Shown in pieces: positions 1 to 64,000 of a stretch of 64,000 bases of DNA (positions are counted from its first letter, which is position 1; each line of letters opens with the position of its first letter). The notes under the pieces were generated by a model. It was given only the letters and a program-made list of their open reading frames with translations. It was not told where the DNA came from and ran no database searches. The position numbers were made by a program, and so were the translations under genes. The stretch spans positions 1,054,001-1,118,000 of the forward strand of contig NZ_BMPG01000001.1 in NCBI RefSeq assembly GCF_014647475.1. The letters are read 5' to 3'. Origin of the DNA: Halocalculus aciditolerans (GTDB lineage: Archaea; Halobacteriota; Halobacteria; Halobacteriales; Halobacteriaceae).

Positions 1-140
1 TCCGAACCACGTGCCTCGCGTGTCGCTCCCTACCGGTCGCTCCCGCTCACCCGTTCGGCGGACCTTCGGTCCGCATGGCTCACGGCTATCGCCGTTCGCG
101 TGTCCGGCGGTTCTCGCTCCCTGCGGTCGCTTCGAACCGC
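1..140. repeat. Palindrome-rich intergenic tract after SBDS
   Basis: No gene is seen. The stretch is made of imperfect palindromes, including gcggaccttcggtccgc (around 58-74) and an outer pair gcggttc/gaaccgc directly after the SBDS stop codon. The same outer pair and GAGCG-type filler recur directly after the MetB stop near 23,960-24,013. Read on the SBDS strand it could form a 3'-end hairpin; any function is inference. Confidence 0.5.
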
Positions 141-866
141 CTACCTCGTCGACAGCTCGTCCTTATCCTTGATGACGCGCGTCTCTCCCTCGCCGCTGGT
201 GAGTTCGGCGACGAGGTCGTAAAGCTCGTTCCGCATCCCCGCAGGGAAGGTGAGGACGCCGACCCAGGAGCCGTCGGCCTGCCACTCTTCGCGTTCGAGC
301 TCGCCGAACTGCCGGATCTGCGCCTGCCCGGAGCCCGCGTGCTCGGGCGGGAGGCTCACGGCGACCGTCACCTCCTCGAAACGAATCGGGATGACGGGCC
401 GGAGCGCCTCCAGCGCGTCGTCCACCTGCCCCTCCACCGGCTCCATCGGATCCACGGTGAATCCCGCCTGCTCGAGCGCGGACTCGATGCGTTCCGGCGG
501 ATGCGGCGCATCGTCCATCTGCGGATTCACCGCGTTCCGCGCGATGGTGTTGATGAGCTGTTTGCGCTTCTGCTCTTGCATCTCCTGGCGCTGCTCCGCC
601 GTGATCTGAATCTCCCCGCGCGTCACGACTTCGGGGATGATCTCCATCGGGTCGGTCGTCCCGAACACCTCCTCTAAGTCCTCCTCCGCGGGTCGGTCCC
701 CGCGGGACGCGTTCTCGAAGACGTCCCGCGCGGCGATGACGTCCTCCAGTTCGCCGTCGAACTCGCCGCGCTTCATCGCCAGCGCCGCGTCCGGGTCGAT
801 GAGCACTTCGAAGCGCTCACCGTGCGACTCCAACCGCGCTGTGACGGCTTCGTCGAGCGAAATCAT
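141..866 (-). CDS. Ribosome maturation protein SBDS (Sdo1 family)
   Basis: The 241-residue protein matches archaeal SBDS throughout. It begins MISLDEAVTARLESHGERFE, carries the FYSH-domain segment ending in the EVFGTTDPMEIIPEV region, then a helical middle domain (QMQEQKRKQLINTIARNAVNPQ) and a ferredoxin-like C-terminal domain. The family acts in late maturation of the large ribosomal subunit, releasing the aIF6-type anti-association factor. It follows psmA on the same strand with 189 bases between them and has its own TATA-like box 27 bases before the ATG, so it can be transcribed separately as a leaderless mRNA. Length and domain order are normal. Confidence 0.93.
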   Translation of the reverse strand: MISLDEAVTARLESHGERFEVLIDPDAALAMKRGEFDGELEDVIAARDVFENASRGDRPAEEDLEEVFGTTDPMEIIPEVVTRGEIQITAEQRQEMQEQKRKQLINTIARNAVNPQMDDAPHPPERIESALEQAGFTVDPMEPVEGQVDDALEALRPVIPIRFEEVTVAVSLPPEHAGSGQAQIRQFGELEREEWQADGSWVGVLTFPAGMRNELYDLVAELTSGEGETRVIKDKDELSTR

Positions 867-892
867 GGATGCGTAAGCGTTCGCCCGGACCG

Positions 893-900
893 CCTAAAAC
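893..900 (-). promoter_or_regulatory. TATA-like box for SBDS
   Basis: On the minus strand this reads gttttagg, 27 bases before the SBDS ATG. That is the usual haloarchaeal spacing for a leaderless transcript. The same octamer stands before rnp3. Confidence 0.5.
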
Positions 901-1055
901 CCTTTCCGCGCCACCGGACGCTCGCCGCCTCCACCGACCTCCGAACAACTTGCTGCCACCACCGAACCCGAGAACTCGTCCGAGGGTGATTCGACACTCG
1001 GGCGAGAGCGGCGTCGCTACGCGGCGCGAAAAACGGTGAGAATCGGGTGTCGTCG

Positions 1056-1811
1056 TTACTCCGCGGACTCGTCGGATTCGTCCTTCTGGAGGTCGTGCTC
1101 GACGAGGTACTCCTCGATCTCGTCGTTCGTGAGCTCGATGAAGGACTCCGTCTCCGCGTCCACGGTCGCGACGCCGACGCCGCTCGGCGTCAGGCCTTCC
1201 TCGTGGACTTCGCCGAGACCGGCGAGCGCGAGCCCGACCGCCTGGTCGAGTTCGAGGTCCTCGGAGTAGTTGTCCTCTAAGAACGCCTGGACGTCGTCGC
1301 GGCCGCTGCCGATGGCGAGCGCCTTCCACTCGTTCGGCGTGCCGGACGGGTCCGTCTCGTAGAGGTAGGGCTGGCCGTCGTCGACGCCGCCGATGACGAG
1401 CGCGACGCCGAACGGGCGCGCGCCGCCGACCTGCGTGTACTGCTGGATGTGGTCGGTGACGTCCTTCGTCAGCGTCTCCACGGAGATCGGTTCGCCGTAG
1501 CGGAGGCGGTTCACCTGACTGTCGCGGCGCGCGAAGTCGATGAGTTGGCGCGCGTCGGCGACGTGCCCGGCGGACGCGATGCCGATGTGGTCGTCCGCTT
1601 TGTGGATTTTCTCGACGCTCGTCTCCTCCATGAGCGGCGACCGGATGCGCTTGTCCACGACGAGCACGACGCCGTCCTTCGCGCGAACGCCGATGCTGGC
1701 GCTCCCGCGTTTGACGGCTTCACGTGCGTACTCGACCTGGTAGAGCCGGCCGTCCGGGGAGAAGATCGTGATTCCTCGGTCGTATGCCTGCTGTTGGGAT
1801 TGACCCTGCAT
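1056..1811 (-). CDS. psmA: Proteasome subunit alpha
   Basis: The 251-residue protein has the archaeal alpha-subunit signature near the N-terminus (YDRGITIFSPDGRLYQVEYA), the conserved GVVLVVDKR strand, and the GxGRDDVQAFLEDNY region. Alpha subunits form the outer heptameric rings of the 20S core and gate substrate entry; they are not catalytic. The C-terminus is an acidic tail (DESDESAE). The gene starts 6 bases after rnp2 on the same strand, an arrangement typical of haloarchaea (RNase P subunits, psmA, SBDS), so cotranscription with rnp2 is likely. Confidence 0.97.
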   Translation of the reverse strand: MQGQSQQQAYDRGITIFSPDGRLYQVEYAREAVKRGSASIGVRAKDGVVLVVDKRIRSPLMEETSVEKIHKADDHIGIASAGHVADARQLIDFARRDSQVNRLRYGEPISVETLTKDVTDHIQQYTQVGGARPFGVALVIGGVDDGQPYLYETDPSGTPNEWKALAIGSGRDDVQAFLEDNYSEDLELDQAVGLALAGLGEVHEEGLTPSGVGVATVDAETESFIELTNDEIEEYLVEHDLQKDESDESAE

Positions 1812-1817
1812 AATGTA

Positions 1818-2297
1818 TCACTCTAGGTCAGACGCCGTCGCGCCCACGTGTTGGCCGTCCCCCGCGAGATCGACAACGCCGTCGCGACGAACGGCGCGGT
1901 AGGACTGGCCCTGGAACACGACGTCTTCTTCGACTGAACGTTCCGCCGCGCGTCCTAAATACTTTTCTTCCGCAGTCCGCACCGTCCCCGAAATCCCTCG
2001 AACGCGGACGCGCACGGGGGTGTCGTCGACGGTGTCGACGCACGCGAGGGCGGCCCGCCCGGACGCCACTTCGTCGCGGCGAACGCGAACGACCGCCTCC
2101 CCGCTCCCCCCGTCGGAGTCGAAGGAGAGCAAGCGGAGGTCGGCGTCCGCGGAGCCGGGGTCGCCGAGCAGGTTCCCGGCGGCGTACCAGAGGGCGCGCT
2201 GGAAGCCGTGCCGGGAGAGCTCGGCGTCCGGCCGGGTTTCGATGCCGACGGCGAGATACCGCCAGCGCGGCCGGACGTGCTTCGGGAGGTGCTTCAC
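1818..2297 (-). CDS. rnp2: Ribonuclease P protein component 2 (Pop5/Rpp14)
   Basis: The 159-residue protein starts MKHLPKHVRPRWRYLAVGIE, the conserved opening of archaeal Pop5. It has the alpha-beta sandwich pattern including WYAAGNLLGD and the strand EAVVRVRRDEV followed by RVRGISGTVRTAEEKYLG. Pop5 pairs with Rpp30 to activate the RNase P RNA for 5' processing of pre-tRNA. The partner Rpp30 gene lies 171 bases upstream on the same strand; a tandem repeat tract fills the gap. Confidence 0.93.
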   Translation of the reverse strand: MKHLPKHVRPRWRYLAVGIETRPDAELSRHGFQRALWYAAGNLLGDPGSADADLRLLSFDSDGGSGEAVVRVRRDEVASGRAALACVDTVDDTPVRVRVRGISGTVRTAEEKYLGRAAERSVEEDVVFQGQSYRAVRRDGVVDLAGDGQHVGATASDLE

Positions 2298-2342
2298 GGT
2301 ACGCCACGTACGACCGCGCGCCGTTAAGGCGTTCTGTTACAC

Positions 2343-2441
2343 GCGGGATACCCCGGTTCGACGGACGGGGAGGATGCGGGATACCCCGGTTCGACAGACG
2401 GGGGAGGACACGAGATTCCCCGGTTCAGTAGACCGGAAGAC
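2343..2441. repeat. Tandem repeat of about 33 bp, 2.9 copies
   Basis: Unit 1 (2343-2375) and unit 2 (2376-2409) both begin gcgggataccccggttcga and end in a G-rich segment. Unit 3 (2410-2441) is degenerate but keeps ccccggttc. The array lies after the rnp3 stop and before rnp2. On the minus strand each unit carries a version of tctgtcgaaccgg, a motif also found after two other genes (6791 and 13512). Confidence 0.8.
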
Positions 2442-2468
2442 GGCGAGCGGGCGGGTGTGTTGTGCGCG

Positions 2469-3173
2469 CTAGTCCCAGTCGTCGGGGTCGTATCTGCCGC
2501 GTCGGACGCCGGGGGCGATGTAGTCGTCGTTGAGGCGGTCGCGGTTGCGTTCGGCGAGGACGCCCCATTCGCGGAGGCCGCGGCGGATCTGTTCGCGGCT
2601 GAAGCCGATCTCCTCGCCGAGCGCGAGGAGTTCGCGGGGGGCGCGGACGTGGAGGTGTGAGCGGGGGCGGGCGGAGACGACGTAGGGGGTGTCGTACTGC
2701 TCGACGAGTTCGCGGAGTTTCCGGAGGCCGCGGAGCGCGCGGATGCGCGGGCCGCCGGTCTTCCGGAGGACGGGGGCGAGGTCGAATTCGACGCGGACGC
2801 CGTGCTCGCGGGCGGCTTTCGCGACGACGTGGTTCACGTCGCCGTCGGCCTCCATCGGCGCGCTCAGGACGTCGACTTTCGGTTCTTCGGCGGCGAACCG
2901 GTTGAGTTCGGGCGTGCCGCCGCGGAGGATGAGGAGTGTGGTTTCGGGGCGGCGGGAGCCGACCGCGCCGGCGGCGGAGGACGGGTCGGACGCGACGACC
3001 TCGACGGCGTCGACCACGTCGAAGTCCTCGGGAGCGTCGGGCGCGCCGACCAGGTCGTCCGCGGACGTGACCGACCGGGCGACCATTCCGTCGTACCCGG
3101 CGCGGTCGAGGGTCGCGGCGAACCGCGACACCGTCGCGTCGCCGACGGGATACGGGTAGACGGCCTCGTACAT
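2469..3173 (-). CDS. rnp3: Ribonuclease P protein component 3 (Rpp30)
   Basis: The 234-residue protein has the Rpp30/PHP TIM-barrel pattern: it opens MYEAVYPYPVGDATVSRFA, contains GVRVEFDLAPVLR in the middle, and has VVSARPRSHLHVRAPRELLA near the end. It partners Pop5 in archaeal RNase P. A TATA-like box stands 23-30 bases before the ATG, so this is likely the first gene of the rnp3-rnp2-psmA series. A convergent or overlapping partner is absent. Confidence 0.92.
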   Translation of the reverse strand: MYEAVYPYPVGDATVSRFAATLDRAGYDGMVARSVTSADDLVGAPDAPEDFDVVDAVEVVASDPSSAAGAVGSRRPETTLLILRGGTPELNRFAAEEPKVDVLSAPMEADGDVNHVVAKAAREHGVRVEFDLAPVLRKTGGPRIRALRGLRKLRELVEQYDTPYVVSARPRSHLHVRAPRELLALGEEIGFSREQIRRGLREWGVLAERNRDRLNDDYIAPGVRRGRYDPDDWD

Positions 3174-3195
3174 ACCTACGAGTGGCGGAGGGCGG

Positions 3196-3203
3196 CCTAA
3201 AAC
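3196..3203 (-). promoter_or_regulatory. TATA-like box for rnp3
   Basis: On the minus strand this reads gttttagg, centred about 27 bases before the rnp3 ATG, predicting a leaderless mRNA. Confidence 0.5.
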
Positions 3204-3299
3204 ACCCGCGGTTCGACCGGCGCGCGTCAGGCCGAGGCGTCGACGAGAGAGGCGACTCCGATGCCGACGGCGGCGGGTCGCCCGAGGTCGCGTGCGGCG

Positions 3300-4373
3300 T
3301 TACTGGGCCTCCGTGTTCTCGGGCGGGCGTTCGACGCCCCGAATCTCGAAGCGCGCGCCGCCGGCGTCGCCCTCGGTGGCGTCGACGGTCCAGCCGTGGG
3401 CGTCCGCGATGGCGGCCACGATGCTCAGCCCGTAGCCGGTGCCGGCGTTCGGGCCGCCGCGCGCGCCCGGCTGGAAGAGGCGGGCGCGGACCTCCTCGGT
3501 GAGCCCGGGGCCGTCGTCGGCGACGTAGAACCCCGTGGTCGACGCTCCATCGTGCGAGGTGTCGTCGAGAGCCCCGACGGTGACGGTGACGTCGGAGCCG
3601 GCGTGCTGGACGGCGTTCCGGAAGAGGTTCCCGAGGAGTTCGTAGAGGCGGTCGAAGTCGGCGAGGAGCGTGGCGTCGGCGGCGTCGTCGGTGAGCGTCA
3701 GCGTGGCGTCGGGGGTGGCGACGTCCGACCACGACGCGCGGACGACGCGGTCCAAGGAGACGGGTTCGAGGTCGCCGACGAGGTCGCCCTGCCGGGCGAG
3801 TTCGAGGACGTCCTCGATGAGCGTCAGCATGCGCTCGTGGGCGGCGTCCACTCGCTCGAAGGCGGCGGTATCGTCGGTCTCCCGTGCGGTGTCCAGCCAG
3901 CCCATAGCGGCGTTCAGCGGGTTGCGGAGGTCGTGAGCGACGGTGCTGGCGAACTGGTCGAGGCGCGTCGCCTGGTCGGCGAGTTCGGCTTCGCGTTCGC
4001 GGAGCGCGACGGTCGCGCGGCGGTGGCGGAGCAGCGTCTCGACGCGCGCGTCGAGTTCGCGGCGGCGCACCGGCGTCCGGATGACGTCCGTGACGAACCG
4101 CCAGACGTCGTCGTCGGCGCGCTCGTCGTCCCCGAGGAAGAGGAGGACCGGCGAGAACACGCGCGTCTCCGTCGACCACGCGGCGAGCGCGCTCCGGTGA
4201 CGCGTCGCGTTCTGCGCGTCGACGAGGACGAGCGCGACGTCGCCCGACACGCTCCCGAAGGTCCGCGGCGACGGCGCTCGGACGTCGTGTCTCGGCCGCA
4301 GTCGCTCGGCGAGGAGCTCGCGGTCGCGGGGCCGATCGACGAGGACGAGCAGCGTGTCTGCCGGCGCAGCCAT
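3300..4373 (-). CDS. Sensor histidine kinase with N-terminal receiver-like domain
   Basis: The start at 4373 is chosen because its ATG overlaps the TGA of the upstream kaiC-like gene (TGATG). This gives 357 residues. Residues 5-115 resemble a receiver domain, with a candidate Asp52 in LVLVDAQN and a TPVRRREL segment near 100. A helical linker follows, then the H-box STVAHDLRNPL (His147), an N-box (LFRNAVQHA) and G-boxes (DDGPGL, GTGYGLSI). There are no membrane helices, so it is probably soluble. Translational coupling to the KaiC-like ATPase suggests the two work in one signalling unit. The input signal is unknown. Confidence 0.88.
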   Translation of the reverse strand: MAAPADTLLVLVDRPRDRELLAERLRPRHDVRAPSPRTFGSVSGDVALVLVDAQNATRHRSALAAWSTETRVFSPVLLFLGDDERADDDVWRFVTDVIRTPVRRRELDARVETLLRHRRATVALREREAELADQATRLDQFASTVAHDLRNPLNAAMGWLDTARETDDTAAFERVDAAHERMLTLIEDVLELARQGDLVGDLEPVSLDRVVRASWSDVATPDATLTLTDDAADATLLADFDRLYELLGNLFRNAVQHAGSDVTVTVGALDDTSHDGASTTGFYVADDGPGLTEEVRARLFQPGARGGPNAGTGYGLSIVAAIADAHGWTVDATEGDAGGARFEIRGVERPPENTEAQ

Positions 4374-5896
4374 CAGCGCTCCCAGGGCGGCCGGCGGTCG
4401 TCGCGCAGCCACGGCGGCTCCCAGTTCGCGTTCGCCCACGGCGGCCGACGCCCCTCGGGGTCTGGGTTCGAGGCGAGTTCGGGCGTGCCCGTGAGGATGC
4501 CGCGGAGGTTCGTCAGCGGCTCGCCGACCTTGATGCCGTTCGCCGTGATTTCGAGTTCGCGGAGGAGGCGCTCGTAGCCGCTCGTCCGCTTCTTCAGCAC
4601 GCCGATGACCTTCCGGAGCTCTCCCTGGAGTTCGACGTGGCGGAGGAAGATGATGTTGTCCGCGATGTAGCTCAGACTGGAGTCGGTCGCGCGGAACTCG
4701 CCCGTCACGGACGCGGTTTCGTCGACGAGGACGACGGTGACGCCCATGTTCTTCAGGTATCGACAGAGGGCGTGTAGCCGCCGCATGTGGGATTCTTCGC
4801 CGTCGCGAGCCGAGACGCTGTACCCCTTGATGCCGTCGATCATCACGATGCGCGCGTCTTCTTCTTCGACTTCGCGGCGGACCTCCTCGCAGAACTCCTG
4901 CGGCGTCGTTTCGAGGGGCTCCATGACTTCGACGGAGAGCGTGCCGCGTTCCCGCATCTCCTTGACGGGAATGTTGACGGCCTCCGAGCGCTCCATAAAG
5001 GTCGCCTCGTTCTCCTCGAAGAGGTAGACGACGGAGCGCTCGCCGCGTCCCGCGGCCTCCTTCATGAACTGCGTGCCCGTCGTCGTCTTCCCGACGCCCG
5101 TCGGCCCGCTGAGAACGGACGTCGTGCCGCGTTCGAGGCCGCCGTGCAGGAGTTCGTCCATCTCCGGAATCCCCGAGGAGATGGGTTCCGCGACGAACGA
5201 CTGCCCGTACGCCTCCGGCATGAGCTCCGGGGCGACTTTCAGCCCGTCGTCCGTGATGCGGAAGACGTGGTCGCCGGTGAGAACGCCCGACCCGCGGAAC
5301 TTCGGCACGCGGACGTACCGCACGTCCCGGTCGCGTTCGAGGAGGATGGTGCCGTCAGTGACGTACTGGAGGGTCTGCCCGCCCGTGTCGTCCGGCTGGC
5401 TCGTGAACACGACCGTCGCGCCCTTCGACTCCAAGTAGGTGGCGAGCGACCGAATCTGCTTCCTGAACTGGTACTCGTCCGGCGACAGGAGTTCGAGCTG
5501 GGTGACGGGGTCGATGACGATGCGGTCCGGTTCGAGGTCGTCGACGGCGTCGAGGATGCGGTCGGTTATCGACGGCCCCTCGACTTCGTCCGCGGCGAAC
5601 ACCGTGTAGGGCTCCTCGTTCCGCGCTTCCTCCGGGCTCGGACTGAGGTCGAGGAAGTCGACGCCGTCGAGGTCGAGGCCGATCTCCGCGGCGTTCGCCC
5701 GGATGGCGTCCGGCGACTCCTCGAAGTTCACGCACAGCGCCGTCTCGCCCCGCTCGACGCCCGCCGCGAGGAACTTCAGGCCGAACACCGTCTTCCCGGT
5801 CCCCGGCCCCCCCTCTAGCAGGTAGCGCCGGCCCGGGACGAGACCCCCCTTGAGGATACGGTCGAGCCCCGAAACGCCGGTGCTGATTCGCTCCAT
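4373..5896 (-). CDS. KaiC-like dual RecA-domain ATPase
   Basis: The 507-residue protein has two KaiC-type RecA domains. Domain 1 has Walker A GGPGTGKT (29-36), the catalytic-type FEES (58-61) and IVIDP (126-130). Domain 2 has Walker A GPTGVGKT (264-271), FEENEA after a conserved strand, and IVMIDG as Walker B. It lacks obvious KaiA/KaiB-binding features, and the tail is a Trp/Pro-rich segment (PPWANANWEPPWLRDDRRPP). Haloarchaea encode many such proteins; some are under light-dark control, but most are uncharacterised. The downstream kinase gene overlaps it by one base. Clock function is not established here. Confidence 0.88.
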   Translation of the reverse strand: MERISTGVSGLDRILKGGLVPGRRYLLEGGPGTGKTVFGLKFLAAGVERGETALCVNFEESPDAIRANAAEIGLDLDGVDFLDLSPSPEEARNEEPYTVFAADEVEGPSITDRILDAVDDLEPDRIVIDPVTQLELLSPDEYQFRKQIRSLATYLESKGATVVFTSQPDDTGGQTLQYVTDGTILLERDRDVRYVRVPKFRGSGVLTGDHVFRITDDGLKVAPELMPEAYGQSFVAEPISSGIPEMDELLHGGLERGTTSVLSGPTGVGKTTTGTQFMKEAAGRGERSVVYLFEENEATFMERSEAVNIPVKEMRERGTLSVEVMEPLETTPQEFCEEVRREVEEEDARIVMIDGIKGYSVSARDGEESHMRRLHALCRYLKNMGVTVVLVDETASVTGEFRATDSSLSYIADNIIFLRHVELQGELRKVIGVLKKRTSGYERLLRELEITANGIKVGEPLTNLRGILTGTPELASNPDPEGRRPPWANANWEPPWLRDDRRPPWER

Positions 5897-5917
5897 ACAG
5901 TCGCCTTCCGACGCGCA

Positions 5918-5926
5918 ACTAATAAC
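5918..5926 (-). promoter_or_regulatory. TATA-like box for the kaiC-like/kinase operon
   Basis: On the minus strand this reads gttattagt, about 25-30 bases before the kaiC-like ATG at 5896. Confidence 0.45.
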
Positions 5927-5972
5927 GTTGCCTCCCCGAACGGCTTTGGTTGTCCGTCACAAGGAATCCCGC

Positions 5973-6770
5973 ATGGAGCAGGCGCTGCGGCTCGGCCTCG
6001 GGACGTCCGGAAACGACGACGCGGCGGAGTGCGCGGAGACCGTGAAGACCGCGCTCGAACTCGGCTACCGGCACGTCGACACCGCGCAGATGTACGACAA
6101 CGAGGCGGCCGTCGGCGACGGCGTCGCCCGCGCCGACGTCCCCCGCAAGGACGTCTTCCTCGCGACGAAGATTCACCCCGACAACCTCGCGTACGACGAC
6201 GTCATCGAGAGCGCCGCGGCGAGCCTCGACCGCCTCGGCGTCGACTCCGTCGACCTCCTCTACGTCCACTGGCCGACGGGCGCGTACGACCCGGAGGAGA
6301 CGCTCCCGGCGTTCGACGAGCTCTACGCGGACGGGAAGACCCGGCACGTCGGCGTCTCGAACTTCACGACGGACCTCCTCGACGAAGCGCGGGACGTCCT
6401 CGACGCGCCCGTGTTCGCGAATCAGGTCGAACTCCACCCCTACCTCCAGCAGCACGCCCTCCGCGCGTACGGCCGCGAGCACAACATTCCGCTCGTCGCG
6501 TACGCCCCGCTCGGCCGCCGCGAACTCCTCGACGACCCCATCATCGGGAGCGTCGCCGAGAAACACGCCGTCAGCCCCGCCCGCGTCATCCTCGCCTGGC
6601 ACCTCTCCCTCGACACCGTCGCCCCCATCCCGAAAGCGACGAGCGACGCGCACCTCCGCGACAACTACGCCGCCCACGACCTCTCCCTCGACGCCGAAGA
6701 CTACGAGCGCCTCCTCGAACTCGACCGCGGCGAGCGGTTCTTCGACCCCGACGACGCCCCCTGGCGGTAG
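5973..6770 (+). CDS. Aldo/keto reductase
   Basis: The ATG at 5973 starts the conserved region (MEQALRLGLGTSGNDDAAEC). Upstream in-frame codons lie in the promoter region of the divergent kaiC-like gene. The 265-residue (beta/alpha)8 protein has the family tetrad region: DTAQMYDNE with catalytic Asp and Tyr (about 37-45), Lys in LATKIHP, and His in LYVHWP. The NADP-binding segment IPKATSDAHLRDN lies near the C-terminus. The family reduces aldehydes or ketones with NADPH; the substrate is unknown. It is shorter than many members but intact. Confidence 0.93.
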   Translation: MEQALRLGLGTSGNDDAAECAETVKTALELGYRHVDTAQMYDNEAAVGDGVARADVPRKDVFLATKIHPDNLAYDDVIESAAASLDRLGVDSVDLLYVHWPTGAYDPEETLPAFDELYADGKTRHVGVSNFTTDLLDEARDVLDAPVFANQVELHPYLQQHALRAYGREHNIPLVAYAPLGRRELLDDPIIGSVAEKHAVSPARVILAWHLSLDTVAPIPKATSDAHLRDNYAAHDLSLDAEDYERLLELDRGERFFDPDDAPWR

Positions 6771-6790
6771 GACTGGATACCGGCACTGCC

Positions 6791-6808
6791 CCGTCTGTCG
6801 AACCGGGC
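6791..6808 (+). repeat. Dispersed motif ccgtctgtcgaaccgggc
   Basis: This copy lies 21 bases after the aldo/keto reductase stop. The core tctgtcgaacc also occurs at 13512-13530 after another plus-strand gene, and on the minus strand in the 2343-2441 tandem array. In each place it sits just after a gene and in the sense direction. Confidence 0.55.
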
Positions 6809-6857
6809 CATATCGGCACGCGACAGACGTATGTCGCGGGAGCGAATGCTTCTAGGT

Positions 6858-7847
6858 GTGGCACGACCCCTCCGGTTCCGGCACTCGACCGAATCCTGGT
6901 CCGACGGTCGCGTGCGAAGTCAACTCCTCTCCTCGCTCGACAGCAACATCGGCGCGGAGATGTCGACCCCGTGGTTCAAACCCCCCGGAGGATACACTGC
7001 GCGCCGATTCGACATGGCGAACGGCGACGTCGCGCTGTTCGCGTGGCGCGACGACGACGCCTACTGGATGGGGAACACGGAGACGCCGAAGGCGCTCTGG
7101 CGAACCGAGAAGTACGGCTTCGAGGAGGTTCCGTGGAAGCTCTCCCGGTGGGTGACCCGCGAACTCACGGCACAGCTCCACGAGGAGACGCCGTGGCTCG
7201 AACCATATCCTTATGTTTCCTGGTTCTTCCTCCCCGTCTTCCTCTCGAAGGACGGCCGCGAGACGACGCGAAACTTCTTCGACGAGCACGCCGGCGGCTT
7301 CCCGGACGCCTCCCGCGACGACGCCCTCGGCTTCTACGAGGACTTCCTCTCCAGCGGGGCGCTCGACGACCACCGCCACGTCATGGCGGGGAAACTCGGG
7401 ACGAGCGAATACCTCGATCATCAGCGGATGAGCGCCGCGATGGGCGAGTTCAACGCCGCCCGCCTCCTCCACGACGCCGGCTACGACCTCACCCCCGAGA
7501 TTCCGGTCGACACCGGACACTCCCTCGACTACGCCGTCGAACACGGCGGCCGCGACGTTCTCGTCGAAGTCACGCGCCCGACGCCGCCGTCCCGCCGCCG
7601 CGCGAGCACGCCCGTCGCCGCCGTCAAGGAGACCGCGGCGTCGAAAGCGACCGGCCAGCTGAAAGAACACGGCGGCGTCGTCCTCCTCGTCGACTGCTCT
7701 TCCTTCTTCGCGGACGACTGGCGGCAGGTCCGCGGCGAGACCCCCGGCGTCCGCCACCGCCCCGCCGCCGTCTACCGCACCCGCCCCGACGGCAGCGTCG
7801 ACGGCTACACCGTCGGCGACGTCCCACTCGACCTCCCCTTCTCGTAG
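6858..7847 (+). CDS. Conserved haloarchaeal protein, DUF5784-like
   Basis: The GTG at 6858 is preferred because conserved sequence (ARPLRFRHSTESWSDGRVR) starts there; an ATG at 6831 would add nine unlikely residues. The 329-residue protein resembles the haloarchaeal family DUF5784, recalled rather than searched. The N-terminal half is rich in aromatic residues (FALFAW-like, YVSWFFLPVFL). The C-terminal half has the pattern SLDYAVEHGGRDVLVEVTRP, then KETAASKATGQLKEHGG and VVLLVDCSSFF. This spacing of Asp, Glu and Lys followed by a hydrophobic strand recalls PD-(D/E)XK nuclease folds, but the canonical ExK is ExT here. The function is unknown. Confidence 0.75.
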   Translation: MARPLRFRHSTESWSDGRVRSQLLSSLDSNIGAEMSTPWFKPPGGYTARRFDMANGDVALFAWRDDDAYWMGNTETPKALWRTEKYGFEEVPWKLSRWVTRELTAQLHEETPWLEPYPYVSWFFLPVFLSKDGRETTRNFFDEHAGGFPDASRDDALGFYEDFLSSGALDDHRHVMAGKLGTSEYLDHQRMSAAMGEFNAARLLHDAGYDLTPEIPVDTGHSLDYAVEHGGRDVLVEVTRPTPPSRRRASTPVAAVKETAASKATGQLKEHGGVVLLVDCSSFFADDWRQVRGETPGVRHRPAAVYRTRPDGSVDGYTVGDVPLDLPFS

Positions 7848-8150
7848 TCAGAGCTCGCGGACCTCGTAGTGCCGAGCGGTGTCCTCCCAGTCCTTCAGGA
7901 CCTCGCGTGCGGCGTCGGGGACGTGGGCTTCCGCGTACTGCTCGCCCGCGAAGGATTCGACGGCGGCCCAATCAGGGAAGGTGATGGTGGTGACGAACTC
8001 GACGTCGTCGTCGCGGTCGCGGCGGCCGACGCGAAAGCCCGTGATGTCGCTCTCCGCGCGGAAGCGCGGCGCGATTTCGTCGGCGAGGAGTGCTTCGTAG
8101 GCGTCGGCGTCTCCGGGTTCCGTCCAGCCGTACCAGATGCGTTCGATCAC
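7848..8150 (-). CDS. Antibiotic biosynthesis monooxygenase-like (ABM) protein
   Basis: The start is a GTG at 8150 giving MIERIWYGWTEPGDADAYE; longer in-frame extensions are Arg-rich and do not look like coding sequence. The 100-residue protein has the dimeric alpha+beta-barrel pattern of ABM-like proteins: an aromatic first strand, the helix DAYEALLADEI, GFRVGRRD, EFVTTITFPDWAAVESFAG and a final helix. It converges on the DUF5784-like gene without spacing. Members are often small oxidoreductases or heme-linked enzymes; no catalytic residue can be named here. Confidence 0.75.
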   Translation of the reverse strand: MIERIWYGWTEPGDADAYEALLADEIAPRFRAESDITGFRVGRRDRDDDVEFVTTITFPDWAAVESFAGEQYAEAHVPDAAREVLKDWEDTARHYEVREL

Positions 8151-8325
8151 ACGTCGCCGTTCGCGCGTCTCGGGGATAGACGTGGCGTCGGCGCGCGGGC
8201 ACGCCGGGCGTTCTCGGGGAGGGAAACGGTGATATGGGTTGCCGACGCACAGGTATCGAGGAACCGAATGTCTCAGCGAGTGAGTTCGACGCGCGTCGAC
8301 AAAGACGAGGGGGAGTGAGGAGCGG

Positions 8326-10083
8326 ATGGACTGGCAGTCGTCCCCGTTCGTCCTCCTGTCGTTCGGCGCGGCCGCGGCCGCGTTCATCTGGGGGGTCTAC
8401 GGCCTCGCCGTCCTGCGGCAGAGCGACCGGCGACACGTCCGGCCGTTCGTCGCGCTCTGCTTCGCCGTCACGGTCTGGGCGGGCGTCTACGCCGTCCAGC
8501 TCGCGAGCACGACGCTCGACGCGAAACTCCTCGCCTACGCGCTCTTACACGTCGGCGCGGTGTTCGTCCCGCCGGCGTGGCTGGTGTTCGCGCTGACGTA
8601 CGCCCGCCGCGACGCCTGGGTGCGCCCGTGGACGGTCGGCGCGCTCCTCGTCGTCCCGCTCGCGCTCCTCGTCGCGCTCCCGACGAACCCCTCCTCGCTC
8701 GCGCTCACCGGCGCGTCGCTCGAAACCCACGGCTCGCTCGTCGTCCTCGACACCGAGAGCGGGCCGCTCTACAGCCTCTTCCTCGCCTACGGCTACGTCG
8801 CCATCCTCGCCGGCGCGTGGCTCATCGTCCGACACGCCGTCCGCGCGACCGCGCCGCTCCGCCGGCAATCCCTCCTCCTCGCCGTCGGCGCGCTCGTCCC
8901 GCTCGCACTCAACGTCTTCGAGGTGCTCGACCTCCCGCCCGTCGCCGGCCTCGGCGTGAACCTCACGCCGGTCTCGCTCGCCGGCTCCGCCGTCCTCTTC
9001 GGCGTCGCCGTCTTCCGCTACCAGGCCCTCGACATCATCCCGGTCGCCTGGGACGTCGTGCTCGCACAGCTCCGCGACGGCGTCGTCGTCCTCGACGAAC
9101 GCGAGCGCGTCGTCGACCTGAACCCCGCCGCCGAACCCTTCCTCGGCCCCGCCGACCGCGTCCTCGGCGCGGACGCCGCAGACTGCCTCCCCGCCTACGA
9201 CGACCTGACGCGCGAACCGACACTCCGCACCGCGCTCAACGACGACGCCGAGCGCATCGTCCAACTCACGCGCTCCCCGCTCACCGCGCGCGGCGCGGCC
9301 TACGGCTGGGTCGTCCTCATTCAGGACGTCACCGACGGCGAGCGCGCCACCCGGAAGCTCGAACGCCAGAACACCCGCCTCGACGAGTTCGCGCGCATCG
9401 TCGCCCACGACCTCCGCACCCCGCTCACCGTCATCAACGGCTACACCGACCTCGCCGAACAGACCGGGGACCCAGCGCACTTCGACACCGTCCGCGCCAC
9501 CACCGACCGCATGAACGACTTCCTCGAAGAACTCCTCCTCCTCGCCCGGCAGGGCAAAACCGTCACCGACCTCGCCCCCGTCTCGCTCGCCGACGCCGCA
9601 CGCGCCGTCCACCGCGACATCGGTGGCGACGGCATCACCCTCGACGTCCGCACAGACGCCGTCGTCATGGCCGACCAGAACCGCCTCGAACAGGCCCTCG
9701 CCAACCTCTTCCGGAACGCCCGCGAGCACAACGACGACCCCGTCACCATCCACATCGACACCCTCAGCGAAACCGAGGCCTCACCGACCACCGGCACCTC
9801 GCCGTCTGACGAACCGGCTCGTACAGGGTTCTTCGTCGAGGACGACGGCTCCGGCATTCCCGAGTCGAAGCGGGAGTCGGCGTTCGACGTCGGGTTCTCG
9901 ACGCGCTCGGGCGGGTCCGGGTTCGGACTGACTATCGTCCGGGACATCGCGAGCGCCCACGGGTGGACGGTCGCGGTCGCGGAGGGGGCGACGGGCGGCG
10001 CGCGCTTCGCGTTCACGGACGTCGAGTTCGCGGACGGCGAGAATCCGGGGGTTGATACGGGAGGGCGGCGAGAACTATCGTAG
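8326..10083 (+). CDS. Membrane histidine kinase with 7-TM N-terminal sensor
   Basis: The 585-residue protein starts with seven hydrophobic segments in residues 6-235, typical of the histidine-kinase N-terminal 7TM region. A PAS-like stretch follows (LRDGVVVLDERERVVDLNPA, about 243-265). The H-box is ARIVAHDLRTPLTV (His361), the N-box LFRNAREHND, and the G-boxes DDGSGIP and GSGFGLTIV. Signals probably act at or within the membrane. The stop at 10083 is directly followed by the helicase ATG at 10084. No response regulator is adjacent. Confidence 0.93.
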   Translation: MDWQSSPFVLLSFGAAAAAFIWGVYGLAVLRQSDRRHVRPFVALCFAVTVWAGVYAVQLASTTLDAKLLAYALLHVGAVFVPPAWLVFALTYARRDAWVRPWTVGALLVVPLALLVALPTNPSSLALTGASLETHGSLVVLDTESGPLYSLFLAYGYVAILAGAWLIVRHAVRATAPLRRQSLLLAVGALVPLALNVFEVLDLPPVAGLGVNLTPVSLAGSAVLFGVAVFRYQALDIIPVAWDVVLAQLRDGVVVLDERERVVDLNPAAEPFLGPADRVLGADAADCLPAYDDLTREPTLRTALNDDAERIVQLTRSPLTARGAAYGWVVLIQDVTDGERATRKLERQNTRLDEFARIVAHDLRTPLTVINGYTDLAEQTGDPAHFDTVRATTDRMNDFLEELLLLARQGKTVTDLAPVSLADAARAVHRDIGGDGITLDVRTDAVVMADQNRLEQALANLFRNAREHNDDPVTIHIDTLSETEASPTTGTSPSDEPARTGFFVEDDGSGIPESKRESAFDVGFSTRSGGSGFGLTIVRDIASAHGWTVAVAEGATGGARFAFTDVEFADGENPGVDTGGRRELS

Positions 10084-12426
10084 ATGTCTGACGCCGCGAC
10101 GTCGCCGGAGTGGGGGGAGTTCTTCGGGTTCGACGAGCCCTACGAGAACCAGGCGGACGCCGTCGAGGCGGCGCTCGACGCGGCGCGCGACGGGGGCTTC
10201 CTCGCGATGGAGGGCCCGTGCGGGACGGGAAAGACGATGGCGGCGCTGACGGCGGGCGCGACCCTGGTTCGGGGGCCGAGCCAGTTCGAGCGCGTGCTCG
10301 TCGTGACGCCGGTGAAACAACAACTGGAGCAGTTCGTCGACGACCTCCGCACGATGAACGCCGGGCTCGACGACCCGCTCCGCGGCGTCTCGCTCGTGGG
10401 GAAGCGCGACCTCTGCCCGTACGGCCGCGAGGACCTCTTCGGCGAGCAGGGCGTAAACGACCGCTGTGAGGACCTTCGGGAGACCACGTCGGGGCTCGTC
10501 GAGGGCGGCGAGGGCCACGACGGTCAGCGCATCGAGGAGCTGACGAAGCTGCGCTCGGAGACGCCGGACGATCCGTGGTGGAACCCCGCGAGAGGGCGCG
10601 AGCTCGCGAAGTCGGCGCGCGCGGACGACCCGGAGACGCTCGCGAACAGCCTGTCGACGGCCGGCGCGGAGTCCCCGTACGTCCGCCACCAGCCGACCGC
10701 GCCCGCAGACCTCGCAGACGGCCAGGAGGACGTCGTGTTCTGCCCGTTCGAAGCCGACTGGTACGGCCGCGACAAAGGCTCGCCCGTCGACTTCTCCGTC
10801 GGAGCGCACTCCGTCGTGACGAGCGACGATTTCCTCCCCGCGGCCGTCGAGGCCGGCACCTGCCCGCACCGCGTTCAGTCCGTCCTCTTAGAGCACGCGG
10901 ACGTCGTCGTCGGGAACTACAACCACCTCTTCGACGCCGACACGCGCCCGCTCCTCGAAGGCCTCCTCGACGAGTCGACGTTCGTCGTCGTCGACGAAGC
11001 CCACCGCATCGAGGAGCGCGTCCGCGGCCTCCTCTCCGACCGCGTCGGCCGCTCGACCCTCGTTCGCGCGCGAAACGACCTCTCCGAACTCGTCCGCCAG
11101 GCGAACCAGTCGAAGCAGGCGAAAGCCGAAGTCCAAGAGGAGCTCGCGGGCCGCGACGTGCGCCTCCAGGACGTGAAGGCCGCACGGGATTTCTACGCGG
11201 ACGTGACGCGGTGGCTGGACGAGCGCGTCGAGGAGCACCTCGCGGCGTTCGACGAGTACCCGGAGGAGGACGTGGAGATCCCGCTGCGAGAACCCGAAGT
11301 GGTCGCGCCCGACGAGCTGACGCGGTGGGCGGAAGGCGAAGGGCACACGGGCGGGCTGTGGCGCGCGCTCGCCGCGGTCGGCGGCGCGGTCGAGGAAGCC
11401 CTCGGCGACGACCGGAACTGCGTCTGCGCGGCCGTCGGCGTCATCATGGGGCGGTGGTGGGAGCGCGGCCACGCGACCTACTTCCGCGAAATCGAACTCG
11501 AACACTCGCCGGGCGACGTCGGCGAAGCCCGCGCGTACCTCGGGACGTACAACCCCGGGCTCGTCCAGTACAACTGCATGCCGGCGCGCGAAGTCGCCGG
11601 CGTCCTCGGCGAGCTCGGCGGCGGCGTCCTGATGAGCGCGACCCTCGAACCCATCGACGTCTTCCGAGCGGTGACGGGCCTCGACCGGCTCGCGAACGGC
11701 GACGAGCCGCGGCCCGTCATCGAACGGACGTACGACCTCCCGTTCCCCGAGGAGAACCGCGCGTCCTTCACGGTGGACGCGACGGCGTTCACGGCGCGGA
11801 ACCGCGGCGACCCCGGCGAGGACACGCGGACGCGCGGCGAGTACGAACAGGTCTTACGTACCGTCGCGCGCTCCCCCGGGAACGTCCTCGTCTGCATGCC
11901 GAACTACCGGGAGGCCGCGTGGGCCGCCGACTACCTCCGTGGCGTCGTCGAGAAGCCGGTGCTCGTCGACGAGTCGTCGTCGAACGAGGCGACGGACGAC
12001 CTGAAAGACCGGTTCTTCCGCGGTCCCGGGAAGGTCCTCGTCACCTCCACGAGAGGGACGCTCACCGAGGGTGTGGACTACGACGGCGACAAGCTCGCGG
12101 CGTGCTGCGTCGTCGGCGTCCCCCTCGTCAAGATCGGGTCGCCGCGCGTCCGCGCGACCCGGCGGGCGTACGGCGACGCGTTCGGCGAGGACAACGCCTT
12201 CGAGTACGCGCTCACCGTCCCCGCCGTCCGGCGCGCGCGGCAGGCCATCGGGCGCGTCATCCGCGGCGCGGACGAACGCGGCGTGCGCGTGCTCGCCGGC
12301 GGTCGGTACGTCAAGGGCGCGCCGCGCTCCGTCTACCCCTACCTCGGCCCGGAAGAACGCGCGGAGTTCGTGCGGATGACGCCGGAGTTCCTCGGCGCGC
12401 AGATCGACGCCTTCTGGGACGAGTAG
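10084..12426 (+). CDS. Rad3/XPD-type superfamily 2 DNA helicase
   Basis: The 780-residue protein carries the XPD/DinG helicase motifs: Walker A GPCGTGKTMAA near residue 42, a DEAH box (VVVDEAHRI), MSATLEP, LVTSTRGTLTEGVD, and motif VI QAIGRVIRG. Four Cys residues lie in a spread pattern (RDLCPYG, RCEDL, VFCPFE, GTCPHR) between motifs I and II, as expected for the iron-sulfur cluster domain. The family unwinds DNA 5'-3' and acts in repair. The start ATG directly follows the histidine-kinase stop, so the two may be cotranscribed, though a functional link is not evident. Confidence 0.93.
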   Translation: MSDAATSPEWGEFFGFDEPYENQADAVEAALDAARDGGFLAMEGPCGTGKTMAALTAGATLVRGPSQFERVLVVTPVKQQLEQFVDDLRTMNAGLDDPLRGVSLVGKRDLCPYGREDLFGEQGVNDRCEDLRETTSGLVEGGEGHDGQRIEELTKLRSETPDDPWWNPARGRELAKSARADDPETLANSLSTAGAESPYVRHQPTAPADLADGQEDVVFCPFEADWYGRDKGSPVDFSVGAHSVVTSDDFLPAAVEAGTCPHRVQSVLLEHADVVVGNYNHLFDADTRPLLEGLLDESTFVVVDEAHRIEERVRGLLSDRVGRSTLVRARNDLSELVRQANQSKQAKAEVQEELAGRDVRLQDVKAARDFYADVTRWLDERVEEHLAAFDEYPEEDVEIPLREPEVVAPDELTRWAEGEGHTGGLWRALAAVGGAVEEALGDDRNCVCAAVGVIMGRWWERGHATYFREIELEHSPGDVGEARAYLGTYNPGLVQYNCMPAREVAGVLGELGGGVLMSATLEPIDVFRAVTGLDRLANGDEPRPVIERTYDLPFPEENRASFTVDATAFTARNRGDPGEDTRTRGEYEQVLRTVARSPGNVLVCMPNYREAAWAADYLRGVVEKPVLVDESSSNEATDDLKDRFFRGPGKVLVTSTRGTLTEGVDYDGDKLAACCVVGVPLVKIGSPRVRATRRAYGDAFGEDNAFEYALTVPAVRRARQAIGRVIRGADERGVRVLAGGRYVKGAPRSVYPYLGPEERAEFVRMTPEFLGAQIDAFWDE

Positions 12427-12449
12427 GGAATTTTCGCGTCGGTGGATGA

Positions 12450-12457
12450 GTTTATAG
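12450..12457 (+). promoter_or_regulatory. TATA-like box for the HEWD-type small protein
   Basis: The sequence gtttatag lies 25-32 bases before the ATG at 12482, predicting a leaderless mRNA separate from the helicase. Confidence 0.5.
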
Positions 12458-12481
12458 GGGTGAAGGTACTCAAGAACGAGT

Positions 12482-12646
12482 ATGAGTGTAATTCGCACGC
12501 CGTCCGAGCGGTCCTGCGTACAGTGCGGCCGAGACGAGCGATGGAACCCGGACCAGGGAAGTTGGGAGGTCGCCGCGGAGACCGGAAGCGTTCGGTGCAT
12601 CCACGACTGGGACATCACGGGTTCGTTCACGCCCGTCGAACGATAG
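12482..12646 (+). CDS. Small zinc-binding protein of the HEWD type
   Basis: This 54-residue protein has a CxxC pair (CVQCGRDERW, Cys12 and Cys15) and ends with CIHDWDITGSFTP, matching the short haloarchaeal HEWD family, where HEWD is HDWD here. A third Cys (39) and the following His could complete a zinc site. Such micro-proteins are common in haloarchaea and mostly of unknown role. A strong TATA-like box stands before it. Confidence 0.75.
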   Translation: MSVIRTPSERSCVQCGRDERWNPDQGSWEVAAETGSVRCIHDWDITGSFTPVER

Positions 12647-12659
12647 GTTTCTCTCCTTT
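12647..12659 (+). terminator. T-rich intergenic gap between convergent genes
   Basis: The 13-base gap reads gtttctctccttt and separates the HEWD-type gene from the convergent winged-helix gene. Pyrimidine- and T-rich stretches act as archaeal terminators; no hairpin is seen. Confidence 0.35.
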
Positions 12660-12911
12660 TCAGGCTTCGACGCGCTCACGCCCGGGAGCGGCCGCGCCGT
12701 CCGCCTCGACGGTGTAGGTGTCGCCGTCGTGTTCGACGAGGTCGTGCTTCCGGAGCGTCTTGAGGACGCTGAGGAGCGTTATCTGCGGGATGTCGAGCGA
12801 GCGCTTCGCGTCGGTGAGCGACGCGCCGCCGTTCGTCGCGAGGTAGAGGTAGACGAGTTTCGCGTTCGGCGAGTCGACGCTTGCGGGGATTCGAGTAGCC
12901 GTTGAGTGCAT
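12660..12911 (-). CDS. MarR/TrmB-like winged-helix protein
   Basis: The ATG at 12911 (MHSTATRIPASVDSPNAKL) gives 83 residues; a longer frame to 12938 runs into the promoter. The body is a single winged helix: AKLVYLYLATNGGASLTDAKRSLD, the recognition helix TLLSVLKTLRKHDLV, and the wing EHDGDTYTVEA. It is probably a DNA-binding regulator; the target and ligand are unknown. A possible TATA-like stretch (agatttatgg on the minus strand) lies near 12938. Confidence 0.85.
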   Translation of the reverse strand: MHSTATRIPASVDSPNAKLVYLYLATNGGASLTDAKRSLDIPQITLLSVLKTLRKHDLVEHDGDTYTVEADGAAAPGRERVEA

Positions 12912-13004
12912 ACTCGCCCACAACCATTCGACGACCATAAATCTGGGCTACGACAATAGTCGAAATCCACGGGGTTGAAGCGGCTCGACGGCCCCCATTC
13001 AGGT

Positions 13005-13499
13005 GTGCCCCGGCGACACGACACCCTCGACCGCCACCCGACGCCCGGCGGCGGGAACTCCCTCAGCCACTGGCCGGACGCCCGCCACCCGCTCCGCGTC
13101 GCCTACAACTACGCCCTCATCGTGCTCGCGCGCCACTGCCCGAGCCTCACGGTGAAGAACTGGCTCTACCGGCGACTCGGCATGACCGTCGAGGCCGGCG
13201 CGACCGTCGGCCTCGAAGCGACGCCCGACGTCTTCTGGCCGGACCTCGTCACCGTCCGCGCGGACGCCATCGTCGGCTACGACGCCACCCTCCTCTGCCA
13301 CGAGTTCCTCCAGGACGAATACCGGACGGGCGAGGTCGAAATCGGCGAGCGCGCGATGGTCGGCGCGGGGGCAATCGTCCTCCCCGGCGTCACCGTCGGC
13401 GCGGACGCACAGGTCGCCGCGAACTCCCTCGTCACCGAAGACGTGCCCGAGGGAACGACGGTCGCCGGCGTCCCCGCGGAGCCGATAGAACGAGACTGA
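13005..13499 (+). CDS. Left-handed beta-helix acyltransferase
   Basis: The GTG at 13005 gives 164 residues; a TTG at 12975 is possible but weaker. An N-terminal amphipathic region (YNYALIVLARHCPSLTVKNW) precedes hexapeptide repeats: GATVGLEATPDVFWPDLVTV, GDR-like IGERAMVGAGAIVLPGVTVG and ADAQVAANSLVTEDVPEGTT, ending with VAGVPAEP, the classic end of hexapeptide acetyltransferases. It probably transfers an acetyl or other acyl group to a sugar or small molecule; the acceptor is unknown. Confidence 0.88.
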   Translation: MPRRHDTLDRHPTPGGGNSLSHWPDARHPLRVAYNYALIVLARHCPSLTVKNWLYRRLGMTVEAGATVGLEATPDVFWPDLVTVRADAIVGYDATLLCHEFLQDEYRTGEVEIGERAMVGAGAIVLPGVTVGADAQVAANSLVTEDVPEGTTVAGVPAEPIERD

Positions 13500-13511
13500 G
13501 TCCGAGGCCGA

Positions 13512-13530
13512 GTCGTCTGTCGAACCCGGC
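13512..13530 (+). repeat. Dispersed motif gtcgtctgtcgaacccggc
   Basis: This copy lies 13 bases after the acyltransferase stop, in the gap before the convergent mscS gene. It shares the core tctgtcgaacc with 6791-6808 and the minus-strand array at 2343-2441. Confidence 0.55.
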
Positions 13531-13541
13531 TCACACTGCTT

Positions 13542-14315
13542 CTACTCCCGGACGAGCGTCGCGCCGCGCCGCATCACGAGGTGGTTCGGGACGAGATACT
13601 CGCGGCCGTCCTCCTCGATACGCGTCACGAAGACGTCGACCTCCTGAACGATGCCTTCGTGGTCGCCGACGGCGACGCGGTCGCCGATGCCGTACGGCTG
13701 GCTGAGGAGGAGGTAGACGCCGGCCGCGGCCGCCGCGAGGAGGTCGCGGGTCGCCGCGACGCCGAAGACGATGACGGCGACGGCGTACGCGCCGAACAGC
13801 ACGATGAGCGCGTCCGTCGCGACGCCGAGCTGGCCGAGGGAGACGAGGGAGGCGACGAAGACGATGCTCCACTTCACGGCGCGCGGCACGACGTTGATCT
13901 CGGGGACTTTCACGCCGCGCAGTCGCTCGGAGACGAGGAGTTCCGCCTTATCCGAGACGACGAGACCGACGACGAACACGGCGACGGCGACGACGACGCG
14001 CGGGAGGAGGATGCCGGCCTGCGCCCAGAGAAGCTGCGTCGGCACGACTTCGGCGATCTGGAGGGCGATGAGGGCGGCGACGAGATAGATGAACCACGAA
14101 CTCGCGCGCGCCATCACCTGTACGGTCGTCGTGCCGAGGCGGCGCGCCGACCGCTCCACGCTCGTCCCCTCGACGGCCGACGGAATCCCCGCGGCGCGCA
14201 GGACGCGTTCGTTCACTCGCCCGACGAGGTAGCCCGTCACGAGGCCGACGAAGAGCACGGCGAGCGCGACGACGTACCGGAAGTTCTCGCCCGTCACGCC
14301 CTGGACGTCGAACAT
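13542..14315 (-). CDS. MscS-family mechanosensitive channel
   Basis: The 257-residue protein has hydrophobic segments near residues 12-33, 72-90, 101-120, 148-165 and 168-185, followed by the MscS beta-domain signature LSQPYGIGDRVAVGDHEGIVQEVDV and EYLVPNHLVM, written here in part. It is shorter than many MscS proteins and ends shortly after the beta domain. The ATG overlaps the stop of dacZ (TAATG). c-di-AMP controls osmolyte and ion transport in many prokaryotes, so pairing with the c-di-AMP synthase suggests a role in osmotic homeostasis. Confidence 0.9.
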   Translation of the reverse strand: MFDVQGVTGENFRYVVALAVLFVGLVTGYLVGRVNERVLRAAGIPSAVEGTSVERSARRLGTTTVQVMARASSWFIYLVAALIALQIAEVVPTQLLWAQAGILLPRVVVAVAVFVVGLVVSDKAELLVSERLRGVKVPEINVVPRAVKWSIVFVASLVSLGQLGVATDALIVLFGAYAVAVIVFGVAATRDLLAAAAAGVYLLLSQPYGIGDRVAVGDHEGIVQEVDVFVTRIEEDGREYLVPNHLVMRRGATLVRE

Positions 14316-15127
14316 TAGAACCCCTCCGGATCCAACTCCAGCACGAGTTCACCGCCCTTGAACGCGCGCACCAGCCCGTCGGACTCGGAGAGAACGACGG
14401 CAATCGCGTTCGTATCTCGCGTCACCGCGCCCGCCGCCATGTGCCGCGTCCCCAGCCCCTTCGGGATGTCGACGCCCTCGGCGGACGCCTCGAGGTAGCG
14501 GTACGCGGACACGATTTTCCCCGCGTCGCTGATGACGAACGCGCCGTCCAGCCGGCTGAACTCCTTCAACATCACGTTCACGATGGGGTCGCCGACGTGC
14601 ACGTGGCTCTTCTCGAAGGGGTTGTAGGAGAGCGGGCGGGACTTGTTCATCACCTTCCCCGCGTCGCCGACGACGAACAGTGCCCCGACCGGCTTCCCCT
14701 TCTGACCCTTCTTCCCCAGCTCGATGACCACGTCGAGGACGTCCCGGATGACCGCCGGGTCCGCCCGCGAGTTCACGAAGAGGTCGTAGACGCCCGAATG
14801 GCGGTCCTCGTCGGCGCGAACCCGCGACACCGTATCGATGTCGTCGCCGAACACGCGCGCCGCACACGCCAAGATGTCCCCGTCAGACACGAAGCCGTTA
14901 TCGAGCGCGCCCTCGATCCCGAACCGCACGCGCTCGGTCAGCTCGTCGAACTCCAGCGGGAGCTCCACGAACTGCTCTGCATCCACGCTGTTCTCCTTCG
15001 CGACGACGACGAGCTCGACGCCGTCGACCGCCGCCGCGCGCTCGTGGTACGAGCTACTCGGAGAGAACAACATCAGCGCATCGACATCGGAGACGATGTC
15101 ACCCACCAGTTCCCGCGGCTCAGTCAT
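14315..15127 (-). CDS. dacZ: Diadenylate cyclase DacZ (c-di-AMP synthase)
   Basis: The 270-residue protein has an N-terminal pyruvate-kinase-like domain and a C-terminal DisA_N (DAC) domain. The DAC motifs are DGA at 194-196 and GTRHMAAGAVTRDT from 226. The canonical RHR triad residue is Met here (RHM). The enzyme condenses two ATP to cyclic di-AMP; the Haloferax orthologue is known to make c-di-AMP. The mscS gene overlaps its stop codon, forming a two-gene operon. Confidence 0.93.
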   Translation of the reverse strand: MTEPRELVGDIVSDVDALMLFSPSSSYHERAAAVDGVELVVVAKENSVDAEQFVELPLEFDELTERVRFGIEGALDNGFVSDGDILACAARVFGDDIDTVSRVRADEDRHSGVYDLFVNSRADPAVIRDVLDVVIELGKKGQKGKPVGALFVVGDAGKVMNKSRPLSYNPFEKSHVHVGDPIVNVMLKEFSRLDGAFVISDAGKIVSAYRYLEASAEGVDIPKGLGTRHMAAGAVTRDTNAIAVVLSESDGLVRAFKGGELVLELDPEGF

Positions 15128-15375
15128 TACTCAAACCGACCAGTGCACCCGGCAAAAGGGTTGTGCCACCCTCACACCTCGACTCACCGAGACACACCAC
15201 TGCTCGTGACCTCGACGCGCCCCGAAAACCACCGGCTCGACCCGATTCCAGTCACCGCTGGAACGACCGCCGTGCATTTTTCTACCCGAAGCAATACCAG
15301 AATTACCTAACCAGTAACGCGCGGTCGTGACGGCGACCCGCGACGATAGGTACACACCATACGAGGGGGTACGTA
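15128..15375. other. Divergent intergenic region between dacZ and the ArsR-like gene
   Basis: There is no gene. On the minus strand, acccttttgcc near 15,150-15,160 could be the dacZ promoter. On the plus strand, aattacctaac near 15,300 is a weaker TATA candidate for the ArsR-like gene. No repeats are evident. Confidence 0.3.
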
Positions 15376-15753
15376 GTGGCGAACGAATGGCAACCAAACG
15401 ACATCTTCGACATCCTCGGCGACGAACGCGTCCAGGCAATCCTCCAGCTCACCGCCCGCCGCTCGATGTCGGCCACCGAACTCATCGACGAACTCGACGC
15501 CAGTAGCTCCTCCATCTACCGACGCATCTCCGTCCTCACCGAGCGCAACCTCCTCCACGAACGCAACTCCGTCGAACGCGACGGCAACCACTACAACGTC
15601 TACCAGCCCAACTTCGACCACGCCACCATCCGCCTCGACGACACCGGCCTCTCCGTCGCCGTCTACGACGACGGCGACCTCACCTACACCGAACCCACCA
15701 CCGACCGCGCGCTCACCGACAGTCCACCGAACGATGGCCTCGCTCACGATTGA
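15376..15753 (+). CDS. ArsR-like winged-helix regulator
   Basis: A GTG start gives 125 residues. The N-terminal two-thirds is an ArsR-type winged helix: NDIFDILGDERVQAILQLTA, SATELIDELDASSSSIYRRI as the helix-turn-helix, and HERNSVERDGNHYNVYQPNF as the wing. The C-terminal part is short and strand-rich. It is a probable transcription factor with unknown target. The next small gene overlaps its 3' end by 20 bases. Confidence 0.85.
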   Translation: MANEWQPNDIFDILGDERVQAILQLTARRSMSATELIDELDASSSSIYRRISVLTERNLLHERNSVERDGNHYNVYQPNFDHATIRLDDTGLSVAVYDDGDLTYTEPTTDRALTDSPPNDGLAHD

Positions 15754-15943
15754 CTGCCCCTGCGGCGAACGACTCGACACCGACGACGCCGACGAACTCG
15801 ACGGCATCACCCACTGCGACTGCGGCGCGACCTACGTCTACGCACTCACCCAACTCCGCGCCGGCGACCCCACCGACGACGCCCGCCACACCGACGACGC
15901 CCGTCCTGCCAACGACGCTCGCCCTACTGCCGAAGACGACTGA
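15734..15943 (+). CDS. Small zinc-ribbon-like protein
   Basis: The 69-residue protein has two closely spaced Cys pairs, CPCGERL (Cys8 and Cys10) and CDCGATY (Cys28 and Cys30), suggesting a small zinc ribbon. The rest is a low-complexity tail with DDARHTDDAR and DDARPANDAR repeats. It overlaps the end of the ArsR-like gene by 20 bases, consistent with a two-gene operon. The function is unknown. Confidence 0.65.
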   Translation: MASLTIDCPCGERLDTDDADELDGITHCDCGATYVYALTQLRAGDPTDDARHTDDARPANDARPTAEDD

Positions 15944-16121
15944 CCGCACGCCGCCCGAACCGCGACGACACAACCGGATTTGAACGATGAGCGCTTTCAC
16001 TCCGTACTCTGGCGTTCCTCACGTCCGTTCGTCACGCCAGACCACGGTCGCAAATCGGAGATTTACCCCCTGCTTCGAATCCGCTCGGTGATTCTCTCGC
16101 TCGCTACGCTCGCGCAGAAAA
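15944..16121. other. Possible tRNA-end relic region
   Basis: No gene is seen. The 13-mer accggatttgaac occurs at about 15973 and again inside the tRNA-Leu T-arm at about 16130. A GAGCG-type palindromic tract (ctcgctcgctacgctcgcgc) stands next to the tRNA 3' end. This could be a relic of element insertion at the tRNA, but the shared segment is short. Confidence 0.35.
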
Positions 16122-16205
16122 TGCACGGGACCGGATTTGAACCGGCGGACCCCTACGGGATAGCGTCCTAAGCGCTACGCCGTTTCCAGGCTTGGCTACC
16201 CGTGC
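16122..16205 (-). tRNA. tRNA-Leu (anticodon UAG)
   Basis: The 84-base tRNA folds with a seven-pair acceptor stem (gcacggg with cccgtgc) and discriminator A. The anticodon stem is tagcg/cgcta with loop cttagga, giving anticodon TAG. The long variable arm is typical of class II Leu tRNA, and the T-arm is ccggttcaaatccgg. No intron is seen and CCA is not encoded. A minus-strand box, gttaac at about 30 bases upstream, could be its promoter. Confidence 0.95.
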
Positions 16206-16256
16206 GCGAGTAGGGGTAGCCGACTGGCCGAGTTAACGGTGTCGCTCCCGCCGTGG

Positions 16257-16266
16257 GTTTAAGTAC
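16257..16266 (+). promoter_or_regulatory. TATA-like box for the mini-TFB gene
   Basis: The sequence ggtttaagta lies 22-31 bases before the ATG at 16288. Its complement reads tacttaaacc and is near the tRNA-Leu upstream region, so the site could serve both directions. Confidence 0.45.
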
Positions 16267-16287
16267 GAAACCGACGGAGTGAGTGGT

Positions 16288-16596
16288 ATGTATCGAGCCG
16301 GTGACCAGGTCGATCAGGGCGAGTGGCTGGCGGAGTTGGAGGCGGTCGCGGAGCGGCTGGACCTCGACGCGGAGGCGCGCTCGACGGCGCAGGACCTCTT
16401 CCTCTCCCAGCTCCCCGACGAGGACCGGTCGAAGCGCGCGGTGCTCGCAGCGAGCGTGTACGCGGCGGCGCTGCTCGTCGGCGACCAGCGCGCGCAGACC
16501 GAGGTCGCCGACGCCGCCGACGTCTCCCGGCTCTCCATCCAGAGCCGGTGGAAGGACCTCCTCGACGGCGCGGGGTTCCGCACGCCCGACTGGTAA
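16288..16596 (+). CDS. TFB-like protein with a single cyclin fold
   Basis: The ATG at 16288 gives 102 residues; an upstream GTG at 16279 is possible. The sequence resembles one cyclin repeat of transcription factor B: LEAVAERLDLDAEARSTAQD, AVLAASVYAAALLVGDQRAQ and TEVADAADVSRLSIQSRWKD. The N-terminal zinc ribbon, the linker and the second cyclin repeat of a full TFB are absent. It may modulate transcription or bind DNA by itself, but this is inference. The TATA-like box before it is strong. Confidence 0.8.
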   Translation: MYRAGDQVDQGEWLAELEAVAERLDLDAEARSTAQDLFLSQLPDEDRSKRAVLAASVYAAALLVGDQRAQTEVADAADVSRLSIQSRWKDLLDGAGFRTPDW

Positions 16597-16644
16597 CACG
16601 AGCGAAACACGACGCGGCGCAGCGGGTCCGATTCGACAGCCGAA

Positions 16645-17106
16645 TTACTCGAGGACGCGGCCGTGTTCGTCGATTTCGCCGTTGACGATGCGGGTGGAGG
16701 AGATGATGTCGCCGTCCTCGGCTTTCACGTGCGGGACGACTTCGACGTCGAGGGGGTCGAGGCCGCGTTCTTCGCGGATTTCGTTGATGCGTTCCGCGCC
16801 GTCCTCGGTCTCCGGGGAGACGACGAGGACGTCGAAGCCCGGTTCGGTGGCGATACCGGTGGGTTCGGTGAGTTCACGGACGTCGAAGTCGCGGTCGTAG
16901 TCGGCGGCGAGCGGTTCGAGTTCGGCTTCGAGGTCGGTTTTCCGCTCGTCGAAGGAGCGGACCGGCCGGTCGGTGTGACGAGTTTTCGGGGCGAGGTCGT
17001 CGCTCGTCAGGCCGACGGTGACGTCGCCGAGTTCGAAGGCCCGCTCGAAGAGTGCGCGGTGGCCGTCGTGTATCGGGTCAAACGTCCCGCCGAGGGCGAC
17101 GTTCAT
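16645..17106 (-). CDS. coaD: Phosphopantetheine adenylyltransferase, archaeal type
   Basis: The 153-residue protein has the nucleotidyltransferase motif GGTFDPIHDGHRALF (HxGH as HDGH, residues 13-16) and the C-terminal IISSTRIVNGEI motif, corresponding to ISSTRI. The enzyme adenylates 4'-phosphopantetheine to dephospho-CoA. Archaeal members differ from bacterial CoaD but keep both motifs. Its gene ends 48 bases from the mini-TFB stop, convergent to it. A box reading ggctaaacg on the minus strand lies near 17,130. Confidence 0.92.
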   Translation of the reverse strand: MNVALGGTFDPIHDGHRALFERAFELGDVTVGLTSDDLAPKTRHTDRPVRSFDERKTDLEAELEPLAADYDRDFDVRELTEPTGIATEPGFDVLVVSPETEDGAERINEIREERGLDPLDVEVVPHVKAEDGDIISSTRIVNGEIDEHGRVLE

Positions 17107-17156
17107 ACGGCCGCGGAAGCGTCCCGCGCGTTTAGCCGTTGGGGTTCAGAATTAGA

Positions 17157-17633
17157 TTAATCTTCGTCGCGCGCGTCCTCGACTTCGATGCGCACGGGCT
17201 CTTCGTCGGCGGCTTCCTCGCTTCCGAGCTTCGAGTCGAGATTGAAGACGGTGTTCAGTTCGTCCTGGACGCGGCCGACGACGCCGCCGACGAGGTCGCT
17301 CGGCGGAATCGCCGTGTACTCGTAGGGGTTGTTCCCCGCGCCCTCGCTCTCGCGCTTCCGGCGGTCGACGGTGTCCTCGTCGGCGAGCTCCGCGAGCGCT
17401 TCCCGGACGGTGCTCGGGTAGAGGCCGGTGCCGTCCGCGACTTCCTCGCTCGTGCTCCACGGGTTCTGGCGGAGGTAGACGTAGATGCGAGCGCGCGTCT
17501 CGGTGTCGAGGAGCCAGGAGAGGATGTCGACGACGCCCTCGTCGAAACCGGCGACGGCGCGCTCCTTGCCTTCGTCGATGCGCCCTCTGGAGGACCGTCC
17601 CTCTTCCGGCGCGTCAGATGAATCCTCAGGCAT
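17157..17633 (-). CDS. Winged-helix transcription regulator
   Basis: The ATG at 17633 (MPEDSSDAPEEGRSS) gives 158 residues. After an acidic N-terminus there is a winged helix at about 35-105: DILSWLLDTETRARIYVYLR, WSTSEEVADGTGLYPSTVRE and ALAELADEDTVDRRKRES. The C-terminal part (LVGGVVGRVQDELNTVFNLD) is helical and may mediate dimer formation; the tail is acidic. It resembles conserved haloarchaeal regulators with no assigned target. A TATA-like box lies upstream. Confidence 0.82.
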   Translation of the reverse strand: MPEDSSDAPEEGRSSRGRIDEGKERAVAGFDEGVVDILSWLLDTETRARIYVYLRQNPWSTSEEVADGTGLYPSTVREALAELADEDTVDRRKRESEGAGNNPYEYTAIPPSDLVGGVVGRVQDELNTVFNLDSKLGSEEAADEEPVRIEVEDARDED

Positions 17634-17667
17634 AAGTCGTCTCTGGAGGAACAAAAGCACCGCTCGG

Positions 17668-17677
17668 GATAAAAACC
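17668..17677 (-). promoter_or_regulatory. TATA-like box for the winged-helix regulator
   Basis: On the minus strand this reads ggtttttatc, 35-44 bases before the ATG at 17633, giving a leader of perhaps 10 bases. Confidence 0.5.
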
Positions 17678-17683
17678 CTTGGT

Positions 17684-18763
17684 TCAGAGCGTGAGCGACT
17701 GGTAGAGCGCTTCAGGCCCGGATTCTTCACAGAGGCGTCGCTGGCGTTCCGCGCCGCTCTCCCGGTCGAGGACGTCGCGGAGACCCGTGACGCCGAGCCG
17801 GTCGCACTCGCGCTCGACGGCCTCGGGGAGGGAGATCGTTCCGCTGCAGTCCCTGTCGATGAAGGAGGCGTCGTGGCCGTAGCGGGCGGCCCGCCACTTG
17901 TTCTCGTCGAGGAGTTCGCGGCGGTGGCGGTAGCCGTCCTCGCCGTCCGCGTACCGCTCGGCGAGGTCGATGACGAGCGCGTGCGCGTACTCGACGAACG
18001 CGTCGACGACCGCCGGGTCAGACTGGCCGTCCGGCGTTCGTACTTCCACCGTCCCGTGTCCGGAGTGCGGGCGGACGTCCCACCAGAGCTCGCCCCTGTC
18101 CTCGACGGAGCCGTCCTCCACCATCAGCCGCTCGAACTCCGCGAACTCCGCGTAGGAGTCCCACGTCGTCGGCATCCCCGTGTTCGGGAGGTTCTCGAAG
18201 ACGACGGCGCGAGCGGACGCGAGCCCCGTGTCGTAGCCGTTCCAGAACGGCGAGTTCGCGGAGAGCGCGAGCATAACCGGAAGGTACCAGCGGAGCTCGT
18301 TCGCCACCCACGCCGCCGCGTCCGGGTCGTCGACGCCGACGTGCACGTGCAGGCCCGCGGTCGTGTTCCTGTGCTGCGGATACTGGATGCGGTCGAGCTG
18401 CGAGCGGTACCGCGATTTCTCGGCGTGTTCGAGCGTCCGCCACTCCGCCGCCGGGTGGAGGCCCGCCGCGGCGATGCCGAACCCGTGCTCGCCCGCGTAC
18501 TCGACGAGCGCGTCACGGACGTCGCGCACGGTCGCCGCCGCCTCCGCGGGGTCCTCAATGAGCGGCGTTTGCGTCTCCAACACCGTCTTGAAGAGCTCGT
18601 GGTCCACGCGCCCTTCGAGTATCCCCGACGGGTCGTTGCCGTAGACGAGCGTGTCGCTCCCCGACACCGGTCGGCCCGCGTCGTCGACGACGTAGAACTC
18701 TTCTTCCACGCCGAGCGTCCCGAGTCGGTCGAACGCGTCCGGCGAACCCAGTCCCGACACCAT
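17684..18763 (-). CDS. gshA: Glutamate-cysteine ligase, haloarchaeal GshA type
   Basis: The ATG at 18763 gives 359 residues. The carboxylate-amine ligase (GCS2) pattern starts [20 protein letters not shown] and includes [28 protein letters not shown] and [19 protein letters not shown]. The C-terminal part includes [15 protein letters not shown] and [10 protein letters not shown]. The enzyme joins glutamate and cysteine to gamma-glutamylcysteine, the main thiol of haloarchaea, which lack glutathione. A much longer in-frame extension exists but is Arg-rich and overlaps flpA, so it was not used. Confidence 0.92.
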
Positions 18764-18787
18764 CTGCCCGTGATTTCCCCGGCGCGA

Positions 18788-18797
18788 GGTAAATAGT
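18788..18797 (-). promoter_or_regulatory. TATA-like box for gshA
   Basis: On the minus strand this reads actatttacc, 25-34 bases before the gshA ATG. Confidence 0.5.
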
Positions 18798-18831
18798 TCC
18801 GGAAGCCGGCGCGCCCTGCTCTCGCCGCGCC

Positions 18832-19467
18832 CTACTTCGGTCGCGCGACGACGCCGAGGTGGTCGTCGTGGAACGGCTCCAACCGCTCGGCGTCGAGTAT
18901 CTCGTAGGCCGCTTCGAGGTCGGTTCGGAAGTCCGCGAAGACCGCTTCGGGGTCGGCGGTGACGTCCTCGCTCCGCGCTTTCACGACCGCGACGAGCCGA
19001 CCGTCGTCCGCGAGGAACTCCGCGTTCTCCACCGCGACGCGCGCCTGTCCGCGGGTCGCCACGTCCTGCACGACGGCGTCCACGTCGGCTTCGACGACGT
19101 GCGCGTACGTCTCCGGCTTCCGCGCGTCCTTCAGCAGCGGGAAGAGGTTTCCCCTCCCCTCCGCGACGTCGACGAGGTCGCGCGCGGACCGCGGCGCGAA
19201 CTCCACCGCGTAGGTGGGGCCCGCGAAGTCCGCGACGTGACTCGCCGTCGTCCCGTTCGCCGCGCCGAGGTAGAGCACCGCGTCGCCGCCCGCGAGCCCG
19301 GTGTCCATCCCGGCTTCGAGCATCGCACCGAGCTTCGACCGATGCGGGTTCCACGCCCGCCATCCGCCGCGTACGGGTTCGCCGTACACCGGCTCGCCTT
19401 CCGTCGCGAGGTGTTCCTCGCCGTCGAACGAGCGGCGCTCGACGCCCGCCGGAAGGTGGTCAGTCAT
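18832..19467 (-). CDS. flpA: Fibrillarin-like rRNA/tRNA 2'-O-methyltransferase
   Basis: The 211-residue protein starts with the archaeal fibrillarin opening ([20 protein letters not shown] around residues 28-48) and contains the SAM-binding region [20 protein letters not shown] and the conserved strand [14 protein letters not shown]. It is the catalytic subunit of box C/D RNPs, methylating the 2'-OH of ribose guided by sRNAs. The gene overlaps the 3' end of the nop5 gene by 8 bases, so the two RNP subunits are translationally coupled. L7Ae, the third subunit, is encoded at 36,105. Confidence 0.95.
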
Positions 19468-20326
19468 CGCTCTCGCCTCCGTCGCCCGCGTCGGCGCGAG
19501 CGCGAATCGCCGCGATGCGCTCGTCCAGCTCGGCTTCCAGCTCGGGCCGCCGGTCGCCCGAGTAGTGGTCGATGCGCGCCGCGATGGTGAGCTTCCCGGC
19601 GAGCGCGCGCGCCGCCGACCCGCGGTCTTCCTGCCGCGTGCCGCGGACGTACTCGTGCGTGAAGATGACGCCGTGCTTCGGCGACGGCGCGTGCCCGCGG
19701 AGGTGTGCGAACAGCGCGTCCTCCGCGCCGAGCACCTGCACCGTCCCCGACGGCATCTTCGCGAGGGCTTCGAGCCCGCCCGCGAGCTCCACGAGGCGCG
19801 CGGCGAGCACCGGCCCCGCGAGCGCCGCGAGGTTCGGCGCGACCGCCGGCGCTTGCCGTTCGATGAACGCCCGCGTCGCCTCGCGCTCCTCGGCGAGGTC
19901 GACGACGCGCTCCGCCAGCGAGACCACGCGCTCCTCGACCGGCGTCGCGGTCTCCCGGCCCGCGACCGACCGCGCGTACTCGACGCCCGACCCCGACCCC
20001 TCGAAGAGCGACCCCGCCCACTCCGCGTGGCGCTCTGCGAGCTCGTTCACCTCACTCGCCAGGTCGTCCACCGTCCGAATCGCGTGCACGAGCTGGCGGT
20101 CGTCCGCGCGCTCGCGCTCCCGAACCGCCTCCCGCGTCGCCGCCACCGTCGCCTCGTGCAGCCACTCGTAGTAGTCGTCCTCTGAATCCACGACGCCCGC
20201 CTCGACGGCGCGCTCCGGCCACGCATCCGGCTCCGCCGCCGACCCGTTCCGTATCGCCTCACGCGCACCGTCCCCGCCCGGCTCGACCCCGGCGAACCAG
20301 CCCGCGTTCGCGGCTTCGTCAGTCAT
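19460..20326 (-). CDS. Nop5/Nop56-Nop58 family C/D RNP core protein
   Basis: The 288-residue protein has the Nop domain signature: APNLAALAGPVLAARLVELA, GGLEALAKMPSGTVQVLGAE and HGVIFTHEYVRGTRQEDRGS. A coiled-coil region precedes it (about 70-170). It bridges fibrillarin and L7Ae on box C/D guide RNA. The N-terminal region is shorter and more acidic than in eukaryotic homologues, as usual in haloarchaea. It is the first gene of the nop5-flpA pair. Confidence 0.93.
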   Translation of the reverse strand: MTDEAANAGWFAGVEPGGDGAREAIRNGSAAEPDAWPERAVEAGVVDSEDDYYEWLHEATVAATREAVRERERADDRQLVHAIRTVDDLASEVNELAERHAEWAGSLFEGSGSGVEYARSVAGRETATPVEERVVSLAERVVDLAEEREATRAFIERQAPAVAPNLAALAGPVLAARLVELAGGLEALAKMPSGTVQVLGAEDALFAHLRGHAPSPKHGVIFTHEYVRGTRQEDRGSAARALAGKLTIAARIDHYSGDRRPELEAELDERIAAIRARADAGDGGESDD

Positions 20327-20448
20327 TACTCCCGCCTAAACGCCGGCTTCGTATAGGCGTTCCCGAAGCGAGAGCCGCCGGACGCCGCGAGACACCGACC
20401 ACCGGACGCCGCCTTCCAATCGACGCCGACCGCTCACCGACTCCGACC

Positions 20449-20455
20449 GTTTATG
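20449..20455 (+). promoter_or_regulatory. TATA-like box for the DUF2391-like gene
   Basis: The sequence gtttatg lies 24-30 bases before the ATG at 20479. Confidence 0.5.
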
Positions 20456-20478
20456 CCGACCGCACGCCACGCACACGT

Positions 20479-21030
20479 ATGGACGACGAGGCACCGGACG
20501 TCGGCGACCTCCTCAACGAGCTCGAAGCCCTCGAAGACACCATCGACGACCCCGACGCCCGCGAGCAGGTCGCCGACGCCATCGAGACCGCCGTCGACCT
20601 CCAGCGAGACTCCCCCGTCTTCGGCCGCGTCATCCACGGCTTCGACCGCGCCGACCTCGCCGAAGCCACCCTCGGCAGCGTCCTCTTCTGCATCCCCATG
20701 GTCGTCGAATCCGGCACCGGGGACGCCGGCGCGTTCGTCGCCGCCCGCCCGCTCGCCTTCGCCGGCACGCTCGTCGCCACGCTCGCCCTCGTCTACGGCG
20801 TCCTCTACGTCGCCGACATCCAGGACGTCCGCGTCGCCGACCCCTTCTTCGGCGTCATTCCCCGCCGGCTCGTCGGCGTCATCGCCGCCAGTCTCCTCAC
20901 CACGGTCCTCGTCTTCGCCGGCTGGGGGCAACTCCCCGCGGATCCCGCCGTCGCCGCCGGCACTATCGCCGTCGCCTGGGGACCCACCGCGCTCGGTGCC
21001 GCGCTCGGTGACATCCTCCCCGGCAGTTAA
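20479..21030 (+). CDS. DUF2391-like membrane protein
   Basis: The 183-residue protein has an acidic cytoplasmic N-terminus with coiled-coil character (LLNELEALEDTIDDPDAREQ, 11-30) and then about four hydrophobic segments at 68-83, 92-112, 130-148 and 155-175. The loop VADIQDVRVADPFFGVIPRR is conserved-looking. It resembles the DUF2391 integral membrane family, recalled rather than searched. The function is unknown. No partner gene overlaps it. Confidence 0.75.
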   Translation: MDDEAPDVGDLLNELEALEDTIDDPDAREQVADAIETAVDLQRDSPVFGRVIHGFDRADLAEATLGSVLFCIPMVVESGTGDAGAFVAARPLAFAGTLVATLALVYGVLYVADIQDVRVADPFFGVIPRRLVGVIAASLLTTVLVFAGWGQLPADPAVAAGTIAVAWGPTALGAALGDILPGS

Positions 21031-21064
21031 CCACACCCGCACGCTAGCGCCGCCGAAGGACAAC

Positions 21065-21073
21065 GGTTAAACC
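21065..21073 (+). promoter_or_regulatory. TATA-like box for the zinc-finger/EF-1 beta operon
   Basis: The sequence ggttaaacc lies 24-32 bases before the ATG at 21097. Confidence 0.5.
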
Positions 21074-21096
21074 GCCTCCGTCGGCTACAGTGAAGT

Positions 21097-21270
21097 ATGA
21101 GTGAAGCGCGACAGGCACGCAAGTGCGTCTCCTGTGGCATCAACATCTCCGGCACGAACGCCGCCGCGTTCAAATGCCCGGACTGCGGCCAGCAGATCTA
21201 CCGCTGTGCCAAATGCCGCAAACAGAGTAACCTCTACGAATGCCCCGACTGCGGGTTCCGGGGGCCGTAA
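21097..21270 (+). CDS. Four-CxxC zinc-finger micro-protein (HVO_2753 type)
   Basis: This 57-residue protein has four CxxC knuckles (CVSCGIN, CPDCGQQ, CAKCRKQ, CPDCGFR), two potential zinc sites. It matches the small haloarchaeal zinc-finger protein known in Haloferax as HVO_2753, in sequence and in its position just before the EF-1 beta gene. The Haloferax protein has been studied as a zinc-binding micro-protein affecting swarming and biofilm; whether that holds here is inference. The EF-1 beta ATG follows its stop by 2 bases. Confidence 0.9.
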
Positions 21271-21272
21271 CG

Positions 21273-21539
21273 ATGGGGAAGGTCGCCGCCCGCATCAAGG
21301 TCATGCCGCAGAGCCCCGACGTCGACCTCGACGACCTCACCGAGCGCCTCGAATCCGCGCTCCCCGAAGGTGCCAAAATCTCCCGCACCGACCGCGAGGA
21401 CGTCGCGTTCGGCCTCGTCGCCCTCTTCCCGACCGTCATCATCCCCGACGAAGCCGGCGGCACCGAAGCCGTCGAAGAGGCCTTCGGCGGCGTCGACGGC
21501 GTCGAATCCGTCGACGTCGACGAAGTCGGTCGGATCTAA
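21273..21539 (+). CDS. ef1b: Translation elongation factor 1 beta (aEF-1B)
   Basis: The ATG at 21273 gives 88 residues ([20 protein letters not shown]), the length usual for archaeal EF-1 beta. The GEF fold is seen as [20 protein letters not shown] and [20 protein letters not shown]. It exchanges GDP for GTP on EF-1 alpha. It lies 2 bases after the zinc-finger gene. Directly after its stop is the four-hairpin element at 21541-21730. Confidence 0.93.
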
Positions 21540-21540
21540 A

Positions 21541-21730
21541 AACCCACTTTTTTATTGCGAGCATAGCGCTTCGCGCTATGCTCGATAAAAACCTGGACTA
21601 AAAGCCTCCTCGTTCCAGCCGCGCGGCTCCGCCGCGCGTTAGTCACTCGTCGGCCTCGCCTACGGCGAGTGAATCGCGCACCTCGGGCTCTAACGAGCCA
21701 CTCGGTGCGCGAACGCTCGCAGAGTGCTCG
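21541..21730 (+). ncRNA. Four-hairpin structured element, copy A (3' of EF-1 beta)
   Basis: The element starts one base after the EF-1 beta stop. It opens aacccacttttttattgcga, then hairpin 1 (cgagcatagcgc, loop ttc or gaa depending on strand, gcgctatgctcg; 12 pairs) and cgataaaaacctgg. A conserved aaaagcctcctc follows, then hairpin 2 (cgcgcggctccgccgcgcg), hairpin 3 (cactcgtcgg...ggcgagtg) and hairpin 4 (outer cgcgcacc/ggtgcgcg, inner ggctc/gagcc). Copy B at 45580-45754 keeps all flanks but has different stem bases that still pair. It may be a terminator or a structured 3' UTR; calling it RNA is inference. Confidence 0.65.
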
Positions 21731-21849
21731 TGTCCCCTTCTGGAAGCAAGTCCGGTGGGAATCTCTACGCCCGGTAACCGTCTCAGCCGATGCTCAACGA
21801 CGTTCGTTCAGTCGCTCGCTCGCACTTTCACGGGAGGGTGAGTCCGCGT
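21731..21849. other. Gap between element A and cdd
   Basis: No gene is seen. The sequence around 21,790-21,830 has GAGCG-type repeats on the minus strand (cgttcgttcagtcgctcgct). It follows the cdd stop in the sense direction of cdd. Confidence 0.3.
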
Positions 21850-22293
21850 CTACCAGGTGCGGGTGGGGAGGAGGTCGACGGCGCGGACTTTCACGAGGTC
21901 GCCGTCGCGGGGGACGATGGTCTCGATGTCGCGGCCGTAGTCGGCGGTGAGTTCGCGGCAGGCTCCGCAGGGCGGGACGACTTCGGGGTCGCCGCTCTCG
22001 GTGGTGTCTTCGTGGCGGACGGCGACGATGGCGTCGAAGGCGCGTGCGCCGTCGCCGAGCGCGCTGCCGAGGGCGATGGGTTCGGCGCAGAGGCTCGTCC
22101 GCCGGACGTTCGAGGGGACGTTGACGCCGGTGTAGACGTCGCCGTCGGTCGTTCTGAGGGCCGCGCCGACGGCGTGCGACCCGCCGAATCCGTCCGGGTC
22201 GAAGGCGCGGCGCGTCGCGTCGGCGGCGCGTTCGACGAGGCGTTCGTCCGCGTCGTCGAGCGGGAACGTGGGCGCAGTGAGTGGGGCTGTCAC
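21850..22293 (-). CDS. cdd: Cytidine deaminase-like enzyme
   Basis: The 147-residue protein has the cytidine/deoxycytidylate deaminase zinc motifs: LCAEPIAL with the catalytic Glu, and PPCGACREL with two zinc-binding Cys. The substrate-binding N-terminal part includes HAVGAALRTTDGDVYTGVNV. The family hydrolyses cytidine to uridine and feeds pyrimidine salvage. The length is typical of the homotetrameric form. Substrate preference (cytidine or related nucleosides) cannot be read directly. Confidence 0.9.
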   Translation of the reverse strand: MTAPLTAPTFPLDDADERLVERAADATRRAFDPDGFGGSHAVGAALRTTDGDVYTGVNVPSNVRRTSLCAEPIALGSALGDGARAFDAIVAVRHEDTTESGDPEVVPPCGACRELTADYGRDIETIVPRDGDLVKVRAVDLLPTRTW

Positions 22294-22341
22294 GCGGCGT
22301 GGAGAGGCAGGGGACAGGTATGGCTCTTCCGCCGCGCGCGG

Positions 22342-22899
22342 TCAGTCGGGGAGCCGGAGCGTGAACCCCCAATCGGCGTTCCCGAGGTAGGTGTTCGCGC
22401 GCCAGCGGTACGTGCCGGCGGGGAGGCAGTCGGTCGCATCGTGGGGAGCGAGGAGGGCGTAGCGGCCGGTGAGCGTCGACCCGGGAGCGAGGTCGCGCAC
22501 CACGGATTCGCCGGGGATTCGGACGTGGCCGGTGGCGCGCGCGCACCGGCCGGCGTTGTCTGGGGCGTACTCGCTCGCGCGGCCGCCGGGGGCGAGCACG
22601 GCGTTCGCGCCGTTCGGACCGCGCTGGGCGTCGAGCGCCGACCAGGGGGCCGCGCCGCCGAACCGATAGGACTGCGTCTCCGCGGTGTCGTTCGTGACCG
22701 CAACCGTCACCACGACCGGTCGTCGGTTCCCGCCGGCGGTCACGGCGACGTCGACGGCCGCACGCAGCGCGTCGGGCACTGGATCGGACGTGACCGTCGG
22801 GCCGCCGCGCTCGGTCTCGACACCGAGCGCGCCGAGCGGCCCGCTACAGCCGGCGGAGAGCGACAGCCCGAGCGCCGCGAGCACTGACCGGCGATGCAT
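22342..22899 (-). CDS. Secreted lipoprotein, paralogue of the 44.8 kb lipoprotein
   Basis: The 185-residue protein starts MHRRSVLAALGLSLSAGCSG, a signal with RR near the start and a lipobox ending in Cys18. The mature part has a beta-rich look: VVVTVAVTNDTAETQSYRFG, then GGAAPWSALDAQ, LAPGSTLTGRYALLAP, DCLPAGTYRWRANTYLGN and WGFTLRLPD. The layout matches the protein encoded at 44847-45563, including the PG, Cys-Pro-x-Gly-x-Tyr and GFTL blocks. The fold is probably an immunoglobulin-like or similar beta-sandwich on the outer membrane surface. The function is unknown. Confidence 0.8.
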   Translation of the reverse strand: MHRRSVLAALGLSLSAGCSGPLGALGVETERGGPTVTSDPVPDALRAAVDVAVTAGGNRRPVVVTVAVTNDTAETQSYRFGGAAPWSALDAQRGPNGANAVLAPGGRASEYAPDNAGRCARATGHVRIPGESVVRDLAPGSTLTGRYALLAPHDATDCLPAGTYRWRANTYLGNADWGFTLRLPD

Positions 22900-22997
22900 A
22901 CGCGGCGCTACGCACGACCGGCCTATACCCGTAGCGCGGACGCAAGCGACTGTTTGAGTCGATGCGAAAAAGCGAGGGCGACGGCAGCGTCCGCGGG

Positions 22998-23687
22998 TCA
23001 GTCGAGGTCCGCGTCGAGTTCGTCGTGGAGGTCGGCGACGCGGCCGTGGCCGTGTTCGACGAGGCCGCCGTGGTAGGCGAGCGTCGTCTCCGGGTCTCGG
23101 TCGGCGAGCGCCCGGACGGAGTCGATGGCCTGCGACAACTTCGGGGTGAAGTGCTCTTTGGGGCCGCGGAGGCCGGTGTCGTCCGCCGTGAGGGCGTCGC
23201 CGGCGAGGAGAACGTCGCGCTCCGGGAGGTGAAGGGAAACGTGGCCGGGGGTGTGGCCGGGCGTGGCGACGACGTCGAGCGGGCCGGCGGCGGTGCGGAA
23301 CGTCTCGCCCCCGGCGAGTTCGACGTCCACGGGGACGGCGGGATACCGGTCGCCCTGGCCCTTGATGGGGGCTTCGCGGCCGTCGATAGCGGGCGCGTCG
23401 TCGCGGTGCGCGAACACGGTGACGTCCGGCACGCGGTCGACGAGCGGGGCGAGACCGCCGACGTGGTCGCCGTCCTGGTGCGTGAGGAGGACGAACTCGA
23501 CGTCCGCGAGGCCGAACCCGTGACCGTCGAGGTTCGCTTCGAGCTGGTCGAGCGTGTGACCGAAGCCCGCGTCGACGAGGAGGAGACCGCCGTCTTCGAG
23601 TTCCACCGCGCTCGGGTGGAACACGCGCTCGCCGTCGTCGGTCTCCAGCGTAACAGGCAAATCGTAGACGCCCTCGGTGAACTCCAT
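22998..23687 (-). CDS. MBL-fold metallo-hydrolase
   Basis: The ATG at 23687 (MEFTEGVYDLPVTLETDDGE) gives 229 residues; a longer frame covers the promoter. The metallo-beta-lactamase motif is LLTHQDGDHVGGL (HxxxDH form), followed by ATPGHTPGHVSLHL, DVLLAGDAL and LAYHGG as later metal ligands. It is a zinc- or iron-dependent hydrolase of unknown substrate. It resembles the glyoxalase-II/lactonase side of the family, without certainty. Confidence 0.9.
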   Translation of the reverse strand: MEFTEGVYDLPVTLETDDGERVFHPSAVELEDGGLLLVDAGFGHTLDQLEANLDGHGFGLADVEFVLLTHQDGDHVGGLAPLVDRVPDVTVFAHRDDAPAIDGREAPIKGQGDRYPAVPVDVELAGGETFRTAAGPLDVVATPGHTPGHVSLHLPERDVLLAGDALTADDTGLRGPKEHFTPKLSQAIDSVRALADRDPETTLAYHGGLVEHGHGRVADLHDELDADLD

Positions 23688-24013
23688 ACCCGATGGGTCG
23701 GCCGCCGCAAGCAAAAACGTGTAGGTGGCGGTAGCCGGCCGTCGGAGCGCGACGCGCACATAGCTCGTGGGTCGCTCACTCCTCGCGACGCGCGACTCAC
23801 GGCTCCCGCTGGTCGCCGTTCGTTCCGCGGTTCTCACTCGCGCCTTCGGCGCTCGTTTCGACCGTGCTCGCGTGTCGCTCCTTCCAGTCGCTCCGCTCGC
23901 TTTTCGAGGTTCTCGCTCTGCTCGCTCCGAATCTCGTCTACTCGCGGGTCGTCCCTCCCCGCTCGTTATTCCGCGGTTCTCACTCGCGCCTTCGGCGCTC
24001 GTTTCGAACCGCG
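23688..24013. repeat. GAGCG-rich palindromic tract with a 39-bp direct repeat
   Basis: There is no gene in the 326 bases between the MBL gene and the metB stop. A perfect 39-base direct repeat stands at 23823-23861 and 23969-24007 (starting ttccgcggttctcactcgcg). Each copy ends in a hairpin of type cgccttcggcgc. The second copy is directly after the metB stop. The tract contains many short GAGCG/CGCTC units, like those at 1-140. It looks like repeat expansion rather than a coding relic. Confidence 0.7.
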
Positions 24014-25177
24014 TTACTCTAACGCGGCTTCGAACGCCTGCTGGAGGTCGGCTTTGAGGTCTTCGACGTTCTCGACGCCGACGCTGATGCGGATGAGCGG
24101 GTCGGTGAGACCGGCGGCTTCGCGCTCCTCTTTCGGGATGGCGGCGTGCGTCATCGCGGCGGGCTGTTCGATGAGGGATTCGACGCCGCCGAGGGATTCG
24201 GCGAGCGTGAAGACCTGCGTCTTCGAGACGACGTCGCTGACCTCGGCGAGGGTGGCGTCGAGTTCGACGGAGAGCATCCCGCCGAAGCCGTCCATCTGCT
24301 CGGCGGCGAGGTCGTGCTGGCGGTGGGAGTCGAGGCCGGGGTAGTAGACGGATTCGACGTGGTCGTGGCCGTCGAGCCAGTGGGCGAGTTCGTTCGCGTT
24401 CTCGCAGTGGCGATCCATGCGCACGGGGAGCGTCTTCGTGCCGCGGAGGACGAGGAAGCAGTCGAAGGGGCTGGGGGTCGCGCCGACGGAGTTCTGGTAG
24501 AACGCGATGCGTTCGTCGAGGTCCTCGCTGTCGGTGACGAGCGCGCCCATGACGAGGTCGGAGTGCCCGCCGAGGTACTTCGTGAGGGAGTGCGCGACGA
24601 TGTCCGCGCCGTGTTCGAGGGGGCGCTGGAGGTAGGGCGTCGCGAAGGTGTTGTCGACGACGCAGAGCGCGTCGTTGTCGTGGGCGATGTCCGCGAGCGC
24701 GTCGATGTCGTTCACGCGCATCAGCGGATTCGTCGGGGTCTCCACCCAGACGAGTTCGGTGTTCTCCTGCATCGCGTCCGCGACGGCGTCGTGGTCGGTG
24801 GTGTCGACGAAGTCGAACTCGACGTCGTACTTGTCGTAGACCTGCGTGAAGAGGCGGTGCGTGCCGCCGTAGACGTCGTCGCCCGTGACGACGTGGTCGC
24901 CGGCCTCTAAGAGGTTCATCACGGTGTTGATCGCGCCCATCCCGGAGGAGAACGCGCGGCCGTACTCGCCGCCCTCCAGGGCCGCGAGGTTGTCCTCTAA
25001 GTCCGTCCGCGTGGGGTTCCCGGTTCGGCTGTACTCGTAGCCCGTGTGCTCGCCGGGCGCGGCCTGCGCGTACGTCGAGTTCGCGTAGATGGGCGTCATC
25101 AGCGCGCCGTTCTCCGGGTCGGGCTCCTGGCCCGCGTGCACCGCTCGCGTCTCGAACAGCTCGTTCTCGTCGCTCAT
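24014..25177 (-). CDS. metB: Cystathionine gamma-synthase/lyase-type PLP enzyme
   Basis: The ATG at 25177 (MSDENELFETRAVHAGQEPD) gives 387 residues. It has the Cys/Met metabolism PLP fold: IYANSTYAQAAPGEHTGYEYSRTGNPTR, written in part as SRTGNPTR, AFSSGMGAI, DNTFATPYLQ and the PLP Lys in SLTKYLGGHSD. The C-terminal end (EPLIRISVGVENVEDL-like) is typical. It probably acts in transsulfuration, joining O-acyl-homoserine and Cys, or the reverse. The precise reaction is not fixed by sequence. Confidence 0.9.
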   Translation of the reverse strand: MSDENELFETRAVHAGQEPDPENGALMTPIYANSTYAQAAPGEHTGYEYSRTGNPTRTDLEDNLAALEGGEYGRAFSSGMGAINTVMNLLEAGDHVVTGDDVYGGTHRLFTQVYDKYDVEFDFVDTTDHDAVADAMQENTELVWVETPTNPLMRVNDIDALADIAHDNDALCVVDNTFATPYLQRPLEHGADIVAHSLTKYLGGHSDLVMGALVTDSEDLDERIAFYQNSVGATPSPFDCFLVLRGTKTLPVRMDRHCENANELAHWLDGHDHVESVYYPGLDSHRQHDLAAEQMDGFGGMLSVELDATLAEVSDVVSKTQVFTLAESLGGVESLIEQPAAMTHAAIPKEEREAAGLTDPLIRISVGVENVEDLKADLQQAFEAALE

Positions 25178-25364
25178 ACCCACGAGTCCGCCCGGCCGCG
25201 AGTTAGGTCTGTTCGTTCCGGCGTGCAGCGTGCCCGCGCGAGATACTCACCCAAACCCACACGCTCGCCTCGGGCCGGCGGCGACACCCTCCTCGTCGAC
25301 GTGGGTGGGCAAACCGCCCATCGCCGCCACGCCACACGCACGCACGTCGAGACGGGAACGTGCG

Positions 25365-25372
25365 TTTTATAA
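25365..25372 (+). promoter_or_regulatory. TATA-like box for rpl21e-rpo4
   Basis: The sequence ttttataa lies 31-38 bases before the rpl21e ATG at 25403, leaving a short leader. Confidence 0.55.
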
Positions 25373-25402
25373 CGGCGTCGCCAGTAGCGTAGGCATACGA
25401 CT

Positions 25403-25693
25403 ATGCCGAGTTCCAACGGACCCCTCAACAGTACGCGGAAGAAACTCTCGAACAACCCCCGGGAGCGCGGGACGTCCCCGCCGCAACGCGCCGTTCAGGA
25501 CTTCGAGGACGGCCAGAAGGTCCACCTCAAGATCGACCCCTCGGTCGCCGAGGGTCGCTTCCACGCGCGTTTCAGCGGTCTGACCGGCGAGATCGTCGGC
25601 ACGCAGGGCCGCGCGTACAAAGTCCAGGTCTCGGACGGCGGCAAGGACAAGACCGTCATCGCTCGCCCCGCGCACCTGAAAGCGCAGGAATAA
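25403..25693 (+). CDS. rpl21e: 50S ribosomal protein L21e
   Basis: The 96-residue protein starts [20 protein letters not shown] and has [20 protein letters not shown] with the later strand [20 protein letters not shown], the L21e SH3-like fold. It is basic for a haloarchaeal protein. The next gene, rpo4, starts 1 base after its stop. This L21e-Rpo4-DUF655-KsgA order is conserved among haloarchaea. Confidence 0.96.
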
Positions 25694-25694
25694 G

Positions 25695-26051
25695 ATGACG
25701 ATCTTCAAAGAGACGGTGGACGAGGAACTCCTGACGGTCTCGGAGGCCAAGGAGCTCCTCGCGGACGTCGAAGCCGAGCGGTCGCTCGAGGAGGACCGCG
25801 AGATGCGGTACGAGCTCGCGCGCGCCGTCGAGCACGTGAACCGCTTCGCCGTGCTCGAAGGCGAGGAGTCACGCGAGCTCGTCGACGAACTCCTCGAACT
25901 CGAAGGCATCGAGGCCAAGTCCGCGGTGAAGATCGCGGATCTGCTGCCGCGGAACCGCGACGAGCTCCGCGCGGTCTTCGCCCAGGAGCGGTACGCGCTC
26001 TCCGGCGACGAACTCGACGACGTCCTCGACGTCGTCGCGAAGTACGCCTAA
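25695..26051 (+). CDS. rpo4: DNA-directed RNA polymerase subunit Rpo4 (RpoF)
   Basis: The 118-residue protein resembles archaeal Rpo4: MTIFKETVDEELLTVSEAKE at the start, a central helical region (REMRYELARAVEHVNRFAVL), and the HRDC-like end with LLPRNRDELRAVFAQERYAL. With Rpo7 it forms the stalk of RNA polymerase. It lies 1 base after rpl21e. Confidence 0.93.
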   Translation: MTIFKETVDEELLTVSEAKELLADVEAERSLEEDREMRYELARAVEHVNRFAVLEGEESRELVDELLELEGIEAKSAVKIADLLPRNRDELRAVFAQERYALSGDELDDVLDVVAKYA

Positions 26052-26102
26052 CTCCCGGCCGCTGGCAGTCTCTTTAAGTGTCGGGTGTGTGTAGGTCGAG
26101 TC

Positions 26103-26675
26103 ATGAGTGAGACGGACACCGATTCCAACAGCGGCACGTACGCCGTCATTCTCGACGTGCTCCACCACGGCCGGTCGGACGCCGCCGGGTCCGCGTACCG
26201 TGACGTTCCGGTCGCGTACGGGGTCAGTGAGGAGGATTTCACGCTCTACGAGTTCGCGCTCGCCGAGAACACGGACATCTCCATCGGCGATCACGTCCAG
26301 GTCGAACCGTCGTTCGATGACGGCATCGACCGCGGACACAGCGTCGACTACGACGACCTGACGGACGGCGCGCGCTCCGAGCTCGACTACGTCGTCGCGG
26401 AGATCATCGAGGACAACGAGGAGCGCTTCGTGAACGTCTTCAACGAGGCGGGCGCGGTGAGCCTCCGCCAGCACCAACTCGACCTCCTCCCCGGTATCGG
26501 GCAGAAACTCCGCGATAAGATCCTCGACGAACGCCGCCGCGAGCCCTTCGAGAGCTTCGAGGAACTCGAAGAGCGCGTCAGCGGCCTCCACGACCCCGAG
26601 GAGGTCATCGAGGAACGCATCTTCGAGGAGATCACCGACAACACCCTGAAGTACCACCTCTTCACGCGGTCGTAA
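26103..26675 (+). CDS. DUF655 protein, nucleic-acid-binding
   Basis: The ATG at 26103 gives 190 residues. The N-terminal part is an OB-like region (AVILDVLHHG, GDHVQVEPSFDDGIDRGHSV), and the C-terminal part has helix-hairpin-helix motifs (LDLLPGIGQKLRDKILDERR, FESFEELEERV). This is the archaeal DUF655 family, always found near Rpo4 and KsgA and believed to bind RNA or DNA. A TATA-like box (ctctttaag) lies near 26,070. Confidence 0.9.
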   Translation: MSETDTDSNSGTYAVILDVLHHGRSDAAGSAYRDVPVAYGVSEEDFTLYEFALAENTDISIGDHVQVEPSFDDGIDRGHSVDYDDLTDGARSELDYVVAEIIEDNEERFVNVFNEAGAVSLRQHQLDLLPGIGQKLRDKILDERRREPFESFEELEERVSGLHDPEEVIEERIFEEITDNTLKYHLFTRS

Positions 26676-26791
26676 CGCGGACGCGTTCTCCCCGCCGCGC
26701 GTGCATCCTGTTTCCGCTTGCATCCGCGCGTGGTCGTTCCGTTCTCCGTTCCTCGTAGGACTTAGGAACCGCGGGGGCTTAGGCGGGCGTA

Positions 26792-27619
26792 ATGACTGAC
26801 AGGGACCCGGACGCCCTCATCGCTCGCGCGGGCCGCGGGAACCCGGATTTCGACCAGCACTTCCTCGTCGACGACCGCGTCATCGACCGGATTCCGACGT
26901 ACGCGGAGTCGTTCGACCGCTCGCACGTCCTCGAAATCGGGCCGGGGCCGGGCGCGCTCACCGACCGCCTGCTCGACGTCGCCGCACACGTGACGGTCGT
27001 GGAGCGCGACCCGGACTTCGCGGGTTTCCTCCGCGAGGAGTTCGCGGCGCACGTCGGCGACGACCTCACGGTCCTGGAGGGCGACGCGGTCGACGTCGAC
27101 CTCCCCGACTTCACGTGCTGTGTCTCGAACCTCCCGTACAGCGCGTCGTCGCCGATCACCTTTCGACTCCTGCCGCTCGGGAGGCCGCTGGTCTTGATGT
27201 ACCAGTCGGAGTTCGCGGAGCGGATGGCGGCGGAGCCGGGGACGAGCGAGTACGGTCGCCTGTCCGTGGCGGCACAGCACTACGCGGACGTCGAGGTCGT
27301 GGAGACAGTGCCACGAGAGGCGTTCGCCCCGCAGCCGCGCGTCGAGTCGGCCATCGTGCGGTTGACGCCGCGCGACCCCGACTACGCGGTCGCCGACGAG
27401 GAATTCTTCCTCGACTTCGTGAAGGCGCTGTTCACGCAGCGGCGGAAGACGGTGCGGAACGCGATTCGGAACACGGCGCACATCTCCGGTCTCAACGCGC
27501 CGGACGCGGTCGTCGACGCGGCGGGCGAGGACGTGCTGTCGAAGCGTCCGGGCGACCTCACGCCGGCCGGGTTCGCGGCGCTCGCGGACCTCGCGCTGGA
27601 CGTGGGTGACCCCGCGTGA
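26792..27619 (+). CDS. ksgA: 16S rRNA dimethyladenosine transferase (KsgA/Dim1)
   Basis: The 275-residue protein has the Rossmann SAM fold: NPDFDQHFLVDDRVIDRIP, VLEIGPGPGALTDRLL (motif I) and CCVSNLPYSASSPITFRLL with the NLPY catalytic motif. The C-terminal RRKTVRNAIRNTA region is also typical. It dimethylates two adjacent adenosines near the 3' end of 16S rRNA. The mscS gene starts 4 bases before its stop, so the two genes overlap. Confidence 0.95.
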   Translation: MTDRDPDALIARAGRGNPDFDQHFLVDDRVIDRIPTYAESFDRSHVLEIGPGPGALTDRLLDVAAHVTVVERDPDFAGFLREEFAAHVGDDLTVLEGDAVDVDLPDFTCCVSNLPYSASSPITFRLLPLGRPLVLMYQSEFAERMAAEPGTSEYGRLSVAAQHYADVEVVETVPREAFAPQPRVESAIVRLTPRDPDYAVADEEFFLDFVKALFTQRRKTVRNAIRNTAHISGLNAPDAVVDAAGEDVLSKRPGDLTPAGFAALADLALDVGDPA

Positions 27620-28779
27620 CGGCGCTCCCCGCGCAGGCCGCGCTCGTCGACTTCTCGCCGCTGGAGAGCGCGCTGCTCTCCGCGCTCGTCGTCGCCGTCG
27701 CGGTCGGCGTCTGGGTCGGCGTGCGGCGGCTCGCCGAGGCGGTCCGCGGGGATTTCTCACAGCGCCTCGTCGACGTCCTGCTCGCCGTCGTCCTCCTCCT
27801 CTTGCTCGTCGGGACGAGCGGCACGCTGGTCGTGTTCTGGGAGGTGGAAGCACAGGTCCTCCAACTCCTGCAGGCGCTCCAGCCGTCCATCGAGGTCGGC
27901 GTGCGCGTCGTCGTCTCCCTCGGCCTGTTCGTCTTCGTCTACGTCGCCACCGGCGTCGTCCACCGGATGGTGAACAACTTCGTCAAGGAGCGCGAGGACA
28001 TCACCGACCACCAAGCGGAGGTGTCGTTCCGCGTCCTCCAGATCACCATCTACCTCTCCTTCGTCCTCGCCGTGCTCGGCCTCTGGGAGATCAACCTCTC
28101 CGGCCTCCTCATCGGGGCGGGGTTCGCGGGCATCATCCTCGGGATGGCCGCCAGGCAGACGCTCGGCGCGCTCCTCGCGGGCTTCGTCCTGATGTTCAGC
28201 CGGCCGTTCGAGATCGGCGACTGGGTGGAGATCGGCGACAACGAGGGGATCGTAACGGACATCACCATCGTGAACACGCGCATCCAGTCGTTCGACGGCG
28301 AGTACGTCATCCTCCCGAACGACTACGTCGGTTCCGAGGAGATTATCAACCGCTCGCGGAAGGGCCGCCTGCGCCTGCACGTCCAAGTGGGCGTGGACTA
28401 CGATACGGACGTGGACCGCGCGCTCGACGTCGCGGCGGACACGATGAAGGAGGTCGACGACGTGCTCTCGGTGCCGCGCCCGCAGGCCGTCCTGACGGAG
28501 TTCGGCGGCTCCTCCATCGGTATCGGCCTGCGGTTCTGGATCGACAAGCCGTCGGCGCGCCGGAAGTGGCGCGCGCAGACCGCCGTCATCTCCGCCGTCC
28601 ACTCGGCGTTCAGAGAAGAGAACATCAAGATCCCGTTCCCGCAGCGCGAGATGTCGTCGCGCCCGGAAGCCGGCGGGTTCCACGTGGATTCACCGTCGGA
28701 GGGCGTCGGCGTCCGGGAGGCCGACGCGGACGCGGGTTCGGGCGACGCGGAGCGGGAGTCGGGTGGTCGCAGTGAGTGA
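27616..28779 (+). CDS. MscS-family mechanosensitive channel (second copy)
   Basis: A GTG start at 27616 overlaps the ksgA stop (GTGA). The 387-residue protein has hydrophobic segments near 19-38, 55-76, 91-120, 145-165 and 168-195. The pore helix and beta domain follow: GMAARQTLGALLAGFVLMFS, PFEIGDWVEIGDNEGIVTDI and YVILPNDYVGSEEIINRSRK. The C-terminal tail is acidic and rich in Gly/Ser. It is longer than the MscS gene next to dacZ. The 3' end overlaps the next gene. Confidence 0.92.
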   Translation: MTALPAQAALVDFSPLESALLSALVVAVAVGVWVGVRRLAEAVRGDFSQRLVDVLLAVVLLLLLVGTSGTLVVFWEVEAQVLQLLQALQPSIEVGVRVVVSLGLFVFVYVATGVVHRMVNNFVKEREDITDHQAEVSFRVLQITIYLSFVLAVLGLWEINLSGLLIGAGFAGIILGMAARQTLGALLAGFVLMFSRPFEIGDWVEIGDNEGIVTDITIVNTRIQSFDGEYVILPNDYVGSEEIINRSRKGRLRLHVQVGVDYDTDVDRALDVAADTMKEVDDVLSVPRPQAVLTEFGGSSIGIGLRFWIDKPSARRKWRAQTAVISAVHSAFREENIKIPFPQREMSSRPEAGGFHVDSPSEGVGVREADADAGSGDAERESGGRSE

Positions 28780-29380
28780 CGAGGCCGACGCGGAGACGAG
28801 CGACGCGCTCGCCGAACGCCGCGGGGTCGAGACAGAGGTCTACCAGCCGGCGGAGGACTCCCACCTCCTCGCCGAGGTCGTGGTCGAGCGCGTCGACGCC
28901 GGGGACACCGTTCTGGAGGTCGGGACGGGGTCGGGATACGTGGCGTCGAGCGTCGCGGCGGAGACGGGGGCGCGCGTGGTGGGAAGCGACGTGAACCCGC
29001 ACGCGTGCCGGCAGGCGCGGGAGCGCGGCGTCGAGGCGGTCCGCGCGGACCTCACCGAGCCGTTCCGCGACGGGGCGTTCGACGCGGTGGTGTTCAATCC
29101 GCCCTACCTGCCGGAGGAGCCGGTCGCGGCGCGCGACGACTGGATGGAGACGGCGCTCACCGGCGGGGAGACGGGACGGGAAGTAACAGAAGTATTCCTC
29201 GACGGCGTGGGGCGCGTGCTCGCGCCCGGCGGCGTCGTCTTCCTGCTCGCGTCGACCCTCTCCGGCGTCGACGAGGTCGCCGAATACGCCGGCGAGTGCG
29301 GCTTCTCGACGGCGGCGGTCCGCGACGAGTCCTTCCCGTTCGAGACGCTGACCATCCTCGCCCTCCACCCCGGCGAATAA
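28772..29380 (+). CDS. HemK2/Mtq2-type protein N5-glutamine methyltransferase
   Basis: The GTG at 28772 overlaps the mscS stop by 8 bases and gives 202 residues; a GTG at 28763 would add three residues. It has VYQPAEDSHLLAEVVVERVD, the SAM motif VLEVGTGSGYVASSVA, DVNPHACRQARERG and the catalytic NPPYLPEEP. The archaeal family methylates the Gln of the GGQ motif in release factor aRF1. It is a common neighbour of ksgA. Confidence 0.9.
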   Translation: MSDEADAETSDALAERRGVETEVYQPAEDSHLLAEVVVERVDAGDTVLEVGTGSGYVASSVAAETGARVVGSDVNPHACRQARERGVEAVRADLTEPFRDGAFDAVVFNPPYLPEEPVAARDDWMETALTGGETGREVTEVFLDGVGRVLAPGGVVFLLASTLSGVDEVAEYAGECGFSTAAVRDESFPFETLTILALHPGE

Positions 29381-29403
29381 CTGCCGAGTATACTCCGGTA
29401 GGG

Positions 29404-29413
29404 AAAATATTAT
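29404..29413 (+). promoter_or_regulatory. TATA-like box for the metE pair
   Basis: The sequence aaaatattat lies 28-37 bases before the ATG at 29441. Confidence 0.55.
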
Positions 29414-29440
29414 CCTCGCGCGTTACCAGGGTTCGAGTAG

Positions 29441-30442
29441 ATGCCACTAACCGCGACGACGCTCGGCCTCTTCCCGCTCCCCGACGACGCGCGGGAGACG
29501 CTGGCCGACCTGAAAGGCCACCAGAAAGGCGACCTCGTCTCCGGCGACGAACCGCCCGAGATCGAGGCCGTCTACGACGACGCTCGCGCGACGCACCTCG
29601 ACACTCAGCAGGCCGCCGGCCTCGACCTCCACGTCGAAGGCCAGGCCCGCTGGGACGACATGCTCGCCCACCCCCTCACCGTCAACGACGCCGTCGACAC
29701 GGGGGGCATCGTCCGCTACTACGACAACAATAACTTCTACCGGGACCCCATCGTCACCGACGCCCTCGAGGCGTCCGGCGACGTCGCCCGGGACCTCGAA
29801 CGCGCCGGCGAGCACACCGACTCCCTCCAAGCCGTCCTCCCCGGCCCCTACTCGCTCGCCGAACTCGCCACCGACGACTACTACGGGGACGACGCCGACT
29901 TCCTCGCCGCCCTCGGCGACTTCCTCGCCGGCGAGGCAGCCGAGTTCCCGGACGTCGACGCGCTCTTCCTCCTCGAACCCAGCCTCGCCACCGACCCGCC
30001 CGGCGACGGCCCGGACGCCCGCGCGAGCGACGCTATCGACACGGTCGCGTCCGCCGTCGACGCGCCCGTGATCGTCCAGTCCTACTGGGGCGCACTCCCC
30101 GACAAAGTCTACGCGCACCTCCTCGACGCCGACATCGACGGCGTCGGCCTCGACCTCGTCTCCGCCCCCGACGACAACGCCGTCCTCGTCGGCGAGTACG
30201 GCGCGCCCGACGCCATCTCGCTCGGCCTCGTCGACGGACAGAACACGCTCGTCGAATCCCCCGACATCATCGAAGAGCGCCTCGACTGGTTCACGGAGCG
30301 CCTCCCCGGCATGGACTTCACGACGACCTACCTCACCCCGAACACCGAGTTGTTCCATCTCCCGACGAACAAGTTCGAAGCGAAACTCGACGCGCTCGCC
30401 ACCGCCGCTGACCGCGTCGACGCCACGGAGGTGGACGCATGA
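29441..30442 (+). CDS. Methionine synthase, N-terminal-domain-like subunit
   Basis: The 333-residue protein starts MPLTATTLGLFPLPDDARET and contains RYYDNNNFYRDPIV, VLPGPYSLAELATDDYYGDD and TTYLTPNTELFHLPTNKFEA. It corresponds to one of the two MetE-like barrels that haloarchaea encode as separate genes. It probably acts with the next protein in methyl transfer to homocysteine. It lacks the HVCYG zinc motif seen in the partner. The next ATG overlaps its stop by 4 bases. Confidence 0.88.
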   Translation: MPLTATTLGLFPLPDDARETLADLKGHQKGDLVSGDEPPEIEAVYDDARATHLDTQQAAGLDLHVEGQARWDDMLAHPLTVNDAVDTGGIVRYYDNNNFYRDPIVTDALEASGDVARDLERAGEHTDSLQAVLPGPYSLAELATDDYYGDDADFLAALGDFLAGEAAEFPDVDALFLLEPSLATDPPGDGPDARASDAIDTVASAVDAPVIVQSYWGALPDKVYAHLLDADIDGVGLDLVSAPDDNAVLVGEYGAPDAISLGLVDGQNTLVESPDIIEERLDWFTERLPGMDFTTTYLTPNTELFHLPTNKFEAKLDALATAADRVDATEVDA

Positions 30443-31518
30443 GCGACCGCACACAGGCCGGCAACCGCGAGCAGTTCCGCCCCGACGGCCACGAACACGA
30501 CAACTTCCTCCTCACGACCGTCGTCGGCTCCTACCCGAAACCGACGTGGGTGAACCGCGCCCGCGACCAGTACGAATCCGAAGAGTCGGACTTCGACGCC
30601 GGCGACTGGCAGGAAGCCAAAGACGACGCCAGCCGCCTCATCACCGACGAGCACGTCCGCGCCGGCCTCGACGTCGTCGTCGACGGCGAGATGCGGCGCG
30701 AGGAGATGGTCGAATTCTTCGCCCACCGCATCGACGGCTACGAGTTCAATGGCCCTGTCAAAGTCTGGGGACACAACTACTTCGACAAACCCAGCGTCGT
30801 CAGCGAGGTCGAGTACGCCGACTCCTGGCTCGTCGACGAGTACGAATTCACGGCGTCTGTCACCGACAAACCGGTGAAAGTCCCCATCACCGGCCCCTAC
30901 ACGCTCGCCTCTTGGAGTTTCAACGAACACTACCCCGACGAGGAAGCGCTCGCCTACGACCTCGCCGACCTCGTCAACGAGGAGATCGAGAAACTCGTCG
31001 CCGCCGGCGCGCGCTACATCCAGATCGACGAACCCGCGCTCGCCACCACCCCCGACGACCACGCCATCGTCGGCGAATGCTTAGAGCGCATCGTCTCCGG
31101 CATCGACACCGACGTCCGCATCGGCCTCCACGTCTGCTACGGCGACTACTCCCGCATCTATCCCGAACTCCTCGACTTCCCCGTCGACGAACTCGACCTC
31201 GAACTCGCCAACGGCGACTACGACCAGCTCGACGTCTTCAAAGACCCCACGTTCACCAAGGACCTCGCGCTCGGCGTCGTCGACGCCCACACCGCCGAAG
31301 CCGAACCCGTCGCCCGGATCGAGGAGAACATCGAGAAAGGCCTCGAAGTCGTCCCGCCCGAACGACTCACCGTCAGCCCCGACTGCGGCCTGAAACTCCT
31401 CCCCCGCCCGGTCGCCTACGCCAAGATGGAAAACATGGTCGAAGCCACCCGGAACGTCGAAGCCAAACTCGACGCCGGCGACATCGACGTCGCCGCCCCC
31501 GAACCGAACGCGGACTGA
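30439..31518 (+). CDS. Methionine synthase, catalytic MetE-type subunit
   Basis: The 359-residue protein has the cobalamin-independent methionine synthase C-terminal barrel: TTVVGSYPKPTWVNRARDQY, DGEMRREEMVEFFAHRIDGY, QIDEPALATTPDD, LHVCYGDYSRIYPEL with zinc-binding His and Cys, and LTVSPDCGLKLLPRP with a second Cys. It transfers a methyl group to homocysteine; archaeal MetE may use a methyl-corrinoid protein or another donor. It overlaps the preceding MetE-like gene by 4 bases. Confidence 0.92.
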   Translation: MSDRTQAGNREQFRPDGHEHDNFLLTTVVGSYPKPTWVNRARDQYESEESDFDAGDWQEAKDDASRLITDEHVRAGLDVVVDGEMRREEMVEFFAHRIDGYEFNGPVKVWGHNYFDKPSVVSEVEYADSWLVDEYEFTASVTDKPVKVPITGPYTLASWSFNEHYPDEEALAYDLADLVNEEIEKLVAAGARYIQIDEPALATTPDDHAIVGECLERIVSGIDTDVRIGLHVCYGDYSRIYPELLDFPVDELDLELANGDYDQLDVFKDPTFTKDLALGVVDAHTAEAEPVARIEENIEKGLEVVPPERLTVSPDCGLKLLPRPVAYAKMENMVEATRNVEAKLDAGDIDVAAPEPNAD

Positions 31519-31521
31519 CCC

Positions 31522-32283
31522 TCACTCCCGGACCCGACGGTAGAGCCAGAGTGCGGCGGCGGCGAGGAGGCAGAGGACGCCGACGCCGGAGGCGACGAAC
31601 CCGAGGAAGAAACCGTCGGGGAAGCCGAAGTCGTCGGTGCTCGACGTGTGCCGGACGGCGTAGTAGGTGTCGTTTCGCTCGACGACGGGCTCCGGCGGGA
31701 GGGGTTCGTCCCGCCACGGCCGGTAGTCGTACTCCCCTTCACTCACTGTCGCGTTCCGAATCTTCTGGAAGGTCGCTCGCTCTTCGGCGGTCATGTTCGC
31801 GTAGGAGACGACGAGGCGCTCGCGGACCATATCCCCGATTTCGGAGGCGTTCGCCTCGCTCGTGGTCACGGTCGTCGTCTCGCCGGCGACGTCCACACTG
31901 AACGCGTGGTAGGTGTCGAACTCGTGCGTGAGGAGGGTGTAGTTCCGCTCGATAGCCCGGAGGTCAGCGGTGACGGAGGCGTTCGTCGTCGACGCGGAGC
32001 CGTTCTGCATCGCTGCGTCGAGGACGTCTCGCGTTTGGTTCGGCGCGCGGTAGTCGGCGCGGACGTGTCGCCACTGCATATCGTCGGGCTGGAAGGAGAG
32101 TCGGATGGCGTATCGCTCTGTGAGAAGCGTGTCGTTCGAGACGTCGATGCGCTCGGCCTGATAGCCGGCGGACGACCGGTAGCGGTCCTCGCCGCCGAGG
32201 TCGTCGAGCGCGACGGCGTACGCCGGCCCGGGAACGAGGAGGAGACCGACTACGAGGAGCGCGAGCACGGAGCGGTCAGGCAT
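31522..32283 (-). CDS. Secreted membrane-anchored protein, unknown
   Basis: The 253-residue protein begins with a signal-like hydrophobic segment (SVLALLVVGLLLVPGPAYAV, 4-23) and ends with a transmembrane helix (about 227-247) followed by YRRVRE. The exported part is rich in Thr and Asn, with potential glycosylation sites (NGS, NAS, NYT, NAT, NDT). I do not recognise a family. The layout fits a haloarchaeal surface protein. It converges on metE with 3 bases between stops. Confidence 0.7.
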   Translation of the reverse strand: MPDRSVLALLVVGLLLVPGPAYAVALDDLGGEDRYRSSAGYQAERIDVSNDTLLTERYAIRLSFQPDDMQWRHVRADYRAPNQTRDVLDAAMQNGSASTTNASVTADLRAIERNYTLLTHEFDTYHAFSVDVAGETTTVTTSEANASEIGDMVRERLVVSYANMTAEERATFQKIRNATVSEGEYDYRPWRDEPLPPEPVVERNDTYYAVRHTSSTDDFGFPDGFFLGFVASGVGVLCLLAAAALWLYRRVRE

Positions 32284-32344
32284 CGTGGACGCGTTCTCGT
32301 TCGTCCCCTAAGTGTCTTCTCGCGGGCTCTCGGTCACCTCCCGA

Positions 32345-32677
32345 TTACCGGTCGACGCCGCGGAGCAGGCCGCCGAACGCGCCGAGGACGAGCGGGGCGG
32401 CGAGGCTCACGGCGAGCGGCGCGGTCGCGGCGAGCGCGGGTTCGAGCGCGCCCGTCGAGGCGAGACCGGCGAGGAACGCGACCCACGCGAGGAGCCCGGC
32501 GAGCGCGCCGGCGACGACGCCACGAAAGACGGAGGGCTGGCCGAGGCCGGCGGCCGCACCACCGAGGAAGAAGCCGAGCGGGTGGCCGAGCCCGAAGACG
32601 ACGCCGAGGAAGCCCCCACCGATTACTGCCGCCCACCGCGTCTCCCGGCGCGCGCGGACGTCGTCTCGGAGCGTCAT
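32345..32677 (-). CDS. Small membrane protein, unknown
   Basis: The ATG at 32677 overlaps the stop of the penicillin acylase gene (ATGA), so the start is well supported. The 110-residue protein has hydrophobic segments near 15-35, 52-70 and 78-100, rich in Ala, Gly and Leu. I do not recognise a family. Its coupling to the hydrolase suggests a shared operon. Confidence 0.7.
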   Translation of the reverse strand: MTLRDDVRARRETRWAAVIGGGFLGVVFGLGHPLGFFLGGAAAGLGQPSVFRGVVAGALAGLLAWVAFLAGLASTGALEPALAATAPLAVSLAAPLVLGAFGGLLRGVDR

Positions 32678-35064
32678 CGCTCGGCCTCCGTGAACGTGAA
32701 GCGCACGTCGCCGTCGACGGCGAGCGCGTAGTCCTTGTAGGTCGTGTCCGCCCACGCGCGGAGCTGGTCGCGGTAGTGCGGGGAGAGGAATATCCCGGAG
32801 TTGCCGCCGGGGACGATGCATTCGGCGTCGCCGCCGGCGTCGACGGCCATCCGCCAGCTCGACCCGGTCGGGCTTCCGGTGTCGGCGCGCTCGCGAGCGT
32901 AGTTGTTCAGCGTCGCGCGAGAGCCATCGGTCGGATGTTCGGGGTAGTTGAGGAAGCCTTGGTCGAAGGGGTGCGTGATGACGCCCGTCGTGTTGTAGTC
33001 GCCGTAGGTCTCGTAGCCGGCGGCAGCAATACGCTCTTCTGCGGTTTGCAGGGCGTCTTGGACGAGCGCGGCGTAGTCGTCGACGCCGTCGAGGACGGGG
33101 CTGTCGGGCGTGAGGTGGTGGACGACCCAGTCGCGCGGCCAGTAGGATTCGTCGCTCGCGTCGATGTCGGTGTCGGCGAGGACGCGGTCCGCGACGGCCT
33201 CGCGGTACGCGTCGAACCAGAACGCGAAGACGAGCGCAGCCCGCGACTCGCGGTCCATGCGGCCGTCCCAGCCCGCGAGCCGACTCAGGTCCTCTGCGTA
33301 GCCGGCCATCCCGCCGGCGGCGTCGAGGAAGCGGGGGAGAACGTCGCTCCGGCCGTCGTGCGTGTCGGCCTGCATCCCGCGGACGAACGCGCGCTCGACG
33401 GTCTCGCCACCCGCGAGTCGCGAGTCGAGGAGGTCGTAGACGCGGTTCCCGCGGTAGGGGTCGCTGTACGCCGCCGCGAGATAGTGCTCGCTGTCATCCG
33501 TGACGCGCTGGTTCGCCGTGCCGACGTAGGCGGGGTCGTCGAGGTGCGGTTTCTCGTCGAACGGCACGAAGCCGTCGCCCTCCCAGTCGGCGGTCCCGTA
33601 GGGCGTGAAGCCGCGCCACTCGCCCTCGCCGGCGGAGCCGTCGAAGACCCGGTCGCCCCGGACGACGTCGCCGTCGGTTCGCCGAATCGGTATCGCGCCC
33701 GTGGCGTAGTAGAGGAGGTGGCCGTCGGCGTCCCCGTAGACGAGGTTCTGCGTCGGCTCGTCGAACTTCCGCGTCGCCTCCCGGACGTCGTCGACGCCCT
33801 CGCTCTCGTTGAACGCGTAGATGGCTTCGGTCGTCCGCGTCGCCGCGAGGCCGGTCCACGCCACGCCGACCTCCGCGCCCTCGCGTTCGAGCACGGGCCC
33901 GTGGACGGTCTCTCGCCGCGTCATCGTCCGGTCCCCTTCGCCCGCGACCGGAATCGTCTCCGTCGCCGCGTCGAACGCCCGCCACTCGCCCCGGTAGCGG
34001 TATTCGCCCTCCCGCGTCTCGTAGGTGTAGCAGTCGAGGACGTCCGCGCCGACGTTCGTGAAGGACCACGCGCCGCGGTCGTTCCGGCCGATGACGACGA
34101 ACGGCACGCCCGGGAAGGTCACGCCGCGGACGTTCAGCCCCGCGCCCGCGAGGTGCTGTTCGTACCAGACGGGCGGTGCCATCAGGGAGAGGTGGGGGTC
34201 GTTCGCGACGAGCGCACCCCGCCCCGTGGCGTTCGCGTCGCCCCGCACGCCCCAGGAGTTCGACCCGATGTCGGCGGGTGATTCGAATTCGGAGAGCCAC
34301 TCGACGAGCGCGCCGTCCGGGACGGCCGCGTCCGGCGGTCGGCGGTCCGCGAGCGCGGCGTCCTCGCGCGCCCCGTCGCGGATAATCGGCGTCACGCCGT
34401 CCAGCCGGGACGGGTAGAGCGCCTCGACGACGTCTGCGTCGAGCTCCCGGCGGAGGCGCGCCATCCGGAGGGAGTGAAAACTCCCCGTGAGCGTCCACGC
34501 GATCTGCTTCTCCATCAGCATCGTGTCCGCGGGCGTCCACTCGCTGGGCTCGTAGTCGAGCAGGCCGAACTCCGGCGGGAGCGGCCCGTCACTGATGAAG
34601 GCGTTCACGCCCGCCGCGAACGCTTCGACGGCGTCCCCGGCCGGCGTTCCCGCCGTCGCAGCCCACGTCGCTTCCGCGGCTTCCGTGAACCCCATGCGGC
34701 GGTGGAACTCGTCGGAGCCGAGCGTTCCCGCGCCCACGACTTCCGAGAGCCGACCCGACATCACGCGGCGCTGGAGGTCGAGTTGGAAGAGCCGGTCGGC
34801 CGCCTGCGCGTATCCGACCGCGTAGAAGAGCGCCGCCTCCGACTCGCCCTCGACGTGCGGCACGCCGTAGTCGTCGTAGCGCACCGTCGCCGCGCCGTGC
34901 GGCGAGTCGAGCGCGCGCTCCCCGGCGTCGGCGGCCGCCCACGTCGACCCCGTGAACGGTGCGAAATCGCGGAGGTAGCCGCGGACCGGCGCGAGCGTGC
35001 CCGCGGCCGCTCCGCCCGCCGCGAGCGCGCCCAGCAGTCCGCGCCGCGTCATGTCGTCGCTCAT
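32674..35064 (-). CDS. Penicillin acylase family (Ntn) hydrolase
   Basis: The 796-residue precursor has an RR signal-like N-terminus (MTRRGLLGALAAGGAAAG from residue 5). The alpha chain has AATVRYDDYGVPHVEGESEA and AVGYAQAADRLFQLDLQRR. The Ntn nucleophile is Ser268 in IGSNSWGVRG, at the alpha/beta cleavage site. Beta-chain motifs include NDPHLSLMAPPVWYEQHLAG, EPTQNLVYGDADGHL and VPGGNSGIFLSPHYRDQL. The family hydrolyses amides such as penicillins and acyl-homoserine lactones; the natural substrate is unknown. Export by Tat is inferred. Confidence 0.92.
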   Translation of the reverse strand: MSDDMTRRGLLGALAAGGAAAGTLAPVRGYLRDFAPFTGSTWAAADAGERALDSPHGAATVRYDDYGVPHVEGESEAALFYAVGYAQAADRLFQLDLQRRVMSGRLSEVVGAGTLGSDEFHRRMGFTEAAEATWAATAGTPAGDAVEAFAAGVNAFISDGPLPPEFGLLDYEPSEWTPADTMLMEKQIAWTLTGSFHSLRMARLRRELDADVVEALYPSRLDGVTPIIRDGAREDAALADRRPPDAAVPDGALVEWLSEFESPADIGSNSWGVRGDANATGRGALVANDPHLSLMAPPVWYEQHLAGAGLNVRGVTFPGVPFVVIGRNDRGAWSFTNVGADVLDCYTYETREGEYRYRGEWRAFDAATETIPVAGEGDRTMTRRETVHGPVLEREGAEVGVAWTGLAATRTTEAIYAFNESEGVDDVREATRKFDEPTQNLVYGDADGHLLYYATGAIPIRRTDGDVVRGDRVFDGSAGEGEWRGFTPYGTADWEGDGFVPFDEKPHLDDPAYVGTANQRVTDDSEHYLAAAYSDPYRGNRVYDLLDSRLAGGETVERAFVRGMQADTHDGRSDVLPRFLDAAGGMAGYAEDLSRLAGWDGRMDRESRAALVFAFWFDAYREAVADRVLADTDIDASDESYWPRDWVVHHLTPDSPVLDGVDDYAALVQDALQTAEERIAAAGYETYGDYNTTGVITHPFDQGFLNYPEHPTDGSRATLNNYARERADTGSPTGSSWRMAVDAGGDAECIVPGGNSGIFLSPHYRDQLRAWADTTYKDYALAVDGDVRFTFTEAER

Positions 35065-35086
35065 ACCCGACCCTCAGCCACGAGCC

Positions 35087-35097
35087 GTATAAACGTG
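35087..35097 (-). promoter_or_regulatory. TATA-like box for the penicillin acylase operon
   Basis: On the minus strand this reads cgtttatacgg, 23-33 bases before the ATG at 35064. Confidence 0.5.
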
Positions 35098-35227
35098 TGC
35101 CAGCCGGCACACCGCGAGCTTTGAGCGGCGTTACGAGTGCCGCTACACGCGTGGCGCTACGGGCGGCGTTTCGAGCGGCGTGCCGGCGGCTCCGCGCCGT
35201 TCGAATAGTGAGAGACGAAGAGGGGAG

Positions 35228-35686
35228 TTACTCGTAGACCCAGTCCGCGGTGGAGAGGTCCCAGTCGACGAGTTCCTCCTCGTCGAAGAAGAGGTCGATT
35301 TCGCGCTCGTTCGCGCCCTCGTCCTCGTGGTCGCTGCCGTGGATGATGTTGTGTCCGAGGTCGTTCCCGTAGTCACCGCGGATGGTGCCGGGAGCGGCCT
35401 CCTGTGCGTCCGTCGCGCCCATGAGGCGGCGGACCTGACGGGTGGCGTCGTCGCCCTCCCAGACCATCGCGAACACCGGTCCAGACGTGATGAACTCGAC
35501 GAGCCCGTCGAAGAACGGCTTGCCTTCGTGCTCGCCGTAATGCTCGTGCGCGAGGTCTTCGTCGATCTGCATGAACTTCCCGCCGACCATCTTCAGGCCC
35601 TTGCGTTCGAGGCGGGAGACGACGTCGCCGATGAGGCCGCGCTGGACGCCGTCGGGCTTCACCATGACGAAGGTGCGCTCGGTCAT
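35228..35686 (-). CDS. ndk: Nucleoside diphosphate kinase
   Basis: The ATG at 35686 ([20 protein letters not shown]) gives 152 residues. The active-site His is in [35 protein letters not shown] is also typical. It transfers the gamma-phosphate among NTPs. The ATG overlaps the rpl24e stop (TAATG). The L7Ae-S28e-L24e-Ndk order is the usual haloarchaeal operon. Confidence 0.96.
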
Positions 35687-35874
35687 TATTCGCCCTCTGC
35701 GCTCTGGCCTTCCTCGGTCCACTCGAGGTCGCGGGGTTCGCGGTCGAGGTCGGCGTTCTTCTCGCACTTCGAGGAGCAGAAGTGCATGGTGCTTCCGTCG
35801 TTGTAGACGAACATCGTGCCCGTGCCGGGCTCGATGTCGTCGCCGCAGTAGTCACACTCTCTGGTCTGAGGCAT
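35686..35874 (-). CDS. rpl24e: 50S ribosomal protein L24e
   Basis: The 62-residue protein has four zinc Cys (ECDYCGDDI and FCSSKCEKN) and the [14 protein letters not shown] segment of L24e. It overlaps S28e and Ndk by single bases. Confidence 0.96.
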
Positions 35875-36101
35875 TATTGTCCTCCGATGGAGTCGGCTTC
35901 GCGGGCCGTCTCGCGGAGCTGAACGACGTCACCGACCCGCGCGGGGCCGAGGACGTTCCGCGTGATGATGCGGCCCTGGTTCTCGCCCTCGCGGATTCGG
36001 CACTTCACCTGCATCGCTTCGCCGTGCATCCCGGTCTTACCGACGACCTCGATGACTTCGGCGGAGGTGGAGTCAGACGCCGGGTCCTCTTCTGCGCTCA
36101 T
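35874..36101 (-). CDS. rps28e: 30S ribosomal protein S28e
   Basis: The 75-residue protein has [20 protein letters not shown] and [20 protein letters not shown], the S1-like fold of S28e. The C-terminus is [14 protein letters not shown]. It starts 3 bases after L7Ae and overlaps L24e. Confidence 0.96.
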
Positions 36102-36104
36102 CGC

Positions 36105-36467
36105 TTACTGGAGGTCCGCGATTTTGGCGGAGATGTCTTCCACGTCGTCCTCGGCGTCGCCGGCGTCCGTGATGGCCGCGGCGGCGCTGCCGACTTCGAG
36201 GCCGGCTGCCGCGCCGAGCTCGTCCTGCGTGTCGACGAAGATGTAGCCGATGCCCTTCTCGTCGGCGAGCTCGGGCAGGTGCATGACGATCTCCTCGGGG
36301 GAGACGTCCTCGGCGATGAAGACGAGGTTTGCGTTGCCGCGCTCGACGGCTTTCGTGGTTTCGTTCGTTCCTTTCTTCACGGCACCGGTGTCCCGGGCGA
36401 CCTCGAGGGCCTCGAGGGCTCGCTCTGCGAGGTCGGCCGGCACGTCGTAGTCTACGTATACTGACAT
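36105..36467 (-). CDS. rpl7ae: 50S ribosomal protein L7Ae
   Basis: The 120-residue protein has [40 protein letters not shown] and [20 protein letters not shown], typical of archaeal L7Ae. It binds kink-turns in rRNA, box C/D RNAs and RNase P RNA. It is first in the ribosomal operon. A SD-like aggtga lies 9 bases before the ATG, and the leader is about 90 bases. Confidence 0.97.
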
Positions 36468-36560
36468 TGGTTGTTCACCTAAGTCCTGCAGTCGGGCTTG
36501 CGCTCCCCCGCCGTGGAGAGTCCTGTGCGGCTAGGAGCATCATCGACCCCCGCAGGCTGT
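36468..36560 (-). promoter_or_regulatory. Long 5' leader of the rpl7ae operon
   Basis: Based on the TATA-like box at 36584-36592, the L7Ae mRNA should begin near 36,558 and have a leader of about 90 bases, unlike the leaderless genes around it. It contains gatgatg and several possible short stems. L7Ae autoregulation through a kink-turn in its own leader is known in Sulfolobus, but I cannot fold a convincing kink-turn here. Confidence 0.35.
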
Positions 36561-36583
36561 AATACGTATGTGTGGGTCCCGTA

Positions 36584-36592
36584 GTTAAAAAC
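36584..36592. promoter_or_regulatory. TATA-like box between rpl7ae and tmcA
   Basis: The minus strand reads cgtttttaa for the rpl7ae operon. The plus strand reads ttaaaaacg and could also act toward tmcA, whose ATG is about 125 bases away. Confidence 0.5.
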
Positions 36593-36713
36593 GCTTTCAA
36601 AGCCGTCCGCCGTGCGAAGCCGCGACAGACCGCCCGTCCCCGGGTTTCGCGCGTCGCGGCAACGCCGAATGCGAACGGTAACTCCCTTCCCCTCGCCCGG
36701 CGAAGGCGCGGGT

Positions 36714-39026
36714 ATGTTTGCGGACGCCGTCGACGCCCTCCTCGCGGAGGCGCGCGCGACGAACGAACGCCGCCTCCTCGTCCTCCGCGGCGGCCACGAC
36801 GCCACGCTCGACGCCGCCGCCGACGCCCTCGACCGCGCGGGCGTCGACCGCTCGAACGCCTCCCTCGTCGGCCACCGCGACGCACTCGGCTGCGAGCGCA
36901 TCGACCCCCACCACTCCGCCGAACTCCTCGGGACCACTCGGGACGTCGTCGTCGTGGACTGCCACGACGAGACGCGGCCGAACGCCCTCGGCCGCGTCGC
37001 CGGCGCGGTGGACGGCGGCGGCCTCCTCGTCCTCTGCACGCCCGGCTTCGACGACTGGCCCGGCCACGACGACCGCTTCGACGAGGGCCTCGCCGTCCCG
37101 CCCTTCGAGACGGCGGACGTCACCGGCCGGTTCCGCGAGCGGCTCGCCGACACCCTCCGCGCGCATCGCGGTGTCGCGCTCGTCGACGTCGTTCGAGGCG
37201 AAGCGACAGCCGTCGAGGACACCACGCGAGGCGAAGCGACAGCCGCCGAGGACGTCGACGCGGGCGTGGATACCCAGGGCGTCGTGGTCGAGGACGACGG
37301 TCTCACGCATCCCGCGCCGCGACTCGCGAGCGGGAGCGTCGAGTTCCCCGCGGAGCACGCGTTTCCGGCGGCGGCCTACGAGGCGTGTCTGACCGGCGAC
37401 CAAGTCGACGCCGTACACGCGTTCGAGGCGCTCCGCGAGGCCGACACCGCCGTCGTCGCCGAGGCGAACAGAGGCAGAGGGAAGTCGAGCGCGGCGGGCA
37501 TCGCCGCGGCCTGCCTCGCCGCAGCGGGCGACGACGTCCTCGTCACCGCGCCCGAGTACCGGAACGCCCGCGAGGCCTTCCGCCGCGCGCGCTCGCTCCT
37601 CGACGCGCTCGACGAACTCACCGGTGACCCCGGTGAGAACCCCCGAAGTATCGAGACGGCGGCGGGCGGCCGCATCTGGTTCGAGCGCGCGCCGGACGTC
37701 GCGGACGCCGACGACCCCGACGTCCTCCTCGTCGACGAGGCCGCCGCGCTCCCCGTCCGCCTCCTCGAAGCGTTCCTCGACTACTCGCGCGTCGCGTTCA
37801 CGACCACCGTGCACGGCTACGAGGGCGCGGGGAGAGGGTTCGACGTCCGCTTCCGCGACCGCCTCGCCGAGAGCGACCACGCCGCCACCGACGTCACGCT
37901 CACCGACCCCATCCGGTACGCCGCCGGCGACCCCGTCGAGGCGTGGGTGTTCCACGCGCTCCTCCTCGACGCCCGCCCCCCGGTGGACCCGCTCGTCGAG
38001 GACACTGCCGTGGCGTCAGTCGAACATCGCCGCGTCACGCCCGCCGACCTCGCCGCGGACGAGAACCTCCTCCGAGAGTGTTTCGGGCTCCTCGTCTACG
38101 CCCACTACCGCACCGAACCCGATGACCTCGCGCGCCTCCTCGACGCCCCGAACCTCACCCTCCACGCGCTCACGCATGATGACCACGTCGTCGCCGTGAA
38201 CCTCCTCGCCCGCGAGGGCGGCCTCGACGCCGACCTCCGAGCGTCGATGTACACCGGGTCGAGAGTAAAAGGGAACATGCTCCCGGACGTCCTCACGAGC
38301 CAACTCCGCGACGAGGACGCCGCCGAACCCGTCGGCGAGCGCGTGATGCGCATCGCCGCCCACCACGCCTGCCGCTCCCGCGGCCTCGGCAGTCACCTCC
38401 TCGGCGCGGTGCGAGACACCCTCGACTGTGACTGGTACGGCGTCGGCTACGGCGCGACCCCCGACCTCCTCTCCTTCTGGCGGGAGAACGGATTCTCGAC
38501 CGTGCATCTCTCGACGACGCGGAACGACTCCAGCGGCGAGTACTCCGCGCTCATGCTCGACCCGCTCACCGAAAAGGGGGAAGCGCTCCACGACCGGCAC
38601 GCGGAGTGGTTCGCCCGCCGGGTCTCGGACGTGCTCGCGGACGCGCTCACCGACCTCGACCCGGATGTCGCGCGCGCCGCCATCGCCGCCTGCGACGCCG
38701 ACCACTCGCTCTCGCTCACCGACGCGGACTGGCGCGTCGTCGCCGGCGCGGCCTACGGCTCCGCGATGTACGCCGTCGACCCCCGGCCCTTCAGGGAGCT
38801 CGCCCTCCACGGGCTGGTCGACGACGCCGTCCGGCTGGACCCGGACGCCCAGCGCCTCCTCGTGGCGAAACTCCTCCAGCTCCGCGCGTGGGACGAGGTC
38901 GTCGAGGACTTCGACTATCACTCGCGGGGGACGGCGATGCGCGCGCTCGGCGAGGCGCTCGTGCCGCTCGTGGCCGCCTTCGGGACGGAGGCGGCGCGGG
39001 CGGAACGCGAGCGGTACGCGGAGTGA
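36714..39026 (+). CDS. tmcA: tRNA(Met) cytidine acetyltransferase
   Basis: The ATG at 36714 (MFADAVDALLAEARATNERR) gives 770 residues; a GTG at 36612 would add 34 unlikely residues. It has a helicase-like ATPase module with AEANRGRGKSSAAG (Walker A) and DVLLVDEAAALPV (Walker B). The GNAT module has RIAAHHACRSRGLGSHLLGA. TmcA makes N4-acetylcytidine in tRNA and, in archaea, rRNA, using acetyl-CoA and ATP. A helical tRNA-binding tail follows. It is complete and typical. Confidence 0.95.
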   Translation: MFADAVDALLAEARATNERRLLVLRGGHDATLDAAADALDRAGVDRSNASLVGHRDALGCERIDPHHSAELLGTTRDVVVVDCHDETRPNALGRVAGAVDGGGLLVLCTPGFDDWPGHDDRFDEGLAVPPFETADVTGRFRERLADTLRAHRGVALVDVVRGEATAVEDTTRGEATAAEDVDAGVDTQGVVVEDDGLTHPAPRLASGSVEFPAEHAFPAAAYEACLTGDQVDAVHAFEALREADTAVVAEANRGRGKSSAAGIAAACLAAAGDDVLVTAPEYRNAREAFRRARSLLDALDELTGDPGENPRSIETAAGGRIWFERAPDVADADDPDVLLVDEAAALPVRLLEAFLDYSRVAFTTTVHGYEGAGRGFDVRFRDRLAESDHAATDVTLTDPIRYAAGDPVEAWVFHALLLDARPPVDPLVEDTAVASVEHRRVTPADLAADENLLRECFGLLVYAHYRTEPDDLARLLDAPNLTLHALTHDDHVVAVNLLAREGGLDADLRASMYTGSRVKGNMLPDVLTSQLRDEDAAEPVGERVMRIAAHHACRSRGLGSHLLGAVRDTLDCDWYGVGYGATPDLLSFWRENGFSTVHLSTTRNDSSGEYSALMLDPLTEKGEALHDRHAEWFARRVSDVLADALTDLDPDVARAAIAACDADHSLSLTDADWRVVAGAAYGSAMYAVDPRPFRELALHGLVDDAVRLDPDAQRLLVAKLLQLRAWDEVVEDFDYHSRGTAMRALGEALVPLVAAFGTEAARAERERYAE

Positions 39027-39065
39027 GGGCTGAGGCTTAACTGCGCGGAGAGCGAGGATGTGGTA

Positions 39066-39542
39066 ATGGACCTGCTGGCTGTCGTCGCCGTGCTCTTCAT
39101 CCTCGCCGGAATGGTCGCGAGCGTGCTCCCGCTCGCGCCGGCGGGGCTCGTCGCGCTCACCGGCGTCGGGTTCTACTGGATCGCGACCGGGTTCTCGAAG
39201 CCCGGGCCACTCGTCCTCGTCGTTCTCGTAGTGCTCGGCGTCGCCGCCGTCGTCGCGGAGACGCTGTCCGCCGGCGTCTTCTCGAAGGGCGGCGGAGCGT
39301 CGACGCGCGCCGCGCTCGTCGGGATGGGCGCGGGCCTCGTGCTCTTCTTCTTCGTCGGCCCGCTCGGCGTCGTCATCGGCGTCGCCGCCGCGGTCTTCGC
39401 CGCGGAGTTCCACGAGACCCGAGATGCGGAGGGGAGCGTCTCCGCGGGCGTCGCCGCGGGCGTCGGCGTCGTCGCCGCCGCCGCCATCGAGCTCGCGCTC
39501 ACCGGCTTGATGTTCCTCGTCTTCGTCCTCTTCGCCGTCTGA
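39066..39542 (+). CDS. DUF456 membrane protein
   Basis: The ATG at 39066 gives 158 residues with nearly continuous hydrophobic segments: 3-40, 45-68, 82-108 and 125-157. The Gly/Pro-rich loops (LPLAPAGLVALTGVGFYW) and the FSKGGGAS loop match DUF456. The function is unknown. A second protein of similar design follows at 39597. Confidence 0.8.
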   Translation: MDLLAVVAVLFILAGMVASVLPLAPAGLVALTGVGFYWIATGFSKPGPLVLVVLVVLGVAAVVAETLSAGVFSKGGGASTRAALVGMGAGLVLFFFVGPLGVVIGVAAAVFAAEFHETRDAEGSVSAGVAAGVGVVAAAAIELALTGLMFLVFVLFAV

Positions 39543-39596
39543 GCCGGCGGCGAAGACCGGGAGTTAAATCACCAGGGGGCGTACGGGCACAAAACC

Positions 39597-40139
39597 ATGG
39601 GAATGCTCGACGCGAACACCGCGCTCGCCCTCCTCCTCGTCCTCGGCGCGGTCGTCGTGAGCATCGTCCCCCGCGTCCCCGCCAGCCCGTTCGTCCTCGG
39701 CGGCCTCGCGCTCTACTGGTACTCGACGGACTTCATGATGGTGTCGCCGCTCGAACTCTTCGGGCTCCTCGTCGGCGCGGTCGGCGTCGTCGCCGTCGAG
39801 CACTACGCCACCCGCCGCATCCCGGTCGAGTCCGACGTCACGCCGCGGACGGCGCTCGTCGCGCTCGGCATCGCGCTCGTCGCCTACCTCGTCGGCGGCG
39901 TCCCCGGCCTCGTCCTCGGCGTCGTCGCCACCGTCGCCGTCGAGAACTACCTCGACGACACGCCCGACGACATCGGCCTCCGCGAACTCCCGCAGGAAGC
40001 GAACCCCCGAACGGCCGTGTCGAACGGCGTGGACCAGGCCATCGAGGACACCACGCGCACGCTCGTCGCGTCCGGCCTCCAGCTCGCCGCGACCGCCGTC
40101 TTCTCCGCCGTCTTCGTCGCCACCACGAAAATCGCGTAA
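39597..40139 (+). CDS. DUF456-like membrane protein, possible paralogue
   Basis: The 180-residue protein shares the layout of the preceding gene: an N-terminal helix pair with VSIVPRVPASPFVLGGLALY, a loop with DVTPRTALVALGIALVAYLV and later VGGVPGLVLGVVATVAVENY. The C-terminal part is a soluble stretch plus a final helix. It may derive from duplication of the neighbour. A TATA-like box (agttaaatc) lies near 39,563. Confidence 0.75.
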   Translation: MGMLDANTALALLLVLGAVVVSIVPRVPASPFVLGGLALYWYSTDFMMVSPLELFGLLVGAVGVVAVEHYATRRIPVESDVTPRTALVALGIALVAYLVGGVPGLVLGVVATVAVENYLDDTPDDIGLRELPQEANPRTAVSNGVDQAIEDTTRTLVASGLQLAATAVFSAVFVATTKIA

Positions 40140-40140
40140 C

Positions 40141-40209
40141 CCCCGTATCTCGCGCATCCGCGTAGGCCCCGTATCTCGCGCATTCGCGTAGCCCCCGTAT
40201 CTCCCGCGG
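40141..40209. repeat. 26-bp tandem repeat, 2.6 copies
   Basis: Units start at 40141, 40167 and 40193 with ccccgtatctcgcgcat (third is truncated and reads ccccgtatctcccgcgg). The array begins 1 base after the stop of the DUF456-like gene, between it and the convergent gltX. Confidence 0.75.
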
Positions 40210-40248
40210 CTCGCCTGGACTGTCTGCGAAGAGTGAGCGGTGCGTTCG

Positions 40249-42009
40249 CTACGGGTGGGCGTAGTACGCGACCGTCTCGTCGTCGTCTTCGCGGTCGTAG
40301 CGCGCGAAGCCGACGCGCACGAACTGCGCGACGTCGTCGGGCTCGTAGTCGGCGTAGCCGGGCTCGGCGTAGCCGGTGACGTCGCCGTCCATCCGGCGGA
40401 GGCGGACGCGGACGTTCTCGTCGCCGGGGACCCAGTGGACGACGTCGGCGGTCCCGTCGCGGACGATGTCGATGTCGTCGTCCGTGTAGACGAGTTCGTC
40501 GCCCTCGTAGCGGACGGGGCCGTAGCCCTTCAGCCAGACACGCTCGCCCTCTGCGGGGAGGTCGCGGGCTTCGAGGAGCACGCTTCCGGAAACGGGGATG
40601 TCGCGCTCGCCGCGCTCCTCGTGGTCGGGGTGGACGAGCGGATGTGCGGCGTCGGGGCCGCCCGAGACGGGGAGTTCGACGGCTTCGAACTCGCGGTCGT
40701 CGGCGTCGCCGCGCGGCGTGAAGCCGTCGCGGACGAGGAACGCGCGCGGGGCCTCGTCGTCGACGAGTTCGCGGTTGTTCGCGTAGACGGTAGACATGGC
40801 GAGGTCGACGTTGCTCGTGGAGACGCCGAGTTCGACCATCGCGTCCACGAGGGCCTGCCCGCGGATGCCGCGCCGGCGGACGCTCAGAATCGTCGGGGCG
40901 CGCGGGTCGTCCCAGCCGTCGAGAACGCCGTCGTCGATGAGCTCCGAGATGGTTGACGTGCTCATCTTCACGTCGTAGGCGTCCACCTGGACGTGCCCCC
41001 AGTGGAGGACTTCGGGGTACTCCCAGTCGAAGTAGTCGTAGACGAAGCGCTGGCGCTTCGCGGAGTCCTGCAGGTCGATGCCCCGGATGATGTGCGTCAC
41101 GCCGGTCAGGTGGTCGTCGACGCCGGACTGGAAGTCGAGCATCGGCCAGCACCGGTAGTCTTCGGCCTCCTCGCGCGGGTGCGGGGTGTCGATCATGCGG
41201 AACGCCACCCAGTCGCGGAGGGCGGGGTTCTTGTGCGTGATGTCGGTCTTCACGCGGAGCACCATCTCACCAGAGGAGAAGTCGCCGTCGACCATCGCGT
41301 CGAACTCCTCGTGGACGGTCTCTGTGTCCTTCTCGCGGTGCGGGCAGGCCTCTCCGTCGTTCTTCAGGTCGCTGAACTCGCCGGCGGGACACGAGCAGGT
41401 GTACGCACCGCCGAGGTCGATGAGCTCGCGGGCGTGCTCGTAGTAGGTTTCGAGGCGGTCGCTCGCCCGGTAGACCTCCGCCGGCTCGAAGCCGAGGTAG
41501 TCGATGTCCTCGAGGATCTGGTCGTACGCCCAGAGCTTGGGACGTTTCGTCTCCGGGTCGGTGTCGTCGAAGCGCACGATGAACTCGCCGTCGTAGAGGT
41601 CGGCGTACGTCCCGATGACGGAGGGCATGCGGGCGTGGCCGATGTGCCACGGGCCGTTCGGGTTCGGCGCACACCGCATCCGAATTTCCTCGTACTCGTC
41701 GGCGTTCGGGAGGTCGGGGAGGGTCGGCTCCTCCTCCTCTTCGGGCTCGGCTTCGAGTTCTTCGAGCTTCTCCGGAGCGAGTTCGCCGAGGCGCTCGCGC
41801 TTCTCGTCCTCGGCCATCGCGTTCACCTCGTTCACGACGGGCGCGATGACGCCGGGGATCTCGTCGCCGTGCTCGCGGAACTCGGGGTTCGCGCCCATGA
41901 GCGGCCCCATGATCGCGCCGACCTGCGCGTCGCTCTCGTGTTTCAACGCGTTGTAGAGCGCGTTCACCTCCGCCGCGTTCCGCACTCGTTCGCGGAGTTC
42001 GTCGTCCAT
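40249..42009 (-). CDS. gltX: Glutamyl-tRNA synthetase, archaeal type
   Basis: The 586-residue protein has the HIGH motif as PNPNGPWHIGHARM and the KMSKS motif as DVKMSTSTISELI (KMSTS). A short N-terminal helical extension (residues 1-100) with the acidic LEAEPEEEEEPTLPD linker is common in archaea. The C-terminal half is the beta-barrel anticodon-binding type shared with GlnRS. It charges tRNA-Glu, and probably tRNA-Gln as well, before transamidation by GatDE. Confidence 0.95.
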   Translation of the reverse strand: MDDELRERVRNAAEVNALYNALKHESDAQVGAIMGPLMGANPEFREHGDEIPGVIAPVVNEVNAMAEDEKRERLGELAPEKLEELEAEPEEEEEPTLPDLPNADEYEEIRMRCAPNPNGPWHIGHARMPSVIGTYADLYDGEFIVRFDDTDPETKRPKLWAYDQILEDIDYLGFEPAEVYRASDRLETYYEHARELIDLGGAYTCSCPAGEFSDLKNDGEACPHREKDTETVHEEFDAMVDGDFSSGEMVLRVKTDITHKNPALRDWVAFRMIDTPHPREEAEDYRCWPMLDFQSGVDDHLTGVTHIIRGIDLQDSAKRQRFVYDYFDWEYPEVLHWGHVQVDAYDVKMSTSTISELIDDGVLDGWDDPRAPTILSVRRRGIRGQALVDAMVELGVSTSNVDLAMSTVYANNRELVDDEAPRAFLVRDGFTPRGDADDREFEAVELPVSGGPDAAHPLVHPDHEERGERDIPVSGSVLLEARDLPAEGERVWLKGYGPVRYEGDELVYTDDDIDIVRDGTADVVHWVPGDENVRVRLRRMDGDVTGYAEPGYADYEPDDVAQFVRVGFARYDREDDDETVAYYAHP

Positions 42010-42169
42010 TACGCCTCGCTAGCGCGGGCCTGAGGAAATTCGTTTGGATTCCGCGGCGAGCCACGACTCCCGCAGTGCCCGGTCCGGCGGCGACCCCGTC
42101 GGAACTCCTTGCGGTCTCTGCTCGGGGTCGACGACGCGTTTACCCGGCTCCGGCCACACACGCCCCTCC

Positions 42170-42493
42170 ATGGACCTCCAGGTACGAGGGCTCGACGACC
42201 TTGAGGACCGGCTCGGCGACGCCATCGACCGCATCGGTGAACTCCGGGCGGGCACGCACGTCCAGTCGGACGCGTTCTTCGCCCCCGCGTTCATGCGCAA
42301 ACACACCGAATTCGACTCCTTCGACGCGTTCTGCGCGGACAGCCCCTGGGAGGTCGAATCGGCCGCCGACCTCCAAGACGTCCCCCGAGCGCGCCTCAAC
42401 GCGTACGTCGCCGACACCACGGAGTTCGCAGACTGGGAGGCGATGAAGACGCGGGCCGCCCGCGAGGAGATCGTCGACCAGCTGCTCGCCTAG
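42170..42493 (+). CDS. Conserved haloarchaeal protein, unknown
   Basis: The ATG at 42170 (MDLQVRGLDDLEDRLGDAID) gives 107 acidic residues. The N-terminal amphipathic helix is followed by FFAPAFMRKHTEFDSFDAFC and WEVESAADLQDVPRARLNAY. I do not recognise a family; it looks helical and soluble. A TATA-like box (cgtttaccc) lies about 32 bases upstream. Its last four bases overlap the convergent pit gene. Confidence 0.7.
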   Translation: MDLQVRGLDDLEDRLGDAIDRIGELRAGTHVQSDAFFAPAFMRKHTEFDSFDAFCADSPWEVESAADLQDVPRARLNAYVADTTEFADWEAMKTRAAREEIVDQLLA

Positions 42494-43707
42494 CTCGCGC
42501 CGAACACGACGGCGAGCACGCGGTAGAGCGCGAAGCTCAACACGCCCCCGGCCGCCATCGACCCCACCCACGACCCGACCGTCACGCCGATCTTCCGCGG
42601 AGAGACGTTGTCCCCGCCGGACGACCCGGCGGCAAGCCCGCTCCCCACGATGCTCGCGATCATCACCTTGTTGAACGAGATAGGGATGCCGAACACGATG
42701 GCGACCTGCGCGACGAGGAACGCGGGGACGAGCGCGGCGATGGAGCGCCGCGGCCCGAGCGTGGCGTACTCGTTCGATACCGCCTGCACGAGCCGCGGCC
42801 CCCGAATCCACGCGCCGAGCAAGATGCCGACGCCGCCGAGCGCCAGCAGATAGAGCGCGGGGAGCCCGAGGTCGGTCTCGAAGACGGACTCGAGTGGTCC
42901 TGTCGCCAGCCCGACTTGACTCCCGCCGCTCGTGAACACGACGACGAGCCCGAGCGCGACGAGGAACCGATTGATGCCGGCGGCCTCGTCCCGCACGACG
43001 AACGCGCGGGTTGCGAGGAGCGCGCCGACACCCACGAGCGCGCTCACCGCGACCATCCCGAGCGTGTACGACCCGACGACCGCCGTCGGGAGAACGTCGT
43101 ACGTGGTCGCGACGTACCGCGCGAGCGACCCCTGCGCACCCGACGCGGTCGGGATCACCGTCAACTGGATGTTCCCGAGCGCGAATCCGACCAGACCCGC
43201 GAGCGCGGGAACCGCCGCCGTCTCCGCCACGTGGTCGCTACGGAGCGTCCGCGCGAGCAGGTAGGCGAGCACGCCTTCGACGAGTGGGATGGCGAGCCAG
43301 AACCCGAGGATGATCGTGTACTCGTCGACGGCGAACCCGCCGCCGAGCGCCACCCCCGACCCGATCATCGCGCCCGTCACCGTGAACGCCGACGGGATGG
43401 GGTAGCCGCGGGCGTTCCCGATGGTGATGAGGGTGGCGGCAGTGAGCAGGGCGGCCGCGGCGGCGAGCGGCGTGATCGTGACGCCCGTGACGAGATCTTT
43501 CCCGATTGTCTCCGAGATGCTGCCGCCCTGAAGAATCGCGCCGAGCCCCGCGACGACGCCCACGAGGAGCGCCGCGCGGAGAACGGACAGGGCGTTCGCC
43601 CCGACCGCGGGCGCGACCGGCGCGGAGTTACTGTTCGCACCCACCGTGAACGACATGAACAGCGCGGCGACGAGCGCGATACCGAGCACGACGGCGACCG
43701 ACACCAT
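42490..43707 (-). CDS. Inorganic phosphate transporter, Pit family
   Basis: The ATG at 43707 gives 405 residues with about ten hydrophobic segments. The first PHO4 repeat has FMSFTVGANSNSAPVAPAVG, and the second has ISFNKVMIASIVGSGLAAGS with GDNVSPRKIGVTVGSWVG. The family carries phosphate by symport with H+ or Na+. A longer frame to 43800 is not credible. Confidence 0.93.
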   Translation of the reverse strand: MVSVAVVLGIALVAALFMSFTVGANSNSAPVAPAVGANALSVLRAALLVGVVAGLGAILQGGSISETIGKDLVTGVTITPLAAAAALLTAATLITIGNARGYPIPSAFTVTGAMIGSGVALGGGFAVDEYTIILGFWLAIPLVEGVLAYLLARTLRSDHVAETAAVPALAGLVGFALGNIQLTVIPTASGAQGSLARYVATTYDVLPTAVVGSYTLGMVAVSALVGVGALLATRAFVVRDEAAGINRFLVALGLVVVFTSGGSQVGLATGPLESVFETDLGLPALYLLALGGVGILLGAWIRGPRLVQAVSNEYATLGPRRSIAALVPAFLVAQVAIVFGIPISFNKVMIASIVGSGLAAGSSGGDNVSPRKIGVTVGSWVGSMAAGGVLSFALYRVLAVVFGAS

Positions 43708-43853
43708 TAGGCCATCACGCCCCCGTCGCGAACGCTCCACCTGGCGACGAACACCCCGTTCACACCCGGAGGGGTAACCGAGACGCCCGCATGAAACCAT
43801 CGGCCCCGGCCCGACTCACCGCGGAAGCCGTGTTCCCTGCCGCCTCCCCCGTC

Positions 43854-43861
43854 GTTTACAC
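43854..43861 (+). promoter_or_regulatory. TATA-like box for the second aldo/keto reductase
   Basis: The sequence gtttacac lies 29-36 bases before the ATG at 43890. Confidence 0.45.
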
Positions 43862-43889
43862 GACTCCCGCGAGTAACACCGAACCGACA

Positions 43890-44744
43890 ATGCCCGACCT
43901 CACGAACGCCTCGGACACCTTCGACATCGGCGGCGACCGCACCGTCCACCGCCTCGGCTTCGGCGCGATGCGCATCACCGGCGACGACATCATCGGCCGC
44001 CCCGACGACGAAACCGAAGCGAGGGACGTCGTCCGGCGCGCCGACGACCTCGGCGTCGACTTCATCGACACCGCCGACTCCTACGGCCCCGGCGTCAGTG
44101 AGCGACTCCTCGGCGACGCGCTCGACGCCACCCGCGACGACCTCGTCGTCGCCACGAAAGCCGGCCTCCTCCGGAACGAGTCCGGCGACTGGCTCCCGCA
44201 CGGCGACCCCGACTACATCCGCAATCAGGTGCTCGCGAGCCGCGACCGCCTCGGCGTCGAGACCATCGACCTCTACCAGTTCCACCGCCCCGACCCGGAC
44301 ACCGACTTCGAGGACTCCGTTCACGCCTTCGCCGAACTGAAAGACGAAGGCCTCGTCGAGCACGTCGGCCTCTCTAACGTCTCCGTCGACCAGCTCGAAG
44401 AAGCACGGGAGATCGTCGACGTCGCGACGGTACAGAACGAGTACAGCATCGGGAACCGCGAACACCAGGACGTCCTCGACGCCTGCGAGGACTACGGCAT
44501 CGGCTTCATCCCCTACGCGCCCGTCGGCTGGGGCGCGGGCTTCGACGGCGACACCGGCGACGCTCTCGAAGAAGTCGCCGACGCACACGACGCCAGCGTC
44601 TACCAAGTCGCGCTCGCCTGGCTCCTCGACACTTCCCCCGTTACCCTCCCCATCCCCGGCACCTCCAGCGTCGACCACCTCGAACAGAACGTCGCCGCCA
44701 GCCAGCTCGAACTCACCGACGACGACCGCGCGAAACTCGACTAA
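43890..44744 (+). CDS. Aldo/keto reductase (second copy)
   Basis: The ATG at 43890 (MPDLTNASDTFDIGGDRTVH) gives 284 residues; upstream in-frame codons cover the promoter. It has RLGFGAMRITGDDII, VDFIDTADSYGPGVSERLLG with Asp and Tyr, LVVATKAGLL with Lys, and the His of QFHRPDPD. PIPGTSSVDHLEQN is the cofactor region. It belongs to the potassium-channel-beta/AKR side of the family, unlike the AKR at 5973. The substrate is unknown. Confidence 0.93.
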   Translation: MPDLTNASDTFDIGGDRTVHRLGFGAMRITGDDIIGRPDDETEARDVVRRADDLGVDFIDTADSYGPGVSERLLGDALDATRDDLVVATKAGLLRNESGDWLPHGDPDYIRNQVLASRDRLGVETIDLYQFHRPDPDTDFEDSVHAFAELKDEGLVEHVGLSNVSVDQLEEAREIVDVATVQNEYSIGNREHQDVLDACEDYGIGFIPYAPVGWGAGFDGDTGDALEEVADAHDASVYQVALAWLLDTSPVTLPIPGTSSVDHLEQNVAASQLELTDDDRAKLD

Positions 44745-44846
44745 CGCACCCTCCCAGTTCTCACACCTCCCCGGTTCTCACGTCCTTTCCTCTTTCGTCA
44801 CGCCTCCGCCACGAGACTTATGCGTGTGTGATGGCCACGTGTCAGT

Positions 44847-45563
44847 ATGCCGTCCAGACGGGCGTTCCTCGCGGCGACGGCCACGAGCGCGAGCGTGCTC
44901 GCCGGCTGCAGTAGTGGGCCGACCGCTGACGGAACGATCGCCGAAACTGCCGCTCCGGCGACCGGCACGAACCGAACGACGGCGACGCAGACGACGACCG
45001 CCGAGCCAGTTCCGGCGTCCGCGGGTTCGTTCGACGCGACGCTCGTCCGGGACACGACCGACAGCCACCCGCCGCGCGTCGAGGCGACGCTCACGAACGA
45101 GAGTGACGCGGCGTTCACGCTCTCGGGCGGCTACGCGCCGCCGTTCTCCGCATCTGCAGCCCGCGAGCGAGCGGGTGACGCCGCGCTCGCGCTCTACCCC
45201 ATCGACGAGGACGCCCGCCAGTACGTCCAGCGCGTCGGCGCGAACAGCAGCGCACCGCCGTCAAATCGCACGAACGGCTGCTGGCGGCTCGACGGAAGCT
45301 ACGCCGTCGCGGGAATCGCCCGCATGCTCACCCTCTCCCCCGGCGAGTCCGCGAGCGTCACCTACGACGTCTACACGTCCGGCGACGGCGCGTGCTTCCC
45401 GGACGGCGACTACCTCGCCGAGCACGCCGCCCGCGTCAGCCGCGGCACGCACTACGACGACGCAACCTCGACCGCCTGGCTCTACGGCTTCACACTCCAC
45501 GTCCGCGACAACACCATCGCCTCACTCAACGTCGAGAAAATCACCAGAGCCGGCGGCGCGTAG
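44847..45563 (+). CDS. Secreted lipoprotein
   Basis: The 238-residue protein starts MPSRRAFLAATATSASVLAG, a Tat-like RR signal with a lipobox ending in Cys21. A Thr-rich linker precedes the beta-rich part: RVEATLTNESDAAFTLSGGY, APPFSASAARER, GCWRLDGSYAVAG, LSPGESASVTYDVYTSGDGA and CFPDGDYLAEHA ending WLYGFTLHVRD. It is a longer relative of the protein at 22342-22899. It is probably anchored on the cell surface; the function is unknown. A TATA-like acttatg lies near 44,815. Confidence 0.8.
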   Translation: MPSRRAFLAATATSASVLAGCSSGPTADGTIAETAAPATGTNRTTATQTTTAEPVPASAGSFDATLVRDTTDSHPPRVEATLTNESDAAFTLSGGYAPPFSASAARERAGDAALALYPIDEDARQYVQRVGANSSAPPSNRTNGCWRLDGSYAVAGIARMLTLSPGESASVTYDVYTSGDGACFPDGDYLAEHAARVSRGTHYDDATSTAWLYGFTLHVRDNTIASLNVEKITRAGGA

Positions 45564-45579
45564 CTTGAGGAGACAGAGA

Positions 45580-45754
45580 CGAGCTCTGCGTTCGTGACCC
45601 GAGCGGCTCGAAGAGCCCGGGAGGGTCGCGATTCACCGAGCGCGACGAAGGAGCGCTCGGGCCGACGAACCCCCGAAGGGGGTGAGGAGGCTTTTGGTCC
45701 AGATTTTTATCGAGCAGTCGGCGAAGCCGACTGCTCGCAATAAAAAGGTGGGTT
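45580..45754 (-). ncRNA. Four-hairpin structured element, copy B (3' of idsA)
   Basis: On the minus strand this starts directly after the idsA stop: aacccacctttttattgcga, hairpin 1 (cgagcagtcggc, gccgactgctcg), then cgataaaaatctgg and aaaagcctcctc. Hairpin 2 is accccttcggggt-like, hairpin 3 ccgagcgctcc...gcgctcgg and hairpin 4 outer gaccc/gggtc with inner ggctc/gagcc. Flanks match copy A at 21541; stems differ but still pair. Function is unknown. Confidence 0.65.
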
Positions 45755-46852
45755 CTAGTACCCGCGGTGGATGAGGTAGTCGGCGATGTCGCGGAGGGTC
45801 TGCCGGGCCTCGTTGTCGGGGAGGACGTCGAGTTCGGCTTTGCCTTCTTCGACGAGTTCTTCGGCGAGGTCTTCGGCGTACTGGATGCTGCCGGCGTCTT
45901 CGAGGACGCCGACGGCTTCGTCGATTTCGGCTTCGGTGACCTCTTCGGGAGTGTCGGCGTCGAGGAGGCTGTCGACGTCGACGCCCTGGTCGCGCGCGTG
46001 CAGCGTGATGACGGTGCGCTTTCCTTCGACGAGGTCGCTGCCGCGCTGTTTACCGAGCTGTTCGGAGGGAACGGTGAGGTCGAGGACGTCGTCCTGAATC
46101 TGGAAGGCTTTCCCGACGGTGCGGCCGTAGCGCGCGAGCGCGTCGACCGTGTCGTCGTCCGCGCCGAGGAGCATCCCGGGGACGGCGGACGCCGCGCTGT
46201 AGAGGACGGCGGTCTTGAGTTCGACCATCCCGAGGTACTCTGAGAGGTCGACGTTCCCGCGTTCCTCGAAGCCGACGTCGTACGCCTGGCCTTCGCAGAT
46301 CTTCGTGCAGGTGGTGGCGAGCGTTTCGAGCGCCTGGAGTTCGCGCTCCGACGCTGCCTGCGTGCGCAGCATAATCTCGAACGCTTTCGAGTAGAGTGTG
46401 TCGCCCGCGAGAATCGCGGTCTCCGTGTCGTACTCGCGGTGGACGGCGGGGACGCCGCGCCGGAGGTCGTCGTCGTCCATGATGTCGTCGTGGATGAGCG
46501 TGAACGACTGGATGACCTCGATGGAGACGGCGGACGCCATCACGTCGACCTCGCCGGCGTCGTCGCTTCCAGCGGCTGTCGCATCGCCGGACCCGTCGCT
46601 TCCGGACCTATCTAGCGCGGGGAACGCCGCGTAGTCCGTGCTGAGCGGTTCGACGTCGGCGAGCGCTTCGGCGACGAGGAGCGTGACCGTCGGCCGGAGG
46701 CGTTTCCCGCCGGCTTCGAGGAGGTAGCGGGAGGCCTCGTAGAGCCGCTTCGGCTCCGCCATCGGGAGGTGTTCGTCGATGGCGTCGTTCACCAGTTCGC
46801 GACGCTCCCCGATGGCGTCGAGCACCGCTTCCTCGCGGGACTCCTGGGACAT
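45755..46852 (-). CDS. idsA: Geranylgeranyl/farnesyl diphosphate synthase
   Basis: The 365-residue trans-prenyltransferase has the first Asp-rich motif LIHDDIMDDDDLRRG and the second KAFQIQDDVLDLT. GKRLRPTVTLLVAEAL is at the start. A long Gly/Ser/Asp insert (RSGSDGSGDATAAGSDDAGE, about 80-105) is unusual and may be a loop. It makes isoprenoid chains for archaeal lipids. The ATG follows the RNase J stop directly. Confidence 0.94.
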   Translation of the reverse strand: MSQESREEAVLDAIGERRELVNDAIDEHLPMAEPKRLYEASRYLLEAGGKRLRPTVTLLVAEALADVEPLSTDYAAFPALDRSGSDGSGDATAAGSDDAGEVDVMASAVSIEVIQSFTLIHDDIMDDDDLRRGVPAVHREYDTETAILAGDTLYSKAFEIMLRTQAASERELQALETLATTCTKICEGQAYDVGFEERGNVDLSEYLGMVELKTAVLYSAASAVPGMLLGADDDTVDALARYGRTVGKAFQIQDDVLDLTVPSEQLGKQRGSDLVEGKRTVITLHARDQGVDVDSLLDADTPEEVTEAEIDEAVGVLEDAGSIQYAEDLAEELVEEGKAELDVLPDNEARQTLRDIADYLIHRGY

Positions 46853-48199
46853 CTATTCGGTGAGCTGGATGGTCTGCCCGTTCCGGGCGACGTGGAGGTC
46901 ACGCCCCATCTTGTACCCCTGGCTCTCGGCGAGCGGGACGTACTTCCCGACGTTCTCGAGGTTCTGGTGGGCGGGGATGACGTGTTGCGGCTGGAGCTCC
47001 TGGAGCATCTGGTAGTGGCCTTCCTGACTGAGGTGGCCGGAGACGTGGACGTCGTCGTAGATGCGTGCGCCCTGCATGCGGAGGAGCTGCTCGGACTGGT
47101 AGCGCTGGCCCTCGTTCGTCGGCTCGGGGATGACGCGCGCGGAGAAGATGACCTTGTCGCCGTCGTCGAAGTCGAACGGCGTCTCGCCGCGTCCCATCCG
47201 AGTGAGCATCGCGCGCGGCTCGCCCTGGTGGCCGGTGACGATGGGGAGGAAGTTCCCCTTCCCCTCGTTCATGATGCGTTTGAACGCGCGGTCGACGCTC
47301 TTGCGGTGGCCGAACATCCCGAGGTTGTCCGGGAAGTTCACGCGGCCCATGCGCTCAGCCGTACCGGAGTAGCGCTCCATGGAGCGCCCGAGGAGGATGG
47401 GCTGTCGGCCGATATCCTTCGCGAACTCGACGAGCGAGGTGACGCGGGAGACGTGGCTGGAGAACGTCGTCGCGACGATTCCGCCCGAGTAGTCCTCGAG
47501 GCTGTACATGACGTCCTTGAGGTGATTGCGGGCGTGGGACTCGCTCGGCGTGCGGCCCTTCCGGCCGGCGTTCGTGGTGTCCTCGATGTAGGCGAGAACG
47601 CCCTCGCCCTCGTTCGCGATCTCGCGGAACCGCTGCATGTCGAACGGCTCCTCGATGACGGGATTGTGGTCGATGCGCTTGTCGAGCCCGTAGACGACCG
47701 AGCCCTCCGGCGTGTGGAGGACGGGGTTGCTCGCGTCGATGATGGAGTGCGTGACGTGCACGAGTTCGAGCTCGCACTCGTCGCCGATCGCCATCCGCTC
47801 GTCGGGGTCCATCTTGACGAGCTCGTTGTCGACGCCGAACTTCTGCTCGCCTTCGAGCTGGCCTTTCACGAGCTCGATAGTGAACGGACGCGCGACGATG
47901 GGCGCGTCGTAGCGGTGGGCGAGTTTGCTGATTGCGCCGATGTGGTCGAGGTGGCCGTGCGTCGGCACGATGGCCTTCACGTCGCCCTCGAGGTCGGACA
48001 TGACGCGGTCGTCCGGAATTGCGCCCATGTCGATCAGGTCGAGGCTGTGCATGCGCTCGGTTTCGACGTTGTCGTGGATGAGAACCTTCGACAGGTTCAG
48101 CCCCATGTCGAAGATGACGATGTCGTCTCCTGCGCGGACTGCCGTACAGTTACGGCCGACTTCTTCGTAGCCGCCGATTGTCGCGATTTCGATTTCCAT
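46853..48199 (-). CDS. rnj: RNase J-type ribonuclease (aRNase J)
   Basis: The 448-residue metallo-beta-lactamase/beta-CASP protein has HxHxDH as [24 protein letters not shown], and the CASP end [20 protein letters not shown]. The family is a 5'-3' exonuclease in RNA decay. In haloarchaea the gene normally lies next to idsA and the isopentenyl phosphate kinase gene. Here the upstream side is occupied by the provirus from 48,415. Confidence 0.94.
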
Positions 48200-48414
48200 A
48201 GTTGTATCACTGAAAGCCGCGTTTCGCGGAACCGTTCAGTACTGAAACTCCCGGCCGCTCGTCGTCGAGGACCGCGGCGTCTTGCAGCCGTCGGCCCCCG
48301 GCCGCGTCAACACGGCCGGAACTCCCGTTACCGGTCGTAGGGCGTCACCGGTTAAAAACGCCCGGGATTCTCGCTCCGAGCCGGAACATCCATCGCGTCT
48401 CAGGAGGGGGTCGC
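48200..48414. other. Host-provirus border region
   Basis: No gene is seen. On the minus strand a TATA-like cgtttttaac at 48351-48360 could start the rnj mRNA with a leader of about 125 bases, which contains the hairpin ccgcgaaacgcgg. A SD-like caggaggggg at 48,402-48,410 precedes the first provirus gene. No clear attachment site is visible. Confidence 0.4.
48351..48360 (-). promoter_or_regulatory. TATA-like box for rnj-idsA
   Basis: On the minus strand this reads cgtttttaac, about 155 bases before the rnj ATG. Confidence 0.4.
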
Positions 48415-48585
48415 GTGAAGCGCGCCCCCGTCGTGTGTCTGTCCATCGCGGCCCTGGGACTTATCGTCTCTGCTGCGGCCGCGGCGACAGCACCCGGCCC
48501 GGTCTGGCTCGCCGTCGACGTCATCGCCGTCGTCGCTAACTCGCTCGCCATCGCCCTCATCGCTCTCGCGGAGGGATGGCTGTGA
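48415..48585 (+). CDS. Short provirus membrane protein
   Basis: A GTG start with a strong SD (aggaggggg) 4 bases upstream gives 56 residues: two hydrophobic segments (about 5-25 and 30-55) linked by TAPGP, ending EGWL. Its size and two-helix form would suit a small holin-like or membrane-associated protein, but the position at the element border makes that only a guess. The stop overlaps the next GTG (GTGA). Confidence 0.55.
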   Translation: MKRAPVVCLSIAALGLIVSAAAAATAPGPVWLAVDVIAVVANSLAIALIALAEGWL

Positions 48586-48731
48586 GCAGTTCGCTCGTTC
48601 CCTCCGGACCCTTCTGCGGGTGTGGAGGCTGCACCGACTCCGCTGACGTCGTCATCGACCACCCCGACCACGGGGAGCGCGTCGTCTGCGAGCAACACAT
48701 CCGCGGCTACCCGGTGATCCGCCATGTCTAA
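48582..48731 (+). CDS. Small Cys-rich provirus protein
   Basis: The GTG start overlaps the previous stop. The 49-residue protein has CGCGGC (Cys at 12, 14 and 17) and a Cys-x3-His (CEQH) later, a possible zinc site. The function is unknown. The next gene starts 8 bases before its end. Confidence 0.6.
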   Translation: MSSSLVPSGPFCGCGGCTDSADVVIDHPDHGERVVCEQHIRGYPVIRHV

Positions 48732-48882
48732 CGACATCCCAGCAACAACCACCACGAGTGACAGCTCGACGTACGTCTTACAGAACAACCCCTCTCTAGG
48801 AGGAAGATATCTTGATATCGGGAAGATATCTCGATATCTCGGAGAGGGATGGTGCGGTTTCGGAGGTGGTCGCGATGTCTGA
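48724..48882 (+). CDS. Small provirus protein, unknown
   Basis: The ATG overlaps the previous stop by 8 bases (ATGTCTAA) and the stop overlaps the next ATG by 8 bases. This continuity supports a real gene. The 52-residue product (MSNDIPATTTTSDSS...) is Ser/Thr-rich at the start and Gly-rich at the end. An 18-bp direct repeat lies inside (48802-48838), so the segment may be a DNA site as well as code. Confidence 0.5.
   Translation: MSNDIPATTTTSDSSTYVLQNNPSLGGRYLDIGKISRYLGEGWCGFGGGRDV
48802..48838. repeat. AT-rich 18-bp direct repeat with palindromes
   Basis: ggaagatatcttgatatc (48802-48819) and ggaagatatctcgatatc (48821-48838) differ at one base and lie 19 bases apart, about two helical turns. 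Each contains two gatatc palindromes. This is the most AT-rich patch nearby, just before the coiled-coil and MCM genes. Confidence 0.8.
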
Positions 48883-49363
48883 CGGGTCCGACCTCTTCGT
48901 CCGCGACCTCGACGAGACGCTCTATAGCTTCCTCGACGCTGACAATCGGACGAAGAAGGAAGCCGTCGAGACCGCACTCACTCGTGAGTACGGTGGTGAG
49001 CGGAAGCAGGCCATCGACGTCCGCATCGAGCAGAAGGACCGCCGTATCGACCTCCTCCAGCAGGAGATATCGGAGCTCCAGGCCGAACTCGACCGCGAGA
49101 AGAACGAGCGGGAAGCCCTGGTCGACCGGCGGCAAGAACTCGACAACGAGCGCACGTACGAGGACGACCTCCGCGCGCTCTTCGAGGAGTTCGCCGAGTC
49201 ACGTGCCGTGCTCCCGCGGTTCCGGTCGGACGCTCGCGACATCGCCGAGGAACACGGGGAAACGCTCGCCACAATCGAGCAGGACCTCCGCCATCTCGCC
49301 GACGAGGAGGACGTCGAGATCGACGCCGACCGCTGGACGGACGACTACGGGGAGGGTCTCTGA
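48875..49363 (+). CDS. Coiled-coil provirus protein upstream of MCM
   Basis: The ATG at 48875 overlaps the previous stop by 8 bases and gives 162 residues. The N-terminal part (LFVRDLDETLYSFLDADNRT) resembles a short ribbon-helix-helix or similar domain, KKEAVETALTREYGG. It is followed by a coiled coil (about 45-105, RRIDLLQQEISELQAELDRE). The C-terminal part is acidic. It could be a DNA-binding or replication-associated protein. Its stop overlaps the MCM ATG. Confidence 0.7.
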   Translation: MSDGSDLFVRDLDETLYSFLDADNRTKKEAVETALTREYGGERKQAIDVRIEQKDRRIDLLQQEISELQAELDREKNEREALVDRRQELDNERTYEDDLRALFEEFAESRAVLPRFRSDARDIAEEHGETLATIEQDLRHLADEEDVEIDADRWTDDYGEGL

Positions 49364-51489
49364 TGACGGGGCCGAACCCAGATAGCGAGCTCGTCGAGAA
49401 GTTCGAGGAGTTCTTCCGCCGCTACTACAGCGACGACGTCGGCGAACTCGCGCGGCTCTACCCGAAGGAGCAGAAGTCGCTCATCGTCGAGTTCGGGGAC
49501 ATCTACAAGTTCGACACGGACGTCGCGGACGACTGGCTCACCCACCCGAGCACCGTCCGGGACGCGGCCGAGGAGGCGCTCCGGCTGTACGATCTCCCGA
49601 TTGACATCAGCCTCGGGAGTGCGCACGTCCGCCTGACCGATACGCGGGGAGCGATGGAGCGTGAGTCCATCGGCGACCTGGGCGCGGAGAGCATTGGCGA
49701 CTACGTCGCGGTCCGCGGCCAGCTTGAGAAGGTCACCGACAAACTCTACCGCGTGGTGGAGGCGGTGTTCGTCTGCCAGCGCTGCGGGCACGAGACGACC
49801 GTCCCCCAGGAGCACGGAGAGTTCCAGGAGCCCTATCAGTGCGCGTCCTGTGAGCGACAGGGTCCGTTCAAGCTCGACCCAGAACGCTCGGAGCTCGTGA
49901 ACCTCCGGAAGCTGAAGGTCACCGAACTCCCTGAGGAGCGGTCGAACGCGCAAGGCGAGGATATCGCGGTGTTCGTCGAGGACGACCTCGCCGACTGGGG
50001 GTCCCGAGAAAACGGCCTCCCCGACCGCGCCGGCGAGGAGATCGTCGCCCTCGGACAGTACGTCCTCGACGAGTCCGGGACCAACGACAACGGGGAGTTC
50101 GACGGCTGGCTCCTCGGCGGCGCACTCCACTTCCCGGAGGATGCCGCGCGCGACATCGACGTCGAGGAGTACCGCGAGGAGTTCGAGGCGGTCGCCGCGG
50201 CCGACGACACCATCGAGCAACTCCGCGACTCCATCGCCCCACAACTCGACCTCGACGAGGACGTCGAGGCGGCGTTCGAGGGCGCGGTCGCCTGGCTCTT
50301 CGACTCCTACAGGATCGAGCAGGACGGCGGCTCATTCCGTGGGAATATCCATATGGGGTGGATCGGCGATCCCGGGAAGGGGAAGTCGACCGCTGCGTCC
50401 CGACTGTCCCACCTCTCGCCGAAGTGCGAGTACCGGAGCGGGGGGAGTCTGAAGAAGGTCGGCCTCACCTCGGCGGCCGTCCAGGAGGAGTTTGCCGGGA
50501 AGACCGAGTGGACACTCCAGCCCGGCATCCTCCCACGAGCGAACGAGGGGCACTGCATCATCGACGAGGTGGACGCCGTAATGGACGCTGAAACGAAAAG
50601 TCTCCACGACGCCCTGGAGGGCGAGCAGATGCTCAAGGTCGACAAGGCCGGCATCAAGGCGAACCTCCCGACGCGCACGGCACTCCTCGCACTCGGCAAT
50701 CCGACCCACGGGCGGTTTGACCGTTACGAGCCCGTCGCCGAGCAGGTCGACCTCGACGACGCGCTCATCGACCGGATGGACCTCCTCTTCGCGCTCACCG
50801 ACGTCGTCAACGAGGAGCGCGACCGCTCGAAGGCCTCCCACATCATCGGGAGCTACCGCGAACTCTCCGAGGAGGAGGTCTACGAGCGTGGCGCTCGAAG
50901 CGAAGCCCCCCGGGACCGTGAGACGGTCGACCAGCCCGTCGCCGACGATGTGTTCAAGGCGATGATTCTCTACGCTCGCGAGAACGTCTTCCCCGTCCTC
51001 AGCGACGAGGCCGCCGAGATGCTGGAGGACTTTTACGTCGACGTCCGCGATCTCAACGGCGGGCACGCCGAGGACGACGATGCAGCCATCCCGGCGACCC
51101 CGCGGAAGCTGGAGGCCGGTATCCGCATCGCGACCGCGTTCGCTCGCGCCTGCCTCTCCGACACCGTCGAACCGGAGCACGCCGAGCGCGCCATCCGTGT
51201 GTCGAAGCGCGTCATCGGTCTCAACTACGACCCCGAGACCGGGGAGTTCGACGCCGGCCGCACTGATGAGGGAGAGCCGAAGAGCCAGCAGGAACGCCGG
51301 AAGCGCATCAAGGCCCTCATCGACGACCTCGATGACGCCGGGTCTGGGGGTGGTGCGAAGATGGAGGACGTCCTCGATGCCGCACAGTCCGAGGGTATCG
51401 GTCGCTCGCAGGCCGAGCACGATATCGATAAACTCGGAGGGCAGGGCGAGGTTATGTTCCCGGCTCACGGGGAGGTGCGGACGACATGA
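49363..51489 (+). CDS. MCM replicative helicase, viral type
   Basis: The 708-residue protein has an N-terminal MCM domain with a zinc finger (CQRCGHETT and CASCERQ) and the OB region DYVAVRGQLEKVTDKL. The AAA+ core has Walker A IGDPGKGKST near 335-345, Walker B CIIDEVDAVMD, sensor 1 ALLALGNPTHG and the Arg finger DALIDRMDLLF. The C-terminal winged helix is EDVLDAAQSEGIGRSQAEHD. It diverges from host MCM (GDPGKGKS rather than GDPGTGKS). Viral MCMs direct replication of archaeal viruses. Confidence 0.93.
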   Translation: MTGPNPDSELVEKFEEFFRRYYSDDVGELARLYPKEQKSLIVEFGDIYKFDTDVADDWLTHPSTVRDAAEEALRLYDLPIDISLGSAHVRLTDTRGAMERESIGDLGAESIGDYVAVRGQLEKVTDKLYRVVEAVFVCQRCGHETTVPQEHGEFQEPYQCASCERQGPFKLDPERSELVNLRKLKVTELPEERSNAQGEDIAVFVEDDLADWGSRENGLPDRAGEEIVALGQYVLDESGTNDNGEFDGWLLGGALHFPEDAARDIDVEEYREEFEAVAAADDTIEQLRDSIAPQLDLDEDVEAAFEGAVAWLFDSYRIEQDGGSFRGNIHMGWIGDPGKGKSTAASRLSHLSPKCEYRSGGSLKKVGLTSAAVQEEFAGKTEWTLQPGILPRANEGHCIIDEVDAVMDAETKSLHDALEGEQMLKVDKAGIKANLPTRTALLALGNPTHGRFDRYEPVAEQVDLDDALIDRMDLLFALTDVVNEERDRSKASHIIGSYRELSEEEVYERGARSEAPRDRETVDQPVADDVFKAMILYARENVFPVLSDEAAEMLEDFYVDVRDLNGGHAEDDDAAIPATPRKLEAGIRIATAFARACLSDTVEPEHAERAIRVSKRVIGLNYDPETGEFDAGRTDEGEPKSQQERRKRIKALIDDLDDAGSGGGAKMEDVLDAAQSEGIGRSQAEHDIDKLGGQGEVMFPAHGEVRTT

Positions 51490-51692
51490 CCCGCAACGAC
51501 GTTCAGCCTGCGAGCGAGGTCTATCGAGCGACGTGTTCCTGCGGGAAGGTCGTCGTCGAGCGCGATGCCGACGCCGCGAACCTCCCGAGAGAAAACAACC
51601 GGAGTATCGCCGAGTCCGCCGTTGGTGCGCACGAGTTCACCCACGAGTGGCGAGACGAGACGGTCGAGATTGAACGGAGTTGGTCGTCGTGA
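51486..51692 (+). CDS. Small provirus protein, unknown
   Basis: The ATG overlaps the MCM stop (ATGA). The 68-residue protein has one Cys pair near its start (ATCSCGKV), an acidic middle and a Glu-rich end (HEWRDETVEIERSW). The function is unknown; the next gene overlaps by 4 bases. Confidence 0.65.
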   Translation: MTRNDVQPASEVYRATCSCGKVVVERDADAANLPRENNRSIAESAVGAHEFTHEWRDETVEIERSWSS

Positions 51693-51919
51693 GCGATAAG
51701 TCCGCCCGCGAAGTCGAACACGAGAATGAAGTCGGCGACGTCCTTCGGAAGCTGGATTCGTCGAATTGGGTGGTCACGAACCGCATGATCGACGTGGATA
51801 CCGGCGAGACGCTGTACCGCCTCCGAGAAGACTGGCACAACCCGGCGACCGAGGTCCTCACCGAGGAGCAGGTCAGTCGAGCGTTCGACGTCGTCGAGGA
51901 CGGTGATCGCGATGTCTGA
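51689..51919 (+). CDS. Small acidic provirus protein, unknown
   Basis: The GTG start overlaps the previous stop (GTGA). The 76-residue protein has an alpha/beta-like pattern (SNWVVTNRMIDVDTGETLYR and LREDWHNPATEVLTEEQ). I recognise no family. The next gene overlaps by 8 bases. Confidence 0.65.
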   Translation: MSDKSAREVEHENEVGDVLRKLDSSNWVVTNRMIDVDTGETLYRLREDWHNPATEVLTEEQVSRAFDVVEDGDRDV

Positions 51920-52130
51920 GCGCGATACTGACCGCTTGTGGAAGGTGTTTCGTGCGGGGTATCTTGAGTCCGCCGAAGGTTGGAATGGAGAGACGTACCA
52001 CGACAATCCCGAGGCGTATGAAAGACGCCTGAAAGCGCGTTTCGAGGCGCTGAATGAATCGGGTAAATTCGATGAACCGCTTGAGTGGTCTGTAGACACG
52101 GAAGCCGAACGGGGTGAGCCTGACTCGTGA
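51912..52130 (+). CDS. Small provirus protein, unknown
   Basis: The ATG (ATGTCTGA) overlaps the previous stop by 8 bases and gives 72 residues. It begins MSERDTDRLWKVFRAGYLES and is rich in aromatic and acidic residues. I recognise no family. The stretch has a lower GC content than neighbouring code. The next GTG overlaps its stop. Confidence 0.65.
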   Translation: MSERDTDRLWKVFRAGYLESAEGWNGETYHDNPEAYERRLKARFEALNESGKFDEPLEWSVDTEAERGEPDS

Positions 52131-52846
52131 GGCTCTACTACACTGGGGCGTCCCCGGATAATCTCCGGAAGGCGCGGCAGCACGCGCCGTCGCACGTTCA
52201 TGGCGCTGGGTGGACGCCCGACAAGATGACGCCGCACGACGTCCCGTTCTTCGTCGACAACGGCGCGTTCACGGATTCGTTCGAGTGGGAGTCGTGGTTC
52301 GATGCGCTGGAGAAGGCAAAGGTGGAGATGCCGCGTCTCCCGGACTTCATTGTCTGGCCCGATGTCCACGGTGACGCCGAGGCGACGTTCGAGCTCTGCG
52401 ACCGACTCTTCAACGTCGAGCTCAACCGAGAGGGGAGAGCACTCCTCGCCCGCCGTAGGGACTTCGACCGATTCATCGCACTCCATCCAGGCCTCCCACT
52501 CGACGAGCAGTTCGACCGCGCCCTCTCCCTCGGTGCCGACGGTGTCTTCGTGGGTGGCCCGTCACGCTGGCAGCGCTCCCGGGGAGCGGAGATCGTCCGC
52601 CGCGCGAAGGACGTCGGCTGCCGTGGAGTCAAAGAAACGAGCCGGCTTCGCGTCCACTTAGGGAACCCAGGGAGCGCAGAGGGTCTCGTCTGGGCGTACC
52701 GTGTCGGCTTCGACAGCGTCGACACCACGAGCATCTTCCAGAACCAATCCTGGGGCTGGCTCGAAGCGCTCGAAGCCGCGACCGACGAAACCCACACGCC
52801 GACGCCGGACACGGCACAGGCAGAACTCGGAGCGTGGTCGACGTGA
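52127..52846 (+). CDS. TGT/DpdA-like transglycosylase candidate
   Basis: The GTG start overlaps the previous stop by 4 bases and gives 239 residues. Three motifs appear in the order of tRNA-guanine transglycosylases: FFVDNGAFTD (Asp44, like the DSGG substrate-binding Asp), FIVWPDVHGD (Asp79), and GFDSVDTTSIF (Asp199, like the catalytic Asp of the GIDMFDC block). GADGVFVGGPSRW and RVHLGNPGSAEGL fit barrel strands. The Cys/His zinc site of tRNA enzymes is absent, as in DpdA proteins that put preQ0-type bases into DNA. Homology is inferred from motifs, not from a search. Confidence 0.6.
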   Translation: MRLYYTGASPDNLRKARQHAPSHVHGAGWTPDKMTPHDVPFFVDNGAFTDSFEWESWFDALEKAKVEMPRLPDFIVWPDVHGDAEATFELCDRLFNVELNREGRALLARRRDFDRFIALHPGLPLDEQFDRALSLGADGVFVGGPSRWQRSRGAEIVRRAKDVGCRGVKETSRLRVHLGNPGSAEGLVWAYRVGFDSVDTTSIFQNQSWGWLEALEAATDETHTPTPDTAQAELGAWST

Positions 52847-53217
52847 TCGACGACGTCTACCTGAGGGGTGACACTGCGGACCCCCATAAACCGGACGGCG
52901 ACCTGATGCGAACGCCGTCGGGCCACGTCTACGAGATGGGGACATGGCACGACTGCGGTGTTAGTGACTGTCCCGCGAACGCTCCTCGGGAACGAACGGA
53001 TCGAGACGAAGAGACTGAACCGCCGTCCAGGGCGATTTCCGGGCTGCTCTGGGAGTATGGCCAGCAGATGAACGCGGCGTCCACCCACATGGCGGCCGAG
53101 GGCGTCGAAATCAAGGGTCTGACCGTCCTCGAGTCCTACGACCGCGTCCTTCATCCGTGGATGCACGGCCGGCGTCCCCACGAGATCTACGAGCGCATCA
53201 GGGGGTGGTTCGCATGA
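52843..53217 (+). CDS. Provirus protein, unknown
   Basis: The GTG start overlaps the previous stop (GTGA) and gives 124 residues. A Cys-x4-Cys pair (DCGVSDCP) lies near residue 38-43. The C-terminal half is helical (AISGLLWEYGQQMNAASTHM). I recognise no family. The ATG of the resolvase-like gene overlaps its stop by 4 bases. Confidence 0.6.
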   Translation: MIDDVYLRGDTADPHKPDGDLMRTPSGHVYEMGTWHDCGVSDCPANAPRERTDRDEETEPPSRAISGLLWEYGQQMNAASTHMAAEGVEIKGLTVLESYDRVLHPWMHGRRPHEIYERIRGWFA

Positions 53218-53669
53218 GCGGGAGTCGCTACGAGCGCGGGTTCGTCCGGATGTTCTCGACGGGCGAGTGGTGGGCGCAGCGCGCGGCGGCCTCGGGATCG
53301 GCGACGGACGCTGACCTCCCGGATGTCACGTTCGCGCACGACGGTATCGGGTTCGCTGGCGAGCTGAAGACGACGTCGAGGCCGACGGCGTACGTCGACG
53401 CCGACGAAGTCCGAGCACTCCAGCGGTATGCCGCGGCCTACGGGATGCGTGCGTGCCTCCTCGGCCGCTGGAAGGGCGAGCGCGCTTACTACATCTGGAA
53501 CCCAAACGATGTCGAGCGAACGGACGGTGGGAACTACCGCCTCAACCCACAGGATGGGACGCACGCCGCGATAGTCGTCGAACCCGGGGCGGCGTTCGCT
53601 GGCCGACGCCCCGAAGACTGGACCGGAGCGATGCTCGCCGACGCCCTCGCTGGAGGCGACCGGCCATGA
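53214..53669 (+). CDS. Hjc-type Holliday junction resolvase-like nuclease
   Basis: The ATG overlaps the previous stop (ATGA) and gives 151 residues. It shows the Hjc order: SRYERGFVRMF with Glu7, QRAAASGSATDADLPDVTF with Asp37, and GFAGELKTTS with Glu50 and Lys52, the PD-ExK triad. RYAAAYGMRACLLGRW is the later core helix-strand. It may resolve junctions or cut branched DNA before packaging. The match is by motifs. Confidence 0.75.
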   Translation: MSGSRYERGFVRMFSTGEWWAQRAAASGSATDADLPDVTFAHDGIGFAGELKTTSRPTAYVDADEVRALQRYAAAYGMRACLLGRWKGERAYYIWNPNDVERTDGGNYRLNPQDGTHAAIVVEPGAAFAGRRPEDWTGAMLADALAGGDRP

Positions 53670-53878
53670 CGCCGAATGACGAGCGGATACTCGCCGTGCT
53701 CGACGACGCCGACCGCGCGCTCACGGCGGCCGAGATCGCGGAGCACACCGGCATCCCCCGGACGTCGGTGTACAAGAGCGTTCGTCGGCTCCGGAACGCC
53801 GACGAAATCGAGGCGCGGCCCTGTCTCTGGGACGCTCGGAAGACGGTCTACTGTCTGGAGACGGTAGCAACCGGTTAG
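53666..53878 (+). CDS. Small winged-helix provirus regulator
   Basis: The ATG overlaps the previous stop (ATGA) and gives 70 residues: DERILAVLDDADRALTAAEI, AEHTGIPRTSVYKSVRRLRN and ADEIEARPCLWDARKTVYCL, one complete wHTH. It is the last gene of the early module and could control the adjacent late promoter. The target is not shown. Confidence 0.8.
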   Translation: MTPNDERILAVLDDADRALTAAEIAEHTGIPRTSVYKSVRRLRNADEIEARPCLWDARKTVYCLETVATG

Positions 53879-54178
53879 CTTAACCAGCTATGCAGTGATG
53901 CAGTGAGTGTAGGAAGTCTCGGTGACCCCGTTCGGTGGTTTCGGGCGAGAGACGATGACCTACGGATTGCACCGCTCTCTGGAAGCCTCTCGAACGAGAA
54001 CTCGCGCCTGCGCGCGACCACGTCGATGCCGTCGTAGTCAGGGCGCGTGCCCCTGGGGACAACTCGGGGATCGCGCCTTCTGATACGACTTTCCCACGGC
54101 CCAGTTTCATACCAGCACGCACACACGAATCCTTTTAAATACCATGAAGCAGACGAACGGCGCAGAACACCCACACCC
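53879..54178. other. Provirus intergenic region between early and late modules
   Basis: No credible gene is seen. The direct octamer repeat atgcagtg lies at 53890-53905, right after the wHTH stop. Near the right end is a TATA-like box at 54132. The region is the only long break in an otherwise overlapping gene series, so it is the likely late promoter and control region. Confidence 0.55.
54132..54141 (+). promoter_or_regulatory. TATA-like box of the late (morphogenesis) module
   Basis: The sequence cttttaaata lies 38-47 bases before the ATG at 54179, giving a predicted leader of about 12-20 bases. Confidence 0.55.
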
Positions 54179-54907
54179 ATGACCAAACCCCGCGACCGAC
54201 GCGTCCACCTCGCCCTCAAATGGCGGTACCTCGACAACCTCGACGTCGACGAAATCCAAGACCGCTTCCGCGAGAACGGCTACGGCGACTACGCCCCGTC
54301 GACGATCCGGAAGTACCTCAACGAGCAGCCGAAGGAGGAGGTCATCGAGCAGATCGAGAAGAAGCACGCCGACGTCCGCCTCCAGATCGCCGAACGCGAA
54401 GAGGAGATGTACAAGCGAGCTCGGGAAGCCGAATCCCAGGCCGTCGAGGACCAACCGCGGAAGCGCGTCGTCCCTGCGACAAGTCGCGTGTCCCAGAAGC
54501 AGACCCCGTTCTACACGAACCCGTGGGAGGTTCTCGACGCCGACGATGACCGCCGTCCGGAGTGGGCGACACCGGAGGACATCATCATCGTGTTCGACGA
54601 GGACGAGGAGGTCATGCTCGATCCGGGAGAGAAGTACCCGATCCGGGAGTTCGACGGCTCCCCAAAGTACACGACGTCGTTCGCCGGCCTCGACCGAGAC
54701 GAACCCGATCTCCGCGCGAAGCAGTCGGCACGCCAAGAGCAGACCCAGCACCTCCAGGCGAAGGGCGAGATCCTCGGCGCGTACGAGCAGAACATCAACA
54801 TCTCGGGCGAACTCGACACCGAGACCGAGATCTCCCTCGACGAAGACCTCGAAGAGGGGGTGCTTGAAGCCGTCCGGGAGGCTCAGAAGGAGGATGCCGC
54901 AGAGTGA
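54179..54907 (+). CDS. Putative terminase small subunit
   Basis: The ATG at 54179 gives 242 residues. The N-terminal part resembles a helix-turn-helix (ALKWRYLDNLDVDEIQDRFR, APSTIRKYLNEQ), followed by a coiled coil (EVIEQIEKKHADVRLQIAER, about 60-95). The C-terminal half is acidic. HTH plus coiled coil directly before TerL fits TerS, but there is one gene between. It is assigned by position and domain layout, not by family match. Confidence 0.55.
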   Translation: MTKPRDRRVHLALKWRYLDNLDVDEIQDRFRENGYGDYAPSTIRKYLNEQPKEEVIEQIEKKHADVRLQIAEREEEMYKRAREAESQAVEDQPRKRVVPATSRVSQKQTPFYTNPWEVLDADDDRRPEWATPEDIIIVFDEDEEVMLDPGEKYPIREFDGSPKYTTSFAGLDRDEPDLRAKQSARQEQTQHLQAKGEILGAYEQNINISGELDTETEISLDEDLEEGVLEAVREAQKEDAAE

Positions 54908-55382
54908 CCCGCCGAGGAGTCTGGAGGCAATCGGTGTGAGCATCGAAGAGGCCGTCCGCTGGGCCCTCCAGCCCAACCCAGAGAACGCCCGGACCTGGCA
55001 GCATCCGGTCGCGAAACTCCGCGCCGAAGCCTACTGTTTGGTGATCACGTTCGTCCCCCACTCCCGCAACTCCTACCAGCGCAAAGCCGTGACGCTCGTT
55101 CTTGTCGCCGGGTGGCTCTATATGTCCTGGCGGCAGCTCTCCCACCAGTTCGTTCCCACCTCACTCTACGGGCCGCTGTCCGCGATCATCTGGGTGCTCG
55201 TCGGCCGCTTCTACGGGATCGAGATCGATAAATTCGCGGCGCTCGCCGAGCAGGACTGGTCGGTAACCATCGAGACCGGCAGCCCGCCGCCGACGTCCCC
55301 AGATGAAGCGCTCGATGATGAGGACGTCCCCGTCGATCACGACGCCGGCGACGGAGACGGCGAAGACGGAGGTGGCGTGTGA
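54894..55382 (+). CDS. Two-helix membrane protein inside the terminase region
   Basis: The ATG lies 14 bases before the previous stop and gives 162 residues. There are two hydrophobic segments, about 58-72 (AVTLVLVAGWLYM) and 83-100 (SLYGPLSAIIWVLVG), with an acidic C-terminus. Membrane proteins between the terminase genes are unusual. A holin or anchor role is possible but not shown. The TerL ATG overlaps its stop (TGATG). Confidence 0.65.
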   Translation: MPQSDPPRSLEAIGVSIEEAVRWALQPNPENARTWQHPVAKLRAEAYCLVITFVPHSRNSYQRKAVTLVLVAGWLYMSWRQLSHQFVPTSLYGPLSAIIWVLVGRFYGIEIDKFAALAEQDWSVTIETGSPPPTSPDEALDDEDVPVDHDAGDGDGEDGGGV

Positions 55383-56992
55383 TGGCGTCCACTGGCGACG
55401 TCGAATCCGGGGCAGCGATGCGGCGAGCGAAGCGCGACGTTCTCAACCCCATCGAGAACCCGGACCGCTGGATGGACTTCGCGAACGAGGTCACCCGCGG
55501 CTACATGGGCGCGGAGCTCGACGACTACCACCTCCTTGGCGACCATCACCGCCAGTGGATCGAGGACTTCCAGGCCGACGAAGACCTCGTCCTCATGTGC
55601 CATCGGGACGGCCTGAAGACGACCATCAACATCGTCGTCCTCATCGCCCACCTCGAGTACCAACCGGGCTTCCGCGCTCACTGGATCGCGAACAACCAGG
55701 AGCAGGCGTACAAGAAGGCCGACGAGGAACTCTCCAACTTCATCGAGCGGAACCCCTGGCTCGTCGAGCTGAACAAGCCGATGGAGAAGGACTCGAAGAC
55801 GTCGAAGACGTGGGCGAACGGCTCGAAGCTGAACGCCGGCTGGCTCTTCGGCGGCATCGAGGGCGACCGCAGCCACCTCCTGGTGCTCGACGACGTCATC
55901 AAGGAGCACGGCGACGGCGACACCGACCGCATCCTCGACTGGATCGAGGGCGTCACCGTCCCGATGGTCAAGGACGGCGGCCACACCGTCATCATCGGGA
56001 CGCGGAAACGCCCCGACGACATCTACGCGCACTTCAGGAGTCAGGAGGGGTACGCCGTCCGCGAGTATCCAGCCGTCCTCGACGTCTGGGACCAAGAGTT
56101 CCGTGAGGACGCTGACTGGGAGGCGCGGCGTCCCGACCCCGGACTCTACAGCGAGGTCGATGACCCCTGGCACGAGGGCGAGACCATGCAGGTCCTCTGG
56201 CCAGACGCCCGCGGGCCGGAGTGGCTCGCCGACAAGCGCACGAAGATGAGCGACCACCGCTTCTGGCGCGAATACTCGCTCGTGCTTCGGGGCGCGGCGG
56301 GCGATCTCCTCGACGCCAGCGCGGTGAACCGGCTCGTCGACGACGGCGGCTGCAGTATCCGCGGCCGCCAGCCCCCACGCGAGTACACGGCGGGGGCCGG
56401 CGAGGCCGTCATCGTGGCACACGACCCTGCGGCGTCGAAGACTGGTGACCGGGCGGCGTTCGTGACAGAGCTCGTCCGCCGGGACGGTCGCCGCGTCCCC
56501 CTCGACGTCCAGTACGGTAAGGGCCTCCAGCCCTCGGACGTCAAGGCGACACTCACCGACCTCGACGAACGCTACGACCCCGCGATGGTCGTCATCGAAT
56601 CGAACGGGATGCAGACGTACGTCGCGAACGACGCCATCGAGTTCTCCGCGAGCCTGCGCGGGAAGGTCCGCGGCATGTCGACGTCCGGCCAGAAGCACTC
56701 GTGGGAGAACGGCATCCCCCGGTTGCAGACGCTTGTCGAGAACGGTGGGATCCTCTTCCATCGCGGTGACGACGGGGTCGAGGATCTCATCCAGGCGATG
56801 CTCTCCCTCAAGATGGAGGATAACAAGCTGAAGGGCCACACGCCCGACCTCGTCGCGGCGTGGTACATGGCGGAGAAGGGTATCCAGGCGTTGGAGAAGG
56901 CGGGCGTCCTTGACGAGACGGACCCCGGCGCTGACGGCGACGACGACACGCATCGAGACGCGAACACCGGCCTCGGCATCAACACACTATGA
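55382..56992 (+). CDS. Terminase large subunit
   Basis: The ATG at 55382 gives 536 residues. The ATPase has a Walker-A-like CHRDGLKTT (73-81, lacking the classic Gly-rich loop), an adenine-side motif HWIANNQEQAYKKADEEL and Walker B HLLVLDDV (165-172), then IIGTRKRPDD (coupling motif). The RNase-H-like nuclease has IVAHDPAASKTGDRA, MVVIESNGMQTYV and DLVAAWYMAEKG with the Asp residues. It cuts and packages DNA into proheads. Confidence 0.9.
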   Translation: MASTGDVESGAAMRRAKRDVLNPIENPDRWMDFANEVTRGYMGAELDDYHLLGDHHRQWIEDFQADEDLVLMCHRDGLKTTINIVVLIAHLEYQPGFRAHWIANNQEQAYKKADEELSNFIERNPWLVELNKPMEKDSKTSKTWANGSKLNAGWLFGGIEGDRSHLLVLDDVIKEHGDGDTDRILDWIEGVTVPMVKDGGHTVIIGTRKRPDDIYAHFRSQEGYAVREYPAVLDVWDQEFREDADWEARRPDPGLYSEVDDPWHEGETMQVLWPDARGPEWLADKRTKMSDHRFWREYSLVLRGAAGDLLDASAVNRLVDDGGCSIRGRQPPREYTAGAGEAVIVAHDPAASKTGDRAAFVTELVRRDGRRVPLDVQYGKGLQPSDVKATLTDLDERYDPAMVVIESNGMQTYVANDAIEFSASLRGKVRGMSTSGQKHSWENGIPRLQTLVENGGILFHRGDDGVEDLIQAMLSLKMEDNKLKGHTPDLVAAWYMAEKGIQALEKAGVLDETDPGADGDDDTHRDANTGLGINTL

Positions 56993-57108
56993 CTCAACAT
57001 CCCAGCAAGGACGAAGACAGCGAGGAACAGACGAAGCACGCTATCGCCGGCGGCGAGGACGTCGTCGACAAACTCCAGCACGCGACCGACGGGGACGACG
57101 ATGAGTGA
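56989..57108 (+). CDS. Short acidic provirus protein
   Basis: The ATG overlaps the TerL stop (ATGA) and gives 39 residues ending DGDDDE. It has a single amphipathic segment (AIAGGEDVVDKLQHATDG). The gene is overlapped 8 bases by the next ATG. It is supported by coupling on both sides only. Confidence 0.5.
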   Translation: MTQHPSKDEDSEEQTKHAIAGGEDVVDKLQHATDGDDDE

Positions 57109-57283
57109 GGCGTTCAAGTGCGATTTCTGCGAAGAGTTCAAAAAAGGCGAGCCCGCCGAGGAACTCTTCCGGAAAGAACACATCGACAGGCAGGGGACCG
57201 ACGTCATCCACGTTGCAGACGTCTGCCATCCCTGTTGGGACGAACTCGGTCCGCAGTCTCAGGAGGTGAGTGGCGATGAGTGA
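57101..57283 (+). CDS. Small zinc-finger provirus protein
   Basis: The ATG overlaps the previous stop by 8 bases (ATGAGTGA). The 60-residue protein has CDFCEEFKKG (Cys7 and Cys10) and CHPCWDEL (Cys42 and Cys45), a likely zinc-binding site. The role is unknown. The portal gene overlaps its end by 8 bases. Confidence 0.65.
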   Translation: MSEAFKCDFCEEFKKGEPAEELFRKEHIDRQGTDVIHVADVCHPCWDELGPQSQEVSGDE

Positions 57284-58847
57284 CGGAGACAACGAAGGCG
57301 AGCACACGGAGACCATCGAACTCCGAGCGTCGACCGAGCGCGGTGTTCCGTCGCCGAAGGGTCGGGAGAAGTCGACGACGAGCCAGCAGGAAGAGGCGGC
57401 GAAGTGGGAGGAAGGGCCGCACGACACCATCAACCCGCCCTACCCGCTGGAGAAGCTCGCCCAACTCTCCGAGATCAACGAGACGCGGGACGTCGCCGTC
57501 CGAAAGAAGGCGAAGTACACCGCCGGCTACGGCTTCGACATCGTCCCAGCCGACAGCGCCGACGCCGACGACCCACCCGGCGAGGACGTCGTTCGCGAGT
57601 TCTGGGACGGAGGGAAATTTACGCTCGGGCCGGACGCGATGGCGACGACGTCAACGGCGCTCCTCGAACGAGCGATGCAGGACTACGAGGGCATCGGGTT
57701 CTTCGGCTTAGAGGTGCTCGTTCAGGGGGACGGCACGCCCATCGGTCTCGCGCACGTCCCCGCGCAGACGCTTCGCCGTCGGCAGGAGACGTCGGAAGGC
57801 TGGGTGCAGATCCGGAACGGAGAGACGCAGTACTTCGCGCCGTTCGGTGCGCGGTACTCCGACGAGGGCGAGGAGCAGTACTTCATCGACCCCGAGACCG
57901 GGGAACGCCAACCGGATGCGGATGGCGCGGCGAACGAACTGATTGTCCTGCACAACCCTGCGATCTCCTCGGTCTACTACGGCCTCCCCGACGACGCCTC
58001 AGCGATCCAGACCATCCAGGGCGACCAGGCGGCGAAGACGTTCAACGTCTCGTTCTTCGAGAACGACGGCGTCCCCCGAATCGCCGTGATGGTCGAGGGA
58101 GGAACCGTCTCCGACCGGACGCGTGAGGACATCCGGAATACGTTCATGGCCTCGAAGGGCGCAGAAGAATCGCATCGGACGGCGATTATCGACGTCGAAC
58201 CCACGGCGAACCCGATGGACGACCTCTCCGGAAATGGCTCCTCGCAGAACGTCTCCATCAAGGTCGAGCCACTCACCGTCGGCGTGGAAGAGGACGCGAG
58301 CTTCACGGAGTATCGCCGGCATAACGAGCACGAAATCCTCAAGGTCCATGAGGTCCCGCCGGCCGTCGCCGGCTACACGGACTCCGCGAACTTCGCGCAG
58401 GATTCGCAGGCCCAGCGGGAGCAGTTCGCGGAGGACGTCATCCAGCCGCGTCAGCGCGCCCTCGCGATGCGCCTCTACGAGACCATCCACAAGGTCGGCC
58501 TCGACGTCGACGGCTGGACGCTTGAGTTCAAGCTCCGCGGCGCGTCGAACCGGCAGAAGGAGGTGGAGATCGCGTCGACGGTCGCGCAGGGGAACTCTGC
58601 GAACGCGATCACGGTGAACGAACTGCGGACGGAGTACCTCGACCTCCCGCCCCTCACAGATGACGCCGGCGACCCGCTCCCGATGGGGCAGCTCCTCCTC
58701 ACCGAGGTCGGGAGCGTCCCGTCCGGCCCCCGCGGCGACATCCAGGCGGCCGTCGACGATGCCATCGAGGAAGCGAAGCGCGAGCAGCGCGCGGAAGACC
58801 TCGGCTACGACGTGGAAGCCCGCTCCGACGGTGGGGGTGAGGGGTAG
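57276..58847 (+). CDS. Portal protein
   Basis: The ATG at 57276 gives 523 residues. It resembles PBSX-type phage portals: DTINPPYPLEKLAQLSEINE, DYEGIGFFGLEVLVQGDGTP, NELIVLHNPAISSVYYGLPD and HEVPPAVAGYTDSANFAQDS, then a C-terminal helical region with KREQRAEDL. The portal ring is the DNA entry gate at the head vertex. Its size and place after TerL fit. Confidence 0.9.
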   Translation: MSDGDNEGEHTETIELRASTERGVPSPKGREKSTTSQQEEAAKWEEGPHDTINPPYPLEKLAQLSEINETRDVAVRKKAKYTAGYGFDIVPADSADADDPPGEDVVREFWDGGKFTLGPDAMATTSTALLERAMQDYEGIGFFGLEVLVQGDGTPIGLAHVPAQTLRRRQETSEGWVQIRNGETQYFAPFGARYSDEGEEQYFIDPETGERQPDADGAANELIVLHNPAISSVYYGLPDDASAIQTIQGDQAAKTFNVSFFENDGVPRIAVMVEGGTVSDRTREDIRNTFMASKGAEESHRTAIIDVEPTANPMDDLSGNGSSQNVSIKVEPLTVGVEEDASFTEYRRHNEHEILKVHEVPPAVAGYTDSANFAQDSQAQREQFAEDVIQPRQRALAMRLYETIHKVGLDVDGWTLEFKLRGASNRQKEVEIASTVAQGNSANAITVNELRTEYLDLPPLTDDAGDPLPMGQLLLTEVGSVPSGPRGDIQAAVDDAIEEAKREQRAEDLGYDVEARSDGGGEG

Positions 58848-59665
58848 TGTGCCAGGCCTGCCGGCGTGCGGGTAGCCAGGACGTCCTCCACAAGAGTCCC
58901 GGCGATGTCCACCGCCGAGCCAAGTACGCGCCGTCGGTCGAGCGCTTCATCGAGCAGTACTCCCGGGAGTACGCTCGCGAGCTGAAGCAGTCCGAGGTCG
59001 AGCTCCTCGAAGCGCTTCGGGATGGCCGGCTGCAACTCCTCAACGAGAACGCGCTCCACGGGCAGGTCCGGGAGATCTTCGTCGACGGCCGCGCCGAGTA
59101 CGACGCCGTCGTGAAGGGGATGCATATCGACGGCGCGGACGCCGGCCGGGAGGTCGCCATCCAGCGGCACGCCCTCGATATCTCGATGGACCTCACCCGC
59201 GACGAGGTCATTCGGGTACTGGAGTCGAACGCGCTCGCGATGAGTGAAGCGACCACCCAGCGCATCGTCGGTGACCTCTCGGAGGCGCTCGCCCGCGGGT
59301 ACCGCGAGGGGATGAGTATCCCCGATATCGCGGACGTCCTTGAGGACGAGGTCTTTGAGGATATGCGGGGGTGGGAGTCGGAGCGGATCGCTCGGACGAA
59401 CGTCGTCAGTGGGAGCAACAAGGGGGCGACCGAAGCCTACCGTGACTCGGGGGCGGTCGGGAAGGAGTGGGTGGCGACGTCCGGGCCGCGGACGCGGAAG
59501 ACGCATCGCGAAGCCGACGGTCAGGTCGTCCCCATCGACGGGACGTTCGTTGTCGGCGGCGCGCAGGCTGACCACCCCGGCGACGCGAGCCTGCCGCTTG
59601 ACGAGCTCATCAACTGTCGATGCACGGTCGCGCCCGTCCGCGACCCCGCGAGGCTTGGAGCATGA
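58847..59665 (+). CDS. Head morphogenesis protein (SPP1 gp7/Mu gpF-like)
   Basis: The GTG overlaps the portal stop (TAGTG) and gives 272 residues. It begins with a Cys-rich start (CQACRRAG). The helical body ends in the typical domain: RIARTNVVSGSNKGATEAYR, KEWVATSGPRTRKTHREADG and LPLDELINCRCTVAPVRDP. The domain is found in minor head proteins following portals. The order portal-gp7 is standard. Confidence 0.88.
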   Translation: MCQACRRAGSQDVLHKSPGDVHRRAKYAPSVERFIEQYSREYARELKQSEVELLEALRDGRLQLLNENALHGQVREIFVDGRAEYDAVVKGMHIDGADAGREVAIQRHALDISMDLTRDEVIRVLESNALAMSEATTQRIVGDLSEALARGYREGMSIPDIADVLEDEVFEDMRGWESERIARTNVVSGSNKGATEAYRDSGAVGKEWVATSGPRTRKTHREADGQVVPIDGTFVVGGAQADHPGDASLPLDELINCRCTVAPVRDPARLGA

Positions 59666-59814
59666 CCGGCGAGAACGTCTACCTGAGTGAGCGCGCGCTC
59701 GAAGTGCTCGACGACGTCCAGTCAGATTTCGAGGATCGCTACGGCTTCGAGCCGTCACTCTCGCAAGCGATCATCTCGCTCGCCGATGGTCACGAGACTT
59801 TCGGCGACGAGTAG
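59662..59814 (+). CDS. Small provirus protein, RHH-like
   Basis: The ATG overlaps the previous stop (ATGA) and gives 50 residues (VYLSERALEVLDDVQSDFED...), with a strand-helix-helix pattern like short ribbon-helix-helix proteins. It may be a small regulator. A gap with promoter-like sequence follows. Confidence 0.6.
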   Translation: MTGENVYLSERALEVLDDVQSDFEDRYGFEPSLSQAIISLADGHETFGDE

Positions 59815-59856
59815 TCACAAGGTTTCTTCAGAGAACACGATATAACGCGATAAAGG

Positions 59857-59864
59857 CCTTTACA
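59857..59864 (+). promoter_or_regulatory. TATA-like box for the capsid gene group
   Basis: The sequence cctttaca lies 26-33 bases before the ATG at 59890. It is the second likely promoter of the late module, next to an AT-rich stretch (gatataacgcgataaagg). Confidence 0.5.
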
Positions 59865-59889
59865 GCGTCCAGTGCGTGGATTTAGACGC

Positions 59890-61284
59890 ATGAGCACCGA
59901 GTCCCGACAGTCGCTATCGAAGACTGTCGAGATGAAGGCCGTCGACGACGAGCGGCAGATCGCTGTCGGCGGGGTGCTCGTCCCGAACAAGGTCGACCTC
60001 CAAGGCGACTTCGTCCGACCTGAGACCATTCAGGCGCTCGCGGATGACTTCATGCGCCGACTCCAAACCGGCGGCGACGCCGAGGGCGGCGTGATGCACG
60101 CCGCGTTCCCCGGCAGCGACGATGTCACCCTCGCCGAAAACGACGTCCTCGACGAAGCTCGGACCGTCGGCGGGAAAACGTTCCCTGCTGGCACCTGGCT
60201 GCAGTCGTGGAAGTTCCACGACGACCGCCTCTGGCGACTCGTCAAGTCCGGCACGCTCGCTGGCTACAGTATCGGCGCGCGCGAAGTGCTCGCGAAGGAG
60301 TACTCGCCCGACAGCGTCCCGGCTGGCGTCGTCGTCCCCGATTACCACTCGGACGGCGAGCCCGTCGAGGAAATTGTCGGCGGGAAGATCGTCGAGGTGT
60401 CCTCGGTGGACATCCCGGCGGTTCCCGACGCCCAGATGGTCTCCCTCAAGAGCGCGGATGACCTCGCGAAAGCGCAGGACGCGCTCACCGAGGGGATGGA
60501 GGCGTGCGTCACGGTCCTCCAAGATCGCGGCCACGGCGAGACGGAAGCGACCGAACTCTGCACCTACCTACAGGACAACACCAAGATGACCGACGACCCC
60601 GACGGCGACGACGCCGGCGGGGAGACACCCGAGAAAGACGTGGACGAAGACGCCGGCTCGGATGGCGGGCCGGAGAAGTCGGCCGACGAGGCCGGACTCT
60701 TCGCCCGCGTCGGCCGCGCCGTCTTCGGCGGCGAGAAATCCGCCGAGGAAGCCGTCGAAGCTGCAGAGGCCGAGGCGGAGAAGGCCGGTCGCGTCCTCTC
60801 GAAGGCGAACCGCGAACGCGCGATGACGATCCACGATGAAGCGCTCGCGATGGTCAAGTCATCGAGTCAGGTCGACACGAGTGACTACCAGGCGTTCGCC
60901 GACGACCCGAGTGTCTCCTACGACGGCAGCGGGACGAGCAGCAAGCAAACTAACTCTACAGAACCCGACATGAGTGACAAGAACGAGGACGAACCCCCTG
61001 AGTGGGCGAAGAGCCTCATCGACGACGTCGAAGAGCTGAAGAACGATATCGCAGAAGAGAAGACCGAGACCGAACCCGAAGAGGGCGAGGAGAAGTCCAC
61101 CGACGGGGAGGAGGAGGAGATGCCCGAATGGGCGAAGAGCCTCCAAGAAGACATCAACGAGACGAAGAGCGACCTCGACGACCTCGCCGAAGCTCGCGGG
61201 AAGAGCCAGCAGATCGGCGGCGAAGGCGACGAAACCGAAGCGGATGGCTGGGAGAAGACGTTCGGCATCCCGGGTGACGCCTGA
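59890..61284 (+). CDS. Prohead protease with scaffold-like C-terminal region
   Basis: The ATG at 59890 gives 464 residues. Residues 1-210 match XkdF-type phage proteases: VPNKVDLQGDFVRPETIQAL, VMHAAF with His70 and SGTLAGYSIGAREV with Ser127. The rest is an acidic coiled scaffold-like part with two PEWAKSL copies (about 369 and 418). A Met at residue 361 (60970) starts MSDKNEDEPPEWAKSL and may be an internal start for a separate scaffold. The next gene overlaps by one base. Confidence 0.82.
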   Translation: MSTESRQSLSKTVEMKAVDDERQIAVGGVLVPNKVDLQGDFVRPETIQALADDFMRRLQTGGDAEGGVMHAAFPGSDDVTLAENDVLDEARTVGGKTFPAGTWLQSWKFHDDRLWRLVKSGTLAGYSIGAREVLAKEYSPDSVPAGVVVPDYHSDGEPVEEIVGGKIVEVSSVDIPAVPDAQMVSLKSADDLAKAQDALTEGMEACVTVLQDRGHGETEATELCTYLQDNTKMTDDPDGDDAGGETPEKDVDEDAGSDGGPEKSADEAGLFARVGRAVFGGEKSAEEAVEAAEAEAEKAGRVLSKANRERAMTIHDEALAMVKSSSQVDTSDYQAFADDPSVSYDGSGTSSKQTNSTEPDMSDKNEDEPPEWAKSLIDDVEELKNDIAEEKTETEPEEGEEKSTDGEEEEMPEWAKSLQEDINETKSDLDDLAEARGKSQQIGGEGDETEADGWEKTFGIPGDA

Positions 61285-62210
61285 TGTCGAGCGCGAACCG
61301 CGACGCCCTCGACAAGGTCACCACGGGTGACTTCGCCGGCGGCGGCCTGCTGAGCGACAAGCAGTTCGAGCAGTTCTACCAAAAGGTCCAGGACCAGACG
61401 GTTCTGATGCCTCGTATCCGAATCCAGCCCGTCGACGCTCCCAAGGGCCAGATCGACAAGATCGGCGTCGGCGAACGCCTCCTCCGCGAGGCAACCGAGG
61501 GGGAGTCCTCGGGCGACAGTGGCCTGAACTCGCCGAACACCGGGAAGATCGACTACTCGGTGACGAAGGTGGAACTCCCGTGGGAGCTCTCGAACGAGAC
61601 CCTCGAAGACACCATCGAGCACGAGAACACGGCGAACATCCTCCTCAACAAGTTCACTCGCCAGTTCGGTGTGGACATCGAGGACCTCGGCGCGAACGGC
61701 GATGAATCCAGCGGCGATTCCTTCATCGGCATCGAAGACGGCTGGATCAAGCTCGCGACCGACCAGGGGAGCCCGACCTACGATCACCAGAACGCCGCCA
61801 TCGACAAGTCGGTGTTCTCGAACGTCCGTCACCTCCTCGATCAGAAGTACAAGCGGACTCAGAACCTCGTGTTCGTCGGGTCCGGCTCGCAGAAGGAGGA
61901 GTTCGAGGAGTACGTCACCGACCGGTCGACGGCGGCTGGGGACGCGATGCTGATGAACGGCGACGACCCGACGCCGTTCGGCTACGACTGGATCACTCCT
62001 CCGTCGTGGCCTGACGACACCATCATGTTCGTCGACCCGCAGAACCTCCTCTTCATCCCCCAGCGCCGGCAGAAGGTCAACATGACGACGGAGGGAGAGG
62101 CCATCGTCCGCCGCGACCTCTACGCGATCTACAACATGATCGCCCGCGCCGACTTCCAGATCGAGGAAGCCGAGGGTGTCGCACTCGCCACGAACATCGC
62201 GGCTCCGTGA
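61284..62210 (+). CDS. Major capsid protein (HK97-type fold candidate)
   Basis: The ATG at 61284 overlaps the protease stop (TGATG) and gives 308 residues. It has a linker N-terminus (GGLLSDKQFEQFYQKVQDQT), a conserved-looking YSVTKVELPWELSNETLEDT, a P-domain helix and the end RRDLYAIYNMIARADFQIEE. The position after protease/scaffold and the length match major capsid proteins of head-tail viruses. HK97 fold is inferred. Confidence 0.82.
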   Translation: MSSANRDALDKVTTGDFAGGGLLSDKQFEQFYQKVQDQTVLMPRIRIQPVDAPKGQIDKIGVGERLLREATEGESSGDSGLNSPNTGKIDYSVTKVELPWELSNETLEDTIEHENTANILLNKFTRQFGVDIEDLGANGDESSGDSFIGIEDGWIKLATDQGSPTYDHQNAAIDKSVFSNVRHLLDQKYKRTQNLVFVGSGSQKEEFEEYVTDRSTAAGDAMLMNGDDPTPFGYDWITPPSWPDDTIMFVDPQNLLFIPQRRQKVNMTTEGEAIVRRDLYAIYNMIARADFQIEEAEGVALATNIAAP

Positions 62211-62220
62211 GGTACCACTG

Positions 62221-62550
62221 ATGGGAATCACTTACACGAAGCAGGACGATGACTGGGACGGCGCGCATTCTCGACTCGTGCGCGTTCTCGCAGCGTTCGA
62301 CGCGAGCTACACGAACGGCGGCGAGGCCCTGGCCGCGAGCGACGCGGACATGGCGAGCATCGAGCGCGTCGTCGTCGAGGAGACCGTCACCGAATCCGGC
62401 TACGTCGTCGGCTACGACGAGAGCGCCGGCGTGCTCAAGGCCTACGCAAGTTCCGGGACTGCCGGGAACCCACTGCAGGAGGTCGCGGACGCCGCCGACC
62501 TCTCCGGCGAAACCGTCACGCTCACCGTCTACGGGAGGGGGTCCGCATGA
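62221..62550 (+). CDS. Small structural protein after capsid
   Basis: The ATG has an SD-like gaggt upstream and gives 109 residues. The N-terminal helix is followed by beta-rich ESGYVVGYDESAGVLKAYAS and SGETVTLTVYGRGSA. The position after the capsid gene suggests a decoration or minor head protein. I recognise no family. The next ATG overlaps its stop. Confidence 0.65.
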   Translation: MGITYTKQDDDWDGAHSRLVRVLAAFDASYTNGGEALAASDADMASIERVVVEETVTESGYVVGYDESAGVLKAYASSGTAGNPLQEVADAADLSGETVTLTVYGRGSA

Positions 62551-63014
62551 CCTACGCGGTGGTGACGCTCAAGGACCGCGAAGATGGTGGCCCGATGCGC
62601 TACCGAACTGCTGACGGCGTCGACGTCTCCGAGACCGACCCAGATGCGTTCGTCGACCACGACGGCCTCGACGACTGGCTCGAAGGCAAGCCCCTCCTCG
62701 TGAAGGCCCGCGGCCTCGACGACATCCGCGACATCTGCGGCCCGGGCATCATCCCGGCGGAGCATGGTGGCGAGCCGGCGGAGGAGCCCACCGACGAGCC
62801 GACGGACGCGACACCCGCGGAGGCGCTCCCGGACGATCTCGTTGACGTCCTCGACGACGGTACTATCGGGGATCTGGAGGACGCGCTCGCGACGGGCGAG
62901 TACGACGGCGTCCTCGATCTCGCCCAGGACTACGAGGTCGCGCATCAGGATCGCGAGGGCGCGGTGGACGCCATCCACGGGCGCGCCCGAGACCTTGCAG
63001 AGGAGGCTAACTGA
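62547..63014 (+). CDS. Provirus protein, unknown (head region)
   Basis: The ATG overlaps the previous stop (ATGA) and gives 155 residues: a beta-like N-terminus (YAVVTLKDREDGGPMRYRTA), an acidic Pro/Thr-rich linker (EPAEEPTDEPTDATPAEALP) and a helical C-terminal domain (IGDLEDALATGEYDGVLDLA). The two-domain form with a flexible linker is common in head-completion or binding proteins. The function is unknown. Confidence 0.65.
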   Translation: MTYAVVTLKDREDGGPMRYRTADGVDVSETDPDAFVDHDGLDDWLEGKPLLVKARGLDDIRDICGPGIIPAEHGGEPAEEPTDEPTDATPAEALPDDLVDVLDDGTIGDLEDALATGEYDGVLDLAQDYEVAHQDREGAVDAIHGRARDLAEEAN

Positions 63015-63016
63015 CG

Positions 63017-63640
63017 ATGCCCGCCCCGTACGTGTCCGTCGAGGAGCTCGAAGCCGAGTTGTCGTGGACGGCCGAGGACCTCGGCGTCCCGACCACGGAC
63101 ACCGACGGGGACGGCACCCCCCAGTGGACTAACCTCCTCGAACGCCTCCTCCGCGAGGAGTGCGAACGCGTCGACGACTGGCTCGGCACGACCTTCGAGA
63201 TCACGACCACGACCGCGACGCTCGACGGAACCGATGGGGATGAACTCCCGCTTCCGAAGCGTCCCGTGCAGTCGGTCGCGTCCGTCACCATCCACACGGA
63301 GGACGGCGACACGACCGTTCCGGTCGAGGACGTCGTCGTGGAGGAGGCGTTCATCGCACTCCTCCCGTCGGCCGACGTCGACGCGTTCCCCGACGGCCGC
63401 CGCTCGGTATCCGTTGAGTGGACATACGGCTACGAGACCGTCCCCGGCCCGGTCCGCGAGGGCGTCATCCGGCTCGTCCGGAAGCGCCTCGCGATGATCG
63501 AGGAGGACGGCCTCAAGCAGGAGTCCGTCGGCGACGGGTCGTGGACGTACCAAGTCCCCGCTGACGTCCGCCAGGAGGTCCGGGCGAGTGTCGCTCGCTA
63601 CGCGCCGCCACGGTACTCGCCGGCGGCGGAGGTCATCTAA
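63017..63640 (+). CDS. Head-tail connector (gp6-like adaptor)
   Basis: The 207-residue protein has the connector pattern: VSVEELEAELSWTAEDLGV, LLREECERVDDWLGTTFEIT and a strand region LDGTDGDELPLPKRPVQSVA, then PGPVREGVIRLVRKRLAMIE. It follows the capsid region and precedes a stopper-like gene. Such proteins attach under the portal. Confidence 0.75.
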   Translation: MPAPYVSVEELEAELSWTAEDLGVPTTDTDGDGTPQWTNLLERLLREECERVDDWLGTTFEITTTTATLDGTDGDELPLPKRPVQSVASVTIHTEDGDTTVPVEDVVVEEAFIALLPSADVDAFPDGRRSVSVEWTYGYETVPGPVREGVIRLVRKRLAMIEEDGLKQESVGDGSWTYQVPADVRQEVRASVARYAPPRYSPAAEVI

Positions 63641-63641
63641 G

Positions 63642-63992
63642 ATGGCACGGAACCGTATCCGCGCGAAGGCGACGCACAACGCGACCGTCACCGAACGCCA
63701 GGAGACCGGCACGAACCCGGCCGGCGAGCCACTCTACGACGACGTCGAGGTCGTCGCCGGGATGCCCGTCCGCTACCAAGCCGCCGGGAAGGGCTGGGTG
63801 CGCGAGGTCGCGGGCGAGCGCGTCCGCGAAGCGCCCTCGATGCAGGTCCCAGCCACCTACCAGGACGACCTCAACGAGGGGCAGACGATCACGCTCTCCG
63901 ACGGCCGCGAGTTCACGGTCGTCAAGATCAACCCACGGTACGGGCGCGCCGGCGTCGACCACCTCGAACTGGAGGTGGAGCGCAGTGGCTAA
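63642..63992 (+). CDS. Head-tail stopper/closure-like protein
   Basis: The ATG at 63642 gives 116 residues: basic N-terminus, ATVTERQETGTNPAGEPLYD, and a beta core (MQVPATYQDDLNEGQTITLS, GREFTVVKINPRYGRAGVDH). The size and place fit the head-closure proteins that follow connectors. The next GTG overlaps its stop by 8 bases. Confidence 0.65.
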   Translation: MARNRIRAKATHNATVTERQETGTNPAGEPLYDDVEVVAGMPVRYQAAGKGWVREVAGERVREAPSMQVPATYQDDLNEGQTITLSDGREFTVVKINPRYGRAGVDHLELEVERSG

Positions 63993-64000
63993 CGGCCCGA
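63985..64000 (+). CDS. Start of next provirus gene (cut by window)
   Basis: A GTG (GTGGCTAA) overlaps the previous stop by 8 bases, the same coupling form as elsewhere in this provirus. Only MANGP can be read. Order suggests a tail-region protein. Confidence 0.45.

Follow-up and report, generated by a model that had tools for sequence, protein, structure and literature searches.

Two genes in the stretch of DNA analysed here, a window of 64,000 nucleotides from the haloarchaeon Halocalculus aciditolerans, are followed by the same succession of hairpins built from different letters, and the question is whether such an element is kept as a structured RNA or spreads as a repeat of the DNA. The initial annotation had proposed a four-hairpin element with conserved blocks in two copies, and both were found where it had placed them, with the hairpins and blocks as described. 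Copy A occupies positions 21541-21720 of the plus strand; its start agrees with the annotation, whereas its end lies near 21719, short of the 21730 given there. The copy stands behind the gene for elongation factor 1-beta (EF-1 beta; open reading frame at 21273-21539 on the plus strand, NCBIfam NF001670 over cut-off), with the stop codon TAA at 21537-21539, and faces a convergent gene on the minus strand (21850-22293; open reading frame list and coding model) whose product is cytidine deaminase-like by sequence. Copy B, on the minus strand from 45754 to 45585, follows the stop codon TAG of an isoprenyl (geranylfarnesyl-type) diphosphate synthase gene (45755-46852, minus strand; open reading frame, NCBIfam NF040789 over cut-off), and its convergent neighbour is an unnamed open reading frame on the plus strand (44847-45563; open reading frame list and coding model).

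Two covariance models, R2 for the 5' half and R1 for the 3' half, share no sequence and were built from copies in this genome only; R2 and R1 match copy A at 21541-21606 and 21655-21719, and copy B at 45689-45754 and 45585-45660, respectively. The element is about 180 bases long and occurs in tens of copies in haloarchaea, almost exactly behind the stop codons of housekeeping genes. In the 3.38 Mb genome of H. aciditolerans, blastn with copy A yields 51 matches at E<=10, of which some 25 have E-values far below 1e-3, and R1 yields 44 matches at E<=1 and 36 at E<=0.01. The covariance-model search that had been proposed for haloarchaeal genomes was extended to 59 relatives: 24 of the 26 genomes of the same family carry R1 copies (2-35 each at E<=0.01), and those of other families mostly contain 0-2 per genome, with up to 13 in genus g34 of a second family. 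An R2 match lies upstream on the same strand for 85 of 108 R1 matches (90 loci). In haloarchaeal control DNA surrounding EF-1 beta in other genera (487 kb), neither model gave a match better than E=0.06. One genome of genus g5 (G014, 99% complete) has zero copies; other species of this genus have 13-28, so that it can serve as a natural control for identifying a partner gene.

The statement that no named family accounts for the element was upheld: no Rfam 15 covariance model matched the whole window at the gathering threshold, and none matched copy A (21500-21800) up to E=10, which rules out a known RNA family as its identity. No earlier description was found in a literature search whose coverage excluded most subscription journals. 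Copy A has no match among plasmids, and viral contigs, scanned once with an exact pattern, gave no hit. The element is classed as a dispersed multi-hairpin repeat, akin to known palindromic repeats and unusual in its stop-codon anchoring, strand polarity and multi-helix covariation.

The architecture reads, in order, stop codon, P0, C.C mismatch, P1, AAAA linker, P2, P3, TGAA, P4 with an internal loop, and ACGCT. P0 is a helix of 3 bp outside P1 and beside the stop codon; in copy A it spans 21544-21596 and pairs CCA (21544-21546) with TGG (21594-21596), next to the C.C mismatch at 21547/21593. P1 (21549-21591), with a T-rich 5' arm and an A-rich 3' arm, pairs TTTTTAT (21549-21555) with ATAAAAA (21585-21591), as indicated by the pair counts and the fold; it contains a TG bulge (21556-21557) and an inner stem (21558-21569 with 21573-21584), and both strands thereby carry a T-run. 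Other copies pair TTTTGC with GCAAAA or TTTTAC with GTAAAA at this position. Thus, the conserved blocks tttttattgcgagca and tgctcgataaaaa, previously taken for single-stranded parts, are mostly the two arms of P1. The linker ACTAAAA (21597-21603) includes the AAAA that is conserved in a tabulation of 85 copies and reads TTTT on the other strand. It leads to the P2 region (21604-21654; GCC at 21604-21606 with GGC at 21652-21654, inner hairpin at 21620-21638) and to P3 (CTCGCC-TAC-GGCGAG, 21655-21669). The TGAA joint (21670-21673), conserved in alignment A3, precedes P4 (21674-21712), in which TCGCGCACC (21674-21682) pairs with GGTGCGCGA (21704-21712) around a conserved internal loop and an inner hairpin, GGCTC-TAAC-GAGCC (21686-21699). 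Both P3 and P4 rest on covariation counts, and the 3' tail ACGCTCG (21713-21719) on alignment A3. P0, the placement of P1 around the conserved C.C mismatch and the tight anchoring at stop codons had no counterpart in the initial annotation. In genus g4 (L081-L117), the element seems to be about 30 nt longer, ending in ...ACGCTAGCC-NN-GTGGTTCGTTCAGTACAG, a tail that is not general in the H. aciditolerans genome, and one locus of the latter (L017, C1:460108) has a second, partial P4 (GAGGCTCTATCGAGCCACTCGGGTCGCGAATGCTC) in tandem behind the first, around the R1 match.

Chance pairing is ruled out by the fold of copy A (z = -7.6 versus dinucleotide shuffles) and by covariation. The claim that stems differ and still pair was borne out on 12 copies, in an alignment that was not fitted to a model (both-side changes in 13 of 22 pairs; covariation score 0.478 versus 0.137 in shuffles), and then on two sets drawn from many genera, of 108 and 104 copies, aligned by fitting to the models, with the same picture. 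In the 108-copy alignment, 95.7% of the cells are paired, 20 of the 22 pairs are doubly changed and the score is 0.564 versus 0.180 in shuffles; the corresponding values for the 104 copies are 94.3%, 20 of 23, and 0.459 versus 0.109. None of 500 shuffles reached the observed score in these two alignments, and the doubly changed pairs amount to 40 of 45 in all. Random stem changes without pairing in other copies, named at the outset as grounds for dropping the claim, were looked for and pairing was found to be kept (95.7% and 94.3% of the cells). P0 behaves likewise, with seven triplet types among 85 copies, all fully complementary (CGA/TCG 27, CCA/TGG 16, GCA/TGC 11, GTA/TAC 9, GAA/TTC 7, GGA/TCC 5, CTA/TAG 2), and the adjoining mismatch is C.C in 67 of these copies and C.T in nine. 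What is conserved is the fold, namely P0, P1 with the C.C mismatch and the bulge, P2, P3, and P4 with its internal loop, and not the letters.

The position of the element relative to the host gene is equally constrained. The distance from the stop codon to the conserved mismatch base is 7 nt in copy A, 6 nt in copy B, and 1-8 nt in 62 of the 67 elements with an upstream coding gene on the same strand; the five exceptions include two model misregistrations (L012 and L016+) that a reading by eye places at the stop codon. At distances of 1-3 nt, P0 includes bases of the stop codon itself. The conserved C.C mismatch and the pairing of P0 with stop-codon bases suggest that the folded form does something at the gene end. 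The hosts include EF-1 beta, isoprenyl diphosphate synthase, aRF1, aCPSF1, a NusA-like protein, TBP, thermosome, SRP54, DnaJ, CDC48, FtsZ, RadA, topoisomerase VI A, methionine adenosyltransferase and IlvE, and 12 host-gene clusters recur, ten across genera and one (thermosome) across families. The next gene is convergent in 37 of 57 clear cases, compared to 27-39% of gene ends in the comparison sets. Beside the NusA-like gene in g5 (L106, L107, L109, L122), inverted pairs of elements recur with their P4 ends facing, the second copy not being behind a stop codon.

Comparison of orthologous sites reveals gain, loss and decay. The EF-1 beta copy is present in this genome and in seven of 14 g5 species, decayed in G001 and missing from both its sister G007 and other genera; no element was detected at EF-1 beta outside the family by R1 and R2 over the 487 kb from other genera. 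The empty site is nearly clean in G016 compared to G010, with CTGTAA followed by GCGGCTCC in the former and ATCTAAGGCAC...GATGCTA followed by GCGGCTCC in the latter, a match of 8 bases only. The isoprenyl diphosphate synthase copy is found in g1, g2 and, in a shorter form, most of g5, with remnants in g4. At 13 host genes of four g4 species there are full copies, remnants consisting of P1 only, or nothing, and in this genus the stems of one helix are swapped wholesale with the other helices unchanged. Furthermore, other double-hairpin repeats, with conserved linkers of their own and variable perfect stems, sit in P1, the AAAA linker or P2. Family II (CGTTCGA-hairpin-TGATGACGA-hairpin-TCGAACCACG) is inserted into P1 or P2 in both orientations (L012, L014, L016+ and L025 in this genome; L300, L318, L309 and L316 in g4). 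Family III (ACTG-hairpin-CCGTTCAG-hairpin-CGACAA) is inserted into the AAAA linker of other copies (L027, L325 and, on the minus strand, L098; variant in L317/L330) and is missing from the orthologous copy L302. With tens of copies, turnover at orthologous sites and nested insertions, the structured-repeat part of the previously suggested structured mobile repeat finds support.

In other families, copies of the element stand directly behind a conserved site, TAGTGTTCCGGGCGTACA, whose left side is of two kinds (CCGCCCGGCACGAGGGTT... or GAGCCTACTAGTAGAAACTCGYYCGG; L128 445-2540, L131 1381-1660, L115, L127, L130, L063, L065, L132). In L128, such sites separate genes that resemble PIN/DUF5615 toxins by sequence, and L131 has a Doc/Fic-like one, an arrangement that can be likened to an integron- or pdif-type cassette array; the exact site pattern is rare (3 of 146 genomes).

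The covarying stems had been read as a sign of selection on RNA structure, and as the sole cause, acting in the sense transcript, this is not supported, given the lack of a wobble preference, the better fold of the opposite strand and the loops of DNA-hairpin type. If a sense RNA was under selection, G.U pairs would be expected to be far more common than A.C mismatches; the element fails that test, with 64 G.T (1.5%) and 45 A.C (1.0%) among 4337 cells, both low and much alike in convergent and co-directional settings. The tRNAs of the same genome contain 35 G.U and 0 A.C among 756 cells; since ARAGORN may omit A.C mismatches in tRNAs, it is safer to compare the G.U frequency (P = 4e-7). Of 81 copies, 77 fold better on the strand opposite the gene under RNA parameters and 79 under DNA parameters; in a control, the same criterion picked the tRNA strand correctly in 26 of 30 cases. 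Hairpin loops on the gene strand within elements are TNC/TNNC in 112 cases, GNA in 28 and other in 45, compared to 23 of 67 of these types together in hairpins outside elements, and the loop of P4 is TTC 55 times and GAA never. Read on the opposite strand, TNC/TNNC loops become GNA/GNNA, the loop type found in GCGAAGC, a DNA mini-hairpin of unusual stability. Loops are also flipped between orthologues (GGA/TCC in P1 of G007/G001; GAA/TTC in P4 of G017/G018). A use of the GCGAAGC mini-hairpin is described in PMC4686876. Pairing, strand bias, loop type and loop flips are more in keeping with a folded strand of DNA than with a sense RNA.

These data bear on the possibility of a cis-acting 3'-UTR RNA, produced when sense transcription reads through the T-run and forming the four-helix fold, with a role in stability, processing or 3'-end formation and with stems that would evolve by compensatory changes to keep the RNA paired. 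Such an RNA would account for the sense orientation with its stop-codon anchoring, the stability of the sense-strand fold (z = -7.6), the pairing of P0 even where it uses stop-codon bases, the core-gene hosts (EF-1 beta, aRF1, aCPSF1, NusA-like, TBP, thermosome, SRP54) and the recurrence at orthologous genes. However, G.U is barely above A.C, the antisense strand folds better, the unpaired sense parts are C/T-rich (59% C+T), a T-run precedes every helix, and many species have lost the element without replacement, so that we consider this explanation unlikely.

The reading that we favour, at a rough probability of 0.45, is a non-autonomous multi-hairpin DNA repeat of Halobacteriaceae that is anchored at gene ends and also brings T-tracts able to end transcription. 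Copying or correction would proceed via a single DNA strand in folded form, the one opposite the host's coding strand, either by an enzyme or by template switching together with gene conversion. The T-tract of the element would terminate the host gene, and the AAAA linker and the A-tract of P1 would provide T-tracts on the other strand for the converging neighbour; these built-in terminators may explain why copies are retained precisely at gene ends. No transposase or recombinase was found linked to the element, and no target-site duplication could be defined. A Y1 transposase of the IS200/IS605 type (PF01797) was rejected as a partner, with 0 matches in the copy-rich genome of H. aciditolerans and 2 in the copy-free G014. 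Against this reading, anchoring at +1 to +8 of the stop codon is unusual for a mobile repeat, the 12 recurring host-gene clusters, mostly across genera, also fit long retention for a function, and the low G.U frequency could partly result from recent wholesale stem replacement. A new class of archaeal elements, acting at gene ends as a folded single strand of DNA, namely that opposite the coding strand, with the stop codon in the outermost helix and with, for example, a dedicated recombinase or a chromosome-organising protein as partner, seems rather unlikely.

Immediately downstream of the stop codon, the element supplies a run of four to six T. Only eight of 90 genes of this genome have a run of at least four T within 40 nt of the stop, two of these runs being those of copies A and B, and in Haloferax volcanii a T5C stretch gives 95% termination (PMC7237163). 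A non-mobile bidirectional terminator or insulator kept by selection, in which T-tracts behind hairpins on both strands stop both neighbours, would make use of T4-T6 behind the stop on one strand and of TTTT behind P2 on the other (AAAA linker, A-tract), would agree with the enrichment of convergent neighbours (37 of 57) and, with both RNAs folding, would entail strand-symmetric pairing. It appears doubtful all the same: a third of the copies have a co-directional neighbour and equally low G.U and A.C, P3, P4 and the C.C mismatch are superfluous for T-tract termination, and nested insertions, loop flips and frequent losses also speak against it. It is very improbable that a functional RNA is encoded on the opposite strand, whether as a small antisense RNA or as the converging neighbour's 3' UTR: this strand does have the better fold in 77 of 81 copies, by a criterion that is right for the tRNA strand in 26 of 30, but a promoter-like TTTWWW box lies within 120 nt of only one of 85 copies, sense-strand A.C (that is, antisense G.U) is not enriched, and the element is placed by the stop codon of the host gene, not by that of the neighbour. 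Template switching within hairpins, keeping palindromes perfect and imitating covariation in the absence of selection, agrees with the low G.U, the loop inversions and the wholesale stem exchange but is highly improbable, since arm copying would erase the C.C mismatch and the internal loops, both of which persist, along with conserved linkers, a fixed helix order and stop-codon anchoring across genera.

If the favoured reading of a gene-end DNA repeat is true, the 3' ends of many core genes of these haloarchaea, including those for translation factors, aRF1, aCPSF1, TBP, thermosome, FtsZ and RadA, are shaped by a structure-conserved repeat with a built-in stop codon. The gain, loss and decay of copies between closely related species would then provide a natural system in which to study archaeal gene ends and the possible role of folded single-stranded DNA as a substrate in the archaeal chromosome. 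The repeat would also be a warning that covariation in GC-rich hairpin repeats does not by itself imply a functional RNA, and that for such repeats the comparison of G.U with A.C and the strand test should come first.

Among known systems, the bacterial REP/BIME sequences, mobilised by RAYT, likewise consist of short, imperfect, non-coding hairpins that occur in large numbers at gene 3' ends, often between converging genes, and the element shares with them this abundance of extragenic hairpins close to the 3' ends of genes; the partner Y1 transposase (RAYT, PF01797) was not found in the H. aciditolerans genome. Unlike REP/BIME, the element is several times longer, has four to five helices with hypervariable stems, and is fixed to one strand and to +1 to +8 relative to the stop codon, in a genome without a Y1 transposase. 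Integron attC sites (PMC2727003) similarly combine little sequence conservation with retained extrahelical bases and mismatches, a folded bottom strand and a position just behind the stop codon. However, attC recombines via an integrase, whereas the gene-end copies have no linked integrase or cassette array and their hosts are housekeeping genes; the likeness is limited to strand preference and unpaired bases. The DHEs of Allomyces and the palindromes of Volvox, in organelle DNA, are selfish-looking hairpin units with short loops that insert into one another and are confined to non-coding DNA; in Volvox organelles, palindromic selfish repeats insert into one another (PMC2670323). Insertion into new sites and into each other is likewise seen here (nested families II-IV). 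The organelle repeats occur in both orientations, as does nested family II, in contrast to the main element, which mostly follows the host coding strand and has a fixed helix order, conserved linkers, covarying stems and gene-end anchoring. Finally, the T-stretch terminators of Haloferax volcanii (PMC7237163) resemble the element in having an intergenic T-run behind the gene, whereas in the element the T-run forms the 5' arm of a long hairpin, with about 150 nt of conserved structure behind it.
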